Positions 1 through 64,000 of a stretch of DNA of 64,000 bases are shown piece after piece. The DNA comes from Tomitella gaofuii (lineage in GTDB: Bacteria > Actinomycetota > Actinomycetes > Mycobacteriales > Mycobacteriaceae). Under the pieces are notes generated by a model, which saw only the letters and a program-made list of their open reading frames with translations, ran no database searches and was not told the DNA's origin. The stretch spans positions 3,114,954 through 3,178,953 of the forward strand of contig NZ_CP059900.1 in NCBI RefSeq assembly GCF_014126825.1, given 5' to 3'. The position numbers and the translations under genes are program-made. Position 1 is the first letter of the stretch. Each line of letters starts with the position of its first letter.

Positions 1-634
1 GCAGCAACTGGACTGCGTCGGCGGGCAGCCCCTTCGCCGCCAGCGCCTCGCGGATGATCCCGACGAGCACCGCGTTGGAGCTCTTCGCCGACGAGGAGCC
101 GCGCAGCAGCACCGCGTTGCCGGATTTGAAGGTGAGGCCGAACCCGTCGACCGTGACGTTGGGGCGGGCCTCGTAAACGATGCCGACGACGCCCAGCGGC
201 ACCCGCACCTGGCGCAGCTCCAGGCCGTTGGGCAGCGTGCTGCCGCGCACCACCTCCCCCACAGGGTCGGGCAGGGCGGCCACCTGCCGCAGCCCGGACG
301 CGATGCCGGCGATGCGGTCCGCGTCGAGCCGGAGCCGGTCGATCAGGCTCGCCTCGGTGCCGGCGTCCTCCGCCGCGGCGATGTCCTCTGCATTGGCCGC
401 GAGGATGCGGTCCGCGCCGTCCTCGAGCGCGCCCGCCGCCGCGGACAGGGCCGCGTTCTTGTCCGCCGCGGACAGCAATGCAAGGGTCCGGGACGCAGTC
501 CGGGCCGCGCGGGCTGCGGAGTGCACGGCCTCGCGCATCGGGTCCGGTACCCCGGCGCCGTCCCGTGCGGCGCCGCCCTGCCCAGTGCCACTCTGCCCAG
601 TGCCGCCCTCTGCCACCGGTGTGCTGATGCTCAT
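1..634 (-). CDS. proA: Glutamate-5-semialdehyde dehydrogenase (gamma-glutamyl phosphate reductase), N-terminal part
   Basis: This is the NADPH-dependent reduction step of proline synthesis, acting on gamma-glutamyl phosphate made by ProB. Only the first 211 codons are in the window; the gene runs off the left edge. After a Gly/Ala-rich N-terminus the protein reads through the ProA-typical [29 protein letters not shown] and [19 protein letters not shown] segments, which form the NADP-binding domain. The ATG at 632-634 is the first start ahead of the conserved region. In many Mycobacteriales proA lies close to proB; here proB is about 16 kb away beyond an accessory region. Identification is from motif recognition only. 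Confidence 0.95.
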
Positions 635-665
635 ACGCTCCAGGGTAGCGAACGCCGTGGCGGCC

Positions 666-1967
666 TCAGCGGCGCTCGACGTCCAGTGTGAACCCCCGGG
701 AACGCAGACGCTCCGCCAGCGGCTGCCCGATCCCGGTCGCGGGGGTCAGGACCCCGGCCGCCTCGGGTGCCGCGGCCCGGTCCAGCGCCAGCGCCAGCGC
801 GCTCTCGCCGAGCATCACGGCGGTGGCCGCATAGCCCGGGTCACCGTGCGCCGCGACGCGCGAGCGGTAGTGGGCGCCGGTGCTGGTCGTCGCATAGACG
901 TCGACGGCGAAACGGCCGTTTGCCCGCGCCTTCTCCCCCGGGCCGTCGCCGGGCGCCGGCAGCACGCGATCGAGCAGCGCGCGGGTGGGGCCGAAGCCGA
1001 GCCCTGCGACGAGCCCGCCCATGCCCGCGGTGACCGCGGCGGCGGGCACCAGCGACAGCGACGACGAGCCCACGGCCATGACCTCGCGGTAACGGAAGCG
1101 GCGGCCGTAAGCGTGGCCGAGCAGCGCGGCGGAGCGCCGCACCACCCTGGTGTTGTAGGGGCCCATGAAGAACGGCGCGAGGAAGCCGCCGAGGCCCGGG
1201 GCGATGTCGGTGCCGCGCACGATCGCCGCGTCGGACTGCCGTCCCAGGTCCGGTTCCGTCGCGCTGTCGGGGCTCAGCGAGTAGGGGCTCAGCCCGGTCT
1301 TGCGCGCCTGCTTGTCCTTCTTCATCGCGTCGATCTGCATGCGCAGCGAGTCGACGGTGCCGCCGCTGATCCCGCCGCGCAGGTCCGAGACCACCAGGGT
1401 CGTGTCCGTCAGCTCCCCGGCGCCGTCCTCGGCGACCCGGCGATGGAGCCGGTACACGCCCAGGTCGGAGGGCACCGAGTCGAATCCGCACGAGTGCACG
1501 ATCCGCGCCCCGGTGCGCACCGCCGTCTCGTGGTAGCGGTCGATGCTCTCGCGGTGGAAGAGCACCTCCCCCGTGAGGTCCACGTAGTCGGTCCCGGCCT
1601 CCGCGCACGCGCGCACCAGCGGGAGCCCGTAGCGCGCGTAGGGGCCGACGGTGCTGATCACCACCCGTGCCGAGCGCGCCAGAGCGTCGAGGGACGCGTC
1701 GTCGGCGGCGTCCGCGACGAGGATCGGCCAGTCCGCCGCGCCGGCGCCCAGCCCGTCCCGGATCTCCGCGAGCCTGCCCCGGTTGCGCCCGGCGAGCCCG
1801 AGCCGCACGCCCTCCGGTGCGTGTTCCGCCAGGTGCCCCGCCACGAGCCGCCCGACGAACCCGGTGGCCCCGTAGACGACGAGGTCGACGTCGCGGGACT
1901 TCGCCGTCTCCGGCTCCTCCGTCGTCCCCCCACCTGACTTCGAACGCGGATCGTTGTCGTTGCTCAT
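666..1967 (-). CDS. Saccharopine dehydrogenase-like NAD(P)-binding reductase (trans-acting enoyl reductase family)
   Basis: The 433-residue protein starts with a Rossmann fold ([20 protein letters not shown], about residues 27-46) of the saccharopine dehydrogenase NADP-binding type. It continues with the family's [13 protein letters not shown] and [15 protein letters not shown] motifs. Mycobacterial homologues include the trans-acting enoyl reductase of phenolic glycolipid/PDIM synthesis and its paralogue, but no polyketide synthase lies nearby, so the substrate is unknown. The ATG at 1967 starts just before the Rossmann fold; the frame stays open upstream into recQ, where it is a shadow. The gene is divergent from recQ across about 110 bp. 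Family is confident, exact reaction is not. Confidence 0.85.
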
Positions 1968-2076
1968 CGGTCCATGACAGCACACCGCCGGCCGACCGTC
2001 GACCGGGTCGACCCCCGCCCTGCGCCTGTGGATAACCCGCGCACTCCGGCCGGGTGCGTCGGTCCGGCAAGGCACC

Positions 2077-4317
<2,241 letters not shown>

Positions 4318-4442
4318 GCGACCGCTCATCCTGCTATGCGGCCCGCGAGTGACCCTCCTCACACCGACGTGCTGACCTGCAATAGCCCCGGCAATTCGGG
4401 TCCCGATTCCCCGGCGGGGGCGATTTTGCTGGTCAGCGTTGT

Positions 4443-4457
4443 TAGTCTGGTAGACGC
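4443..4457 (+). promoter_or_regulatory. Candidate -10 element giving a leaderless ectA mRNA
   Basis: TAGTCT at 4443-4448 fits the actinobacterial TANNNT -10 pattern. The ectA ATG at 4458 lies where transcription would be expected to start. No Shine-Dalgarno sequence precedes the ATG, which agrees with leaderless translation. This is inference from spacing and motif only. Confidence 0.35.
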
Positions 4458-5006
4458 ATGAGGCTCCCAGAAAACGAAGTACCCCGTCAGAAAACCTCCA
4501 CCGAGGCCCCCTCTGCGGATGCTGTCGAATTCCGCGCGCCGCGCGTACCGGACGGCATCAGGCTGTGGGAGATCGCCCGGGATTCGGCCGTGCTCGATCT
4601 CAACTCGAGTTACGCCTATGTCCTCTGGTGCCGCGATTTCGCACGCACCTCCATCGTCGCCGTCGTCGACGGCCGTGTACACGGCTTCGTCACCGGCTAC
4701 CGGCGCCAGGACCGCCCGGACACGCTCATGGTGTGGCAGGTGGCCACCGACGAATCCCAGCGTGGCAAGGGCGTCGCCGGTCGTATGCTCTCCGGTCTGC
4801 TCGACCGGCTCGCGCCGGACGGCGTCACCCGGCTGGAGACCACGATCAGCCCCGACAACACCGCGTCACAGGCGTTGTTCACCGGCGTCGCCCGGCGCCG
4901 CGGCGTGGGCATCCGGCGGGAGGACCTGTTCCCCGCGGACGCGTTTCCGGACAGCCACGAGCCGGAGGATCTCTACATCATCGGGGACCCGGCCGACGCG
5001 CCGTAG
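4458..5006 (+). CDS. ectA: L-2,4-diaminobutyrate N-gamma-acetyltransferase
   Basis: This enzyme transfers the acetyl group from acetyl-CoA to diaminobutyrate, the second step of ectoine synthesis. The 182-residue protein has the GNAT fold. The EctA segments LWEIARDSAVLDLNSSYAYV and WCRDFARTS are visible, as is the acetyl-CoA pyrophosphate loop SQRGKGVAGRML (about 105) and the C-terminal TRLETTISPDNTASQALF. It is first in ectABC. The start ATG lacks a ribosome binding site and may be leaderless. No ectD hydroxylase gene follows, so the local product is ectoine rather than hydroxyectoine. Confidence 0.95.
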   Translation: MRLPENEVPRQKTSTEAPSADAVEFRAPRVPDGIRLWEIARDSAVLDLNSSYAYVLWCRDFARTSIVAVVDGRVHGFVTGYRRQDRPDTLMVWQVATDESQRGKGVAGRMLSGLLDRLAPDGVTRLETTISPDNTASQALFTGVARRRGVGIRREDLFPADAFPDSHEPEDLYIIGDPADAP

Positions 5007-5147
5007 CGCCGCGCACCGCGTCAGCCCTGCGTGTAGAGGTGCCGCTTTCCGGGTACAAGGGCACCGCAGGCCTCTGACCGAACACGCCAACGATTCCGAC
5101 AATGAGATTGACAGCGGCATCCGCTATCACTGAATGAGGTAATCGCC

Positions 5148-6416
5148 ATGACTGTGATCGACAAGATCGACACCACCATTTTCGCCAAACGCGAGTCCGA
5201 GGTCCGCAGCTACAGCCGCGGCTGGCCGACGGTGTTCGACACCGCCAAGGGCAGCTGGATGCGCGGCGAGGACGGCCGCGAGTACCTGGACTTCTTCGCC
5301 GGCGCGGGCACGCTGAACTACGGCCACAACAACCCGCTGTTCAAGCAGGCCCTGCTCGACTACATCGAGCGCGACGGCGTCACCCACGCCCTCGACATGG
5401 CCACCGTAGCCAAGCGCGACTTCCTCGAGTCCATCGACCGGAACCTGCTCGAGCCGCGCGGACTCGACTACAAGGTCATGTTCCCCGGCCCCACCGGCAC
5501 CAACGCGGTCGAGGCCGCGCTCAAGCTGGCGCGCAAGGTCACCGGGCGCGAGTCCGTCATCAGCTTCACCAACGCCTTCCACGGCATGACGCTGGGCTCG
5601 CTGTCGGTCACCGGAAACTCGATGAAGCGCAACGGCGCCGGCATCCCGCTGGTGCACGCCACGCCGATGCCGTTCGACAACTACTTCGGCGGCGTCGCCG
5701 AGGACTTCCAGTGGTTCTCCCGCGTCCTCGACGACTCCGGCTCCGGGCTCAACAAGCCGGCGGCGGTCATCGTCGAGACCGTGCAGGGCGAGGGCGGCAT
5801 CAACGTTGCGCGACCCGAGTGGCTCCGCGCTCTGTCCGAGCTGTGCGCCGAGCGCGACATCCTCATGATCGTCGACGACGTCCAGATGGGCTGCGGCCGC
5901 ACCGGCCAGTTCTTCTCGTTCGAGGCCGCCGGGATCACCCCGGACATCGTCACGCTCTCGAAGTCCATCGGCGGCTACGGCCTGCCGTTGGCGCTGACGA
6001 TGTTCAAGTCGGAGCTCGACGTGTGGACGCCGGGCGAGCACAACGGCACCTTCCGCGGCAACAACCCCGCGTTCGTGACCGCCACCGCCGCGCTGGACAA
6101 CTACTGGGCGGACGACGCGTTCCAGAAGGAGACCCTGCGCAAGGGCGCGCTGGTCCGCGAGGGGCTCGACACCATCGCCGACTCCTACCCCGGCGTGTCC
6201 ACCCGTGGCCGCGGCCTGGTGCAGGCGCTGGCCTTCGAGCAGGCCGACAAGGCCTCCGCGGTGTGCGGTGCGGCGTTCGAGTCCGGACTGCTGCTCGAGA
6301 CCTCCGGCCCCGAAAGCGAGGTGGTCAAGCTGCTGCCGCCGCTGACCACCACCGACGACGAGTTCCGTCAGGGCCTGTCGATCATCGCCGAGTCCGTGGC
6401 CAAGGTCATGGCCTGA
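5148..6416 (+). CDS. ectB: L-2,4-diaminobutyrate transaminase
   Basis: A class III PLP-dependent aminotransferase (422 residues) that makes diaminobutyrate from aspartate semialdehyde and glutamate, the committed ectoine step. Visible features are FFAGAGTLNYGHNN near 45, the cofactor phosphate-binding PGPTGTNAVEAALKLARK, the IVDDVQMGCGRTG segment holding the PLP-contacting Asp, and the Schiff-base lysine in LSKSIGGYGLPL (about 271). GAGG lies 8 nt before the ATG. A 141-bp gap separates it from ectA. A large hairpin follows the stop. Confidence 0.97.
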   Translation: MTVIDKIDTTIFAKRESEVRSYSRGWPTVFDTAKGSWMRGEDGREYLDFFAGAGTLNYGHNNPLFKQALLDYIERDGVTHALDMATVAKRDFLESIDRNLLEPRGLDYKVMFPGPTGTNAVEAALKLARKVTGRESVISFTNAFHGMTLGSLSVTGNSMKRNGAGIPLVHATPMPFDNYFGGVAEDFQWFSRVLDDSGSGLNKPAAVIVETVQGEGGINVARPEWLRALSELCAERDILMIVDDVQMGCGRTGQFFSFEAAGITPDIVTLSKSIGGYGLPLALTMFKSELDVWTPGEHNGTFRGNNPAFVTATAALDNYWADDAFQKETLRKGALVREGLDTIADSYPGVSTRGRGLVQALAFEQADKASAVCGAAFESGLLLETSGPESEVVKLLPPLTTTDDEFRQGLSIIAESVAKVMA

Positions 6417-6432
6417 CGACGTTCCCCGCAGG

Positions 6433-6474
6433 GCCCGGGCCCCGCATGGCGCACGGCGCTGGCGGGGCCCGGGC
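6433..6474 (+). terminator. Strong hairpin between ectB and ectC
   Basis: Perfect 13-bp arms GCCCGGGCCCCGC (6433-6445) and GCGGGGCCCGGGC (6462-6474) enclose a 16-nt loop. No T-run follows. It sits 16 nt after the ectB stop and 45 nt before ectC. It could be a partial terminator or an mRNA processing/stability element setting EctC level against EctAB. Confidence 0.6.
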
Positions 6475-6519
6475 TGTGTGATCATCCGCCAATCCCGTAC
6501 ACCAGAAAGGCAGCAGAAC

Positions 6520-6918
6520 ATGATCGTCCGCACCACGGCCGAAATCTCCGGCACCGACCGCGAGGTCCGCCCCGAGAACGACAACTGGGTGAGCAAGCGC
6601 ATCATCCTGGGCGGCGACAAGGTGGGCTTCTCGTTCCACGAGACCACCATCAAGGCCGGCACCGAAAACTTCTTCCACTACGCCAACCACGTCGAGGCCG
6701 TCTGGCTCGTCGAGGGCGAAGGCGAGCTGGTGGACCTCGACAACGACAAGACCTACCCGCTCGCCGACGGGACGATGTACCTGCTCAACGGCCACGAGCG
6801 GCACAAGGTGATCGCCAGGACGCAGCTGCGCATGCTGTGCGTGTTCAACCCGCCCGTCGTGGGCACCGAGGTGCACGACGAGAACGGCGTCTACCCGCTC
6901 GTCGAGGTCGAGGACTGA
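6520..6918 (+). CDS. ectC: L-ectoine synthase
   Basis: A 132-residue cupin that cyclises N-gamma-acetyl-diaminobutyrate to ectoine. It begins MIVRTTAEISGTDREV and carries the family segments FSFHETTIKAGTE, HYANHVEAVWLVEGEGEL and DGTMYLLNGHERH, which supply the metal-binding residues, and ends PVVGTEVHDENGVYPLVE. The frame is open upstream to 6478, but the ATG at 6520 gives the family's length and has AAAGG about 10 nt ahead. It is last in the operon and followed by a very strong terminator. Confidence 0.97.
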   Translation: MIVRTTAEISGTDREVRPENDNWVSKRIILGGDKVGFSFHETTIKAGTENFFHYANHVEAVWLVEGEGELVDLDNDKTYPLADGTMYLLNGHERHKVIARTQLRMLCVFNPPVVGTEVHDENGVYPLVEVED

Positions 6919-6942
6919 CCTCCCTCCCCGCACAACGCTACG

Positions 6943-6985
6943 GCGCCGGCCCGGTGGATCATTCCACCGGGCCGGCGCTGTTTAT
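6943..6985 (+). terminator. Rho-independent terminator of ectABC
   Basis: Perfect 16-bp arms GCGCCGGCCCGGTGGA (6943-6958) and its complement (6963-6978) with a TCAT loop, followed by TGTTTATCTGT. It begins 24 nt after the ectC stop. Confidence 0.9.
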
Positions 6986-7520
6986 CTGTAGTGGCGAGGC
7001 GGTGTCCGTCACTTTGGATCACTACTGTCAATCGCTTGTGGGTTACGCACGTCCGTGGGTGGTGTTACTGACTAGCCCTCGTCGCCGAAGCTCACCGCAG
7101 TCGCTACCAGCGACTGCGGCGGCTGGAAATCGGAAAGCGCCGCGACGACGAACTCGTGAAACACGCACCTGAGCTACTCGCCCGTCACGCCAAGGCAACT
7201 CGTCAAAACGCTGCGTGACAGCAATCTGGATCATCCACCCCGCCGAACTCAACTGTCGACCGCGAGCTTGTGACTGGCGGATGCGCCCGGAGTGACGTTC
7301 AGATTCGTGGTGACCGAAGGGACATGGTGACAGTGATTGCCGCGCGCACCGAGTTGCAACAGCGACTGAACGCAACGGTCACTGTGGAGGGGGCAAGCGC
7401 AAACTGTAGCGCATGGGAAATCATTCGCATGGTGACTTCTTCGGAGTGTGGCCCTCGAACTCGAAGGAGGGGGGTGTTCGGTCCCGCCCTAGTAGCGGGT
7501 GACCACGCAACTGTTTGGAG
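6986..7520. other. Intergenic region between ectC and the copper operon
   Basis: No gene can be supported here. A short plus-strand frame after a stop (7072-7218, ending RRDDELVKHAPELLARHAKA) has protein-like composition but no start codon, and may be a remnant. A small stem CCCGC/GGGCG-type pair near 7483-7499 lies past the YHS gene stop and could terminate the copper operon. The lower-GC, irregular composition compared with the flanking genes fits the edge of an acquired segment. Confidence 0.4.
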
Positions 7521-7793
7521 TCAGGCGGTGTTGGCATATCGATCGGGATCGGCATCGAAGAGGGGACCACAGGCGGCGCAGCAGAACCAGTACCGCTGGC
7601 CGTTGTGGTCGCAGAAATATCCGGCAGCTTCTGCTTGGGCCTTGACCACCGGGGTACCGGCCATGACCGGGCAGGCAGCCATCTCAGTTGCTGGGGAGGC
7701 GGACAGTTCTTCGTCGCTGGGCGAGTGGCCGCAGCATCTTCCTCCCGCGAGGACCGAGGTATCGGTGAGGTTGAGGTTCTCGTGTGCAGTCAT
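7521..7793 (-). CDS. Small YHS-domain metal-binding protein
   Basis: A 90-residue protein with Cys- and His-containing stretches: AGGRCCGHSPSD near residue 17, then a YHS-like domain with MAACPVMAGTPVVK, YFCDHNGQRYWFCCAACGPLF and a DPDRYA ending. YHS domains bind heavy metals and occur in copper ATPases and as stand-alone scavengers. It is the last gene of the copper operon, 41 nt after copA, so a copper-handling role is likely but not shown. No signal peptide, so probably cytosolic. Confidence 0.82.
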   Translation of the reverse strand: MTAHENLNLTDTSVLAGGRCCGHSPSDEELSASPATEMAACPVMAGTPVVKAQAEAAGYFCDHNGQRYWFCCAACGPLFDADPDRYANTA

Positions 7794-7834
7794 CTGGTGT
7801 GTCCTTTCTCGTTGGGTGATGACAGATGGATGGA

Positions 7835-10159
7835 TCAGGCGGCCACCGGCTCGCGGGCGAGGGCCGGTCCGGCCGGGGACGGGTCGCTGGTGTCATCGGC
7901 GCGGGCCTTGAAGGTCCGCAGTCTCAGGCTGTTCGAGACGACGAACACCGAAGAGAGGGCCATCGCTGCGCCCGCGAGCATCGGGTTGAGCAGTCCGAAG
8001 GCGGCCAGGGGGATCGCGGCAGTGTTGTACGCGAAGGCCCAGAACAAGTTCGTCTTGATCGTCCGCAGTGTGCGCCGGGCCAGCCGGATCGCGTCGGCGG
8101 CGGCGCGCAGGTCGCCGCGGACGAGGGTAATGTCGGCGGCCTCGATCGCCACATCGGTGCCGGTGCCCATCGCCAGACCGAGGTCGGCCTGAGCGAGGGC
8201 GGGGGCGTCGTTGACGCCGTCGCCGACCATGGCCACGACCGTGCCGTCGTCCTGGAGCTTTGCGACGACGTCGACCTTGTCTTTGGGCATGACCTCGGCG
8301 ATGACCTGATCGATGCCGACCTCGGCGGCGACCTGTTCGGCCACGGCCTGGTTGTCGCCGGTCAGCAGCACCGGGGTCAGCCCGAGTTCCTTGAACTGTG
8401 CGATCGCTTGAGTGCTGGTGGGCTTGATCTGGTCGGAGACGACCAGCACACCGCGTGCGGCGCCATCCCAGGCTATGGCTATCGCGGTCTTGCCCTCGGC
8501 TTCCGCGGCCTGTTTCGCGCCCCGGAGGTCGTCGCCCAGGTGGATCGACCAGTCTGCCAGCAGCGACTCCCGGCCGGCCAGGACGGCGTGGCCGTCGATC
8601 ACTCCTTGGACACCCTTGCCCTCGATGTTCTCGAAGGACTCCGGCGCCGGAAGGTCACCGACCTCGGTGGTCGCGCCGGTGGCGATGGCATGGGCGATGG
8701 GGTGCTCGGAGTAGCCCTCCAGTCCGCCGGCGACTCGCAGCAGCTCGTCACGGTCAACCCCGTCAGCGGTGATGACGTCGGTCAGGGTCATCTTCCCCGT
8801 GGTGACGGTGCCTGTCTTGTCCAGGACGATCGTGTCGACCTTGCGGGTGGATTCGAGGGTTTCGGGGCCCTTGATGAGCACACCGATCTGCGCGCCGCGC
8901 CCGGTGCCGACCAGTAGGGCAGTCGGTGTCGCCAGGCCGAGAGCACAGGGGCAGGCGATGATCAGCACGGCGACGGCGGCGGTGAAGCCGGCCGCTAGCG
9001 GGAACCCAGCGCCGATCCAGGCCCCGAGGGCCGCGACGGCGATCGCGATGGCGATCGGCACGAACACCCCGGAGACACGGTCGGCCAGCCGCTGGATCTC
9101 TGCCTTGCCCGACTGGGCGTCCTCGACCATCTTGGCCATCTGTGCCAGCTGGGTATCCGAGCCCACCCTGGTTGCCTTGACCACGAGTCGGCCGCCGGCG
9201 TTGACGGTCGCGCCTGTGACAGGGTTGCCCTCTGAGACCTCGACCGGGACGGATTCGCCGGTCAGCATGGAGGCGTCGATCGCGGAGTTGCCGGAGGTGA
9301 TGGTCCCGTCGGTAGCGACCTTTTCACCGGGACGGACGACGAACTCGTCGCCCACTGTCAACTCGTCGATGGAGACACGCTGTTCGGTGCCGTCGCGCAG
9401 GAGCGATACTTCCTTTGCCCCCAGTTCCAGCAGTGCACGAAGTGCGGCACCGGCGCGGCGCTTGGAGCGCTTCTCGAAGTAGCGGCCCATCAGGATGAAC
9501 GTGATCACCCCGGCGGCCACTTCCAGGTAGATGTTCCCGAGTCCGTCGGAGCGGGAGATGGTCAACTCGAAGGCGTGGGTGACGCCGGGCTGGCCGGCGG
9601 TGCCGAAGAACAGCGCGACGATCGACCAGATCATCGCCGCGCCTGTACCCACCGAGATGAGCGTGTCCATCGTGGCTGCACCGTGCTTGAGGTTCATCCA
9701 TGCGGCCCTATGGAAGGGCCAGCCGGCCCAGACCACGACGGGGGCGGCCAGGACGAGAGAGGCGAAGCCCCAGTAGTCGAACTGCAAGGCCGGGATCATG
9801 GCCATCGCGATCACTGGCACCGCGAGGACGGCGGAGCCGATGAGGCGCTGACGGAGGGAACGCAGCTCTCTGTCCTCGGCCGACTCGCCCTCATCCTCTG
9901 AACTGTCGCCGTTGCCCTTGGCAGGGGCCGGAAGTGCGGCGGTGTAGCCGGTCTTCTCGACCTCCGCGATCAGGGCCTTCGGGTCCAGGTCGTCGGGGCC
10001 GGTGACGCTGGCCTTCTCGGTCGCGTAGTTCACCCTCGCGGTCACACCGTCGAGCTTGTTGAGCTTCTTCTCGATCCGGTTCGCGCACGAGGCGCACGTC
10101 ATGCCACTGATCTGCAACTCGATGCCGGCGACCGCGGTGCTGGAGTTCTCAGTGGCCAT
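7835..10159 (-). CDS. copA: Copper-translocating P1B-type ATPase
   Basis: A 774-residue inner-membrane pump that exports Cu(I) using ATP. In order: one N-terminal heavy-metal-associated domain with GMTCASC (residues 19-25), paired membrane helices, the actuator LTGES (about 299), the membrane metal site CPC in [10 protein letters not shown] (about 403), the phosphorylated Asp of DKTGT (about 446), an HP dipeptide in [11 protein letters not shown], and [10 protein letters not shown] (about 645). The frame opens at 10210, but ATG 10159 has AGAGGAG directly upstream and starts at the HMA domain. The start overlaps the 3' end of the disrupted membrane-protein gene by 11 nt, showing the ancestral operon. 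Confidence 0.95.
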
Positions 10160-10531
10160 GGTCTCCTCTTTCCGGATGCTCTCCACCAGTGCCCGCTTTC
10201 TGACCTGCACTACCGGCGGAGTGCCCGCCGCCGCTCTCGCCCTTGCCGATGGCCGTATCGATCACCAGCGGGGCGGTGTGGACTTCGCCGTCAACTTGGA
10301 AGTTCAGATACAGCAGGTAGCGACCCTGGGTGGGTGCTGTGGCCTCGAACACGATCTCCGGACCAGACGTCTCGCCGGCCTGCGGCTCGTCCCCATGAGG
10401 GTGGACGTGCAGGTAGGCCAGGTCCCCGTCCCGCAGGGCGACAAGGTGGCCGAAGGCCCCCAAATAGGGCTCCAGTTCGGTGACGGGTTCCCCGGCGCGG
10501 GAGATGGTCATGGTCAGCGTTGAAGCCCGAG

Positions 10532-10591
10532 GTGCCTCACGTAAAAGTGAGCGCGAAGCGGGTGGCCGGTGCCTCACGCAGTGTGAGCGCG
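10532..10591. repeat. Left-end double terminal repeat of the IS
   Basis: GTGCCTCAC-N7-TGAGCGCG at 10532-10555 and GTGCCTCAC-N6-TGAGCGCG at 10569-10591. The pair is inverted relative to the two copies at the right end. Confidence 0.85.
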
Positions 10592-10604
10592 TGGGAGGCT
10601 TGCG

Positions 10605-11846
10605 CTACTTCGCCTGGGCCAATCGGTTGATTGACGGTTGTAATGCTTCCAGGTCCATGTGGCGGGCGGCGGCGAGGGCTTCGGTCTTGTCTCGCGCCAG
10701 GTCGAGTAGCTGCATCTGGATGGCGTTGATCTGCCGGGTCAAGTCGGCCGGGTTGATCCCGTCGATCCGAGCCGAGACCCGCGAAAGTTGTTGTGCATCA
10801 AGGGTTCCCGAGTCTTGCAGGCGCTGCCATGGGGTGGCCGGCTTGTCGTAGATCCGCTTTCTGCGGCCGTCCGCGCCGGCGGTGTAGCCGACGGCTTTTT
10901 TCGTGGGGGTGAAGAAGTTCAACCGCAGCGACACCAGCCGCCACAGCCGGTCGAGCAGCTCGAGTTCGTCGGCGGTGTCGTAGCGCCAATAGAAGGCGTG
11001 TTTGCGCACGACGTGGTTGTTCTTCGACTCCACGTGCGCCTGGTCGTTCTTCTGGTACGGCCGAGAGCGGGTCTGTGCGATGTCGCGGTCCTGCAGCCAC
11101 CCGGCGACCTCATGGTTGATGAACTCCGAACCGCAGTCGCTGTCGAAGGTGGTCATGGCGAAGGGAAACCAGCCCTGCAGCTGTTCGATCCCGTGGAGGA
11201 TCCACTTCGAGGCGTTGTTGCGGATCGAGCAGTTCTCCGTCCACCCGGTCACAATGTCGGTCATCGTCAGCGTGCGGGCGAACTCGCCGATCAGCGTGGG
11301 GCCGCAGTGCGCCACGGTGTCGGCCTCGATCACCCCTGGCGTGTCGGGTGCCTCGTCCGTGCAGGTACGGATGGCAATCGAGTTCCGCAGCAGCGGTGAC
11401 GGCGTCGTCGTCGATATGCCCTTGATCCGCATTCTGTCGCGTGCCGGTTTCAAGTACCGGTCAACGGTCGCGGCGCTCATCGCTTTCAGTTCCGCGGTCG
11501 TCTCGTCGGTGGCGAACGGCGTGTCCAGATCACCCGCCTCGGCCAGCAGCGGTAGCCACAGATCGACCATGACGACCAGATACTTGCCGCACGGCATGCC
11601 CATCAACGCCCACACATGCTCAAGCAGGGTCCTGGCGTCGTCGCTGAAGCGCCGAGTGCGCAGTGTGCGTCCGTCGACCTGCTCGGCCGGGTCCGGCAGC
11701 GCAGGGCCGCGAAGCATCCGCCGTGCGGTCGAGCGGCCCATACCCGTGGTCTCCACCACGCGGTCGAGGATCTTGCCTTTGTCCGCCTTCGACGCCTTGC
11801 GGTACTGATTCCGCAGCTTGTTCGTCACCTGCCGTCTCGCGGCCAT
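10605..11846 (-). CDS. DDE (integrase-core) transposase
   Basis: A 413-residue transposase. The N-terminal helix-turn-helix region (NKLRNQYRKASKADKGKILD and GMGRSTARRML) would bind the terminal repeats. The catalytic core shows D in GVIEADTVAHCG, D in MTTFDSDCGSEFINHE and E in QAHVESKNNHVVRKHAF, giving an rve-type DDE triad. The C-terminus (YDKPATPWQRLQDSG) is typical of this transposase group. ATG 11846 with GAAGG ahead is preferred over the upstream TTG at 11873. The reading frame is intact, so the element could still move. Confidence 0.9.
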   Translation of the reverse strand: MAARRQVTNKLRNQYRKASKADKGKILDRVVETTGMGRSTARRMLRGPALPDPAEQVDGRTLRTRRFSDDARTLLEHVWALMGMPCGKYLVVMVDLWLPLLAEAGDLDTPFATDETTAELKAMSAATVDRYLKPARDRMRIKGISTTTPSPLLRNSIAIRTCTDEAPDTPGVIEADTVAHCGPTLIGEFARTLTMTDIVTGWTENCSIRNNASKWILHGIEQLQGWFPFAMTTFDSDCGSEFINHEVAGWLQDRDIAQTRSRPYQKNDQAHVESKNNHVVRKHAFYWRYDTADELELLDRLWRLVSLRLNFFTPTKKAVGYTAGADGRRKRIYDKPATPWQRLQDSGTLDAQQLSRVSARIDGINPADLTRQINAIQMQLLDLARDKTEALAAARHMDLEALQPSINRLAQAK

Positions 11847-11886
11847 GTCGATCTTGCCTTCCACATCGGGCAAGCTTTCCTGGCTA

Positions 11887-11944
11887 CGCGCTCAAAGTAG
11901 GTGAGGCACCACCCGGCGCCACGCGCTCAAAGTAGGTGAGGCAC
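11887..11944. repeat. Right-end double terminal repeat of the IS
   Basis: CGCGCTCA-N6-GTGAGGCAC occurs at 11887-11909 and, identical, at 11922-11944. It is the inverse of the left-end repeats. Confidence 0.85.
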
Positions 11945-12586
11945 GCCGAAGCCTCGCCTGCGGTGAGATCACCCTCTACGCTGACGTCAAAGCCGTCGAC
12001 GGTGGTCCTGGTGACCGGCTCGCTGGCTGACGCGGGCTCGTAATCGCCGCCCACCTGCACCGAGGTTGACAAGGTGAGTCCTTCCCCGGTCTTCGCGGGA
12101 ACGAAGTCCGCGAAGACCCGGTAGGACCCGGCCGCCTCCCACTGCCAGGGGATCGTCCAGGCGCCATAGTCGTTCATCTCTGGATGGACATGGCGAAAGT
12201 ACTGCCCGTCGGCGCGAACGGCGATCAGATGCAGTTCCTTCTCGTGCTCCAGCTCGAAGTCGGTCACCGGGTGTCCGTCCGGGCCGGCGACCGTGAGGGA
12301 CAGCCTTCCTTCGGTACTGACGTCGGTGGGAGCGGTCACGGCGGTGAGTTGGTAACCGTTCTGCGCGACACCCAGGCCGAGGGCTGCCGTGTCGCCTGTG
12401 TGCTCGCCCTCGTGCCCGGCGGTGTCCATGGTGTCTCCTTCGTCGTGGTGAGAGTTCTGCGCGGTGTCTGCTGCCCAGTTCTGCACGGTCTCCTCGGGGA
12501 TCACCGCACTCGCCGTGAACCCAGCCGCGGCGAACACGGCCACGAGGACCAACCCGTACAGGCCCAGCCGTGCAGGTGCCTTCACC

Positions 12587-12802
12587 TCAGCTCCTGACAG
12601 CGGTGTATCCGGCCTCGTCGACCGCCGCGAGGACCGCGGCGTCCTCAACCGGTTTGTCGGTGGTGACGGCCAGCCGGCCGGTGGCTGCGCTGATGTCGAT
12701 GTCGGTGACGCCGGGGATCTCGGAGACTCCGGCGCGGATCGAGGTCTCGCAGTGTCCGCAGTTCATCCCGGTCACCTGGTACTCGGTGGTGTTCGTGCTC
12801 AT
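12587..12802 (-). CDS. CopZ-like copper chaperone (heavy-metal-associated domain)
   Basis: A 71-residue single HMA domain with the Cu(I) site GMNCGHC near residues 12-18 and the fold's VDEAGYTAV ending. It would ferry Cu(I) to the HMA domain of CopA. It is the first gene after the palindromic operator at 12841-12861. ATG 12802 has GGAG about 10 nt ahead; the frame extends to 12835 but that start would cut into the operator region. Its stop lies 1 nt from the GTG of the next gene, so the two are translationally coupled. Confidence 0.92.
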   Translation of the reverse strand: MSTNTTEYQVTGMNCGHCETSIRAGVSEIPGVTDIDISAATGRLAVTTDKPVEDAAVLAAVDEAGYTAVRS

Positions 12803-12840
12803 GACCAAAACTCCTTCGCCAATGTATGACTTCATCCAAG

Positions 12841-12861
12841 AGATACCCGGGGAGGGTATCT
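12841..12861 (-). promoter_or_regulatory. Copper-responsive CsoR/RicR-type operator
   Basis: AGATACCC-GGGGA-GGGTATCT is a perfect 8-bp inverted repeat with a 5-bp centre, containing TACCC-N5-GGGTA. This is the core described for CsoR/RicR copper-repressor sites in actinobacteria. It lies 38 nt upstream of the copper chaperone start. No csoR gene is in the window, so the repressor must act in trans. Confidence 0.8.
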
Positions 12862-12862
12862 G

Positions 12863-14272
12863 TCAATGGGCGGGTGCTGGTGATTGCGTCCGGTTGCGTC
12901 CGGGGATGGCGATAGCGGCGATGGCGGTGGCGACGATCGCCGCGATCGCAGCGGCCAGGAAAGCCCGCTGGAACCCGGCGTCACCGCCACCGATGAGGCT
13001 GACGGCGGCGATGCTGGAAACGGTCGCGACGCCGACCGATGCGCCGATCTCGTGGAAGGTACTCAGCAGCCCCGATGCAATGCCGGCCTCCTCCGGTGCG
13101 ACATTTCCGAGCGCGGTGGCCGAGGCGACCACGAAGAGCGCACCGATACCGAGCGAGCCGAAGCTGATCCCGATGGTCGTGGTCAGCGTCGTCGACCACA
13201 GTGCGGGAACCAGCAGTCCGAGGGCACCGACGATCATGCCGATCGCCCCGAGCTTGCGGGCGCCGAGGCGACCAACGAGCTTGCCTGCCACCTGCGCGCC
13301 GGCCATTGTCGCCAGTGCGATGGGCAGGAACAGCAGGCCGGTAGCAAGTGGGCCGTAGCCGGCGTACTGCTGAAAGTAGAAGGTGCCGAGGAAGAACACC
13401 GCGACCATGAGCGCGGTGGCAATCCCGAGAACAAACACTCAGGAGAGCACCGGACGTCGGCCGAGTAGGGAGAGGTCCATCAGTGGCGAGCGCGTCGTCT
13501 TCTGCCACCAGCCGAACGCCAGGTATAGGGCGACAGCAATACCCGCGATGATGAGTGTCCGCGACGCCGTCCAGCCGATTTCGCCGGCGACTGTCAGTGC
13601 GTAGATTGCGAGCCCGGTGGCGCCGGTGACGAGGATGGCTCCGAGCACGTCGAGGCGTGCGCGGGCGCCGGGCTGCGGCGGCAGGGGCGGGAGGACGCGC
13701 AGCAGGCCGATCAGGACGGCGGCTCCGACGGGCACGTTGATGAAGAACACCCACGGCCAACCCGGGCCGGCTGAGATGAGGCCACCGAGCAGGACGCCGA
13801 CGGAGGCTCCGCCACCGCCGAGTGCGGACCAGATGCCCAGGGCGCGGTTGCGCTCATCGCCCTCGAAAAGCCGCACCACCACGGACAGCGCCGCCGGTGA
13901 GAGCATGGCTGCTCCGATGCCTTGGGCGATGCGACCGGCCAGTAGCACGGTTCCGGTGTCAGCAAAGCCGGCGGCCAGAGAGCCGGCGACGAAGGTGAGC
14001 AGGCCGATGTAGACGATGCGTTTGGCACCGAACAGGTCGGCGCTTCGACCACCGAGGAGCATCAGCCCGCCGAAGGCGACCGTGTATGCCGCGACGACCC
14101 AAGTTAGCGACTCGCGAGAGAGCGCAAGGTCGGCCTCCATCTGTGGCAGAGCGATCGCGACGACAGTCACGTCGAGGATCAGCATGAACTGGGCCGCGCC
14201 CAGCAAAGCGAGTGCGAGCCAACGTCTCGGGTAGGCCGACGTCGTGCTGTCGGGTGGTGTGCGTGTGGTCAT
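12863..14272 (-). pseudogene. MFS drug-efflux transporter (DHA2 type, 14 helices) interrupted by an in-frame TGA
   Basis: The gene spans 470 codons counting both stops and reads as one major-facilitator exporter. The first part has ALLGAAQFMLILDVTVVAIA, a motif-A-like LLGGRSADLFGAKRI (helices 2-3) and several further helices. A TGA at 13439-13441 ends it after LLGRRPVLS, and the very next codon is GTG, continuing in the same frame with VFVLGIATALMVAVFF and the remaining helices. One base change would restore a normal 468-residue protein. Re-initiation at the GTG is possible. It is divergent from the TetR gene, its likely regulator. A sequencing error is the main alternative. Confidence 0.85.
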
Positions 14273-14282
14273 CTCCGACTCC

Positions 14283-14350
14283 TAACTCAATCATCGGGGT
14301 ACGAGTTACAACAGCTACACTATCTCATACATCAACGTACGACTTATGAG
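14283..14350. promoter_or_regulatory. Candidate TetR operators in the divergent MFS/tetR intergenic region
   Basis: Inverted repeats TAACTC (14283-14288)/GAGTTA (14303-14308) and CTCATA (14324-14329)/TATGAG (14345-14350) lie between the two start codons. Direct repeats GTACGAGTTA (14300) and GTACGACTTA (14337) overlap them. This arrangement suits autoregulation by the TetR protein. Motif reading only. Confidence 0.45.
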
Positions 14351-14357
14351 GTGGACG

Positions 14358-15005
14358 ATGCCGACGAAAAAGGCTCAGGTGACCCGGGGCGAGCGACGCG
14401 CTCCTGCGACAGCGAATCGCGCAGCTAATCAGCGCGCCGACGCCCAGCGCAACCGGGCGAAGATCCTGGCGGCAACGGTCACCGCGATCCGCAAGAACCC
14501 GGACGCCTCCGTTGCCGATATCGCCGCGGAGGCCGGTGTGGGGCGGATGACCCTCTACGGGCACTTCCAGAGCCGCGCCGAGCTCATCGAAGCGGCCCTC
14601 CTGGATAGCCTCGAACAGGGCGAGGAGGTCCTCGAAGGGGTGCCGCTGGACGGCGATCCAGCCGAGGCTTTCCAGCGCCTGGTCGCCTCCAGCTGGGTCC
14701 TTGTCGATCAGTCCCGCGCGTTGTTGGCGGCCGCGCAGAAAGAGCTGCCTACGGCCCGTATCCGTGCGATGCACGAGAGCGCGGAAGCCCGTGTGCGCGG
14801 CCTGTTGCTGCGCGGGCAGCGGGAGGGCGCGTTCCGCATCGACCTGCCCGTGTCCTGGCTGCTGACCACGACCCACGTGGTGATGAACGGTGCCGCCGAA
14901 GAAGTTCGTACAGGACGCCTTGATCCCGATGACGCGCCGTGGTTCATCGACGCGATCCTGCTCCCGGCGTTCACCCAGGACCCAACCGAGGCGGGGGAGG
15001 CATGA
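14358..15005 (+). CDS. TetR/AcrR-family transcriptional regulator
   Basis: A 215-residue repressor, divergent from the MFS gene it probably controls. The DNA-binding helix-turn-helix is at the N-terminus: RNRAKILAATVTAIRKNP, then DIAAEAGVGRMTLYGHFQS (about 50-70). The C-terminal ligand domain contains FQRLVASSWVLVDQSRALLA and RGLLLRGQREGAFRIDLPVSW. ATG 14358 has GAGGTGG directly upstream; ATG 14346 lies inside the predicted operator and is less likely. The stop overlaps the start of the next, truncated gene (ATGA). Confidence 0.9.
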   Translation: MPTKKAQVTRGERRAPATANRAANQRADAQRNRAKILAATVTAIRKNPDASVADIAAEAGVGRMTLYGHFQSRAELIEAALLDSLEQGEEVLEGVPLDGDPAEAFQRLVASSWVLVDQSRALLAAAQKELPTARIRAMHESAEARVRGLLLRGQREGAFRIDLPVSWLLTTTHVVMNGAAEEVRTGRLDPDDAPWFIDAILLPAFTQDPTEAGEA

Positions 15006-15187
15006 AGACCTCGAAGGTCGGAATCATCGGCACTGGCGCGGCTGGAATCGCCGCCGCTATGGCCCTGCACGCCTCGGAGGCTGACGTCGAGGTTGAGGTG
15101 TTCGCCCGCGCCGGTGCCCAGCCTTCCAACCGGACGCTCGTCAACAAGGGCGTGGCCATTGTGGGCTGTGTGAACCCCGCCAAGTAA
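15002..15187 (+). pseudogene. Truncated N-terminus of an FAD/NAD(P)-dependent oxidoreductase
   Basis: Only 61 codons remain: a dinucleotide-binding motif VGIIGTGAAGIAAAMALHAS and the following beta strand VEVEVFARAGAQPSNRTLVN. The frame then stops at 15187 in sequence that no longer looks like the family. The ATG overlaps the tetR stop, so it was once the second gene of that operon. The break coincides with the edge of the recombinase-element remnant downstream, which suggests truncation by that element. Confidence 0.75.
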
Positions 15188-15310
15188 AGCTCCCTGATGC
15201 TGGGGTCCAGCCCGCCGTCCCTTCCCCGCAGCCCCGTCTGCCACGCATTGCCCGATGCGCAGTGAGGCCGTGGCCGGCCAGCGCCGTACTCAGCGGCGCA
15301 GGTCGGCGGG
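15188..15310. other. Left edge of the recombinase-element remnant
   Basis: No coding signal is seen in this short stretch. It joins the broken oxidoreductase gene to the inverted TnpC-like gene and should contain the left junction of the element. Confidence 0.35.
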
Positions 15311-15712
15311 TCAGGCGTGTGGGGCCGGGCCAGGGTCGATGTGCTGGTCGTGGAGGACGCCGTGCAGACGGGCGATGGTGTCGTCGCGGCGACGTAGCTG
15401 CGCTTTCAGGTCCGCGATCTCGGAGTCCTTGACCGTCAACTGGTGGCGCAAGGCGGTGACGATGCTGGTTTCGGCGCCGGTTGCCGGTTCCGCGGCGGGC
15501 ACGGCGCGGGAGTAGGCGCGGATCGCGTCGCATAGGTCCGGATTGTTGTAGATGGTCTTGCGGGACACGCCCGCCTTCGCGGCGACAGCGTTGATATTGA
15601 TCGGAACGTTCTTGGCCCGCAGGGCGCGTTGGATGCGGCGGCGTGCGTCGGCGGCACGCTTTCTCGCGTGCGCGGTCAACGCTGCTACCGCCTTGTCCGA
15701 GGGCGGCGTCAC
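15311..15712 (-). CDS. TnpC-like accessory protein (DUF6262-type) of a Tn554-like recombinase element
   Basis: A 133-residue basic protein with a helix-turn-helix-like segment (NINAVAAKAGVSRKTIYNNP, about 46-65) and a C-terminal coiled coil (VKDSEIADLKAQLRRRDDTI). This matches the small third protein that follows two tyrosine recombinases in Tn554-like elements, where it affects orientation and frequency of transposition. The GTG start overlaps the recombinase stop (GTGA), the usual arrangement. It appears intact, but its partners are not. Confidence 0.7.
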   Translation of the reverse strand: MTPPSDKAVAALTAHARKRAADARRRIQRALRAKNVPININAVAAKAGVSRKTIYNNPDLCDAIRAYSRAVPAAEPATGAETSIVTALRHQLTVKDSEIADLKAQLRRRDDTIARLHGVLHDQHIDPGPAPHA

Positions 15713-16314
15713 GGCTGATCGCTTCCGGTGCGGCCCGCACTTTGCAGGGTCGAGTCGTGGCTTCCCCGTGTCTGGATCTGCAGCAGCGGGAGGCGCGGGC
15801 CGGTTCCGGCACCCGCCACCGCCCCCGCCGCTGACGCGGCGTCGGGCTCCGGGGCGTCGGTGTCGAGCCGCTCGATGATCGCGTCGAGGGAGGTCAGCTC
15901 GCGGAGCCGCGCGTGGATCCACACGTTGTCGTCGGTCAACGCCCGCCCGGTGCGGTCCTGGTACTGCCGGCGGCGCAGGTCGATCAACGCCGCGGTTCTC
16001 GCGCGTTGCTAGGACAGTACGTCAAGGTAGGTCGCGTCGGTCGCGAAGTGCCCGCACGACAGGCAGGCGTTGCCCTTATCGCAGATCTTCAACGGCGGCA
16101 GCAGACACACACCATTGGGAAGGACGCGGTCGGTGCGGCTGGACAGTTGCGTCATGTCGAACACGTCGGACGGGCTGATGCCGATGTCGACGCCGCCGGC
16201 CGCGATCTTCTCGTGTTTGAGGAACTCGGCTTCGGCCGTCGCGGCCAGGGTTGCGGCGTACCGCAGCGTCATCTCCGGTGGGGCGTGGCCGAGGTAGCGT
16301 TGCACCATGTGTGA
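15709..16314 (-). pseudogene. C-terminal remnant of a tyrosine site-specific recombinase (TnpB-like)
   Basis: Only the last part of the recombinase is left, starting at HMVQRYLGHAPPEMTLRYAAT, which holds the catalytic His/Arg-region and the nucleophilic Tyr. A Cys-rich tail follows (CLLPPLKICDKGNACLSCGHFA), typical of Tn554-like recombinases. A TAG at 16009-16011 interrupts the frame; reading resumes at once with QRARTAALIDLRRRQYQDRT. The N-terminal part and the sister recombinase are absent. The element therefore cannot move by itself. Confidence 0.8.
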
Positions 16315-16461
16315 ACCGTCCTGGGTCGAGGCCAGGCCCCTGCGGGGTGGGTCTGCGGCCCAGCCTCGACGCCGGCTGCGGGCGGCGCCGCGGAGCCGGG
16401 ACGGGAAAGCCCCGCAGCGAGGCGCCGGTCCAGCAAAATCAGACCTCCACGGTTACAGGGA
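16315..16461. other. Right edge of the recombinase-element remnant
   Basis: A GC-rich stretch with imperfect inverted repeats (CCTGGGTCGAGGCC/GGCCCAGCCTCGAC, and CGGGACGGGAAAGCCCCG). No gene is supported. It separates the recombinase fragment from the broken secreted-protein gene. Confidence 0.35.
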
Positions 16462-16788
16462 ATTGCCACTAGCGGGAACCAATGGGATGGGCAGCCCCGG
16501 CGTGGCGTAGGAAGCAACAGGGAAACCGCCGTCTTGTTCGGCGACGGTCAGATCGTCGCCGACCCCGCCCCGATACTTGCCCGGCACATCGACTCCGTCG
16601 ATCGCATCGACGGCAGCACCTTCCGCGTGAACTACGCCTTCTACGATGGACCTGCAGCGGCCAACCGGACCACGTCGGGGAGCGCGACATTCCATTGGGA
16701 CGGATCACGGGTCATCGTCACCGGCAACACGCTGCCGCTTAAGCAGAACGACGTCGCGGAGCCACTCGACATCGACAACTTCCGCTAA
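16462..16788 (+). pseudogene. 3' fragment of a secreted/lipoprotein gene (LppP/LprE-like)
   Basis: The readable end is NRETAVLFGDGQIVADPAPI, then DGSTFRVNYAFYDGPAA and GSATFHWDGSRVIVTGNTLP. This resembles the C-terminal half of mycobacterial LppP/LprE-type lipoproteins. There is no start codon, signal peptide or ribosome binding site; the upstream sequence belongs to the element remnant. The likely reading is a gene whose 5' half was lost when the element arrived or decayed. Family assignment is tentative. Confidence 0.5.
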
Positions 16789-16838
16789 TGAAGACGCACA
16801 CGCCCGGCGTGCTGCAGGAGTAGCCGCAGAACGATGCC

Positions 16839-17954
16839 TCACAACGGCACCAGGTCGTCGGCGTGCACCACAGCGTGCCGGAGATCCTCCGGGAGTTCGC
16901 CGGTGCTGTGCCCGATCATGTGCGGCAGCTCGGAGGAGTCGTAGGACACCACGCCCCGGGCCACGGCGGCGTCGTCCGGCCCCTGCAGCACCACCACGTC
17001 GCCCTCCGAGAAGTGGCCGCTGACCCCGGTGATGCCCGCCGCCAGCAACGAGCGGCGGCGCTGCGCCACAGCGCGCACCGCACCGGCGTCGAGGTGCAGC
17101 GCCCCCGACGTGTCCGCGGCGTGCCGCACCCAGAACCGGCGGGCGGACATGCGCTGCGGACGGGCGGCGAACACGGTGCCCGCCTGCCCTCCCGCCAGCG
17201 CCTCGGCCGCCGTCGACGCGGAGGCCAGCAGCACCGGCACGCCGCCGTCCGCTGATAGCACCGCGGCCGACAGTTTCGTGGCCATGCCCCCGGTGCCCAG
17301 CGTGCCGCCGGTGCCGGCGATGACCTCGTCCAGGTCCTCGGGGCCGCGCACCTCGTCGATGAACCGCGCGTCGCCCTTACGCGGGTCGGAGTCGTAGAGC
17401 CCGTCGACGTCGGAGAGCAGCACCAGGGCGTCGGCGCTCACCAGGTGCGCCACCAGCGCGGCGAGGCGGTCGTTGTCGCCGAACTTGATCTCGCTCGTGG
17501 CGACGGTGTCGTTCTCGTTGACCACCGCGACCGCGTGCAGGGTACGGAGCCGGTCCAGGGTGCGCTGGGCGTTGCGGTGGGCGTCGCGGCGCGCGAAGTC
17601 TCCGGCCGTCAACAACACCTGCGCGACGGTGCGGTCGTGCCGGGCGAACGCGCGCTGCCACTCCCCCACCAGCGCCAGCTGCCCCACAGCCGCCGCCGCC
17701 TGCTTGGTGGCCAGGTCGCGCGGACGGTGCCCCAGCCCCAACGGGGCGATCCCGGCGCTCACCGCCCCCGAGGAGACGATCACCACGTCGGAACCGGCCC
17801 GCATCCGCGCCTCGATGGCCTCCGCCAGCACGCCCAGGCGTGCCGCGTCGAGCCCGCCGTCCAGGCTGGTCAGCGCGGAGGAGCCGATCTTGACCACCAC
17901 GCGTCGCGCGGCGGCGATGGTCTCGCGGGTGCCCGTCGCCTCGCGGCCGGTCAT
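16839..17954 (-). CDS. proB: Glutamate 5-kinase
   Basis: A 371-residue enzyme that phosphorylates glutamate, the first and feedback-inhibited step of proline synthesis. The amino-acid-kinase domain starts [15 protein letters not shown], with [32 protein letters not shown] and [14 protein letters not shown] following. The C-terminal PUA domain (about 280-371) includes [19 protein letters not shown]. Its ATG overlaps the obgE stop by 4 nt, so the two are translationally coupled. Confidence 0.96.
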
Positions 17955-19411
17955 TGCTCCTCCGGATCGATGCCCTCGAGGCCTCGCCGGACCCGGTGCG
18001 CGTGTTTGCGCTCCTGCGCGGACACGCGCTCGGTCTGCTCGAGGCGCGCATCGGTGCCGCGGCCGGTCAGCGGCACCTCGACGCCCGCGGGCAGAGTCGG
18101 CTCCCATTCGAAGGTGACCTCGCCGATGGTGACGGCGTCCCCGGGCTGCGCGCCGAGCTTCTCGAGCTGCTCCTCCACGCCCAGCCGCGCGAGCCGGTCG
18201 GCCAGGTAGCCGACGGCCTCGTCGTTGTCGAACGGCGTCTGCCGCACCCAGCGTTCGGGGCGCGCACCCCGCACGACGAAGTCGCCGCGCTCGGAACGGT
18301 CGCGTTCGACGGTGAAGCCGGAATCGTCGCGGGCGACGGGGCGGAGCACCTGACGGGACGGCTCGGGCGGCGGATTGTCGCGCCGGAACGTCTCGACCAT
18401 CTCGGCAAGCGCGAACGTGAGCGGCTTCAGCCCGTCGCGGCTCACCGCCGAGACCGTGAACACGGGCCAGCCCCGGGAGGTGAACTCCTCGGTGACGAAC
18501 TCGGCCAGTTCGGCCGCCTCGAGCACGTCCGCCTTGTTGAGCACCACGATCCGCGGCCGGTCCGCCAAGCCCACCAGGCCGTTGTCCTCCGACAGCGCCG
18601 GCCGGTAGGCGACCAGTTCCGCCTCGAGCGCGTCGACGTCCGACACCGGGTCGCGGCCCGGCTCCAGCGTGGCGCAGTCGACCACGTGGGCGAGCACGGC
18701 GCACCGCTCCACATGCCGCAGGAAGTCGAGTCCCAGGCCTCGGCCGTCGGACGCGCCGGGAATGAGGCCCGGGACGTCGGCCACGGTGAAGGTGGTCTCC
18801 CCCGCCGAGACGACGCCGAGGTTGGGCGCCAAGGTGGTGAAGGGGTAGTCGGCGATCTTCGGCTTGGCCGCGGACAGCACCGATACCAGGGACGACTTGC
18901 CGGCGGACGGGAATCCGACCAGGCCGACGTCGGCCACGGACTTCATCTCCAGGACGAGATCGCGCGACTCACCCTCCTCGCCCAGCAGCGCGAAGCCGGG
19001 CGCCCTGCGGGCCCGGGAGACCAGGGCGGCGTTGCCCAGTCCGCCGCGGCCGCCGCGCGCCGCCACCATGCGCGTGCCCGCGCCGACGAGGTCCGCGAGC
19101 ACCTCGCCGTCCTCCCCGAGCACGACCGTGCCGTCGGGGACCTTGAGGACCAGGTCGCCGCCGCGGGGCCCCTCCCGGTTCGAGCCCATGCCGGGCTTGC
19201 CGTTGGTCGCCTTGGCGTGCGGGTGGAAGTGGAAGTCGAGCAGGGTGTGCACGCCCAGGTCGACCTCGAGGACCACCGAGCCCCCGTGCCCTCCGTTGCC
19301 GCCGTCCGGCCCGCCGAGCGGCTTGAACTTCTCACGGTGCACGGACGAGCAACCGTGGCCGCCGTTGCCGGCGCTCACGTGCAGGACGACACGATCGACG
19401 AATCGGGACAC
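17951..19411 (-). CDS. obgE: Obg-family GTPase
   Basis: A 486-residue essential GTPase linked to ribosome assembly and the stringent response. The Gly-rich Obg domain (1-160) includes [17 protein letters not shown] and [16 protein letters not shown]. The G domain follows, with G1 GFPSAGKSS (about 168), G3 [16 protein letters not shown] and G4 LNKAD. A C-terminal OCT domain and a charged tail ([14 protein letters not shown]) complete it. The GTG start has AGGAGG 7 nt ahead. Located between rpmA and proB, the usual actinobacterial order. Confidence 0.97.
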
Positions 19412-19529
19412 CGTGTGTCCTCCTACTCACTGGCGGGACCGCGTGCCGCGGGTCGGCACGCGTGCCGGGGATGTCCGGGCCGGCGGCCGTGCGGCCGGCA
19501 TGCCCGGGGGCGTTCGACGAACAGACGAC

Positions 19530-19563
19530 AGGGGCGGACGGGATGATCCCCTGCCCGCCCCTG
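19530..19563 (-). terminator. Possible terminator after rpmA
   Basis: An imperfect GC-rich hairpin (GGGGCGG-ACGGG against CCCTG-CCCGCCCC) lies about 35 nt beyond the rpmA stop. No T-run follows. Confidence 0.4.
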
Positions 19564-19595
19564 CCGTCGGAGCCCTACGTGGTCGCTGCGGGCCG

Positions 19596-19853
19596 TCAGG
19601 CCTGCGGCAGCACGATGTTGACCGTCTTGCGTCCGCGCTTGGTGCCGAAATCCACCGCACCCGCGGACAGGGCGAAGAGGGTGTCGTCCTTGCCACGGCC
19701 GACGTTCTCGCCGGGGTGGAACTTGGTGCCGCGCTGACGCACGAGGATCTCGCCCGCGCTGACGGACTGCCCGCCGAAACGCTTCACGCCGAGGCGCTGG
19801 GCATTGGAATCGCGACCGTTCTTGGAGCTGGACGCGCCCTTCTTGCTTGACAT
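19596..19853 (-). CDS. rpmA: 50S ribosomal protein L27
   Basis: An 85-residue ribosomal protein near the peptidyl-transferase centre. It has the diagnostic [36 protein letters not shown] and [13 protein letters not shown] segments. It lies 39 nt downstream of rplU, in the standard rplU-rpmA-obgE order. Confidence 0.98.
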
Positions 19854-19892
19854 CTGAACCCTCCTGCAGGATCCGTACCGGCCCGGGCGGAC

Positions 19893-20201
19893 CTAGTTGT
19901 TGATACCGGTGACCTTGAGGACGGTCAGCTTCTGACGGTGGCCCTGACGCTTGTGGTAGCCGGTCTTGTTCTTGAACTTGTGGATGCGGATCTTCGGGCC
20001 CTTGGTGTGCTCGACGATCTCGCCGGTGACGGTGGCCTTGGCCAGCGCGGCCGCGTCGGTGGTCAGGTTGGCCCCGTCCACCACGAGCGCGACCGGGAGA
20101 TCCACCGAGGCACCGGGCTCGGCCTCGATCTTCTCGACCTTGACGAGGTCACCAACGGCGACTTTGTACTGCTTGCCGCCGGTCTTGACGATCGCGTACA
20201 T
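19893..20201 (-). CDS. rplU: 50S ribosomal protein L21
   Basis: A 102-residue protein with the family start [18 protein letters not shown], the central [16 protein letters not shown] and the C-terminal [20 protein letters not shown], which binds 23S rRNA. First gene of the rplU-rpmA unit. Confidence 0.98.
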
Positions 20202-20543
20202 GGAGGGCTACCCCTTGCTAGTCGTAAACATTCCCACCAGCCGCGGCACGCGGCTGCTCAACTCTGCTGCGGGACGGCGCAGCCGATCACCGCGGCCTCG
20301 GCCGACGGCTCATCTCCATCGGCTGGAACCCGTACTGTCACCCGGAACATCCGGGGACCGACGGCGGGAAGACTCCCGCCGTGCGATTCCGGAAACACAC
20401 AGGCCGGACTCGAACGGATCTGACACGGACTCGGAAGCGCCGGGATCAGGCACGCGAGCGCGCCGTCGCCCGACAGCGACCGTTCAAGATTACGCGACCG
20501 CTGCGAACGCGGTCAAACCGCCCTCGGGCGGCCGCGCGCACCG
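20202..20543 (-). promoter_or_regulatory. rne-rplU intergenic region: rne terminator and rplU promoter/leader
   Basis: About 340 bp with no gene. It contains a perfect 9-bp hairpin (20361-20382) about 160 nt beyond the rne stop. The rest is the probable promoter and untranslated leader of rplU-rpmA. I could not identify a defined L21 leader structure. Confidence 0.5.
20361..20382 (-). terminator. Hairpin downstream of rne
   Basis: ACGGCGGGA and TCCCGCCGT arms with a 4-nt loop, no T-run. Probable terminator or processed 3' end of the rne mRNA. Confidence 0.55.
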
Positions 20544-23500
20544 TCACTCTTCGCCGTCTTCCGGGGGCCCCGCACGCCGCACGGCGGCCCGCCGCCGGGG
20601 CCGGCGGACCGGAGCCTGCTGCGGCGCAGACGCCACCGGCCCGCCGCCGTCGCCGGACGCGTCGTCCGACGCCGCCGCGGCCGCGGGCGGCGGTGCCTGC
20701 ACGATGATCTCCGAGCGGATCGGCTCACTGGGGGCCGCCCCATGTTCGGAGGGGGCCGCTGCAGGCCGCGATGCCCGCCGCGAACGCCTCCGCGATGCGG
20801 CCGGAGCGCCCGGATCGACGGCGGGCTCCGGCGTGGCCGCCTCCCGTTCGTGCGCCGCCGTGCCCCGCACGGCGGCCTCCTCGACCGCCTCGGCGGCCGG
20901 GGACTCCGGCGTGGCCGCGGCCGTCTTTCCGGCCGTCGCACCGGACGCCGCAGTCGCGTCCGTCATCGGCGCCCGGGCGGGCGCCGACGCGGTGTCCGCC
21001 TCGGCCGCGTCGCCCTGCCCGCGGGGCTCCTGCCCGCCTTCTGCTTCCGATCCGCCGCCCTGCGGCCGCCGCGCACGCCGACGCCGCGGCCCGGTGCTAC
21101 GCGCCACAGCCGCTTCGATCTTCGCGATCGCCGCCGACTTGTCCGCACCGCCGGACTTGCCCTCACGCGGGTCCTCGTCGTCGGCAGTGGCCTTGCTTTC
21201 CGCAGTGGCCTTGCTGTCCGCGGCGCCGCGCGGACCGGAGGCCGCGGGCCCGCCGTGCGGCTCGTCCTCGGCCGGTCCGGCCTCCGCCATCGCCTTGAAC
21301 ATCGGGTGTTCGGAGTGGTGGTGCGCAGTCTGCTTCTGCGCCTCCTTGGTCTCCTTGGGCGGCTGCTGGCCACCACCGCCGGACTTCTTCGACGACTTGC
21401 GGCCGCGCCGGGACTCGCCCTTTCCCTGTCCGCCCGTGTCCGGCTCTGCGACGATCGGATCCTCGTGCAGCACGAGTCCGCGCCCGTGGCAGTGCTCGCA
21501 CGGCGTGGAGAACGCCTCCACCAGCCCCGTGCCCAGACGCTTGCGCGTCATCTGGACGAGACCGAGCGACGTCACCTCGGACACCTGGTGGCGCGTGCGG
21601 TCGCGGCCGAGCGCCTCGGTGAGACGGCGCAGCACCAGGTCGCGGTTGGATTCGAGGACCATGTCGATGAAGTCGACGACGATCATGCCGCCGATGTCGC
21701 GCAGCCGCATCTGGCGCACGACCTCCTCGGCCGCCTCCAGGTTGTTGCGGGTGACCGTCTCCTCCAGGTTCCCGCCGGAGCCGGTGAACTTCCCGGTGTT
21801 CACGTCGACCACCGTCATGGCCTCGGTGCGGTCGATGATCAGCGTGCCGCCGGACGGCAGCCAGACCTTGCGTTCGAGCGCCTTGGCCAGCTGTTCGTCG
21901 ATCCGGTAGGCAGCGAACACGTCGACCGAGCTTCCGTTCCGGTCGTACCTCTCCACGCGTTCCATCAGGTCCGGCGCCACACGTTCGATGTACGACGAGA
22001 CCGTGCCCCACGCCCCGTCGCCCTCGATGACGAGCTTGCCGAAGTCCTCGTTGAACAGGTCGCGGATCACCTTGACCAGAAGGTCCGGCTCCTCATACAG
22101 CGCCTTGGGCTGCGTCGACTTGGCCGCCTTGGCCTCGTCGGCCGCGACCTTGACCTCTTCCCACAGCGCCTGGAGCCTGTCGACGTCCCGCCGCAGCTCG
22201 TCTTCGCTGACCCCCTCGGAGGCCGTGCGGATGATGACGCCGGCGTCGTCCGGCACGATCTGACGCAGGATGGACTTGAGCCTCTTGCGCTCGGTGTCCG
22301 GCAGCTTGCGGCTGATGCCGGTGGACGTCCCGCGCGGCACGTAGACCAGGAAACGACCGGCCATGCTGATCTGGGTGGTCAACCGGGCGCCCTTGTGCCC
22401 CACCGGATCCTTGGTGACCTGCACCACCACTTGATCCCCGGGCTTGAGCGCCTGCTCGATCTTGCGCGCCGAACCGCCGAGTCCGGCGGCCGCCCAATCC
22501 ACCTCGCCGGCATAGAGCACGCCGTTGCGTCCGCGGCCGATGTCGACGAAGGCGGCCTCCATACTGGGCAGCACGTTCTGCACGCGCCCCAGATACACGT
22601 TGCCCACCATCGACGGCGTGGCGGTGCTGGTGACGAAGTGTTCGACGAGGACCTTGTCCTCGAGCACCCCGACCTGCGTGATCGGATCGCGGCCGTCGTC
22701 CGCCGGCTTCTCCCGCACCACCATGACGCGGTCGACGGCCTCGCGCCGTGCCAGGAACTCCGCCTCGGAGAGGATCGGCGGTCGCCGTCGGCCGGCCTCA
22801 CGCCCGTCCCGCCGCCGCTGACGCTTCGCCTCCAGCCGCGTGGAACCGCTGATGCCCTGGACCTCGTCCCGGCTGCTGCGCTTGCTGCGCGGCTCACGCT
22901 CGTGGACGACGGTGTTCGGCGGGTCGTCCTGGGACGAGCCGTCTCCGTCGCCGCCGCGGCGGCGCCGCCGGCGGCGACGACGCCGCGACGACGCGCCGTT
23001 GCCCTCCCCGTTGCCGTTATCGTCGCCGTCATTGCCGTCAGTGCCCTGAGCGCCGCCGTCGCCCTCGTCGGACTCGGCAGGCGTGGCGTCGCCGTCCGCG
23101 GCGTCGGGCTTGCCGCCCTTCGCGCCGGACTTGCCCGCGCCGCCGCCGGAATCCTGCACTCCGCCGGAGCGTCCGCCCCGCCGCGACTTGCCGGACCGGC
23201 CGCCCTTGCCGTTCCCGCCGTCCGACGCGGTGCCGGCGCCGGCAGCGTCGGCCGCCGCCTCGTCGTGGCCTTCCCGCGCCGGGTCGTCCTTCTTGCCCGC
23301 CGATGCGTCGTCGCCGGAGCCCGCCCCGTCACCGGTGTCGGCACCGGCTGCCGCAGCGTCGTCGGAGCCGTTCTGCGGCTTGTCACCGTTCTGCTCGCCG
23401 CGCCCGCGCCCGCGGCCGCGGCGTCCGCGGCGCCGACGGCGCGAGGACCGCCCGCTGCCGCCCTCGGACTCGTCGGCGGTGTCCTCGGCGGTGCCGTCGT

Positions 23501-24068
23501 CCGCACCCTGCCCGTCGCGCGTTTCCTCCGCCGGTCGATCGTCCGAAGCGCTCTCCTGCCCGCGCTGCGGTGCCTGCGACCGGACGTCCGGATCCGGCTG
23601 CAGGAACAGCGGTGCCACGAATGCGGGGCTCCCCGCGCCTTCCGGTGCGTCGCCTTCCTTTGCGTCGCCTGCCTCCACCGTCGCCGGAGCCTCAGCAGCG
23701 GGGGGCGTCGCCGGTTCCGGCGTCGCGGCGGTCTCCGTCGCAGTGGCCGGCGCGGGCTTCCTTCTCTGCGACTTCCGCGGTTGCGCCTTCTGCGGCGGCT
23801 CGTCCTGCGCCGGCGTCTCCACTGCCGCCGGCGTGGCCGGCGCTGCGGCCGCGGGTGCGAACGCGTCACGGACGCGTTCCCCTTGGTCCCGCGTCACGCT
23901 CGAGTGCGCGGTCCTGACCTCCTCGCCGAGCTCGGTGAGCTTGGCGAGGACCTCCTTGCTGGTGACCCCGAGCAGCTTGGCGAGCGCATGCACGCGCAGC
24001 TTCACGGGGATCTCCACCGTCGCGGCGGAATCGATGTTCTGTTCTTCGGGCGGCGCCTTGTCGGCCAC
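20544..24068 (-). CDS. rne: Ribonuclease E/G with N-terminal IF2N-like domain
   Basis: A 1174-residue endoribonuclease that starts mRNA decay and matures rRNA. Residues 20-65 (LRVHALAKLLGVTSKEVLAK) resemble the IF-2 N-terminal module. A very long low-complexity region rich in Ala, Gly, Asp and Arg runs to about 450. The catalytic part follows: S1-like NVYLGRVQNVLPSMEAAFVD, the DVNTGKF and GGMIVVDFIDM segments with the metal-binding Asp residues, and the zinc-link CEHCHGRG. A second disordered Arg-rich tail ends the protein. The GTG start has GAGGAG ahead. Disordered arms probably scaffold a degradosome. Homopolymer-rich arms make length the least certain point. Confidence 0.95.
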   Translation of the reverse strand: MADKAPPEEQNIDSAATVEIPVKLRVHALAKLLGVTSKEVLAKLTELGEEVRTAHSSVTRDQGERVRDAFAPAAAAPATPAAVETPAQDEPPQKAQPRKSQRRKPAPATATETAATPEPATPPAAEAPATVEAGDAKEGDAPEGAGSPAFVAPLFLQPDPDVRSQAPQRGQESASDDRPAEETRDGQGADDGTAEDTADESEGGSGRSSRRRRRGRRGRGRGRGEQNGDKPQNGSDDAAAAGADTGDGAGSGDDASAGKKDDPAREGHDEAAADAAGAGTASDGGNGKGGRSGKSRRGGRSGGVQDSGGGAGKSGAKGGKPDAADGDATPAESDEGDGGAQGTDGNDGDDNGNGEGNGASSRRRRRRRRRRGGDGDGSSQDDPPNTVVHEREPRSKRSSRDEVQGISGSTRLEAKRQRRRDGREAGRRRPPILSEAEFLARREAVDRVMVVREKPADDGRDPITQVGVLEDKVLVEHFVTSTATPSMVGNVYLGRVQNVLPSMEAAFVDIGRGRNGVLYAGEVDWAAAGLGGSARKIEQALKPGDQVVVQVTKDPVGHKGARLTTQISMAGRFLVYVPRGTSTGISRKLPDTERKRLKSILRQIVPDDAGVIIRTASEGVSEDELRRDVDRLQALWEEVKVAADEAKAAKSTQPKALYEEPDLLVKVIRDLFNEDFGKLVIEGDGAWGTVSSYIERVAPDLMERVERYDRNGSSVDVFAAYRIDEQLAKALERKVWLPSGGTLIIDRTEAMTVVDVNTGKFTGSGGNLEETVTRNNLEAAEEVVRQMRLRDIGGMIVVDFIDMVLESNRDLVLRRLTEALGRDRTRHQVSEVTSLGLVQMTRKRLGTGLVEAFSTPCEHCHGRGLVLHEDPIVAEPDTGGQGKGESRRGRKSSKKSGGGGQQPPKETKEAQKQTAHHHSEHPMFKAMAEAGPAEDEPHGGPAASGPRGAADSKATAESKATADDEDPREGKSGGADKSAAIAKIEAAVARSTGPRRRRARRPQGGGSEAEGGQEPRGQGDAAEADTASAPARAPMTDATAASGATAGKTAAATPESPAAEAVEEAAVRGTAAHEREAATPEPAVDPGAPAASRRRSRRASRPAAAPSEHGAAPSEPIRSEIIVQAPPPAAAAASDDASGDGGGPVASAPQQAPVRRPRRRAAVRRAGPPEDGEE

Positions 24069-24454
24069 GTGGTCTCCTCGGGCCCCCGGGCGCGTCGTCC
24101 AACCCGACGTGGCAGTTGGCTCCACGAGTTGGTCAGCGCGGCCACACGGGGGCGGCATCGTTGCGGTCCCGCACCGCGCTGGTGCGGGAACGAGTGGTCT
24201 CGCGCCGCACGCTCACACGGGCGGCGCCTTGCTGGACAACCCGGCGTCACACTCATCATCCAGCGTCGGCACGCGCACGGGGCGTTGCCCCCTGCCGCAC
24301 TGCGGCGATGACCGAGCCAGTACCCGGGCAGAATCCTGTCGCGACACGTCACACTCGCATCTGACGACTGCGTCCAGTATCCCACACATTCATGCCGAGC
24401 CCGACCTCTTCCCCGCACGGACGCCACTGACCGGCGTCCGTGCAGGTGAGCCCC
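24069..24454 (-). promoter_or_regulatory. Long leader region upstream of rne
   Basis: About 385 bp between the ndk stop and the rne start without a gene. It has a perfect 9-bp hairpin TCCCGCACC/GGTGCGGGA (24167-24189), about 100 nt before the GTG, and the ndk terminator at its far end. A long structured leader would suit RNase E autoregulation, which is known in enterobacteria; here it is only a suggestion. Confidence 0.45.
24415..24443 (-). terminator. Terminator after ndk
   Basis: Perfect 11-bp arms GCACGGACGCC (24415-24425) and GGCGTCCGTGC (24433-24443) with a 7-nt loop, 12 nt beyond the ndk stop. No T-run, as is common in actinobacteria. Confidence 0.75.
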
Positions 24455-24868
24455 TCAGCCGAGCTGCGGGAACCAGATCGCGATCTCCCGCGCCGCGGAC
24501 TCGGGGGAATCCGAGCCGTGCACGAGATTCTCCCCCGTCCCCAGTCCGAGGTCGCCGCGGATGCTTCCCGGCACCGCCTTCTCGACGGGGTCGGTGCCAC
24601 CGGCCATCTGCCGGAACGCCGCGATGGCGCGCGGCCCCTCGACCACGAGCGCCACCAACGGCCGCGCCGTGATGAAATCGAGTAGCCCCGCGTAGAACGG
24701 CTTCCCCTCGTGCTCCGCATAGTGGGCCGCGGCGACGGCCTCCGTGGCCGTACGCATCTCCATCGCGGCGACGGAAAGTCCCTTGCGTTCGATCCGCGAG
24801 ACGATCTCGCCGATATGCCCCCGGGCAACGGCGTCGGGCTTGATCAATACCAGGCTGCGCTCTGTCAC
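24455..24868 (-). CDS. ndk: Nucleoside diphosphate kinase
   Basis: A 137-residue enzyme that equilibrates nucleoside tri- and diphosphates. It reads [20 protein letters not shown] at the start, and [20 protein letters not shown] with the phosphorylated His near the end. The frame is open to 24907, but GTG 24868 gives the normal N-terminus. Confidence 0.97.
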
Positions 24869-24959
24869 GGCCGTCAGACTAGTCGGCTCCGCCGCGCACG
24901 CCCACACGGACCCGCGTACGAACCGCCGCGAGACCCCGCCAGCCGCGCGGAGCAGACGC

Positions 24960-25385
24960 TCAGCCGCGCTGCCCCGGCAGCAGCCCGCGCCGCTCCCGGT
25001 CGCGGATGTCCGCGCTCAGGTACAGCAGGTACCCCCACACCGCAGCGAACAGGAGCCCCACGACGCCGATCGCCGGGTGCACCCACCAGCCGGCGACCAC
25101 CAGCACCTGCAGGAGCAGGTCGAACTTCACGGCCCACCGGCGGCCCTGGACGCCCGCCCCGAGCACCATGAGCACGACGAGGCCGATCACATACCCGCCG
25201 CGCGCCGCCGTGAGCCCGCCCCCGACGGTCGCCACCACCGGGATCGCCAGGCCGATCACGATCGCCTCGAGGATCAGCAGCCCGGACAGCACTCCGCGGA
25301 AACTCTTCCACGGGTCCTTCGTCGGCGGACGTATGCCGCCCTGCTCCGGCGCACCGTCGCGCGCGCCCGCGGGATCGTCGTTCAC
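24960..25385 (-). CDS. DUF4233 membrane protein
   Basis: A 141-residue protein with a charged N-terminus ([13 protein letters not shown]) and about four membrane helices, for example [20 protein letters not shown] and [20 protein letters not shown]. It is conserved between folC and ndk in Mycobacteriales and has no known function. The GTG start overlaps the folC stop by 4 nt. Confidence 0.88.
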
Positions 25386-26776
25386 GTCGGTTCCTTTCCC
25401 AGCATCGTGCGCGCCAGCCCCGCGGTGACCACCGACCCGGTGATCACGACGCCGGAACCGGAGATCTCCTCGCCGGGCCCCGACACCTCCTCGGCCAGCT
25501 CCACCGCGGACTCCAGGGCCGCGGGCAGGGACTGGGCCACGTGCACCCGGTCGTCGCCGTAGACGTCGGCGGCGAGCTCGGACAGCTGCGCCGGGGACAT
25601 GCACCGGGGGCTGCCGTTGTGGGTGACCACCAGCTCGTCGAACACCGGCTCGAGCGCCTCGAGGATCCCGCGCACGTCCTTGTCCGCCATGATGGCCACC
25701 ACGCCGACGAGCCGGCGGAAGTGGAACTCCCCGGACAGCGCCGCCGCGAGCGCCCCCGCGCCGTGGGGGTTGTGCGCGGCGTCGATGAACACGGAGGGCG
25801 CCGTGCGCACCGGTTCCAGCCGGCCGGGATTGACGAGCGCCGCGAATCCTTCGCGGACGGCGTCGTCGTCCAGTTTGCGGTCCATGCCCGCGCCGAAGAA
25901 CGCCTCCACCGCCGCGAGAGCCAGCGCCGCATTGTGCGCCTGGTGCTCGCCGTGCAGCGGCACGAACACGTCGTCGTACACACCGCCGAGCCCCTGGATG
26001 CGCAGCATCTGGCCGCCGACCGCAGTGCGGCGTTCGAGCACCGCGAACTCGGAGCCCTCGCGCGCCACCGCCGCGTCCACCTCCACGGCCCGCCGCAGCA
26101 GCACCTCGGACACCTCGGGACGCTGCTCGGACAGGACCGCCACGGACGTCGACTTGATGATGTCCGCCTTCTCGCCCGCGATCCCCGTGATCTCGGTGCC
26201 CAGGTATTCCGCGTGGTCGAGTCCGATGGGGGTGATCACCGCCACCTGCGAGTCGATGACGTTGGTCGCGTCCCAGCGGCCGCCGAGCCCGGTCTCGATG
26301 ACGCCCACGTCCACCGGGGCGTCGGCGAAAGCGGCGAAGGCCATCGCGGTGAGCACCTCGAACTTGCTCATCCGCGGGCCGCCCGCCGCCACCGAGCTGT
26401 CGTCCACCATCTGCACGTACGGCTCGATGTCCCGGTAGGTGCGCACGTATCCGGCCGGCGATATCGGCTCGCCGTCGATGGCGATCCGCTCGGTGACCGA
26501 CTGCAGGTGCGGACTCGTCGTGCGCCCCACCCGCATGTGCATGCGGGTGAGCAGCGCGTCGGCCATCCGGCACACCGACGACTTGCCGTTGGTGCCCGCC
26601 ACGTGGATGGTCGGATAGGCCCTCTGCGGCGACCCCAGCAGGTCCATCAGCGCGGCGATCCGCGTCAGCGACGGCTCGATGCGCGTCTCCGGCCACCGCT
26701 CGTCCAGCTCCGCCTCGAGCGATTCCAGCGCTGCCAGATCCTCCGGGGCCGCGGCCCCCGCCCGGGCCTCACTCAC
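25382..26776 (-). CDS. folC: Folylpolyglutamate synthase/dihydrofolate synthase
   Basis: A 464-residue ligase that adds glutamate to dihydropteroate and to folates. The Mur-ligase-type P-loop is [16 protein letters not shown] (about 58), followed by the omega loop [49 protein letters not shown] and [14 protein letters not shown] 26776 overlaps the valS stop by 8 nt. The longer frame upstream belongs to valS territory. Confidence 0.95.
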
Positions 26777-29507
26777 CGCGCGCCGCCTGCACGGTCTGCC
26801 CCAGCTCGGCCAGCCGGGCGGTGAGCCGCTCCACGTCGGCCGCGGCGACGTCGCGCCGGCCCCGGATCTTGTCCACCACCTGCGCGGGCGCCTTGCCCAG
26901 GAAGGATTCGTTGCCGAGCTTCGCGGTGGTGCCCGCCAGCTCCTTGCGGGCCGCGGCGAGATCCTTGGCGAGGCGGCGCTTCTCGGCCTCGACGTCCACC
27001 GTGGTGGAGGTGTCCAGGTCGACGACGACCGTCGCCGCACTGAGCCGTACCTCGATGGAGGCGGTGGCGGTGAACCCCTCCTCCGGTGCGGTGACACGCG
27101 CGAGTGAACGCACCGCGTCCTCGAGCGGGACGAGCCCGGCGTCCTCCAGCGCACCGAGGCGGGCCGGCACCCGCTGGCTGGGCTTGACGCCCTGGTCGGA
27201 CCGGAATCGCCGGATTTCGGTGATGAGCTTCTGCGCGTCCGCCACCTGACGGGCCGCCTCGGGATCGGCCACGGCCTGCGCGTCCCCTTCGGGCCACGCG
27301 GCGATGACCAGCGACTCGCCGCCCGTGAGCACCTTCCACAGGGTCTCGGTGACGAACGGGATCATGGGGTGCAGCATGCGCAGCAGCGCGTCGAGCACGG
27401 TGCCGAGCACGGTGCGGGTGGCATGCGCCCGGAACTCGGCTTCGTCGCTTCCGTCGGCTCCTCCGGAGAACTGCACCTTGGCCAGCTCCAGGTACCAGTC
27501 GCACACCTCGTCCCACGCGAAGTGGTACAGCGCCTCTGCGGCCTTGCCGAACTCGTAGCGCTCGTAGGATTCGTCGACCCCGGCCCGCACCTGCTCGAGC
27601 CGGTCGAGGATCCACCGGTCGGCGGCCGTGAGCCGATCACGCGGCGGCAGCGCGCCCGGCTGCGCCCCGTTCATCAGCGCGAAGCGGGTGGCGTTGAACA
27701 GCTTGTTCGCGAAGTTGCGCGACGACTGGGCGTTCCCCTCGCCCACCGACAGGTCCGAGCCCGGGTTGGCGCCGCGCGCCAGGGTGAACCGCAACGCGTC
27801 CGCGCCGAAGCGCTCGACCCAGTCCAACGGGTCGATGCCGTTGCCGCGGGACTTCGACATCTTGCGGCCGTGTTCGTCGCGCACCAGGCCGTGCAGGAAC
27901 ACGTCCTGGAACGGCACCTGGCCGCGCGGGCCCAGCACGCCGCCGCCGTCGCCGTCGTGCTCGCGCGCCACGTAGGTGCCGAACATCATCATCCGCGCCA
28001 CCCAGAAGAACAGGATGTCGTATCCGGTGACCAGCACCGAGGTGGGATAGAACGTGGCCAGATCATCCGTGGCGTCCGGCCAGCCCATGGTGGAGAACGG
28101 CCACAGCGCCGACGAGAACCAGGTGTCGAGCACGTCCGGGTCCTGGACGTATCCCTCCGGCGGGGTGTCGCCGGGACCCACGCACACCGTCTCCCCCTCC
28201 GGCCCGTACCAGACGGGGATGCGGTGCCCCCACCACAGCTGACGGGAGATGCACCAGTCGTGCATGTCGTCGACCCACGAGAACCAGCGCGGCTCCTGGG
28301 AGGCCGGGTGGATGACGGTGCCGCCGCTGCGCACGGCGTCGCCCGAGGCCTTCGCCAGGCTCTCCACGCGCACCCACCACTGCATGGACAGGCGCGGCTC
28401 GATGGGTTCGCCGCTGCGCTCCGAATGGCCGACGCTGTGCAGGTAGGGCCGCTTCTCCGCGACGATCCGGCCCTGCTCGGCCAGCGCCTCGCGCACGCGG
28501 ACGCGCGCGGTGAACCGATCCATGCCGTCGAACCGGGTGCCGGTGTTCTCGATCTCGGCCGTCTTGCTCATGATCGACGGCATCGGCAGCGCGTGCCGCA
28601 CGCCCATCTCGAAGTCGTTGGGGTCGTGCGCCGGGGTGATCTTCACCGCGCCCGTGCCGAACTCGGGGTCCACGTGCGCGTCCGCGATCACGGGGATCTT
28701 CCTGTCCAGGAACGGATGCGGCAGCGCGGTGCCGACGAGGTCGCGGTACCGCTCGTCGTCGGGGTGCACGGCGATGGCGGTGTCACCCAGCATCGTCTCC
28801 ACACGCGTGGTGGCGACCACGATGTGCGGCTCCGCGTCGTCGAGGGACCCGTAGCGGAAGCTGACCAGCTCGCCGTCGACGTCCTCGTACTTGACCTCGA
28901 TGTCGGAGATCGCCGTCTGCAGCACCGGTGACCAGTTGACCAGCCGCTCGGCGCGGTAGATCAGGCCGTCGTCGTAGAGTCGCTTGAAGATGGTCTGCAC
29001 GGCGCGGGCCAGCGCGTCGTCGAGCGTGAACCGCTCCCGCGACCAGTCGACGCCGTCGCCGAGCTTGCGCATCTGCCCGCCGATGGTGCCGCCGGACTCG
29101 GCCTTCCACTGCCACACCCGCTCGATGAAGGCCTCGCGGCCGATGTCGTCGCGGGTGAGCCCCTCCGCGGCCAGCTGCTTTTCGACGACGCTCTGCGTGG
29201 CGATGCCGGCGTGGTCCATGCCCGGCAGCCACAGCACCTCGTAGCCCTGCATGCGGCGGCGGCGCGCGAGCGCGTCCATCAGCGTGTGGTCGAGCGCGTG
29301 GCCCATGTGCAGGCTGCCGGTGACGTTCGGCGGCGGAAGGACGATCGAGAACGGCGGCTTGCCGCTGTGCGGGTCGGCCGTGAAGTATCCGGCATCCACC
29401 CAGCCCGCGTAGAGCTCCGACTCGACCGCGCCCGGCTCCCAGCTCTTTGCCAGGGCATCTGCCGGGCTGCCGCCCGGATTCGCGGCGGTATCGGGCTCAC
29501 GGGTCAC
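26769..29507 (-). CDS. valS: Valyl-tRNA synthetase
   Basis: A 912-residue class I synthetase. The HIGH-type motif is [20 protein letters not shown] (about 55-75) and the KMSKS loop is [14 protein letters not shown] (about 550). The editing domain lies between them, and the C-terminal coiled coil ([20 protein letters not shown]) is typical of ValRS. The preferred start is GTG 29507, with GAAGGG ahead; the frame is open to 29540. First gene of the valS-folC-DUF4233-ndk series. Confidence 0.97.
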
Positions 29508-29622
29508 TGAGGGGTCCCTTCTCCAGGCTGGACTGGTCACCGCACGATTCTATGCGTCGCACCCCTGACCGGCGCGCTCGCCCGTCGGCCCCCGTGGCGG
29601 CCGCCACCTGCCGGCGCAGCGG

Positions 29623-30300
29623 TCAGTCGCCGCCCCCCTGGCCGGGCACCGGACCGGGCAGGTCCACCGGGGCCTCGCCGAGGGCGTCGTCGACCGAGGC
29701 GAACTCCCGGTCCGCCGGCACCGCGAACACCGACCCGTCACCGGAGTACTCCGCGCAGCCCAGAGTCGCGCCCTCCTCGATGCCGGCCGCCTGCTCTCCG
29801 CCCAGTTTCCGCGCGGCGTCGAGGTCCACCCCCATGCCCTCGATCATCTTCTTCATCCCGTCCGACGCGGGGCCGGTCGTCTTCATGCCGCCCGGCTCGT
29901 CATCGGACCACAGATAGGTGACGCCGTCGACGGTGAGCACGTGCCCGGCGGACGGCCCGGTGCCGCTGTCGATCCGCATGCGGTCTTCGCCGTGGACATA
30001 TGCGGTCACCGTGTCGTCGGAGTCCTTCGCCGTGCACTCGATGAACTTGTCGCCGGCCATCGCCTGGGTGATGAGCCGGTGCGCGACGGTGTCATACAGC
30101 GCCCCGTCGGCTGGCGATGCGGAACCGGGCGGCGCGGCCGGGGAGGCCTGCGTGGACGGCGCCTGATCGGACGGCGCGGACTGCCCTGCCGCACCGTCGG
30201 AGGCCCCCGCCTCCGGGTCCGACGAGCCGCACCCGGCCAACACCGCCGCCGCCGCGACCGCCGCCGCGGCGCGCATCGCCGTGCGTACCGATCCGTCCAT
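29623..30300 (-). CDS. Secreted lipoprotein, paralogue of the next gene
   Basis: A 225-residue protein with a lipoprotein signal (AAAVAAAAVLAGCGSSD; lipobox LAGC), a Ser/Pro/Ala-rich linker and a domain with KFIECTAKDSDDTVTAYVHG, VLTVDGVTYLWSDDEPGGMK and LGCAEYSGDGSVFAVP. Two Cys residues in the mature domain could pair. The neighbouring gene encodes a related domain, so this is a local duplication. No function is known to me. ATG 30300 has GGAGG about 9 nt ahead. Confidence 0.8.
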   Translation of the reverse strand: MDGSVRTAMRAAAAVAAAAVLAGCGSSDPEAGASDGAAGQSAPSDQAPSTQASPAAPPGSASPADGALYDTVAHRLITQAMAGDKFIECTAKDSDDTVTAYVHGEDRMRIDSGTGPSAGHVLTVDGVTYLWSDDEPGGMKTTGPASDGMKKMIEGMGVDLDAARKLGGEQAAGIEEGATLGCAEYSGDGSVFAVPADREFASVDDALGEAPVDLPGPVPGQGGGD

Positions 30301-30373
30301 CCGTCCGCCTCCCACGCCGCGGGTCGCCGCCTGCCGTCCGGGCACCACTACTACACGAGACCGCCGCCGGCGG

Positions 30374-30853
30374 CTACGGGACCGTCTGGAACTCCACCTC
30401 GTCCGGCGCCACGAGCTTCGCGTCCACGTCGCCGTCCGCGGCGCATTCCATGTCCACCGTCGGCGAGGCCTTCTCCTGGTCGATCGCCTCCTGGATGTTG
30501 GGCAGAGTCATGCCCGTCTGCGAGTCGGCAGTCGTCTTCATGCCGGTGCCGCCGCCGTCCTTCCACACGTACACGTCGGAGCCGTCCCGGAGCAGATTCA
30601 CCGTCTCGCCGTCGGACTGCGCCAGGATCCGGTAGCGGTCGCTGCCGGCGATGCTCATCGAGCCCGGCTGCTCCGCGTCGGTGATCTCGCAGGTGACCGC
30701 GCCCTCGCCGTCCATGGCCGACTGCATCATCGCCACCGCGTCACCCCCGGTGGCGGTGCCGCCGGAGTCCGACCCGCACGCCGCGAGCGGGAATGCCACG
30801 GCCGCGACCGCACCGAGCCCCGAAACGACACGGACGATTCCACGTGTGTGCAT
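30374..30853 (-). CDS. Secreted lipoprotein, paralogue of the previous gene
   Basis: A 159-residue protein with a lipoprotein signal (AVAAVAFPLAACGSDSGG; lipobox LAAC). The domain AVTCEITDAEQPGSMSIAG, VYVWKDGGGTGMKTTADSQT and ending VDMECAADGDVDAK follows the same pattern as the neighbour: a Cys near the start, a VTYLW/VYVWKD strand, a GGMKTT motif and a late Cys. The pair lie 73 nt apart on the same strand, probably one transcript. Function unknown. Confidence 0.8.
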   Translation of the reverse strand: MHTRGIVRVVSGLGAVAAVAFPLAACGSDSGGTATGGDAVAMMQSAMDGEGAVTCEITDAEQPGSMSIAGSDRYRILAQSDGETVNLLRDGSDVYVWKDGGGTGMKTTADSQTGMTLPNIQEAIDQEKASPTVDMECAADGDVDAKLVAPDEVEFQTVP

Positions 30854-30960
30854 CACGCACTTTCCCCTCTGATCATGGGGCACCCGCCCGACCGGGGCCC
30901 GTTGCAACCTCGGCCCGGCGCTGCGCACGGGCCCACGCCCCCTCACGGGCCGACGACGGA

Positions 30961-31593
30961 TCACACAATGCCATGGCCTCGGGCCGCGCGCGCATCTGCG
31001 GGGGTGTTGACGTTGAACACCGCCCGCGCGTCCGCTCCGCCGAGCACGACCCTGTGCACGGTCGCGCCCTCGAGGAAACCCCGCATACTCCGCCTCCCGG
31101 ACCGGACGACCGCGTCGATCTCCTCGGCCAGGGCCGTCCTGTACACCCCGGCGAGGGGGTGGTCCCGGCCGCCGGCGACGGCGATCACCGCGTCGGGGGC
31201 CCCCGACGCGTCGGCAGGCCCTGCGGCGACTCCCTCGAGCAGCCGGCCGACCACCGCGGCGGTGAGGAGCGGCATGTCGGTGGCCGCCACGAACGCCCAC
31301 CGGTACCCGGCGGCGCCGCCCGCGCGCAAACCCGCCTCCAGCCCGCGCAACGGACCCTCGTCCGGCACCGAGTCCACGACCATTTCGGCGCCGGCCGGCG
31401 CCGGAACCCGCTGACCGTCGGCGGCGACGACGAACACCCGCGGCAGCCGCGCGCGCAGCACCGCGACGACCGATTCGAGCATCGTCGCACCGCCCCACGC
31501 CATGGTGGCCTTGTCGCGCCCCATCCGGCGCGAACGGCCCCCTGCGAGCACGACCCCGCAGGCGGCGGTCGCGGACCCGGCGTGCACAGTCAC
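30961..31593 (-). CDS. mobA: Molybdenum cofactor guanylyltransferase
   Basis: A 210-residue nucleotidyltransferase that would attach GMP to molybdopterin. It has the signature GVVLAGGRSRRMGRDKATM at residues 13-31, then DEGPLRGLEAGL and the metal-binding ATDMPLLT. The GTG start follows no clear ribosome site. fdhD lies 0.8 kb away, which fits a role in molybdoenzyme (formate dehydrogenase) maturation. A related transferase such as MocA is the alternative. Confidence 0.85.
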   Translation of the reverse strand: MTVHAGSATAACGVVLAGGRSRRMGRDKATMAWGGATMLESVVAVLRARLPRVFVVAADGQRVPAPAGAEMVVDSVPDEGPLRGLEAGLRAGGAAGYRWAFVAATDMPLLTAAVVGRLLEGVAAGPADASGAPDAVIAVAGGRDHPLAGVYRTALAEEIDAVVRSGRRSMRGFLEGATVHRVVLGGADARAVFNVNTPADARAARGHGIV

Positions 31594-31628
31594 TGCGCCG
31601 TCACCTCACCGTTTGCCGCGGGTCGGCG

Positions 31629-32300
31629 TCACGGCTGCTGCGGCTCGCGCCACATGCCCCACAGCGACGGCCCGTCCGGCACCCGGATCTCTCCGGTGGT
31701 GACGAACCCGAAACGCTCGTAGTACGGCAGGTTCCCCCGCTTGCTCGACTCGAGATAGGCGGGCGTGCCCTCCGCGTCGCACCGTTGCAGCCGGGAACGC
31801 AGCAGTGCCGACCCGTGGCCCAGTCCGCGCGCCTGGCGTCCGGTCCCGATCTCCGAGAGGTACCAGTGCGGCTCCGCGGGATGCGCCTGCGCCAGCGCAT
31901 CGTCGACGACGCCGGCGAGGCGGGCCGCCCGGCCGAGCGCCAGCAGTTCCGCCGGCACCGACAGCAGCTGCGCCGCATGCGAGGCCTGCCACCGGCCCGG
32001 CGGATTCCACACCGCTGCACCCGCGAGGCGCCCGGACGGGCCGTCGGTGACCTCGACCCCGCCCAGGCCCAGGTGGTGGAACCGCAGCCCCACCACGAAC
32101 ATGCGCTGCAACGCCCCGGGCCGGGCATGCTCATCCGGGACGATCCACGACATGAGCGGATCGTCGTGGAACGCGTCCGCCAACACGCGGGCGACGCCGA
32201 GGACATCGTCACCGGTGGCAGGGCGGACACTCACCGCGGGACGGGATGGGATCTTCTGCGTGGGAGACACCGCACCAGGATGCCACTTCCCCGGCGGCAC
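31629..32300 (-). CDS. GNAT-family N-acetyltransferase
   Basis: A 223-residue acetyltransferase of unknown substrate. The GNAT fold is seen in AVSVRPATGDDVLGVARVLA at the start, the acetyl-CoA loop GTGRQARGLGHGSALLRSRL (about 150) and the C-terminal AYLESSKRGNLPYYERFGF, the pattern of the large actinobacterial group of such proteins. Both GTG 32300 and GTG 32270 are possible starts. It is divergent from fdhD. Confidence 0.85.
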   Translation of the reverse strand: MPPGKWHPGAVSPTQKIPSRPAVSVRPATGDDVLGVARVLADAFHDDPLMSWIVPDEHARPGALQRMFVVGLRFHHLGLGGVEVTDGPSGRLAGAAVWNPPGRWQASHAAQLLSVPAELLALGRAARLAGVVDDALAQAHPAEPHWYLSEIGTGRQARGLGHGSALLRSRLQRCDAEGTPAYLESSKRGNLPYYERFGFVTTGEIRVPDGPSLWGMWREPQQP

Positions 32301-32377
32301 GCGCGTCCCGAACGCACGCGCACGTGTACCCGGGAACGGGTGTGCATCCGGCGCCGCCGCGGTCCAAGATGAGGGGC

Positions 32378-33199
32378 ATGGGCCGCGTCACCACCCGCCG
32401 GCGGATCGTCCGGCGCACCCCCGAAGGGCACCACACCCGCCAGGACACGCTGGTGGTCGAGGAGCCGCTGCAGATCCGCGTGGACGGCGCCCCGCTGACC
32501 GTCACCATGCGCACTCCCGGCGACGACATGGACCTCGTGCACGGGTTCCTGCTGGCGGAGGGGATCGTGACCGAACGCGAGCACGTGCACGTCATGCGGT
32601 ACTGCGCCGGGGCCGACGACGACGGCGTCAACTCCTACAACGTCCTCGACGTGCAGCTGGGCGCAGGTGCGGCGGGCGTGCACCGGCAGCGGTCGTTCCT
32701 CACCAGCTCGGCGTGCGGGGTGTGCGGCACCACCTCGATCGACGACGTCGAGACCATCAGCGCGCACCCGCCGGCCGCCGACCCCGCCGCCGTCGACGCC
32801 GCCGTGATCACCCGGCTGCCCGGGCTTCTCCGCGAGCGCCAGAAGGTGTTCGCCTCCACCGGCGGGCTGCACGCGGCGGGGCTCTTCAGCGTCGACGGCA
32901 CGCTGCTGCGCCTGCGCGAGGACGTCGGCCGGCACAACGCGGTGGACAAGGCGCTCGGTGCCGCGCTGCGCGACGGGGAGGTGCCGCTGTCCGGGCGCGT
33001 GCTCATGCTCAGCGGCCGCGCCTCGTTCGAGCTGGTGCAGAAGGCCGCGATGGCGGGGGTTCCGGTGGTCGCCGCGGTGTCCGCGCCGTCGTCGCTGGCG
33101 GTGGATCTCGCGGAGCGCGCGGGCGTCACGCTGATCGGGTTCGTGCGCGACGGCGGACTCAACGTCTACTCGCGGGCCGACAGGGTCACCGGCGCGTAG
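32378..33199 (+). CDS. fdhD: Formate dehydrogenase accessory sulfurtransferase FdhD
   Basis: A 273-residue protein that carries sulfur from IscS-type desulfurases to the molybdenum cofactor of formate dehydrogenase. The essential cysteine motif is in SACGVCGTTSID (about 115-126), followed by STGGLHAAGLFS and EDVGRHNAVDKALGAAL, both conserved. ATG 32369 or 32378 fits; the longer frame to 32246 lacks family similarity. The stop codon lies in the loop of a hairpin. No formate dehydrogenase gene is in the window. Confidence 0.94.
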   Translation: MGRVTTRRRIVRRTPEGHHTRQDTLVVEEPLQIRVDGAPLTVTMRTPGDDMDLVHGFLLAEGIVTEREHVHVMRYCAGADDDGVNSYNVLDVQLGAGAAGVHRQRSFLTSSACGVCGTTSIDDVETISAHPPAADPAAVDAAVITRLPGLLRERQKVFASTGGLHAAGLFSVDGTLLRLREDVGRHNAVDKALGAALRDGEVPLSGRVLMLSGRASFELVQKAAMAGVPVVAAVSAPSSLAVDLAERAGVTLIGFVRDGGLNVYSRADRVTGA

Positions 33200-33210
33200 G
33201 CGCCGGTGAC
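33185..33210 (+). terminator. Hairpin whose loop contains the fdhD stop codon
   Basis: GTCACCGGCGC (33185-33195) and GCGCCGGTGAC (33200-33210) are perfectly complementary with a 4-nt loop GTAG that contains the TAG. Confidence 0.6.
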
Positions 33211-33225
33211 CCCGCTGCGCCCCAC

Positions 33226-33281
33226 GTTCGGCGTGTTCTTCGGTGAAATCCGGCCGCCGATCACCGAAGAACACACCGACC
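33226..33281. repeat. Palindrome between the convergent fdhD and pobA genes
   Basis: GTGTTCTTCGGTGA (33233-33246) and its exact complement (33261-33274), extending to about 22-bp arms with three mismatches, around a CCGGCCG-rich centre. It may be a bidirectional terminator or a repetitive extragenic palindrome; layout resembles the two 54-bp palindromes further on. Confidence 0.65.
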
Positions 33282-33311
33282 GGAGCACGCGCGCGGCCGG
33301 GCACTGTTCGC

Positions 33312-34520
33312 TCACCGGCCCGGCCAGCCGGTGTACCCCTCGGCGAGGAAACGGCGACCGGACTCGGATTCGACCAGCGTGCGCAGTTCCCCCACCTGCC
33401 GACGTTCATCGAACGGGGTGACCTCTGCCGACGGGTCGAGCGAGTGCATCATCGTCGTCATCCAGTAGGAGAAGTGCTGCGCCTTCCACACCCGGTCCAG
33501 AGCCCGGTCGGTGTACTCGTCGAGGGCGGCCGGGTCGCCGCCATGCACGGCGCGCTCCAGGATCTCCGCAAGCAGGCGGACGTCCGCAAGCGCCAGGTTC
33601 AGCCCCTTCGCGCCCGTCGGCGGCACGGTGTGGGCGGCGTCGCCCGCGAGCAGCAGGTATCCGTACCGCATCGGCTCCTGCACGAAGCTGCGGAACGGCA
33701 GCACCGTCTTCTCCGCGATCGGCCCCGTCTTGAGTTCGAACCCGTCCCCGCCGGCCACCCGCGCCTGCAGTTCGGTGAGGACACGGTCGTCGGACCACGC
33801 ATCGGGGTCCTCGCCGGGCGAGCACTGGAAGTACATCCGCTGCAGGTCCTCGGTGCGCTGGCTGATCAGGGCGAAGCCACGCTCCGAGCGGTTGTAGATC
33901 AGCTCCGGCGCGCTGGGCGGCGCCTGCACCATCACGCCGAACCACGCGAACGGGTACTCGCGGAAGAATCGCCGCCGCAACGTCTCCGGCACCAGTTTGC
34001 GGCACGTGCCGTGGGATCCGTCCGCGCCGACGACGTAGTCGCACCGCAGCTCCACACGCGCCCCGTCGGCGTCGGTGAACCGCACTGTCGGCGTCTGCCC
34101 GGCGCCGCCGTCGATTCCGGTCACCGCGGTGCCGGAGACGCCGAACCGCACGTCGCCGCCGTCGCGCTCGCGGGCGTCGGCGAGGTCGATGAACACATCG
34201 GTCTGCGGGTAGAGGTAGGTCGACGCGCCGGTGAGTCCGTGGAAGTCGATCCGATGGTTGCGGCCGTCGAAGCGCAGCTCGATGCCCTTGTGCTCGTGCC
34301 CATCCCGCAGAACCCGGTCGGACACCCCGGAATCGACGAGCAGACGCATGCTGTCCTGTTCGAGGATTCCGGCGCGGTGCGTCGTCTCGATCTCATGACG
34401 CGTGCGGACGTCGATCGCGACGGTGTCGATACCGGCCCGGGCGAGCAGGTGGGCGAGCATCAATCCCGCAGGCCCTGCCCCGACGATGCCCACCGTCGCG
34501 CGTTCGATCGTCGTTCCCAT
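33312..34520 (-). CDS. pobA: 4-Hydroxybenzoate 3-monooxygenase
   Basis: A 402-residue FAD enzyme that turns 4-hydroxybenzoate into protocatechuate, the substrate of the pcaHG product upstream in the same operon. It has the FAD motif VGIVGAGPAGLMLAHLLARA at the start, the DG motif CDYVVGADGSHGTCRK, and LLAGDAAHTVPPTGAKGLNL (about 280), all as in PobA. ATG 34520 lies 4 nt after the pcaC stop. Having pobA inside the pca operon rather than next to its own regulator is notable but known in actinobacteria. Confidence 0.94.
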   Translation of the reverse strand: MGTTIERATVGIVGAGPAGLMLAHLLARAGIDTVAIDVRTRHEIETTHRAGILEQDSMRLLVDSGVSDRVLRDGHEHKGIELRFDGRNHRIDFHGLTGASTYLYPQTDVFIDLADARERDGGDVRFGVSGTAVTGIDGGAGQTPTVRFTDADGARVELRCDYVVGADGSHGTCRKLVPETLRRRFFREYPFAWFGVMVQAPPSAPELIYNRSERGFALISQRTEDLQRMYFQCSPGEDPDAWSDDRVLTELQARVAGGDGFELKTGPIAEKTVLPFRSFVQEPMRYGYLLLAGDAAHTVPPTGAKGLNLALADVRLLAEILERAVHGGDPAALDEYTDRALDRVWKAQHFSYWMTTMMHSLDPSAEVTPFDERRQVGELRTLVESESGRRFLAEGYTGWPGR

Positions 34521-34524
34521 GAAC

Positions 34525-35004
34525 TCAGTCCTCGCCTTCGACATCCGCCGAGTGACCGCTGTTCGCCGCGTCCCGGTCGCCTGTATCCCGTAGTTCCGCC
34601 AGGACCCTCGCGGCGATCTGGTAGCCGTGATTGGCCGCCGGCACCCCGCAGTACACCCCGCATTGCAGGATGACCTCCGCGATCTCGTCCTCGGTGAGCC
34701 CGTTGCGCACGGCCGCCGCGACGTGCATGGCGAACTCGTCCCAATGCCCGTGCGCCAGCAGCGCGGTGAGCGTGATGACGCTGCGCGTGCGGCGCTCCAG
34801 CCCTGGCCGGGTCCAGACTTCCCCCCACGCGTAGCGCGTGATGAAGTCCTGGAAGTCGGCGGTGAAGGCCGTCGTGTTCTGCTGCGCACGGTCCACGTGG
34901 GCGTCGCCGAGCACGGCGCGGCGGACCGACATTCCGGCGTCGTGGCGCGCGGCGTCCATGGCACCGTACGGCGCAGCCGGGTCTTCGCCAGTGGGCACAG
35001 TCAT
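34525..35004 (-). CDS. pcaC: 4-Carboxymuconolactone decarboxylase
   Basis: A 159-residue alpha-helical enzyme that decarboxylates the PcaB product to the enol-lactone. The conserved block is DFQDFITRYAWGEVWTRPGL, then RSVITLTALLAHGHWDEFAM and the active-site region ILQCGVYCGVPAANHG. Its start overlaps the pcaB stop by 1 nt (TAATG). In several actinobacteria this gene is fused to pcaD as pcaL; here it is separate, with pcaD 24 kb away. Confidence 0.94.
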   Translation of the reverse strand: MTVPTGEDPAAPYGAMDAARHDAGMSVRRAVLGDAHVDRAQQNTTAFTADFQDFITRYAWGEVWTRPGLERRTRSVITLTALLAHGHWDEFAMHVAAAVRNGLTEDEIAEVILQCGVYCGVPAANHGYQIAARVLAELRDTGDRDAANSGHSADVEGED

Positions 35005-36263
35005 TAGTTTCCTCCCTCGATCGTGTGCGCGAAGCGGTCGAGCACCCGCTGCGTGATGCTCCGCGCCGCGCCCAGATACTCTCCCGGTGACGCGGGAGGC
35101 GGTCCCGACGGAAGTCCGGCGGGAATCCCCCGAGGTTCGGCGAGCAGGCCGTCGGCGAAGGTACGCACATTGCGTTCCATCGCCGCCGTATCGACGGCGA
35201 GTTCCGCGGCCAGCACGGCCGCCTGCGCGGACGCGGTCATCGTGGTCGTGAGCAGATCCTGCAGGGCCGGCCATTCGGCGTGCCAGGCGCCGTCGGGCCG
35301 CTCGTCCACCGCCTGTCCGGCGGCCGAATGCAAGGTCGCCGCCTGGTGCGGAGCGCGCAGCGCGGCGGACCGGATCAGCACCGAGAGCACCGGGTTGCGC
35401 TTGTGCGGCATCGTCGACGACCCGCCCCGGCCTCCTCCGCCTCCTTCATGCAGCTCCCCGATCTCCGGGCGGGACAGCGTCGCGACGTCCGCGGCCACGA
35501 CGCCGAGTCCCTGGCACGCCGTCGCCAGCGCGTCGCCCAGCCGCGTGATCGGGGTGCGCACCGTATGCCAGGGGACGCCCGGGTCGGCGAGCCGGAGCCG
35601 GCGGGCCAGCTCCGACTCCGCGTCGAGCGGATCCGCGACGAGGATTCCCGCCAGCGAGAGCGTCCCCGCCGCCCCGCCGCATTGGACCGGCAGCCCGTCG
35701 CGCGCCGCGGTCACCGCGTCGAGCCCGTCGAGAACGCCGGAAAGCCACCGGGCGGCTTTGAGCCCGAAGGTGATCGGCACGGCCGGCTGGGTCAGCGTGC
35801 GCCCCGTCATCACCGTCGTCTCGTGTGCGCGGGCATGACCCGCGAGCGATTCCGCTATGCTGCGCAGCTCCGCCGCAATCCGTGCGGCAGCGTCGCGCGC
35901 CACGAGCATCAGAGCGGTGTCCAGTACGTCCTGGCTGGTCAGCCCGCGGTGGACGCGGTCGGCTGCCGCCGGGTCCTGCTCGGCGACGGCGGCGCGCAAC
36001 GTGGAGACCAACGGCACCACCGGATTACCGGCAGATTCCGCGGACTCCGCGAGCACCGCCGCGTCGACGCCTCCGCTCGCCCCGCCGGCGAGCCGCTCGC
36101 ACGCGCCGGTGATCGCGTCCGCCTGCTCCGCGCTCGCCGCTCCCCCCTCCTGCAGGATCCGCGCCCACTCCGACTCGACGCGCAGCATCGCGGCGATCAC
36201 CGCGCCGTCGTCGACGATCCCGGCCGCCCGGTGCGCGCCCGGCTCGAGGATTCCGCCCGCCAT
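35004..36263 (-). CDS. pcaB: 3-Carboxy-cis,cis-muconate cycloisomerase
   Basis: A 419-residue member of the fumarase/adenylosuccinate lyase superfamily that lactonises carboxymuconate. The superfamily signature is GGSSTMPHKRNPVLSVLIRS (about 255-275), preceded by LTSQDVLDTALMLVARDAAA and TGRTLTQPAVPITFGLKAA. ATG 36263 overlaps pcaG spacing closely; GTG 36272 is an alternative start giving VLEMAGG. Fourth-last of the five-gene pca operon. Confidence 0.93.
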   Translation of the reverse strand: MAGGILEPGAHRAAGIVDDGAVIAAMLRVESEWARILQEGGAASAEQADAITGACERLAGGASGGVDAAVLAESAESAGNPVVPLVSTLRAAVAEQDPAAADRVHRGLTSQDVLDTALMLVARDAAARIAAELRSIAESLAGHARAHETTVMTGRTLTQPAVPITFGLKAARWLSGVLDGLDAVTAARDGLPVQCGGAAGTLSLAGILVADPLDAESELARRLRLADPGVPWHTVRTPITRLGDALATACQGLGVVAADVATLSRPEIGELHEGGGGGRGGSSTMPHKRNPVLSVLIRSAALRAPHQAATLHSAAGQAVDERPDGAWHAEWPALQDLLTTTMTASAQAAVLAAELAVDTAAMERNVRTFADGLLAEPRGIPAGLPSGPPPASPGEYLGAARSITQRVLDRFAHTIEGGN

Positions 36264-36264
36264 C

Positions 36265-36879
36265 TCAAGCACCGGGGACGCGGTGGCGGGGAAAGTCGAG
36301 GAACACCGTCTCCGGGCCGTCGGCGGAATCCTGCAGCCGGATGTCGAACCGAAGCGCGCCGCCCGCTGCTGCCGCACCCGGCATGTCCTCGCGTACCGCG
36401 ATCAGGGTGTCGCGCCGCTCCGGCGGCACCGACGACAGGACCGGGTCGGCGGCCGATGCGGCATCGTCGTCCGGCACGTACGCCCGGGTGAAAAGCCTGT
36501 CGAGCAGGCCGCGCGCGAACACCGTCACCGCGAAGAACGGCGCGCCGTCGGCCGATCCGGGGGCGAGCGTGACGAACCGGTACCGGCCCGCCGGGTCCGC
36601 ACACGTGCGTCCCCAGCCGGTGAACACGGTGCCGTCACGCCGGATCGCTCCCTCGATCTCCGGCACGACGCCGCGTTCGTCCGCCTGACGGATTTCGATC
36701 AACGCGTCCGGAACCGACTGTCCCGCACCGTCGTACACCGTGCCGTGCAGCACGACCGCGCGCGGGTGCGTCGGCGGCACCAACTCGTTGTCTCCGACGT
36801 AGGACAGTCCGTAGCGCGCGCCGGGGTCGGAGAAGAACGGTCCGATGGTCTGCCCGGGCGTGGGGTGCAGGTCAGGCAT
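36265..36879 (-). CDS. pcaG: Protocatechuate 3,4-dioxygenase alpha subunit
   Basis: A 204-residue intradiol dioxygenase subunit that pairs with PcaH to cleave protocatechuate. It begins TPGQTIGPFFSDPG and contains the beta-sandwich segment VVLHGTVYDGAGQSVPDALI and FTGWGRTCADPAGRYRFVTL. The iron-ligand Tyr/His set is incomplete, as expected for the alpha chain. It overlaps pcaH by 8 nt. Confidence 0.94.
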   Translation of the reverse strand: MPDLHPTPGQTIGPFFSDPGARYGLSYVGDNELVPPTHPRAVVLHGTVYDGAGQSVPDALIEIRQADERGVVPEIEGAIRRDGTVFTGWGRTCADPAGRYRFVTLAPGSADGAPFFAVTVFARGLLDRLFTRAYVPDDDAASAADPVLSSVPPERRDTLIAVREDMPGAAAAGGALRFDIRLQDSADGPETVFLDFPRHRVPGA

Positions 36880-37633
36880 GGTCTTCCTCCAACGGCGTGG
36901 CATGGCTGCCGGTGAGCACGATGTCCCACCGGTATCCCAGCAGGGTCTCGTGCACCGACAGGTCGTGGTCGTAGGTTCCGACGAGCCGGCGCAGCGCGTC
37001 GGCGTCGGTGACCGACTGGGCGATGGGGTCGAGCGCCATGAGCGGATCGCCCGGGAAGTACATCTGGGTGATCAGCCGCTGCGTGAACTCGGTGCCGAAA
37101 AGCGAGAAGTGGATGTGCGCGGGCCGCCACGCGTTGAGGTGGTTCTTCCACGGGTAGGCGCCCGGCTTCACGGTGGTGAACGAGTAGGTGCCGTCGTCGT
37201 CCGTCAGGCACCGGCCAGTACCGATGAAGTGCGGGTCCAACGGCGCATGGTGCTGGTCGCGGCGGTGGATGTAGCGTCCGGCGGAGTTCGCCTGCCAGAT
37301 CTCCACCAGCTGGCCCCGCACCGGGCGACCGTCGCCGTCGAGCACGCGGCCGGTCACCCTGATGCGCTCGCCGAGCGGCTCACCCGCCGGATGCAGGGTG
37401 AGGTCCGCCTCGAGCGGGTCGACGTCCCCCGGCCCGAAGACCGGCGCGGACAGCTCGGCCGCCTCCGGGTCCACGAGCGTGAGGGGTTGGCGCGGGTGGC
37501 GCAGTCGCGAGCTGCGGTAGGCGGGGAAATCGCGCAGCGGCATCGTCGACCTCGGCGGGGCCGCGGCACGTGTGCGCTCGATGTCGGCGCTGATGACCGA
37601 TTGCGTGTCCAGCGCGGATGCGTGTGGGCTCAT
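36872..37633 (-). CDS. pcaH: Protocatechuate 3,4-dioxygenase beta subunit
   Basis: A 253-residue iron-binding subunit. Visible family segments are RVTGRVLDGDGRPVRGQLVE, the Tyr ligand region IWQANSAGRYIHRRDQH, and YPWKNHLNAWRPAHIHFSLF with the Tyr and the two His ligands. The operon starts here and runs pcaH-pcaG-pcaB-pcaC-pobA. It is divergent from an IclR regulator across 81 bp. Confidence 0.95.
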   Translation of the reverse strand: MSPHASALDTQSVISADIERTRAAAPPRSTMPLRDFPAYRSSRLRHPRQPLTLVDPEAAELSAPVFGPGDVDPLEADLTLHPAGEPLGERIRVTGRVLDGDGRPVRGQLVEIWQANSAGRYIHRRDQHHAPLDPHFIGTGRCLTDDDGTYSFTTVKPGAYPWKNHLNAWRPAHIHFSLFGTEFTQRLITQMYFPGDPLMALDPIAQSVTDADALRRLVGTYDHDLSVHETLLGYRWDIVLTGSHATPLEEDHA

Positions 37634-37714
37634 GATGCGGACGGTATGCGCTGTGATGAGACGCACGCCAGCGTAGTCTTTCACTGAGCGAATGGATCGG
37701 CGGGAGGTGAACGC
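37634..37714. promoter_or_regulatory. Divergent promoter region between pcaH and the IclR gene
   Basis: An 81-bp intergenic region that must hold both promoters and the IclR site. GGGAGG precedes the IclR start. I could not define an operator with confidence. Confidence 0.4.
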
Positions 37715-38470
37715 ATGGCCGGCAATACCTCCACCCCGGGGGCGAGCGTGATCGGACGCGCGCTCGCCCTGCTCGGCGCATTCGATGCCCGGCACCGGCG
37801 CCTCACACTCGCGGAACTGGCGCGGCGGGCGGACCTCCCCGAGCCCACCGCCCACCGCCAGGTGCGCGAGCTCGTCGCCGGCGGCGCGCTGGACCGCGAG
37901 CCCGACGGGCGCTATGTCGTGGGCAGGCTGCTGTGGAATCTCGGGCTCTTGGCCCCGGTGCAGACCGGGCTGCGCGAGGTCGCGTCGCCGTTCCTGCACG
38001 ACCTGCACGCCGCCACCCGGGCGACGGTGCACCTGGCGGTGCGCGAAGGCGACGCGGTGCTGTACCTCGACCGGCTTTCCGGACATGCCTCCGTGCCTGT
38101 GGTGAGCAAGCTCGGCAGCACGCTGCCGCTGCACCCCACGGGCGTCGGCAAGGTGCTGCTGGCCCACGCCCCCGGACGCGTGCGCGCGCGGGTGCTCGCC
38201 GGCCTGCGGCCGATCACCGCCCACACGGTGGTGCAACCCGGTGTCCTCGCCGCCCAGCTCGAACGTGTCCGGCGCGACGGCTACGCCACCACCGTCGAAG
38301 AGATGACCCTGGGCGCCTGCTCGGTGGCGGTGCCGATCCGGCGCGGTGCCGACGCCGAGGCGCCGGTCGTCGCGGCGCTGGGGATCGTGGTGCCCAGCCT
38401 GCAACGATCGAAGACGCGGCTGGTGTCGGCGCTGCAGGTGGCGGCGCGGGGGATCTCACGGAGCCTGTGA
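37715..38470 (+). CDS. IclR-family regulator of the pca-pobA operon
   Basis: A 251-residue regulator with an N-terminal winged helix (LTLAELARRADLPEPTAHRQ, about 30-50) and an IclR effector domain (TGVGKVLLAHAPGRVRARVL, then CSVAVPIRRGADAEAPVVAA). Its position opposite pcaH suggests it responds to protocatechuate, 4-hydroxybenzoate or 3-oxoadipate. A second IclR gene sits with pcaD/pcaF at 59878, so the two may split control of the upper and lower parts. Ribosome site GGGAGG is present. Confidence 0.9.
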   Translation: MAGNTSTPGASVIGRALALLGAFDARHRRLTLAELARRADLPEPTAHRQVRELVAGGALDREPDGRYVVGRLLWNLGLLAPVQTGLREVASPFLHDLHAATRATVHLAVREGDAVLYLDRLSGHASVPVVSKLGSTLPLHPTGVGKVLLAHAPGRVRARVLAGLRPITAHTVVQPGVLAAQLERVRRDGYATTVEEMTLGACSVAVPIRRGADAEAPVVAALGIVVPSLQRSKTRLVSALQVAARGISRSL

Positions 38471-38859
38471 CGGGTGTCCCCGCTCGCATCGTGCCCCGCG
38501 ACCAAGCGGTTTTCGCACATTCCGGCCGGCCGATGTGCGCAATCCGCTTGGTCACGAGCGGAGTACGACGATCACGGCTCGATGGCGCGAATGCGTGACC
38601 CACACGGCCGCTGCGGGCAACGATCCGGCCCCGTCGCCACGGCCTCCCCATGCCGGCCAGGACCTCCTTCGCCCGGCTCTACGACGAGGACGGTCCCCTC
38701 GGACGCGTCGCCCTCGCGCTGACCGTCCGCCCCCGGTGACGACGCCGAAGCCCGCCTTGTCCCCGCTCCCCGGCGCGGCCGCGGACGCCGCGGTTCCGTC
38801 GTTCCGGTTGTAGCGTCGACGCCACCGACAGCCCCGCCGCGACGCGAAGGACTTTCCTG
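38471..38859. other. Intergenic region with a 54-bp palindrome
   Basis: About 390 bp without a supported gene. The palindrome at 38500-38553 is listed separately. The rest is GC-rich with no clear coding signal. Confidence 0.5.
38500..38553. repeat. 54-bp palindrome, copy 1
   Basis: Arms of 21 bp starting GACCAAGCGG and ending CCGCTTGGTC, matching at 19 of 21 positions, around a 12-nt TCCGGCCGGCCG centre. It lies 30 nt beyond the IclR gene. A related copy of the same total length is at 41057-41110. Confidence 0.85.
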
Positions 38860-39429
38860 ATGACGCTCGACGACCTGCTCGCACAGCTCAATGCCGGACG
38901 CACCATCCCCGGCGGCTCGCCGCTGCACGCGGTGATGCACGCGACCGCGCAGGAAGCGCTGCGCATCACCAGCGAACTCAACGGCGGCTACCACGAGCCG
39001 GAACAGGTCCGGGAGCTGCTCTCCGAACTGACGGGCACGTGCGTGGACGAGACCGTCACCGTCTTCCCTCCGCTGCGCGCGGACTTCGGCAAGAACATCC
39101 GGCTGGGCAAACGGGTGTTCATCAACTCCGGCTGCGTCTTCCAGGACCAGGGCGGCGTGACCATCGGCGACGACTGCCTCATCGGCCACAACGCGACGCT
39201 CGCCACCCTCGACCACGACCTCGACCCGGCCCGGCGTGCCGACATGCACCCCGCACGCATCACGATCGGCCGCAACGTGTGGATCGGCGCGAACGTCACC
39301 GTCCTGCGCGGCGTCACGATCGGCGACGACGCCGTCGTCGGCGCCGGGTCCCTCGTGACCAAGGACGTGCCGGCCGGCGCCGTGGCAGTCGGCTCGCCGG
39401 CGCGGGTGGTGCGGTCGGTGTCCGGGTGA
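38860..39429 (+). CDS. Sugar O-acetyltransferase (maltose/galactoside acetyltransferase type)
   Basis: A 189-residue left-handed beta-helix acetyltransferase. After an N-terminal helical cap the hexapeptide repeats read GKRVFINSGCVFQDQGGVTI, IGDDCLIGHNATLATLDHDL (with the catalytic His) and GRNVWIGANVTVLRGVTIGD, ending VPAGAVAVGSPARVVR. The acceptor is not known. It has no operon partner here. Confidence 0.88.
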   Translation: MTLDDLLAQLNAGRTIPGGSPLHAVMHATAQEALRITSELNGGYHEPEQVRELLSELTGTCVDETVTVFPPLRADFGKNIRLGKRVFINSGCVFQDQGGVTIGDDCLIGHNATLATLDHDLDPARRADMHPARITIGRNVWIGANVTVLRGVTIGDDAVVGAGSLVTKDVPAGAVAVGSPARVVRSVSG

Positions 39430-39447
39430 CCGGCGGCCGGCCGCTGC

Positions 39448-40905
39448 TCAGAACGGATAGCCCGGCTGTGCTCCCCGCGCGGTGATCCACCGGGTCTCGG
39501 TGAACGCGTCGATGTTGGCCTCGCCGCCGAAACGGGATCCGGTGCCCGAGGCCCGGACTCCGCCGAAGGGTGCGACGGCCTCGTCGGAGACGGTCTGGTC
39601 GTTGATGTGCACGATGCCGGTGGGGATCTTCTCGGCGATCTCGAGCCCCCGCATGACATCCGAGGTGAGGATCCCCAGTGACAGCCCGTACTCGGAGTCG
39701 TTCGCCAACGCGATCGCCTCGTCGACCGACGAGAACGCGCGCACCGGGGCCACCGGGCCGAACACCTCCTGCGCGTAGGCCGGGGCATCGTCTCCGACGT
39801 CCGCCAGCACCGTGGGCCGGTAGAACAGTTCCTCGTACGTGCCGCCCGCCGCCAGCCGGGCGCCGCCGTCGACGCTGCCGGTCACCAGTCCGTGGATCTT
39901 GTCGCGCTGCCCGGCGTCGATGATCGGCCCCATCGCCACCTCCCCCGCCGCCGGATCGCCGACGGTCATCCCGTCCGCCTTCGCCGCCAAGCGCTCGACG
40001 TACTCGTCGTAGACCCTCTCGTGCACCAGGTGACGCCCGGTGGTCATGCAGATCTGCCCCTGGTGGAAGAACGAACCCCACGCGGCCGTGGAGATCGCGG
40101 CGTCCAGGTCCGCGTCCGGCAGCACCAGCATCGCCGAGTTGCCCCCGAGCTCGAGATGCGCGCGCTTGAGGTGGCGCGCCGCGGCCTCGCCGACCTTCCG
40201 GCCCGCCGCCGTCGACCCGGTGAAGGAAATGACACGCACGCGCGGGTCCTCCACGATGGCGCCGCCCGTCTGCGCGCCCCCCGGAACCAACGAGAGCACC
40301 CCGGCCGGCAGCCCGGCCTCCTCGAACACCCGCATGATCGACACCCCGGCGCACACCGCGGTGCGCGGGTCGGGCTTGAGCAGGACGGCGTTGCCGAGCG
40401 CGAGCGCCGGCGCCACCGACCGGATCGCGAGGATCAGCGGGGCGTTGAACGGAGCGATCACGCCGACGACCCCCGCCGGCACCCGCTTCGCCATGCTCAG
40501 CCGCGGCTCGGCGCTCTGCAGGATCTGCCCCGCCGGCCGCGAGACCAGCGCGGCGGCCTCGTAGCATTCCTGCGCTGCGACGTCGGTCTCGAAGGCGGCC
40601 TTGCCCGGGATCGAACCCGCCTCGCGGATCAGCCAGTGCTGGACATCCGCGGCATGCTCCGCGAACAGGTCCCCCGCCCTGCGCAACACGGCGGCCCGCT
40701 CGGTGTAGGGCAGCTCCGCCCATGCGCGCTGGGCGTCGGCGCCGGTCGCGGAGGCCGCGGCCACGTCGGCCTCGTCAGCGATCCCGACGCGCTCGAGTAC
40801 CGCACCCGTCGCGGGTTCGACGACGTCGGCCGCGCCGCCGTGCGATGCGGTCCAGCCGCCGATATTGATCGTGCCGGTCCACGCTGCGGGGTCGAGAAGG
40901 GACAT
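39448..40905 (-). CDS. NAD(P)-dependent aldehyde dehydrogenase (benzaldehyde/vanillin dehydrogenase-like)
   Basis: A 485-residue aldehyde dehydrogenase. The nucleotide site includes VISFTGSTAAGRKVGEAAAR, the general base is in AHLELGGNSAMLVLPDADLD and the catalytic Cys in FFHQGQICMTTGRHLV (about 285). YAQEVFGPVAPV and FGGVRASGTGSRFGGE follow. Its sequence is close to the benzaldehyde/vanillin type, fitting an aromatic-aldehyde role next to the ring-cleavage operon. It lies 222 bp downstream of the monooxygenase, with a palindrome in between, so may be separately transcribed. Confidence 0.88.
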   Translation of the reverse strand: MSLLDPAAWTGTINIGGWTASHGGAADVVEPATGAVLERVGIADEADVAAASATGADAQRAWAELPYTERAAVLRRAGDLFAEHAADVQHWLIREAGSIPGKAAFETDVAAQECYEAAALVSRPAGQILQSAEPRLSMAKRVPAGVVGVIAPFNAPLILAIRSVAPALALGNAVLLKPDPRTAVCAGVSIMRVFEEAGLPAGVLSLVPGGAQTGGAIVEDPRVRVISFTGSTAAGRKVGEAAARHLKRAHLELGGNSAMLVLPDADLDAAISTAAWGSFFHQGQICMTTGRHLVHERVYDEYVERLAAKADGMTVGDPAAGEVAMGPIIDAGQRDKIHGLVTGSVDGGARLAAGGTYEELFYRPTVLADVGDDAPAYAQEVFGPVAPVRAFSSVDEAIALANDSEYGLSLGILTSDVMRGLEIAEKIPTGIVHINDQTVSDEAVAPFGGVRASGTGSRFGGEANIDAFTETRWITARGAQPGYPF

Positions 40906-41056
40906 GCCGGCGGCTCCTTCGCTGTGGGAATGATGCTGACGTGTGACGCCGCACCGCCGGTGCTCCGGCGGCGCGCCCTCCCAGTACATCCCCGCCGCAC
41001 CGCCGCCCGCCATCGCGGTCTTCTGCTGAGCGAAAGGAAATGGCTCCCGGGGCGCC

Positions 41057-41110
41057 GACCAAGCGGATTCTGCACGATCCGCGCCGGAAACGTGCAGAAT
41101 CCACTTGGTC
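41057..41110. repeat. 54-bp palindrome, copy 2
   Basis: Arms of 21 bp starting GACCAAGCGGATTCTGCAC and ending CCACTTGGTC, matching at 19 of 21 positions, around a 12-nt centre. It lies 17 nt beyond the monooxygenase stop. Same length and outer arm sequence as copy 1. Confidence 0.85.
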
Positions 41111-41127
41111 GAGGTTGCCGGCCGCCG

Positions 41128-42909
41128 CTACCGCGCGAGCACCGCGGCGAGGGCGTCGGTGAGCGACCGCGCCGCCTCGGCACTGTCGTCCGGTGCCGCC
41201 GCGACGCGCCACGCCACATGCCCGTCGGGCCGGACCAGCAGCACCCCGTCCTCGTCGACCTCGCGCAGCCGTGCCCACGCGCCGTAGGCGTCCCGCATCC
41301 CGGACGCGCCGATGCGCAGTGTCCGCACCGGCAGGCCCAGCTTCTCCGATGCGGCCTCGGCCGCCGCCTCCCACGCACCGCCGGACAGCCCGGTCACCAC
41401 CGTGAACGCGCCCTTGCCCACCAGGTCCAGCGTGGACACGCGGGTGCCGTCGTCGCCGACGAGCCAGGCATGCGGGATCTTCGCCCCCGGGCGGGTAGTG
41501 GGCCGCGCGTAAAGCTCCGCGTCGCGGGCGAAGACCTCGGGGCCGCTCTCCTCGTCGCGCAGCACCGCGCCCGAGGCGTACCGCTGGTTCATCTCGACGC
41601 CGTGCGCGTTGAACTCGTAGTTCTTCAGCGCGATCGCGTCCTCGAGCGCCGCACGCCGCCGCGCACCCTCGCGCGTCCCGGCCCGGCAGGCGGCCAGCCC
41701 CGCCTCGATGCCCTCCTCGTCTCCACCGCCGGCGATGCCGAGGGCCTCGAAGATCGGCCCGAACTGGTCGCGGCTCAGGTTCGCCCGGTCCACGATCTGC
41801 TTGCCCACCGGCGCCCTCTCGGCGGTGTAGCTGTCCAGCAGCCCGGGCCCCGCCTCGCCGCGGAGGACTGCCGCGAGCTTCCAGGCCAGGTTGAACGCGT
41901 CCTGGATCGACGTGTTCGATCCGAGCCCGTTCGACGGCGGATGCCGGTGCACCGCGTCCCCCGCGCAGAAGACCCGGCCCGCGGAGTACTCGGTGGCGTA
42001 GCTGTGGTTGACCTCCCACAGCGACTTCGAATCGATCCGCACGTCCAGGTCCGGGTCGCCCAGCAGGTCCAGCACGATGCGCCGCGCCTCCTCGACGGTC
42101 AGTTCCGGCCGCTCGCCCTCGATGTCGTAACCCCAGGTGAGCAGCCACTCGTTCCACGGCCGGACCATGCGGATCAGCCCCATGCCGATCCCGCCCTTGT
42201 CGGCGCCGGGGCGCATCGCCCAGTACAGGACGCTGGGCCGGTGCGCGGCGTACTGCGACAGGTCCGCGGTGAAGCAGATGTTCATGCTGCCGCCGACGCC
42301 GCTGCGGCCGGCGATGGGCAGGCCCGCCTGCTCGGCGACGATGCTGCGCGCACCGTCCGCGCCGATCAGGTATTTCGCGCGCACGGTGAACTCGTCGCCG
42401 CGCAGCCTGTCGCGCAGGGTGGCGGTGACTCCGTCGGCATCCTGAGTGAAGGACAGGAACTCGGTGTCGAACCGGCACTTGGCCCCGCGCTTGGCGGCGT
42501 TGGTGACGAGGATCGGCTCCATGTAGGTCTGCGGCAGGTCGATCATCGGGCAGGGGCTGGCGTCCGCGTACTCGGACAGGCTCGCCGGCCCCGACCCCCA
42601 GGTGCTGATCCGGCCGATCTCCTCGCCGGCGAGCGAGGTGCACAGCACCGTGTCGCCCATCAAGTCCTGCGGCGTGCCCTCGGCCAGGGCCTGGCCTTCC
42701 ACGCTCAGGTCCCGCAACACTTCCAGGGTGCGCTGATTGGTGATGTGGGCGCGCGGCGTGTTGGCCACCCAGCCGTACTTGTTGACCATCATCGCGTCGA
42801 TGCCGTAGGTGGCGAGCAGCAGCGCGGCCGAGGCGCCGGCGGGGCCGCTGCCGATGATGAGCACGTCGGTGTCGAATCCGGTGCCGCGTGCGGGATCGTT
42901 GGTGTTCAT
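41128..42909 (-). CDS. FAD-dependent aromatic monooxygenase (TfdB/phenol hydroxylase-like)
   Basis: A 593-residue flavoprotein hydroxylase. FAD motif DVLIIGSGPAGASAALLLAT at the start, DG motif KYLIGADGARSIVAEQAG, and GRVFCAGDAVHRHPPSNGLG plus SIQDAFNLAWKLAAVL, followed by a thioredoxin-like C-terminal domain with a GTRVSTLDLVGKGAFTVV segment. Homologues hydroxylate chlorophenols, phenol or resorcinol. Placed directly after hydroxyquinol dioxygenase and maleylacetate reductase, it most likely makes hydroxyquinol from resorcinol or a similar phenol. The exact substrate is inferred. Confidence 0.87.
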   Translation of the reverse strand: MNTNDPARGTGFDTDVLIIGSGPAGASAALLLATYGIDAMMVNKYGWVANTPRAHITNQRTLEVLRDLSVEGQALAEGTPQDLMGDTVLCTSLAGEEIGRISTWGSGPASLSEYADASPCPMIDLPQTYMEPILVTNAAKRGAKCRFDTEFLSFTQDADGVTATLRDRLRGDEFTVRAKYLIGADGARSIVAEQAGLPIAGRSGVGGSMNICFTADLSQYAAHRPSVLYWAMRPGADKGGIGMGLIRMVRPWNEWLLTWGYDIEGERPELTVEEARRIVLDLLGDPDLDVRIDSKSLWEVNHSYATEYSAGRVFCAGDAVHRHPPSNGLGSNTSIQDAFNLAWKLAAVLRGEAGPGLLDSYTAERAPVGKQIVDRANLSRDQFGPIFEALGIAGGGDEEGIEAGLAACRAGTREGARRRAALEDAIALKNYEFNAHGVEMNQRYASGAVLRDEESGPEVFARDAELYARPTTRPGAKIPHAWLVGDDGTRVSTLDLVGKGAFTVVTGLSGGAWEAAAEAASEKLGLPVRTLRIGASGMRDAYGAWARLREVDEDGVLLVRPDGHVAWRVAAAPDDSAEAARSLTDALAAVLAR

Positions 42910-42979
42910 CGCGTGTCTCCAGGTGTCGGGCGGAAGAGCGGGGAGGTTCGGGACGGCCGGGGCCGCGGGTGTGCGCAGT

Positions 42980-43906
42980 TCACATCCCCTCCGGGGCCAG
43001 GACGATGTCGAACCGGCTGCGCGCCCACGTGCGCCCGGCAAGGTCGCGCCCGTCGGGGGCCGGGGCGCCGGGCGCCTGCGGCTCGAACTTCTTGACCAGC
43101 GAGTCTTTGATGCCGAAGACCGCGTCGCCGATGGGCAGCTGCGGGTCGTCGGCGTCGAAGATGTGGGTGACCAGGGTCCGCAGACCCGGGGCGGTGACCA
43201 TGAAGTGCAGGTGCGCCGGCCGGACCGGCGAGCGGCCCGTCGCCGCCAGCAGCCGACCCACGGGGCCGTCATGCGGGATCGGGTACGGCGTGGGCGTGAG
43301 CCCCCAGAAGCGGAAGCCGCCGTCGGCGTCCGTCTCCATCCAGGCGCGGCCGGCCACCCGGCCGTCGGTGTACTGCGCGTCGTAGAAGCCGTCGTCGTCG
43401 GCCTCCCACACCTCCACCCGCGCGCCGCGCACCGGGTTGCCGTCGGTGTCGCGCACGGTGCCCTCCACCCAGCACGGCTGCCCGGAGGCGCCGCCGGACA
43501 CGTCCCCGCCGAGCTCGATGCGCGGCGCGTCCTCGGCGAAGAACGGCCCGAACACCGTCGACTCGGTGGCGTCGCCGTAGGTGGGGTTGTTGACGGCGAT
43601 CATCTGCATCGACGCGCCCAGCACGTCGGAGGCCAGGATGAACTCCTGACGCTTGTCGTCGGTGATGTCGCCGGCGTCGGTGAGGAACCGGATCGCCGCG
43701 TTCCACTCGTCCTCGGTGAGCCGCACCTCGCGGATGTAGGCGTGCAGGTGCCGCACCAGACCCGCCATGAGTTCGGCCAGGCGGGTGTCGGTGCACCCGT
43801 CGAACGAGGCGAGGACGCGGTCGGTCACGTCCTGCTCGGCAGCGGCCTGCGCGGAGGACGTGTGCGCGGCGAGGGTTCCGGTTGCGGCTTCATCTGTGGC
43901 GGTCAT
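42980..43906 (-). CDS. Hydroxyquinol 1,2-dioxygenase (intradiol)
   Basis: A 308-residue intradiol ring-cleavage enzyme with the catechol-dioxygenase N-terminal helical domain ([20 protein letters not shown]). The iron site includes Tyr in [12 protein letters not shown] and the [13 protein letters not shown] His ligands. The pattern [20 protein letters not shown] fits hydroxyquinol rather than catechol dioxygenases. Adjacent maleylacetate reductase supports this, since maleylacetate is the product. ATG 43906 has AAGGAAG ahead. A catechol 1,2-dioxygenase is the alternative. Confidence 0.88.
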
Positions 43907-44013
43907 GGGAATGCTTCCTTCATCGGCGGTGGTGTCGTCAGGGGTGGTCGGGCGCGGGTTGATCAGTCGTGGGGCGCGGCGGCCGGTTCCGTTCGTCGTC
44001 CGCATGCGGCCGC

Positions 44014-45102
44014 TCACAGACCCCACGCCGCGCGGTCGCCGTTCTGCGCCGCGGTGAGCAGCCCGACGAGTTGTCGCTCGGCGGCGGGCCGCGGATTGGA
44101 GTCCGGGACGACGGCGGCCACCAGGCGCGCGGCCGCGGGGATGTCGGCGGCCGCCATGCCGTGGTCGGCGAGCGCGCTGGGCGCGTCCACCGCGTCGTAC
44201 AGCGCGGCGAGCCCCGACATCGCCGAGTCGGAGCCGAACGCCTCCGCGAGCCGCCGTTGCGCCGCCGGCGCGGCGGGCCCGTTGAACGCGAGCACGTGCG
44301 GCAGGACGACGGCGTGGGTCTCGGCGTGCGGCAGGTCGTAGGCGCCGCCGAGCACGTGGCAGATCTTGTGGTGCAGCCCCGAGCCCGCCGACGCGAACGC
44401 GACCGCCGCCAGGTACGCGCCGTACAGCACCTGCTCGCGGCCCGCGTCGGCATCCGGATCCCGGTGCAGCAGCGGCAGTCCGGCCGACAGCGCGCGGGCG
44501 CCCTCGGCCGCGAGGGCGCCGTTGATCGGGTCCGCGCGCGGCGCCCACAGCGAGTCCACGCAGTGTGCGAGGGCGTTGAGCCCGCTGGCCACTGCCATGG
44601 CGGGCGGGAGCGACGCCGTCAGCTCCGCGTCGTAGACGATCGACGCCGGCAGCACCGCGTCGTCGACGCCCGTCGTCTTGCGCCCGTCCTCGGTCATCCC
44701 CCACACGTTCGTCGCCTCGGAGCCGGCGAACGTGGTGGGCACGGCGATGATCGGCAGGCCCGTCGTCAGCGCGACCGCCTTGGCGAGCCCCGTCGTCGAC
44801 CCGCCGCCGACGGCCACCACCACGTCGGCCTCCGCCGCGGCGGCGGCCGCGCGGGCGCGCTCCGCCACGTCCACGGGCACGTGCATGGCCACATCGCCGT
44901 GCCATGACAGCCGTTCGACCCCCGCCGACTCCTCCAGCCCGCCGACCACCTGCTCGGCCATGGCGCGTTCGCGGTCGCCGGCGAGAATCAGGGGCCTGCG
45001 CGCACCGAGGCGGGCCAGCTCGCCGGCAAGGCCTTCGCGCGCAAGTCCGGCGCCGAACAGCACCCGCTGGCCCAGGGTCACATGCGTGAACTCCACCGTC
45101 AC
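44014..45102 (-). CDS. Maleylacetate reductase
   Basis: A 362-residue iron-alcohol-dehydrogenase-type enzyme reducing maleylacetate to 3-oxoadipate. It shows [18 protein letters not shown] for the dinucleotide site, [20 protein letters not shown], and [20 protein letters not shown] followed by [14 protein letters not shown], the maleylacetate reductase version of the metal region. GTG 45102 overlaps the upstream hydrolase stop (GTGA). Confidence 0.93.
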
Positions 45103-46181
45103 GCACCCCCGTCCGCGCGGGGCCGGCCGATGCCGAAGTGCATCAGGTCCTCTCCCACCACGAGATTGCCGGTGAAGTCCTGCTGCGCGCGCTCCCACAC
45201 CGACCGCGGCGCATTGCCCGGCACCAGGTGGGTGAGCACCAGCGTGTCCACGCCCGCCTTCTCCGCCTGCACGCCCACCTGCTCCGCCGAGGTGTGCGCG
45301 GCGAGCATGTGCTGCAGCAGGTGCGCGTCGGGGCGCGGCGAGCCGGGACCCAGCAGCGAATCCGCCCAGTCCAGATCGATGCACTCGTGCAGCAGCAGGT
45401 CCGCCCCCTCGGCGAGGCGCACCAGGTTGGTGCACACGCCCGTGTCTCCGGAGACCACGATCGCGCCGTCGTCGGTGTCGAAGCGGAACGCGTAGGCGGG
45501 GAACACCGGGCGGTGATCCACCAGGATGGCGCTGACTCGCACGTTCTCGTCCTCGTAGACGGTGAACGGCTCCATGTCCGGGGAGGGGTCGCGGTTCGGG
45601 TCGTCGCCGACGCCGTCGGGCAGGACGATGTCGGACACCTCGAAGATCTCGCGCAGGTCCTGTTTGGCGTTGTCGCGCATGCGGTCGTTGATGTCGGTGG
45701 CGTAGGCGGCCAGCAGCTTGCCCGTCGACTCGACGATCCCCGGCGTCGGCGATTCCGGGCAGAACACCTCCGGCGGCGTATCGCGCTCGCCGAAGATCGG
45801 CGGCAGCATGCCGCGGTCGCCGGGGCCGATGATCCGGATCGGCTGCCGCAGCCCGTTGGAACCGTTGTGCCAGGCCAGCACCAGCAGGTTGGGGTAGTCC
45901 ACCGTGTGGTCGGAGTGGTGGTGGGTGATGAACACGGCGCGCAGGTTGTCGATGCCGTGCTCGAAGCCGTCCGGCCCCAGCCCGGCACGCCGGTACTGCG
46001 GGCCCCAGCCCTCGCCGCAGTCGATCAGGTACACCGCGTCCCCCACCTTGATCGCGGTGGAGATGCCGGTGCGGTCCGAGCCGTCCCACCAGGGCGGCCC
46101 GCCGGCAGTGCCCAGCAGCGACACCCGGGTGCGGTAGGCGCGGGCCTGGTCGAGGGTCAGCGGTTCATGAGTGGTGCGCAT
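45099..46181 (-). CDS. Metallo-beta-lactamase-fold hydrolase of the hydroxyquinol operon
   Basis: A 360-residue MBL-fold protein of the RNase Z/arylsulfatase-like group. Zinc motifs: [16 protein letters not shown] (HxHxDH, about 85-95), [18 protein letters not shown] (Asp ligand) and [10 protein letters not shown] (His). The start reads [20 protein letters not shown]. There is no signal peptide. Being translationally coupled to maleylacetate reductase and following the importer genes, it probably acts on the imported substrate, for example by opening an ester or lactone. No such step is part of the known resorcinol pathways I can recall. Confidence 0.85.
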
Positions 46182-46236
46182 CGGAAGTGCAGTCCTTGCC
46201 TTGCGGGGATACGGGTCTGAGGTGCGGCGGGCCGGC

Positions 46237-47097
46237 TCACCGGGCGGCGACCGCGTGCGAAGTCGCGTCCTGGATGAGCCGGAACACCTCGAGGCGCAGG
46301 CGCGCGTACTCGGGCAGCGCCTTGGTCTCGGCCTGGTCGCGCGGGGCCGGCAGGTCCACAACGATGTCGCGGGTCACCGTCGTCGGCGCCCCGGACAGGA
46401 CGATCACCCGGTCGCCCAGGTACACGGCCTCGTCGATGTCGTGGGTGACGAAGACGATCGTCGTGTCGAAGTCGCGGCGCACCTTGAGTACGAGGTCCTC
46501 GAGCTCGATGCGCGTCTGAGCGTCCACGGCAGCGAAGGGTTCGTCCATCAGCAGCACGTCCGGCCGGTAGGCGAGGCCGCGGGCGATGGCGGCGCGCTGC
46601 TGCATGCCGCCGGACATCTGCCACGGGTACAGGTCGCCCTTGCCGCCGAGCCCCACCGATGCGAGGACCTGGTCGATCATCGGGCCACGCTCGGCGCGCG
46701 GGAACTTGTTGCGCATGGGCAGCTCGATGTTCGCCCGCACCGTCATCCACGGCAGCAGCGAGCGGCTGTAGTCCTGGAACACCACGGCGAGCTTCGCCGG
46801 CGGCTCGGTGACCTCGGTGCCCTCGAGCACCACCCGTCCCGCCGTGGGCGCCAGCAGCCCGGCGACGCAGCGCAGCAGCGTGGTCTTGCCGGAGCCGGAC
46901 GGCCCGACGATGCACACGAACTCGCCGCGGCGGATCGACACGTCGATCGAAGCGAGGATCCGGGCGGCCGACGCGCCGGTGCCGTAGGTCTTCTGCAGAT
47001 CGTCGAGCTCGAGCACGACGTCGGTCCGGCCGCCGGGGCCGGGATGCGCAGGGGTACTGACGTCCGGGGTACGGATGTCCGGGGTTGCCTGTGTCAT
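46237..47097 (-). CDS. ABC importer ATP-binding protein (SsuB/TauB type)
   Basis: A 286-residue ATPase. Walker A VGPSGSGKTTLLRCVAGLLA, Q-loop VVFQDYSRSLLPWMTV, signature MSGGMQQRAAIARGLA, Walker B DVLLMDEPFAAVDA and H-loop FVTHDIDEAVYLGD. It energises the two permeases encoded upstream in the operon. Substrate is inferred from context to be an aromatic compound. Confidence 0.92.
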   Translation of the reverse strand: MTQATPDIRTPDVSTPAHPGPGGRTDVVLELDDLQKTYGTGASAARILASIDVSIRRGEFVCIVGPSGSGKTTLLRCVAGLLAPTAGRVVLEGTEVTEPPAKLAVVFQDYSRSLLPWMTVRANIELPMRNKFPRAERGPMIDQVLASVGLGGKGDLYPWQMSGGMQQRAAIARGLAYRPDVLLMDEPFAAVDAQTRIELEDLVLKVRRDFDTTIVFVTHDIDEAVYLGDRVIVLSGAPTTVTRDIVVDLPAPRDQAETKALPEYARLRLEVFRLIQDATSHAVAAR

Positions 47098-47101
47098 GTG
47101 T

Positions 47102-47938
47102 CTACTCGCTTCCGGTCGCATTGCGGCGCCCCTCCTGCCAACGCAGGACCCGGCGCTCGAATCGGATGAACAGCAGGTTGGCGACGTACCCGAGCAGCCC
47201 GAGCACGATCGTGCCCGCCCAGGTGTCGGTGACTTCGAAGGTCTGCTGGGAGTTGAGGACGTAGAAGCCGATGCCGCTCGTCGAGGCCACCATCTCGGAG
47301 ACGACGATGAGGATGATCGACATCTGCAGCGTCGTGCGCAGCCCGCCGAAGATCTGCGGCGCCGCGCCCGGCAGGATCACGTACCGGATGCGCTGCACGG
47401 GCGTCAGCCGGTAGGAGCGGGCCATGTCGGTGAGCTCGGATCCCACACCCCGCACGCCGTCGATGGTGGCGAGCAGGGTCGGCCACACCGCGCCGAGCAC
47501 GATGATGGCCACGTTCATCGTGGCGCCGATTCCGAACAGCAGCAGCCCGATCGGCAGCAGCACCGGCGGCGGCAGCGACCGCAGGAACTGGATCACCGGC
47601 TCCGTGGCGGCGCGCAGCACCGGTGACAGTCCGATCACCAGGCCCACGGCCACGCCCAGGACCGCAGCGATGGCGAATCCGATGAGGAACTTCACGACGC
47701 TGGGCGCCGCGTCCTGCATCAGGTGCGGACCGAGCCAGTCGGCGCGCAGGTTCTCCACGATCGCCTGCAGCGACGGGAAGTACAGCGAGTCGGTGCCGGC
47801 GGTGGCGAACCACCAGACGGCGACGATCGTCACCGGCAGCCAGGCGCGCAGCGCGAACAGCTTCGCAGCGGACACCAGGCGCGCGGTTCCGGCGGTGCGG
47901 GACGCGCCGGCACGTGTCCCCTCGGCGAGCGCGGTCAT
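47102..47938 (-). CDS. ABC importer permease (SsuC/TauC type), second
   Basis: A 278-residue integral membrane protein of the BPD-type family with about six helices and the EAA-like cytoplasmic loop ELTDMARSYRLTPVQRIRYV. Its ATG overlaps the first permease stop by 1 nt; the two permeases are related and probably form a heterodimer. Confidence 0.9.
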   Translation of the reverse strand: MTALAEGTRAGASRTAGTARLVSAAKLFALRAWLPVTIVAVWWFATAGTDSLYFPSLQAIVENLRADWLGPHLMQDAAPSVVKFLIGFAIAAVLGVAVGLVIGLSPVLRAATEPVIQFLRSLPPPVLLPIGLLLFGIGATMNVAIIVLGAVWPTLLATIDGVRGVGSELTDMARSYRLTPVQRIRYVILPGAAPQIFGGLRTTLQMSIILIVVSEMVASTSGIGFYVLNSQQTFEVTDTWAGTIVLGLLGYVANLLFIRFERRVLRWQEGRRNATGSE

Positions 47939-48786
47939 CAGCGGGCCTCCCTGTGGTGGGACGGATGCCAGAACAGCAGGGGCCGTTCGGCACAGCGGAA
48001 AAGTGCATTCACGGCGAGGCCCAGCAGCCCTGTCGCGATGATCAGCGCGTACATCCGCGGCAGCGCGTTGGCCGACTGCGCCAGAGTGATCTGCTGTCCC
48101 AGGCCGGCGGCGCCACCGATCATCTCGACCACGACGGCGATGATGATGGCGATCGATGCGGACACCCGCAGGCCCGTCATGCCGAACGGGAGGATCGAGG
48201 GCACCACGATCCTGCTGGTGGTCTTCCACCAGCCGAGCCGATAGCTGCGGGCCATCTCCAGTGCCACGCCGTCGATCTCGCGGACCCCGTAGACCACCTG
48301 GGTGAGCAGCGGCCACACCGAGCCGAGCGCCACCAGGTAGAGCTTCATCTCCGGCGACGGCCCCCACAGCAACAGGCCCAGCGGGATGAGCGCGACGGGC
48401 GGGATGGGCTTGAGGAACTCGACGAGGAACCAGGTGGACTCGCCGATCCACCGGACGCGGCCGATGAGCAGCGCCGCCGGAACGGCGAGGACGACGATGA
48501 CCGCCATCCCCAGCAGGGCCACCGACACCGTGTCCCACATGGCCGACCAGAACTCCGACGACGCGAGCTCGCCCGTCCCCGCCTCGATCACGCTCGCCGC
48601 CGACGGGATCGATGCCCCGGGCAGGACGCCGGTGGCGGACAGCAGCTGCCAGGCCGCGAGGATGCCGAGCACCGTGGCCGCGCCGATCCAGTTCCTCCCC
48701 GGCATCAGGCGGGTCGCGGTGCCCCGTGTCCGCGACCGTCGGGGCGCCGCCACGGCCGGCCGCAACGTTTCCGCCGCGGTGCTCAC
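47938..48786 (-). CDS. ABC importer permease (SsuC/TauC type), first
   Basis: A 282-residue membrane protein with an Arg-rich N-terminus, about six helices and the EAA loop GVALEMARSYRLGWWKTTSR. The GTG start at 48786 overlaps the binding-protein stop (GTGA). An internal Met (MPGRNWIG) would give a shorter form lacking the N-terminal tail. Confidence 0.9.
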   Translation of the reverse strand: MSTAAETLRPAVAAPRRSRTRGTATRLMPGRNWIGAATVLGILAAWQLLSATGVLPGASIPSAASVIEAGTGELASSEFWSAMWDTVSVALLGMAVIVVLAVPAALLIGRVRWIGESTWFLVEFLKPIPPVALIPLGLLLWGPSPEMKLYLVALGSVWPLLTQVVYGVREIDGVALEMARSYRLGWWKTTSRIVVPSILPFGMTGLRVSASIAIIIAVVVEMIGGAAGLGQQITLAQSANALPRMYALIIATGLLGLAVNALFRCAERPLLFWHPSHHREAR

Positions 48787-49745
48787 GAGACCACCGCCTG
48801 CGCCGCGTCGACCGGTTCCGGCATGAAGCCGAGCTCCACCATCACCGTCGACATGTCGTCCAGCGCATCGACGTCGAGCCGCGGCCCGTAGCCGGGCAGC
48901 GTCATCTCCTCCGCCACCGCGGGATCGACCTTGCCGTATTCGACCAGCACGCGACGTACCTCCTCGGGATCGTTCTGCGCGTCGACGCTCGCCCGGTCGA
49001 TCGCGTCGGCGAACCTGCGGACCAGCTCCGGGTTGGTTTCGACGAACGGCTCGGCCGTGAACAGCAGCGAATACGTACCGCCCGGGGTGAACGCGTCGAC
49101 GTACGGGTTGGCGATCGACCGGAGCCCCTGGCCGGCGCCGATGGTGACGAACGGCTCGACGACCGACGCCGCGTCGACACGGTGGGCGGCCAGGGCCGTC
49201 ATCATGTCCGGGAAGGGCATGGCGACCCAGGTCACGGCGTTCGGGTCGCCGCCGTCGCGGCGCACCGACTCGGCCGCCGCCACGTGCACGATCGAGTTGA
49301 GGGCGTTGACGGCGACGGTTCTGCCTTGCAGGTCGGCCGGCCGAGCGATGTCCGACCCCTCGGCCACCAGCAGCCCCGACGCGTCGTCCTGCGCCGAGTG
49401 GCCCACGTTCGCCTGGTTGGCGACGGCCTCCAGCGGCAGCCCCTTCTGCGTCGCGGTGAGGAACGGGCTGGCGGCCGCGGTGCCGAACTGCAGCTGGCCG
49501 TTGAGCACCGACGGGGCGATCGCCGCGGCGTTCTGCATCACCTGCAGTTCGACGTCGATCCCGGCGTCGGCGAAATAGCCCTTGTCCACGGCGATGTAGA
49601 CCGGCGCGAAGTCCGCCACCGGGATCACCCCGATGCGGACCGGCTGTCCGTCGTCGATCTTGATGGCGCTGCCGCGGCCGACGCTGCACGCGGCGAGCAA
49701 TGCCGCCACCGCGCACAACGCGATGACGAGGGTGGATCTGCGCAC
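48783..49745 (-). CDS. ABC importer substrate-binding lipoprotein (NMT1/TauA type)
   Basis: A 320-residue lipoprotein with a signal peptide ending in the lipobox LAACS (about residues 16-20) and the NMT1/SsuA-like fold: VRIGVIPVADFAPVYIAVDK, YFADAGIDVELQVMQ and LVAEGSDIARPADLQGRTVA. The family binds sulfonates, nitrate, pyrimidine precursors and aromatic acids such as phthalate. GTG 49745 has AAGGAG 7 nt ahead. First gene of the catabolic operon. Confidence 0.9.
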   Translation of the reverse strand: MRRSTLVIALCAVAALLAACSVGRGSAIKIDDGQPVRIGVIPVADFAPVYIAVDKGYFADAGIDVELQVMQNAAAIAPSVLNGQLQFGTAAASPFLTATQKGLPLEAVANQANVGHSAQDDASGLLVAEGSDIARPADLQGRTVAVNALNSIVHVAAAESVRRDGGDPNAVTWVAMPFPDMMTALAAHRVDAASVVEPFVTIGAGQGLRSIANPYVDAFTPGGTYSLLFTAEPFVETNPELVRRFADAIDRASVDAQNDPEEVRRVLVEYGKVDPAVAEEMTLPGYGPRLDVDALDDMSTVMVELGFMPEPVDAAQAVVS

Positions 49746-49861
49746 GACCGGCTCCTTCGGAGTCTGCGGAACGACTGTTGCCGTCGGTTCCACACCAGTG
49801 TGTCGCTGGTCACTCGTATATATCCAATACTATTCTCGTGGCATCGTCATATGCTTCATGT
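49746..49861. promoter_or_regulatory. Divergent promoter region of the LysR gene and the ABC/hydroxyquinol operon
   Basis: An AT-rich island (TATATATCC, ATACTATTC, CATATG) unusual for this GC-rich window. TATGCT at 49850-49855 (TANNNT) lies 7 nt before the LysR ATG, which has no ribosome site, so the LysR mRNA may be leaderless. The LysR binding site should overlap this region. Confidence 0.5.
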
Positions 49862-50779
49862 ATGGAACTTCGCCAACTGCGCTACTTCCTTGCGATCGTC
49901 GACGCCGGGTCGTTCACGCAGGCCGCCGAGGAACTGCACATGTCGCAGCCGCCACTGAGCCTCGCCGTCAAGAATCTGGAGCGCGACCTCGGCGTCACGC
50001 TGCTCGTACGCACCCCCAAGGGGGTGCGTACCACCGAGGCCGGGCGCCACCTGGAGCAGACCGGGCGGCGGCTGCTGCACGGCTTCGACGACCTGACGCA
50101 GAGCCTCCGCGACCTCGGCGAGGGGCGCGCCGGGCGGCTTCGGGTCGCCGCCGTCCCCTCGTTCTCCTGGGCCCACCTGGCACCCCTGGTCACCGAGTAC
50201 GCGGAGCGCGCACCGGACGTGGAGATCGCCCTCGCGGACCCCGCGCCCGCGCAGGTGCTCCGCGCCGTCCGCGAAGGCACCGCGGACGTCGGCATCGTCG
50301 CGTGCGCCGATCCGGCGACGCTGGCCCGGAACCTCCGCGGCGAGCTGAACGCTGTGCCCGCACGGGAGCTGCCGCTGGTGGTCGCCCTGCCGCCGCGCCT
50401 CGCCGCAATGAGCGCTCCGAATCAGCCCATCGACCTGCGTGCGCTCGAGGACGAGCGGTGGATGATCCCCGGCGAGGTCGCCGGCTTTCCGGGGCTTCCG
50501 GAGCTCATCGAAACGATCTGGCTGCGCCTGGGGATCCGGCCCGCCAAGCTGCGCGAGGTGTCGACGTTGCAGACGGCGGTTCCCCTCATCGCGGCCGGCG
50601 CCGGCGTGGCCCTGGTCCCGGATACCATCGGCCGGATCGCGCAGGACTCGGTGGCGCTGCGGCCGATCGCCCAAGCCGTGCCGCCGCTGGTGGCCACCGT
50701 GCTGTGGAGCGCCGAGGGGGTGCTGACACCGGCCGCCCGGCGCTTCGTCGAGCTGGCGACGCGGGGGGCGGGCGCCTGA
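49862..50779 (+). CDS. LysR-type regulator of the hydroxyquinol/ABC operon
   Basis: A 305-residue regulator with the family start MELRQLRYFLAIVDAGSFTQ, helix-turn-helix AAEELHMSQPPLSLAVKNLE and RTPKGVRTTEAGRHL, followed by a periplasmic-binding-like effector domain (LRVAAVPSFSWAHLAPLV). It is divergent from the operon's binding-protein gene, the classic arrangement for a LysR activator sensing a pathway metabolite. Confidence 0.93.
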   Translation: MELRQLRYFLAIVDAGSFTQAAEELHMSQPPLSLAVKNLERDLGVTLLVRTPKGVRTTEAGRHLEQTGRRLLHGFDDLTQSLRDLGEGRAGRLRVAAVPSFSWAHLAPLVTEYAERAPDVEIALADPAPAQVLRAVREGTADVGIVACADPATLARNLRGELNAVPARELPLVVALPPRLAAMSAPNQPIDLRALEDERWMIPGEVAGFPGLPELIETIWLRLGIRPAKLREVSTLQTAVPLIAAGAGVALVPDTIGRIAQDSVALRPIAQAVPPLVATVLWSAEGVLTPAARRFVELATRGAGA

Positions 50780-50879
50780 CGCTGATGGCGTGCGGCCGAG
50801 CAGCGGCGCCGGTACTCCGCGCGGTGTCGGACGCGTCGACTAGGTTGGGGTACGTGTCTAGATCAGAGCCGTTGGATTC

Positions 50880-51185
50880 GTGCCATCGGGGTGGCGGGTG
50901 ATCGCGCCGTCCCACCAGGGCCATGTCAGTACGCGCGACGCGAATGCACCCTATCGACTGTCGTTCACCACCGGCGGCTTGCTGAGGTCGCCCGCTACGG
51001 CGATCGCTGCGATGCTGATCGCGTCTGCAGATGCCTCGACAGTCCGCACCGACGCGGTCGAATGGAACATCGTTCAGCAACGTTCCGCCGCATCGACCGT
51101 GCGTGTGACTCGTGAAGTTATGCAGCGTCTCGCCGAATTACCGCAGCCTGGACTGGAGCTTGTCGCCGACGGCTCGGTGGACGGC
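50880..51185 (+). pseudogene. brxA: brxA (DUF1819) N-terminal remnant of a BREX system
   Basis: About 100 codons remain. After a GTG (50880 or 50898) the text ANAPYRLSFTTGGLLRSPAT and the segment EWNIVQQRSAASTVRVTREV, then MQRLAELP, match the start of BrxA/DUF1819 proteins, which open BREX phage-defence operons. The frame then runs straight into sequence of a pglZ gene in another frame near 51175-51190. A large internal deletion is the simplest explanation. No complete BREX gene precedes it. Confidence 0.75.
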
Positions 51186-51714
51186 GACGCAGCTCGGCCT
51201 CGACGGAGACCTTCAGTTGCAGGTGCCGCGGGCACTGCACCGCCTGCGGATGCAGGGTGCCGGCTACCAGTACGTGCACGGGGGTGCCACCCTGCAGGAG
51301 ATCGTGGTGCCGTTGGTGACGCTCACGCAGTCCCGCAGCAAGGACATCAGCAAGGTCACAGTCGACGTCAACGTCAGCAGCCCCAGAATTACCGCCAGCA
51401 CCGTGTTCGTCGCCCTCCTGCAATGCGAGGCGTCCACCGGTAAGCGCCGCGGCCGGACTCTCATCGTCGGTGTCTACGCCGAAGACGGCGCGGCACTGTC
51501 CGGGGAACGCACCGTCGTCGTCGACAGCGCCGCGGACGACCTGCGCGACCGGAACTCTACAGTCGAACTCGTCCTCGGTGAGGCCGCCGAACGGTACAAC
51601 GGACAGACCGTACATATCCGTGCCGACGAGGAGACCAACGGCACCCGCACCGAGTACCGTCACACCACCGCAAGCCTCAATCGAGGGTTCGGCGGATTCT
51701 TCGATCCACTCTGA
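51186..51714 (+). pseudogene. pglZ: pglZ C-terminal remnant of a BREX system
   Basis: The last 175 or so codons of a PglZ alkaline-phosphatase-superfamily protein: TQLGLDGDLQLQVPRALHRL, then GYQYVHGGATLQEIVVPLVT, which is the conserved C-terminal signature, and a beta-rich tail ending SLNRGFGGFFDPL. The phosphatase core is missing. The ATG at 51112 opens the same frame but lies in the brxA remnant, so it is fortuitous. Confidence 0.75.
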
Positions 51715-51723
51715 TTGCGGTTT

Positions 51724-51766
51724 CAGTACGCGTTTCGTAGGGTTATAGCCTACGTATGACGTACTG
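51724..51766 (+). promoter_or_regulatory. Nested-palindrome operator/promoter of the abiE pair
   Basis: A 43-bp symmetric element. Outer arms are CAGTACG (51724-51730) and CGTACTG (51760-51766); inner arms are CGTAGG (51736-51741) and CCTACG (51749-51754), around GTTATAG. The spacing is mirror-symmetric (7-5-6-7-6-5-7). It ends 10 nt before the abiEi GTG. AbiEi antitoxins repress their own operon through inverted repeats, so this is probably the operator, with a -10 (TTATAG) at the centre. Confidence 0.7.
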
Positions 51767-51776
51767 AAGGAGTGAC

Positions 51777-52424
51777 GTGGAGCAGTTGCGCGGGACGCCG
51801 TTGCCAGCCGAGCTGACTCGCACCGCCCTGCGCACTCTCCGCCCTCGGGACGCCGGTGGCATCTACGCCCACCCCCGCCCTGAATTGGCTCGGCTCACCG
51901 ACCGGGGCGTCCTGCACAGGGTGGCGCGCGGCTACTACATCGTCGTACCCCAGGAGCAGGTCGGGCGCTCCTGGCTGCCCGGGCTCGAAGCCGCCGCCGC
52001 GGGCATAGCGTCGACGATCTATGGCGCAGACCGCGCGCTGGTGATGGGCGTGAGCGCCGCCCGACTGCACGGAGTGATCCCGAGGGCACTCGCGACCGCC
52101 GTCGTCGCCGTCCCCAGGCAACATAAGCCGATTCCGCTGCTTGACCGGTCGGCCACCGTCCTGTTTGTTCAGCGCGATACCGCGGCGCTCGATGCCGAAC
52201 GCATCGACACTCCCCTCGGCGGCACCCTCGTCACTACGCCCGAACAGACTGTGCTCGACCTGGCCAGGCGCCCCCGGCTCGGGAACGCGGATGCCGAGGT
52301 CCCGACCGCCGTCGCAGCACTTCACCACCGCTGCGACCACGACCGTCTCGAAGACCTGGCAACGAAGCAGCGGATGGTTGCGAGCCTGCGGCGGGCCGAG
52401 ATCTGGGCGGGAGTAAGTCCGTGA
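51777..52424 (+). CDS. abiEi: AbiEi-type antitoxin (type IV toxin-antitoxin)
   Basis: A 215-residue antitoxin and repressor. The N-terminal winged-helix part has ARLTDRGVLHRVARGYYIVV; then come AAAAGIASTIYGADRALVMG, VMGVSAARLHGVIPRAL and TTPEQTVLDLARRPRLGNAD, the AbiEi C-terminal pattern. GTG 51777 has AAGGAG ahead. Its stop overlaps the toxin's GTG (GTGA). The gene looks intact, unlike the BREX genes on either side. Confidence 0.88.
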   Translation: MEQLRGTPLPAELTRTALRTLRPRDAGGIYAHPRPELARLTDRGVLHRVARGYYIVVPQEQVGRSWLPGLEAAAAGIASTIYGADRALVMGVSAARLHGVIPRALATAVVAVPRQHKPIPLLDRSATVLFVQRDTAALDAERIDTPLGGTLVTTPEQTVLDLARRPRLGNADAEVPTAVAALHHRCDHDRLEDLATKQRMVASLRRAEIWAGVSP

Positions 52425-53200
52425 TCCCCGACGAACACGATGAGGTAGCCACCCGATTCGGTGTCGCACCGGAGCAGGTGGAACGCGACCACCTCATCTC
52501 ACATCTCCTGGCCGTCCTATCCGACCGATTCGCGGACCGACTGCATTTCATCGGCGGGACCGCGCTTGCCCGCACCCACCTGCCGAACGGGCGTCTCAGC
52601 GAGGACATCGACCTCGTCGCAGGTGGCGACCGCACCGCACTTGCCGCCGAACTCGATGCGGCCCTGCCCCGTGCAGTGGCGCGCACGTTCGGCCGGCTGG
52701 CTTGGGAACCGGCACTCGGCGCCGTCCGAGACTCCGATTCCGCCCACCTCCGCACCGCCGGCGGACTGTCCGTGAAGATCCAGTTGCTCTCCGCCAAGGG
52801 CCGGACTCTGTGGCCTGTCGAGAGGCGGCATCTCGAACAGCGATACAGCGACGCTCCGCCCGCTCGATTGGCCGTTCCCACGCGTACTGCGTTCGCTGCG
52901 TCGAAAACTGCAACCTGGCACGACCGCAGCGCTGCCCGAGACCTGTGGGATCTGTGGGCGCTCGCGGAGATCGGCGCAATCGACGACGAAGCTGCAGCGA
53001 TGTTCGCGCGACACGGTCCGACTAACCATCCTCCCAGCCGGCACATGTTCCTCGCCGCACCGCGTGAGGAGGAATGGACCGCGCAATTGGCGGGCCAAAC
53101 CCGTCTGAGGATCAGCGCATCCGAGGCCCTGATCACCGTCCGCGATGCCTGGGAATGTGTGGCTGAACGTGACGCGACGCAAGAAGCTGGAGAACCGTGA
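52421..53200 (+). CDS. abiEii: AbiEii-type nucleotidyltransferase toxin
   Basis: A 259-residue DNA polymerase beta-like nucleotidyltransferase that causes abortive infection when freed from AbiEi. Motif I and II are in FIGGTALARTHLPNGRLSED followed at once by IDLV (about 46-70). The later motif with Lys and Asp appears in FAASKTATWHDRSAARDLWD. It is intact. The stop overlaps the GTG of brxL, so the pair sits inside the BREX operon and would be co-transcribed with it. Confidence 0.9.
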   Translation: MIPDEHDEVATRFGVAPEQVERDHLISHLLAVLSDRFADRLHFIGGTALARTHLPNGRLSEDIDLVAGGDRTALAAELDAALPRAVARTFGRLAWEPALGAVRDSDSAHLRTAGGLSVKIQLLSAKGRTLWPVERRHLEQRYSDAPPARLAVPTRTAFAASKTATWHDRSAARDLWDLWALAEIGAIDDEAAAMFARHGPTNHPPSRHMFLAAPREEEWTAQLAGQTRLRISASEALITVRDAWECVAERDATQEAGEP

Positions 53201-54370
53201 CCAACAACTTAGCCGACACCGCCGATGCCCCCCACTCACTGCTCTCGATGCCAAAGCGAACACCGAGTTCCCCGGGCTGGTGGTCCGCAAAGACCTGATC
53301 GGTCGCGTCCGCGGCAATGCCGTCGTCCCCGGCTACGTGCTCGAGTTCCTCCTCGCCCAGTATTGCGCCACCGATGACGAAGCCACGATCGACGCCGGCA
53401 TCGAGAGCGTCCGGGATATCCTCGCCCAGCACTACGTGCACCGCGGCGAGGCCGAGCTGATGAAGTCCACGATCCGCGACCGCGGGCGGCACCGCGTGAT
53501 CGACAAGGTCACCGTCGTACTCGGCGACAAGTAGGACATCCACACCGCCTCGTTCTCCCACCAGGGGCTCAAGTCGGCGCCTATTGACGACCGCACCGTC
53601 AAGCAGCATCCCAAGCTGCTCACCGGCGGCGTCTGGTGCATGGTCGACGTCGAATACTCCGGCGGCGACTCCCTCGATGACCGCTGGATCATCGCTGGTC
53701 TCAAGCCGATCCAGCTCGGCCAGTTCGATGCCGGCGTATACCTCGCCGCGCGCGCGAGATTCAGCACCGACGAGTGGATCGACCTGCTCGTGCAGAGCAT
53801 CGGATTCGACCCGGAACGCCTGTCGCCGCGCGGCAAACTCCTCCAGCCGGTGCAGCTGATCCCCTTCGTCGAACGCAGCTACAATCTCGTCGAGCTCGAC
53901 CCCAAAGGCACCGGCAAGTCGCACGTGTACTCGGAGTTCTCCCCGCACGGCATGCTCATCTCCGGCGGAGAGTTCACCGTCCCGAAGCTCTTCGTCAACA
54001 CCTCCAACGGACGCATCGGGCTCGTCGGCTTCTGGGATGTCGTCGCCTTCGACGGGTTCGCCGGGCAGAAACGAGTGGACAAGGCCCTCGTCGACATCCT
54101 GAAGAACTACCTGGCCAACAAGACGTTCTCCCGCGGCGTCGAGACCATTCCCGCCGAGGCGTCGATGGTGTTCATCGGGAACACTTCCCGGCCCGTGCCG
54201 ACGATGCTCGCGCACTCCGACTCGTTCGAGGTGCTCCCCGAGGCCTACTACGACGCCGCCTACCTCGACCGGCTGCACTTCTACCTTCCAGGCTGGGAAG
54301 TCGAGATCATCCGGCGCGAACTGTTCACTGACGGCTACGGATTCGTCGTCGACTACCTCGCCGAAGCGCT
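53197..54370 (+). pseudogene. brxL: brxL (Lon-like BREX protein), frameshifted, with an amber codon and truncated
   Basis: The gene starts at GTG 53197 (overlapping abiEii) with TNNLADTADAP. A C6 run at 53228-53233 marks a frameshift; in the new frame BrxL continues LTALDAKANTEFPGLVVRKD, YVLEFLLAQYCATDDEATID. A TAG at 53532-53534 interrupts it after VVLGDK. The frame resumes with LKSAPIDDRTVKQHPKLLTG, WIIAGLKPIQLGQFD, Walker A ELDPKGTGKSHVY (about 237) and LVGFWDVVAFDGFAGQKRVD. It ends near YLAEALRHL, where BrxL proteins normally continue for 150 residues or more. At least three lesions, so non-functional. Confidence 0.85.
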
Positions 54371-54892
54371 CCGGCACCTACGACGCCGGAATCGTTCGAG
54401 ACGCTGCGGACCGGCGCGCTCGACATTCCCGACAACGCAATGGGGTACTCGTACGCCGACCTGCTGATACCGCACCTGCGCGGCGCACAGCGGATAGAGA
54501 TCGTCGACCCCTACATCAGGGCCCCGCATCAGCTGCGCAATCTCAACGAGCTGCTGGTAGCGATCATTGCCGCGAAACCGGCTGAAGATGCAGTCGCCGT
54601 GCATCTGACTACATCCGTGGAGCCGGAACGCGAGGATAGACACAAGGCACAGATCGTCGGGCTGTCGGAGATCAAGGACGCTGTCGCCGAGGGCGGCGTG
54701 GAGTTCACCTGCGATTTCGCGGACGGACTGCACGATCGGCAGATCACCGCCGACACCGGATGGCGGATACAGCTCGGTCGCGGCCTCGATATCTTCCAGC
54801 CCTTCACCAGCGCCAATCGGTACGACATCCGCGTTCGGCGACAGGACTGGCGGCGCACCAAGTCCTGCACGATCACCTCACTGAAGGAGTAA
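54371..54892 (+). pseudogene. MIT_C (phospholipase D-like) domain fragment joined to brxL
   Basis: In a different frame from brxL, this reads APTTPESFETLRTGALDIPD, then MGYSYADLLIPHLRGAQRIE, IVDPYIRAPHQLRNLNELL, VAVHLTTS, LSEIKDAVAEGGVEF, LHDRQITADTGWRIQLGRGL and DIFQPF. The DPYIR, HDR and GWxIxxGRGLDxF elements match the MIT_C domain best known from human MITD1. In bacteria it is found at the end of larger proteins. It has no start of its own (ATG 54440 is internal), so it is the tail of a fusion or of a second gene joined to brxL by deletion. Confidence 0.75.
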
Positions 54893-55036
54893 CCGGAACG
54901 GCGACGCGGCTCCACCTGGTCGGTCCGTCCACTGCACGCACGTGGTTTGTGAAAGTTGTCGGTCCCGCTCGATACCGTGCGTTCCGACGCTGCAGGCCGC
55001 CGACGGCCGCGCCTACCGCATCGGAACGGAGGAGTC

Positions 55037-56116
55037 ATGACGCACGCGCCCGAGGAGCACGACGAGCTCAAAGGACTCGATGGGCTGTGGGAATCCGCGC
55101 TCGCGCACGGGCGGGCGCCGTTGTCCGCAGCGCTCCTCCGATTCGTACGGAACTTTCCGACGATCGCCGCCTACAACGCGGCCATGATCGGCATCCAGCG
55201 GCCGGGCAGCCGCTACGTGCTGACGGCGCGGCAATGGCGGGACCGTTTCGGCAGGCAGGTCGTACCGGGGGCGAACCCCCTGGTGATCCTCAAACCATTC
55301 GGTCCCGTCGAGTTCGTCTACGACGTATCCGACGTCGAGGGCGATCCGCTGCCCGCTGAGGTACTCGACCCCTTCGCCAGCAGCGGACCGGTCACGGACG
55401 AGGGGCTGACCAGGTTCGCGCTCGGTCTGCCCGTCTCCGGTATCGCCTACGCGGAATCGCAGCAAGGACCCACGGCCGCGGGACACATCGTGCGACTGAG
55501 CGAGCCCCGCAAGAAGCGGATGGGCAATGCCGAGAAAGTGATCCTGTTCGATCTGGTGGTCAATCGCAGCCTCGACGCCAACGCGAAGTTCGCGACGGTC
55601 GCGCACGAACTGGGTCACCTGTACTGCGGCCACCTCGGCGAACTCACGCGGGATGCGTCCACGGAGGACGACCGCGCCGGAAAGGGCCGCGCGGTCGTGA
55701 TCAAAGATCGATCATCCCTGCCGCACGAGGTGCAGGAGTTCGAGGCGGAAGCGGTGTCGTGGCTCGTCTGCGGGCGGATCGGGGTCACCAGCCCCGCAGG
55801 CGAGTACCTCGGCAACCTGCTGGCCGGCTCGGAGCCGCCTCCGGTCTCGTTCGAGGCGATCCTCAGCGCGGTGCGCCGGGTGGAATCCCTGGGGCACGGC
55901 ACCGCCCAGCTCGGCGTGACGCTTCGCGATGACCGGCCCGCGCTGTTCGCGCCGCATGCCTTCGGACAGCACTCAGCCGGGCAGCACTCAGCCGGACAAC
56001 GCGCGGCTCCGGATACCGCACTTCCGCGGTGGCAATCATTCACGGCCGCAGCCCTGCAGGACAATCACCCGACGGTGGACGTCTCGCGGTCCCGCGGCCG
56101 CACCCAGACCCGGTAG
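55037..56116 (+). CDS. ImmA/IrrE-type (HExxH) metallopeptidase-like protein
   Basis: A 359-residue protein with a zinc-peptidase motif [18 protein letters not shown] (H190, E191, H194) and a later [15 protein letters not shown] holding the third ligand region, as in ImmA/IrrE proteins. The N-terminal part ([30 protein letters not shown]) resembles the DNA-binding module of ArdC-type anti-restriction proteins. A short tandem repeat ([12 protein letters not shown]) lies near the C-terminus. GGAGGAG precedes the ATG. It lies at the edge of the defence remnant and overlaps the convergent permease gene by 52 bp. Confidence 0.8.
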
Positions 56117-57501
56117 GCCCCGGCCAGCAACGCCAGCCACACCGCGCCCACGATGATGGCCACGCGGGTGTCCGGGAAGTACGCGAGCACCCCGCAGACG
56201 AACACGATGAACGCGATCGTCGCTATGGGCGCCACCGGCCACAGCGGCACGGGGAACCGCAGCGCGGCGCGCTGCTGCGGCGTCATTCGGCGGCGCGAGG
56301 CCACCTGCGACGCCACGATCATCAGCCACACCCACACCGTGGCGAAGGTGGCGATCGAGGCGACGACCACGAACACCCGGTCCGGCATGAGGTAGTTGAC
56401 CACCACGCCGACCAGCAGCGCGGCGACCATCAGCGCGACGGTCACCCACGGGACGCCGCCCCTGGTCAGCTTGCCCAGCGCGGCCGGGGCGTGCCGCTGC
56501 TCCGCCATCCCGAACATCATCCGGCCCGCGCCGAAGATGTCGCTGTTGATCGCGGACAGCGCCGCCGTGATGAGCACGATGTTGAGTACCGTCGCCGCCG
56601 CGGGCATGCCCAGCGACGTGAAGATCGAGACGAACGGGCTGGACTCGGAGTCGACCTCGCTCCACGGCATGATCGCCATGATCACGCCCAGGGCCAGCAC
56701 GTAGAACAGCAGCACCCGCAGCGGGACGGTGTTGACGGCCCGCGGGATCGCCTTCTCGGGATCCCGCGCCTCGCTGGCGGTGAGCCCGATGATCTCGGTG
56801 CCACCGAACGCGAACATGACGATGGCGAGCGAGGCGATCACGCCGCCCACCCCGTGCGGCGCGAACCCGCCGTCAGCCCACAGGTTGCTCATGCCGGTGG
56901 CCCCGTCGTCCATGCCGAAGCCGAACACGATGATCGCCGCGCCGCCCGCGATCATCGCCACGATCGCGACGATCTTGACGATGGTGAACCAGAACTCCAG
57001 CTCGCCGTACACCTTGACGCTGACGAGGTTCACCGCGCCGAGCAGCAGCACGATGGCCAGCACCCAGATCCACCTCGGCACGTCCGGAAACCACAGTCCC
57101 ATGTAGACGCCGAACGCGGTGACGTCCGCGATGCACACGATGACCATCTCGAACACGTACGTCCACCCGGTGACGAACCCCGCCAGCGGGCCCAGGTGCT
57201 TGCGCGCGTACTCGCCGAACGACCCCGCCACCGGGTCGCTCACCGCCATCTCGCCGAGCGAGCGCAGCACCGAATACACCACTGCGCCGCCGATGATGTA
57301 GGCGATGAGCACGGCGGGGCCCGCGGCCTGGATCGACTCGGAGGAGCCGTAGAACAGCCCGGTGCCGATCGCGGAGCCGAGGGCGATGAAGTTGATGTGC
57401 CGCGTGGACAGGCCGCGTTGGAGGCGCCGTCGACGTTCGGGAGGCGCCGGGGGCGCGTCCGTCGCGGCGTCGGCCGGGGCCTGATCGGTCATGCCGGTCA
57501 T
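56065..57501 (-). CDS. Amino-acid permease (APC superfamily)
   Basis: A 478-residue transporter with about 12 helices. The family start is [20 protein letters not shown] and [20 protein letters not shown]; the consensus [20 protein letters not shown] follows near the middle. It belongs to the group with GABA, asparagine and aromatic amino-acid permeases. It starts 55 nt after pcaJ on the same strand and could be co-transcribed with pcaIJ, but the substrate is unknown. ATG 57501 is preferred; 57492 and 57525 are possible. Confidence 0.9.
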
Positions 57502-57555
57502 TGTCCCCGGGCCGTCCATGCGCATTGTCCTCGCCCGCCGCCGACGTCGCGCGGA

Positions 57556-58203
57556 TTACACCCGCACGGCGTCCGGCACGCGAAGCGGCGATCCCGTCGC
57601 GGCGAGGACGTCGTCGACGGAGACCCCCGGGGCCACCTCGACGAGCACGAACCCGTCGTCGGCCACGTCGACGACGGCCATGTCCGTGATCACCCGCTGC
57701 ACGCAGCCCGCACCTGTGAGCGGCAGCGTGCACGCGTCGACCAGCTTCGGGTCGCCCTTTTTGGTGACGTGATCGGTGAGCACCAGCACCCGGCGGGCGC
57801 CGTGCACCAGATCCATCGCGCCGCCCATCCCCTTGACCATGGCGCCCGGCACCATCCAGTTGGCCAGGTCGCCGTTGCGCGCCACCTGCATGGCACCCAG
57901 CACCGCCACGTCCACCTTGCCGCCGCGGATCATGCCGAACGACTGGGACGAGTCGAAGAACGACGCGCCGGGCGCTACGGTGATGGTCTCCTTGCCGGCG
58001 TTGATCAGGTCCGCATCCAGCTCGTCCTCCGTCGGATACGGCCCCACGCCCAGTACGCCGTTCTCCGAGTGCAGGATCACCTCGACGTCGTCGGGGATGT
58101 GGTTGGGGATCAACGTCGGCATGCCGATGCCGAGATTGACGTACTGGCCGTCCGCCAGCTCACGGGCGGCACGGGCCGCCATCTCGTTCCTGGACCAGCT
58201 CAT
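57556..58203 (-). CDS. pcaJ: 3-Oxoadipate CoA-transferase subunit B
   Basis: A 215-residue CoA-transferase subunit. The catalytic glutamate is in [20 protein letters not shown], preceded by [20 protein letters not shown] and followed by [20 protein letters not shown]. With PcaI it moves CoA from succinyl-CoA to 3-oxoadipate. Its start overlaps the pcaI stop by 4 nt. An acetoacetate (succinyl-CoA:3-oxoacid) transferase is the alternative; the pca neighbours favour 3-oxoadipate. Confidence 0.9.
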
Positions 58204-58976
58204 GAGTGGGCCTCCTTCTGTCCGGCCTCCCGCAGCGTCGTCTTCTCGATCTTCTTCGGCCCGGTCACGGGAACGTGCACCACCCGCTGCACCTGGATGC
58301 CGGGCACGTGCACCGCGTCCGGATCGATGTCGCCAGGCTCCACCAGCTCCTCGACCTCGGCGATCGTGATGCGGCCGGCGCTCGCGGCCGGCGGGTTGAA
58401 GTTGCGGGCGCTCTTGCGGAACACGAGGTTGCCGTGCCGGTCGCCCTTCCAGGCGTGCACCAGCGCGTAGTCGGTGACGATGGCGCGCTCGAGCACGTAG
58501 GCCTCCCCGTCGAACTCGCGCGTCTCCTTGGGCGGGGACGCGAGCGCGACGGACCCGTCGGCGGAGTACCGGCGCGGCAGGCCCCCGTCCGCCACCTGGG
58601 TGCCCACGCCCGCGGGGGTGAAGAACGCAGGGATGCCCGCACCGCCGGCCCGCATCCGCTCGGCGAGGCTGCCCTGCGGCGTGAGCTCCACCTCGAGTTC
58701 CCCGGCGAGGTACTGGCGGGCGAACTCCTTGTTCTGCCCCACGTACGAGCTGATGGTGCGGCGGATGCGACCGGCGGACAGGAGCACGCCGAGCCCGAAA
58801 CCGTCGGTGCCCAGGTTGTTCGAGGCGATCTCCAGATCACCGGCGCCCTGCTCGAGCAGTGCGTCGATGAGGGCCTCGGGCACACCGACCAGGCCGAATC
58901 CGCCGACGGCGATGGACGCCCCGTGGGGCACATCGGCCACGGCCTCCGCTGTTGTGGGTATCACCTTGTTCAACAC
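58200..58976 (-). CDS. pcaI: 3-Oxoadipate CoA-transferase subunit A
   Basis: A 258-residue partner of PcaJ. It shows the glycine-rich loop [20 protein letters not shown] near residue 18, [38 protein letters not shown] and [23 protein letters not shown] 58976 gives the normal N-terminus; the longer frame to 59105 overlaps the divergent pcaD. Confidence 0.9.
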
Positions 58977-59092
58977 GCGACCCAGGCTACCCCAGAAAGT
59001 TCGCCTTGTGAACATGCATTCGCTATGCGAACATCGAATGGGATACGCAGCCGCAAGCCGCACGCAGTCCGCACCACGCACAAGGAGGAGCG

Positions 59093-59881
59093 ATGACCGT
59101 CGCACTTGCCCACCGCATCGACGGCCCCGGGAATACCGACGCGCCCACCCTGGTGCTCATCGGCTCGCTCGGCTCCGACCTGACCATGTGGGAGCCGCAG
59201 TACACGACGCTGTCGGAGGAGTTCCGCGTGGTCAGCGCGGACCTGCGGGGACACGGCGGCTCACCCGTGCCCCCCGGCCCCTACACCGTCGACGAGCTCG
59301 CCGGCGACGTGCTGCAGCTCATCGCCGCCGTCGGCGGGCCCGTGCATCTGGCGGGCCTGTCCCTGGGCGGCGCCGTAGCGCAGCGGATCGCGGTGCGCGC
59401 ACCGGGGCAGGTCCGGTCCCTCACCCTGCTGTGCACCGCGGCGCGGTTCGGCGACGCACAGCCGTGGCTCGACCGGGCGGCGGCGGTGCGCCGCGACGGC
59501 ACCGGTGCGATCGCCGAGTCCGTGGTGGGCCGCTGGTTCACTCCCGGCCTCGCCGCACGCGCCCCGGACCTGGTCGCCCGCGCACGCACCATGGTCGCCG
59601 CGACACCCGACGAGGGCTACGCCGCCTGCTGCGAGGCGCTCTCCGCGTGGGACGGTCGCGCGGATTTGCCTCGCATCACCGTCCCCACCCTCGCCATCGC
59701 CGGCGCGCAAGACCCCGCGACGGGCCCCGACGCACTGAAGGCCATCGCCGACGCGATCCCGGGCGCCGCACTCGAGGTCCTCGATCCCGGCGCACACCTG
59801 GCCAACCTCGAACAGGCCGCAGCGGCGAACGCCCTGATCACCGAGCACGCGCACCGTGCCGGGGCGGGCGGCGCGCGGTGA
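59093..59881 (+). CDS. pcaD: 3-Oxoadipate enol-lactonase
   Basis: A 262-residue alpha/beta hydrolase that opens the enol-lactone to 3-oxoadipate. It has PTLVLIGSLGSDLTMWEPQY, the PcaD-typical ADLRGHGGSPVPPGPYTVDE, nucleophile Ser in HLAGLSLGGAVAQRIA (about 93), Asp in AIAGAQDPATGPDAL and His in DPGAHLANLEQ. It is not fused to pcaC, unlike pcaL of several relatives. AAGGAGGAG precedes the start. Divergent from pcaIJ. Confidence 0.92.
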   Translation: MTVALAHRIDGPGNTDAPTLVLIGSLGSDLTMWEPQYTTLSEEFRVVSADLRGHGGSPVPPGPYTVDELAGDVLQLIAAVGGPVHLAGLSLGGAVAQRIAVRAPGQVRSLTLLCTAARFGDAQPWLDRAAAVRRDGTGAIAESVVGRWFTPGLAARAPDLVARARTMVAATPDEGYAACCEALSAWDGRADLPRITVPTLAIAGAQDPATGPDALKAIADAIPGAALEVLDPGAHLANLEQAAAANALITEHAHRAGAGGAR

Positions 59882-60681
59882 GCCCTGTCGCCCCCGACAC
59901 CGAGACCACGACGCCGCCCCCCGACCGCGTCCAGTCGCTCGCACGCGGGCTGGCGGTGATCCGCTCTTTCGATGCGGACAACCCGACCCGCACGCTCAGC
60001 GACGTGGCACGCGCGACGGGTCTCACCCGCGCCACGGCCCGCCGCTTTCTGCTCACGCTCGCCGACCTCGGCTACGTCCGCAGCGACGCCGGCGTGTTCT
60101 CGCTGACGCCGCTGGTGCTCGAGCTCGGCTACAGCTACCTGTCCGGCCTGCGGATGCCCGATCTCGCCCAGCCGCACCTGCGGGACCTGTCGGGCCGGGT
60201 GGGCGAGTCCACGTCGGTGTCGGTGCTCGACGGCGCCGACGTCGTCTATGTCGCGCGCGAGCAGGTCAGCCGCATCATGGCCGTGTCCATCAGCATCGGC
60301 ACGCGCTTCCCCGCCCACGTCACCTCCATGGGGCGGGTGCTGCTGGCGGGCCTGCCCCCTGCGGAGCTCGACGCGGCGATCGCGGCCTCGTCGTTCGAGC
60401 GCCGCACCGATTCGACCGTCGCCGACGCCGATCAGCTGCGCCGCGTCCTCGACCGGGTGCGTGACGACGGCTATTGCCTCGTGGATCAGGAACTCGAGCC
60501 CGGCCTGCGCTCCATCGCCGCCCCTATCCGCCACGCCAACGGCACCGTCGCTGCCGCGGTAAACATCTCCACCCCCGCCGGCCGCTACGACGTGGCCGAG
60601 CTCAGCGGCAGGATGCTGCCGCTGCTCGTCGCCACCGCCGCCGCCATCGAGGCCGACCTGCGCCGCGCCGGCCCGGGCTGA
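59878..60681 (+). CDS. pcaR: IclR-family regulator, PcaR type
   Basis: A 267-residue regulator. The helix-turn-helix is in RTLSDVARATGLTRATARRF (about 35-55); the effector domain has YLSGLRMPDLAQPHLRDLSG, ISIGTRFPAHVTSMGRVLLA and YCLVDQELEPGLRSIAAPIR, the segments shared by PcaR/PcaU/PobR. The GTG overlaps the pcaD stop (GTGA) and pcaF follows, so it lies within pcaD-pcaR-pcaF. It probably responds to 3-oxoadipate or protocatechuate. Confidence 0.9.
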   Translation: MSPVAPDTETTTPPPDRVQSLARGLAVIRSFDADNPTRTLSDVARATGLTRATARRFLLTLADLGYVRSDAGVFSLTPLVLELGYSYLSGLRMPDLAQPHLRDLSGRVGESTSVSVLDGADVVYVAREQVSRIMAVSISIGTRFPAHVTSMGRVLLAGLPPAELDAAIAASSFERRTDSTVADADQLRRVLDRVRDDGYCLVDQELEPGLRSIAAPIRHANGTVAAAVNISTPAGRYDVAELSGRMLPLLVATAAAIEADLRRAGPG

Positions 60682-60750
60682 CGTCCGCGCAGCACCCCTG
60701 CCGTCACCTGTCCCTTCCCCACCAGCCCCTTCCCCACCCAGGAGGTCCCC

Positions 60751-61959
60751 ATGTCCGACGCCGTCATCTGCACTCCGCTGCGCACCCCCGTCGGCCGCTT
60801 CGGCGGCGTGTTCCGCGACGTGCGCGTCCAGGATCTCGCCACCACCGTGATCCGCGCCGTCGTCGAGCGCTCCGGCATCGACGGGTCCGTGATCGACGAC
60901 GTCATCCTCGGCCAGGGCTACCCCAACGGCGAGGCACCGGCGCTGGGGCGGGTCGCCGCACTGGACGCGGGCCTGGGCATCGATGTGCCCGGCATGCAGG
61001 TGGACCGCCGCTGCGGCTCGGGGCTGCAGGCGATCCTGCAGGCGTGCATGCAGGTGGCCACCGGCGCGTCCGACCTGGTCCTCGCCGGCGGCGCCGAGTC
61101 GATGAGCCAGACCGAGTACTACGTGACCGGCATGCGCTGGGGCGTCAAGAAGCCGGCGCTGGACCTGGCCGACAGGCTGGCCCGCGGCCGCGTCACCGCC
61201 GGCGGCGACGACTTTCCCGTGCCCGGCGGCATGATCGAGACTGCGGAGAACCTGCGCGCGCAGTTCGGTATCGGCCGCGAGGCCCAGGACGCCCTCGCCG
61301 CCCGCTCGCACCAGCGGGCCGTCGCCGCCCAGCACGATGGGAGGTTCGCCGACGAGATCGTGCCGGTGATGGTGCCGCAGCGCCGGGGCGAGCCGCTGGT
61401 GGTGGACACCGACGAGCACCCGCGCGCGGAGACGACGCCGGAGTCCCTGGCCGGGCTGCGCGCAGTGCGCTCGAAGGTGGACCCGGACTCGACGGTCACC
61501 GCCGGCAACGCGTCCGGGCAGAACGACGGCGCCGCCGTGTGCATCGTCACCACTCCGGAGCGGGCCGCCGAGCTAGGGCTCACGCCGATCGTCCGCCTGG
61601 TCTCGTGGGCTGTCGCGGGCACCGAGCCGAAGACCATGGGCCTGGGCCCGGTGCCCTCCACTGCGAAGGCGCTCGGTCGCGCCGGGCTCGCGCTCGACGA
61701 CATGGGCGTGATCGAACTCAACGAGGCCTTCGCCGCCCAGGCCCTGGCCGTCCTCGCCTCGTGGGGGCTCGACGCGGAGGACGAGCGGATCAACCCCAAC
61801 GGCTCGGGCATCTCGCTGGGGCACCCCATCGGCGCCACCGGCGGACGCATCCTCGCCACACTGGCGAACGAGATGGTCCGCCGCGAGTCCCGCTACGGGC
61901 TGGAGACCATGTGCATCGGCGGCGGGCAGGGACTGGCCGCGGTGTTCGAGGCGGTGTAG
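60751..61959 (+). CDS. pcaF: 3-Oxoadipyl-CoA thiolase
   Basis: A 402-residue thiolase that splits 3-oxoadipyl-CoA into succinyl-CoA and acetyl-CoA. Acyl-accepting Cys in QVDRRCGSGLQAILQACMQV (about 90), His in NPNGSGISLGHPIGATGGR (about 355) and Cys in LETMCIGGGQGLAAVFE (about 390). GGAGG lies ahead of the ATG. It ends 10 bp from the convergent FUSC gene. The general acetyl-CoA acetyltransferase role is the alternative. Confidence 0.92.
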   Translation: MSDAVICTPLRTPVGRFGGVFRDVRVQDLATTVIRAVVERSGIDGSVIDDVILGQGYPNGEAPALGRVAALDAGLGIDVPGMQVDRRCGSGLQAILQACMQVATGASDLVLAGGAESMSQTEYYVTGMRWGVKKPALDLADRLARGRVTAGGDDFPVPGGMIETAENLRAQFGIGREAQDALAARSHQRAVAAQHDGRFADEIVPVMVPQRRGEPLVVDTDEHPRAETTPESLAGLRAVRSKVDPDSTVTAGNASGQNDGAAVCIVTTPERAAELGLTPIVRLVSWAVAGTEPKTMGLGPVPSTAKALGRAGLALDDMGVIELNEAFAAQALAVLASWGLDAEDERINPNGSGISLGHPIGATGGRILATLANEMVRRESRYGLETMCIGGGQGLAAVFEAV

Positions 61960-61969
61960 GCGGCCCCGC

Positions 61970-63943
61970 TTACCGCGCGTTGTCACGCCTCGATATCGGT
62001 TCCGGCTGCTCACCGAACAGTGCCCGGAGTCGGGACAGGTCATCGACAACCGGCTTCAGCGTGGCCTCGGACAGACTCCCTCCGACTTCTGGGGCGGAGG
62101 GCCCCGAACGAAGGACTGCAGGTGATTCACCGCGCGCAAGCCCCGCGATCTCTCCAGCCAGCGAATACCCCGCCTCCTGCGCCGCTGGAACACGTCCCTC
62201 CGCGCGGTCGACAGCATAGGCTGATACCCCGTCGGCAAGCCGGTCGGCGGCGGATGCGACTGGAAGCCAGGCCGCGGCGGCGACGTCAGCAGGAGGCGGC
62301 TCCGACAGCGCCCGTTCGATACGGGCTTGCAGGTCGGAGAGCGCGCGGTATGCAGTCCGTCGGGCGCTCACCAGAGTCTCGTGTCGATGGTGGGCCGCCT
62401 CCGGGTTCTCAGGTACCGGCGACGCCGCCGTCTTGAGTTGCAGTCCGATAGCGCCCATCGCTTCCCGGAACGTCTCGGCCATCCACGCTCGACGGCTGTG
62501 CGGCCAGATCAGATACCCGAAGATGATCACCACCCCGGCACCGATGGCAGTAGCACCGATGCGCTGCCAGGAATAGTTCGCCGTCTCGCCGCCCGGTTCG
62601 ATCGAATCCACCAAGAGGATTACTGCCGGGGTGATAGCCACCGCCTGCAACGCATACGAGCGCATCATCAACCACGGAACGAATGCCGCAAACAGGCCGA
62701 TCACGATCCCGATCGCGAACCCTTTCGGAACAATGATGAGCAGGATTGTCGCCACACCTGCGGCGATCACGGTTCCTACCACGCGCTGCAGTGCACGAGC
62801 GAACACGGAGCCAAAATCCGGCTTCATGATTAGGGCCACCGTCAGCGGGACCCAAAACCAGTGGTCAAACGGAAAGTACTCCTTGGCCGCGATGGCTATC
62901 CCATAGCAGAGCGCCAAACGGCACGCAGCAAGCATCACCTCCCGGCCGACGACCGGAGAGATCAGCTTCTCCGAAAAACTCTCACCGACCCCCGCCGCCA
63001 GGGCTGTCACCAAAGTATCGACCCGGCGTACCGTGCCGCCGGCACGGCACTCCGGCGACTCGTCACGCGGTCTTGCGCCGTCATGCGTCTTCAACCTGTC
63101 GACCAACACCGCCAACGACACTTCTGCGGACGCAAGTTCAATCACATCGTTCTCGGCGACAAGGAATGCCGCGACACTTTCCGCAGCGTCCACCACCTCA
63201 GCGTCGAGCACCCAATCGCCGGCCGAGCCCGCCCTCCGAACAGGTATCTCGGCAACACGGGCCCTCGCGGACTGGCAGGCACTCGTGGCGACCTTACGTG
63301 CAGAAGCCGTGCGCTCATTCCCTCCGTCCGCGAGGTCTGCGCGACGCGCATGAGCCAACTCCGCCAGACTCGTCAGCAATGCGAGAACGATGACTCGCTG
63401 GGGACGTCTGGGGTTCATCAGCATCTCTACGGCCAACAGGGCCGCATAGATCACACCGCCGACCAGGTACATGAGAATGGGCTTCCACCAGTCGATACCG
63501 GGTACGCCGAGAGCGATAGCCGATACCAGCAGGAACTGCATGCCCGCCACCGAGAACGCCGGACCGAAACCCGCGATGACACCGGCGAGGAAGGCAAGGA
63601 TCACCATCACTGGTATCAGCGCCGCCAGCGGAAGATTCTGCGCGAACCCCAGAAGATACCCGCACGCGGCGATGGGCGTGGATACCGCAATGATCCAGAA
63701 GTTCAGCCGGTATGTGCCCTCTCGTTCCCCCGCAGCCAAGAGCAACGCAGCCAGGCCTATCCACATGCCGGTGATAACTTGCCCCGCAAGCGCACCGACC
63801 ACGAACGGGCCTCCGACGGTCAGACCGGATCGAATTGCGTGACCGACTGGGAACGAAGCAGGCTTGATCCGCAATGCTTCCACGATCCACCGAGCCGGCC
63901 GGGTCACACTCGCCTGGCAGTCCGCCGATACATCTCCCGCCAC
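61970..63943 (-). CDS. FUSC-family membrane protein
   Basis: A 657-residue protein with two membrane blocks of about six helices each. The first is near residues 35-180 (for example LAALIPVMVILAFLAGVIAG); the second is near 330-480 and contains YFPFDHWFWVPLTVALIMKP and FGSVFARALQRVVGTVIAAG, the FUSC signature. A soluble region separates them and a long helical C-terminus follows (TAYRALSDLQARIERALSEP). The family includes fusaric-acid and aromatic-acid efflux proteins (AaeB), so export of aromatic acids is plausible beside the pca genes, but unproven. The codon use is less GC-biased than neighbours. Confidence 0.85.
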   Translation of the reverse strand: MAGDVSADCQASVTRPARWIVEALRIKPASFPVGHAIRSGLTVGGPFVVGALAGQVITGMWIGLAALLLAAGEREGTYRLNFWIIAVSTPIAACGYLLGFAQNLPLAALIPVMVILAFLAGVIAGFGPAFSVAGMQFLLVSAIALGVPGIDWWKPILMYLVGGVIYAALLAVEMLMNPRRPQRVIVLALLTSLAELAHARRADLADGGNERTASARKVATSACQSARARVAEIPVRRAGSAGDWVLDAEVVDAAESVAAFLVAENDVIELASAEVSLAVLVDRLKTHDGARPRDESPECRAGGTVRRVDTLVTALAAGVGESFSEKLISPVVGREVMLAACRLALCYGIAIAAKEYFPFDHWFWVPLTVALIMKPDFGSVFARALQRVVGTVIAAGVATILLIIVPKGFAIGIVIGLFAAFVPWLMMRSYALQAVAITPAVILLVDSIEPGGETANYSWQRIGATAIGAGVVIIFGYLIWPHSRRAWMAETFREAMGAIGLQLKTAASPVPENPEAAHHRHETLVSARRTAYRALSDLQARIERALSEPPPADVAAAAWLPVASAADRLADGVSAYAVDRAEGRVPAAQEAGYSLAGEIAGLARGESPAVLRSGPSAPEVGGSLSEATLKPVVDDLSRLRALFGEQPEPISRRDNAR

Positions 63944-64000
63944 AACCCCTCCCGCGCAATGACCCGAACACCGACGAAGAGGCCACTTTCGCCGACCTCC
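63944..64000. other. Right edge of the window
   Basis: Fifty-seven bases with no feature I can support. Confidence 0.4.

Follow-up and report, generated by a model that had tools for sequence, protein, structure and literature searches.

Gene remnants and an AbiE pair at the locus

The window, by which we mean the whole 64,000-nucleotide stretch of the Tomitella gaofuii genome that was analysed, carries a run of BREX gene remnants surrounding two open, full-length genes (Table 1). A brxA remnant is abutted directly by what is left of pglZ, whose score against TIGR02687 falls under the curated cut-off, as expected for a fragment; the pair abiEi and abiEii comes next, and beyond it lie three pieces of brxL, the last of which encodes a MIT_C domain. 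With Rhodococcus opacus queries, no match to brxB, brxC or pglX was obtained within the window, and the set of genes that makes up a working type-1 BREX system (brxB, brxC, pglX and a full pglZ) is not present there. R. opacus BrxC and PglX likewise found no match in the T. gaofuii genome; a positive-control genome was not part of these searches, although by tblastn both queries do recover a Tsukamurella relative.

Table 1. Coordinates of the BREX gene remnants and of the nested abiE genes in the window
Feature	Position	Strand	Evidence
brxA remnant	50952..51182	+	about 77 N-terminal residues, then cut; tblastn with R. opacus BrxA residues 8-84, 69% identity, E 7e-28
pglZ remnant	51178..51714	+	C-terminal 178 residues; R. 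opacus PglZ 668-845, 86% identity; TIGR02687 681-834, 6e-30
abiEi, antitoxin, open, full length	51777..52424	+	PADLOC AbiEi 3e-98, profile positions 1-203 of 204; Pfam AbiEi_1 4e-14
abiEii, nucleotidyltransferase toxin, open, full length	52421..53200	+	PADLOC AbiEii 1e-116, profile positions 3-247 of 249; Pfam AbiEii 2e-27
brxL piece 1, BrxL_N (DNA-binding region)	53229..53534	+	BrxL_N 1.5e-28; 93% identity to R. opacus BrxL residues 13-113; an in-frame stop closes the piece
brxL piece 2, AAA+ ATPase domain	53535..54371	+	BrxL_ATPase 2.6e-91; 90% identity to R. opacus BrxL residues 115-392
brxL junction	54371..54404	+	about 138 codons gone (R. opacus BrxL residues 393-530), frame change; tblastn pieces stop at 393 and start again at 531 in another frame; blastn pieces across the junction
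brxL piece 3, MIT_C phospholipase-D-like domain	54404..54892	+	MIT_C 1e-35; PDLC02508 530-694; 76.5% identity to R. opacus BrxL residues 531-692

Among the plasmids searched, the closest intact BrxL is a 692-amino acid protein encoded by R. opacus plasmid pCP135, on which the operon is complete in the order brxA-brxB-brxC-pglX-pglZ-abiEi-abiEii-brxL (with brxA and brxB annotated as DUF1819 and DUF1788). The initial annotation had considered an intact version worth finding, and the pCP135 gene is one of several unbroken examples. The operon order in the window, including the placement of abiEi-abiEii, is the same and the three brxL pieces are 93%, 90% and 77% identical to the R. opacus protein, but the R. 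opacus gene is intact and its operon complete whereas the window copy is broken. Upstream of MIT_C, BrxL_N and BrxL_ATPase are both matched, in two pieces; their Pfam profile matches span 53145-53531 and 53535-54464, the latter reaching only to position 239 of 313, and the earlier statement that the MIT_C stretch follows a BREX ATPase is thus correct. An intact BrxL frame of about 670-750 amino acids is not present: the sequence is interrupted by an in-frame stop, by an internal deletion with a frame change and, as judged by eye, by a further frame change in the start region, where piece 1 lies in a frame different from that of the expected start beside abiEii. In Walker A and in Walker B, a single residue of the window ATPase also deviates from the one found in 89 of 89 and 71 of 71 pattern-bearing relatives, respectively (96 proteins searched). 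We are close to certain that the stretch belongs to a dead brxL pseudogene, of which it encodes the C-terminal MIT_C domain, and that this pseudogene closes the 3' end of a type-1 BREX operon from which everything between the start of brxA and the end of pglZ is gone.

Relative-rate tests against R. opacus indicated faster change in the ATPase piece (p = 0.033 and 0.041 with two outgroups) and, with one of two outgroups, in AbiEii (p = 0.041 and 0.75), p-values that are weak because twelve such tests were run. The MIT_C piece changed no faster than its R. opacus counterpart (p = 0.53 and 0.84 with two outgroups), which makes a residual function of this piece alone conceivable. An ATG-started open reading frame of 150 amino acids (54440-54892), in a frame that stays open upstream to about 54332 (186 amino acids), covers almost the whole domain and, together with the lack of acceleration, would suit a stand-alone protein that is still expressed and has a role of its own; against this, no ribosome-binding-like sequence was seen by eye 5' of 54440, the remaining operon is wrecked and in a comparable remnant in a genome of the same family (L008) the cut falls within MIT_C, making such a protein very improbable.

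Between pglZ and brxL, the AbiEi/AbiEii type IV toxin-antitoxin pair occurs not only in the window (51777-53200) and in R. opacus (L002 16985-18414) but also in a Gordonia MAG (L017 335-1704) and in Antrihabitans (L018 5012-6411); it was not found in Tsukamurella L019. In the window the pair is open and full length amid wrecked BREX genes, as would be expected of an addiction module. The main text of Rakesh & Krishnan 2026 (PMC12839542) does not mention AbiE.

Taken as a whole, the locus looks like a decayed islet, given that the operon is gutted, that neither MIT_C nor BREX was found in the sister sequences examined and that a remnant occurs in the same family. MIT_C was absent from four sister genomes in the genus, one of which is only 81% complete, and no BREX match was found in the examined stretches of three sister genomes that have a close homologue of the neighbouring permease. 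A profile search with E-values up to 0.001 found no second MIT_C place in the 4.35-Mb T. gaofuii genome, the window contains no tRNA and no convincing repeats were found around the BREX remnant. In the same-family genome G028, a BrxA fragment stands beside a cut MIT_C fragment (L008, equivalent to L176 8639-8997), constituting a second BREX remnant, and this genome also carries a BrxL-MIT_C frame elsewhere (L007). Just 3' of the window brxL, a gene at 55037-56116 has a weak ImmA/IrrE-like metallopeptidase match (Peptidase_M78, E = 0.002, under the cut-off) and no match in the examined sister-genome stretches.

MIT_C as the C-terminal domain of BrxL

The stretch had been proposed, from its motifs, to follow the MIT_C pattern and to be related to human MITD1, and both proposals were borne out. 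In a Pfam profile search, PF16565 (MIT_C) matches 54371-54889 with an E-value of 1e-35 and 123.1 bits against a cut-off of 25, and the match takes in profile positions 1-141 of 142, i.e. the whole domain. This translation is free of stops and contains DPYIR, the HLTTS stretch, HDR and GWRIQLGRGLDIF; piece 3 accordingly retains DPYIR, HxR(x)4D (codons H 54731, R 54737 and D 54752) and GRGLD. When searched against all PDB sequences, the window domain gave significant matches to human MITD1 alone (4a5z, 8e-18; 2ymb, 2e-17), with the other three matches at E-values of 0.5 or higher.

The same piece matches positions 530-694 of the 698-position PADLOC BrxL model PDLC02508 (3e-41) and contains HDRQITAD. 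It therefore has the features of BrxL-HKD, in which a PLD-like tail with an HRD motif replaces the Lon-like domain; Lon_C gave no Pfam match in any window piece, and the gene is not of the Lon type. The suggestion that the domain is the C-terminal part of an undescribed BrxL variant was accordingly right about its place, a C-terminal BrxL domain in a BREX locus, and wrong about its novelty. PADLOC-DB 2.0.0 (2023) already contains a BrxL model that includes this tail, and in Rakesh & Krishnan 2026 (PMC12839542), BrxL with the Lon-like domain replaced by an 'HKD-endoDNase' bearing an HRD motif is reported in 1030 of 2913 type-1 taxa with BrxL. There, the HRD is read as active and DNA-cutting, HKD nucleases are called established restriction factors and an earlier paper on the Menshen system is cited. 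Position, HRD motif and frequency lead us to infer that the published HKD domain is MIT_C. On this equivalence, BrxL-HKD and the window gene share the N-terminal and ATPase domains, the C-terminal PLD-like domain with HRD and the type-1 BREX operon; they differ in that the window copy is broken and that the published name is HKD DNase. As a gene, the window copy is unremarkable: a dead example of a BrxL variant that had already been described.

A genome scan returned at least 573 relatives, the best 80 of which were kept by likeness to the window and are therefore biased towards BrxL. Among these 80 loci, the frame that encodes MIT_C also holds BrxL sequence in 79, and a further BREX gene was present in the examined flank of 73. 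The one exception is a Tsukamurella brxL whose BrxL parts lie in other frames (Tsukamurella sp. PLM1, L022 262-8483); pglX, pglZ and brxL each occupy two or more frames in that stretch, reflecting decay or assembly errors. Viral contigs gave a similar picture: MIT_C and BrxL shared one frame in 15 of 16 loci, the exception lying at a contig end, and 15 of 16 had a further BREX gene in the examined flank. Although the MIT_C frame in the window differs from that of the upstream BrxL piece, these single frames in relatives led us to reject the suggestion of a second, separate defence gene ending in this domain, to which we assign next to no probability. Short MIT_C-BrxL frames clear of contig ends occur at L031, L063, L091 and L103, some of which may be broken too. 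No match to MIT_C was found in named phage records (E-values up to 0.01).

In evenly drawn genome samples, each including a central genome picked for having MIT_C, PF16565 scored above the cut-off in 5 of 296 genomes from Actinomycetota, 7 of 398 from Pseudomonadota and 27 of 395 from Bacteroidota. BrxL_ATPase exceeded its cut-off in 20 of the Actinomycetota and 41 of the Bacteroidota genomes, and MIT_C and BrxL shared a gene in 5 of the 20 (one being the broken window copy) and 23 of the 41. All seven Pseudomonadota matches above the cut-off are BrxL; weaker PF16565 places in this phylum (L128-L131) were dropped, as by eye they resemble ABC-transporter proteins.

MIT_C also occurs outside BrxL. 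Plasmid pTs485 of Candidatus Thiodictyon syntrophicum encodes a 947-amino acid protein (L004 5610-8453) with a dynamin-family GTPase domain (Dynamin_N, 3e-20) and a C-terminal MIT_C (3e-21), and the 16-kb stretch around it has no annotated BREX gene. On a plasmid of Paenarthrobacter sp. YJN-5 (L011 5476-6525), MIT_C stands behind an IF2_N domain, again with no BREX gene annotated in the surrounding 12-kb stretch, and in a Bacteroidota genome (L153 790-3414) it precedes many Sel1 repeats. Two more such cases, L156 and L157, are weak or distant.

Comparison with structurally characterized BrxL showed the exchange of tails. R. opacus BrxL aligns with Lon-type BrxL (PDB 8emc/8emh) through the N-terminal and ATPase regions, residues 18-481 in the case of 8emc, and with MITD1 over residues 537-687; where the R. 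opacus and window proteins have MIT_C, the Lon-type protein has a Lon-like C-terminal domain. Five of six comparison BrxL proteins contain Lon_C and none has a significant match to the MIT_C model, the BrxL of Meiothermus having neither. Repeated swaps between Lon and MIT_C tails are conceivable: a tree of the ATPase domain needs two changes, and its starred branches force two, albeit with long branches meeting, as the program warned. A single MIT_C clade was not rejected (p-AU = 0.107), nor was it in a tree with the Planktothrix and Meiothermus rows cut to their first 259 residues, GTGKS being absent (p-AU = 0.19).

Kinship with MITD1 and the HxR motif

The likeness to human MITD1 is general among the bacterial domains. 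A profile built from 46 of them matched MITD1 at 1e-38 as its sole significant PDB hit (the next had an E-value of 0.025), and by eye all 14 columns that are invariant in the 46-row bacterial alignment carry the same residue in MITD1. Residues 12-137 of 4a5z are 44-50% identical to a BrxL clade comprising L110, L132, L133, L134 and Thioflavicoccus L005, and 29-44% identical to the 141 remaining rows with an alignment of 100 residues or more. MITD1 groups with that clade with support of 98/91 in a 55-domain tree, which, having one eukaryotic row and no root, does not fix the direction of transfer. Human MITD1 and the window thus have a homologous C-terminal domain, but MITD1 has an ESCRT-III-binding MIT domain and no BrxL ATPase, and its triad has asparagine for aspartate. 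We regard the identification of the stretch as firm, and the general link to MITD1 as the part worth following. A PLD fold for the MIT_C of BrxL would rest on MITD1's solved structure and on the Pfam name.

Although the architecture of BrxL with a PLD-like tail is already known, a statement that this tail is the MITD1 domain was not found in the literature searched, a body that leaves most subscription papers and preprints outside; MITD1 is not mentioned in the main text of PMC12839542. MITD1 and BREX came up together in one item, a review on vesicles in gastrointestinal cancer.

The signature of HKD enzymes is HxK(x)4D. Its counterpart in the MIT_C family is HxR(x)4 followed by D or N: in an alignment of 151 rows, in which some loci are entered twice, the histidine is kept in 148, the lysine position is arginine in 149 and lysine in none (the two non-arginine rows being broken pieces of L008), and the last position is aspartate in 123, asparagine in 26 and a gap in 2. 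Parsimony on a quickly built tree of 149 rows gives at least 17 interchanges of aspartate and asparagine. No PLDc family was recovered for the window row or among 25 of the 28 Pfam families listed for 46 members, at E-values up to 10 and with HMMER's filters dropping most matches above 0.1. Changing lysine to arginine is the standard way of inactivating such enzymes. With arginine in place of the key lysine throughout the MIT_C family as seen here, phosphodiester hydrolysis of the classical HKD type is doubtful.

Possible roles of the tail in intact BrxL

PLD-fold proteins often pair. In Lon-type BrxL, the Lon-like domain joins two rings (PMC10164562). BrxL is made up of a DNA-binding N-terminal region and an MCM-like AAA+ ring, and MIT_C occupies the place of the Lon-like domain that joins two such rings tail to tail in other BrxL proteins. 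Because MIT_C stands at that place and PLD-fold proteins often pair, we propose that in intact copies it may take over ring joining as a PLD-fold dimer. Its conserved His/Arg pocket would bind phosphate groups, those of DNA or of an anionic membrane as in MITD1, with no classical HKD phosphodiester hydrolysis. The comparisons above show the identity, position, fusion and conservation of the domain and the decay of the window copy; dimerisation, phosphate binding and absence of hydrolysis are what we infer from them, and we put this combination of non-hydrolytic phosphate binding and ring joining at slightly under an even chance for intact BrxL. The overall explanation, a dead MIT_C-type brxL whose tail in working relatives would join rings and bind phosphate without classical hydrolysis, we consider somewhat more probable than not.

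The foremost rival holds that MIT_C in intact BrxL is an active HKD-type DNase that cuts phage DNA with its HRD triad, the window copy being a dead example. PMC12839542 proposes this, with HKD nucleases as established restriction factors, and the retention of histidine, arginine and, in most rows, aspartate is what an active site would lead one to expect. This published nuclease reading is put in doubt by arginine in nearly every row and lysine in none: PLD1 K898R and PLD2 K758R serve as catalytically inactive mutants (PMC3648575). The repeated interchange of aspartate and asparagine also speaks against it, as does the presence of every invariant column in MITD1, which is known as a membrane binder. 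Tdp1, a member of the PLD superfamily, uses asparagine in place of aspartate. Since histidine and arginine are kept, aspartate usually so, since Tdp1 has asparagine and since MITD1 itself has been worded as a PLD relative, an enzyme with an unusual triad is possible; the wording in question, 'phospholipase-D family member', is that of PMC9477494. Overall, an active DNase is a serious contender that we hold to be somewhat less than evenly likely.

Hadders reportedly presented MITD1 as a membrane binder in 2012, to go by the title of that work. A further reading, compatible with either a nuclease or a non-hydrolytic tail, is that MIT_C, like its counterpart in MITD1, targets the cell membrane and takes the BrxL ring there, placing restriction at the site where phage DNA enters. 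The 44-50% identity of MITD1 to one BrxL clade favours it, as do the fusion of a bacterial MIT_C to a dynamin-family GTPase and the tabulation of MITD1 as a PI(4,5)P2 binder in PMC9776629. The dynamin fusion was seen once, however, and the other non-BrxL fusions, to Sel1 repeats and IF2_N, carry no sign of a membrane, and we consider membrane targeting improbable.

Returning to phosphate binding without hydrolysis, the kinship with MITD1 reaches beyond BREX. If the 'nuclease' tail reported in 1030 of 2913 type-1 taxa with BrxL, about a third (PMC12839542), is the MITD1 domain, sharing its invariant pocket and lacking the catalytic lysine, the choice is between a BrxL tail without nuclease activity and an enzymatic activity of MITD1 that has been overlooked. 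The link also bears on the origin of an ESCRT cofactor domain. A more speculative proposal, which we think unlikely though worth stating, is that the tail standing in for the Lon-like domain in a large share of BrxL proteins is a non-nuclease from which the membrane-binding domain of human MITD1 descends or to which it is sister; a bacterial anti-phage machine and the ESCRT cytokinesis machinery would then share a phosphate-binding, non-cutting PLD-fold module passed between bacteria and early eukaryotes.

As a separate observation, a gene annotated as phospholipase D-like lies directly 5' of a Lon-type brxL on Planktothrix agardhii plasmid p2 (L179 1-1390), where PLDc_2 matches just under its cut-off.
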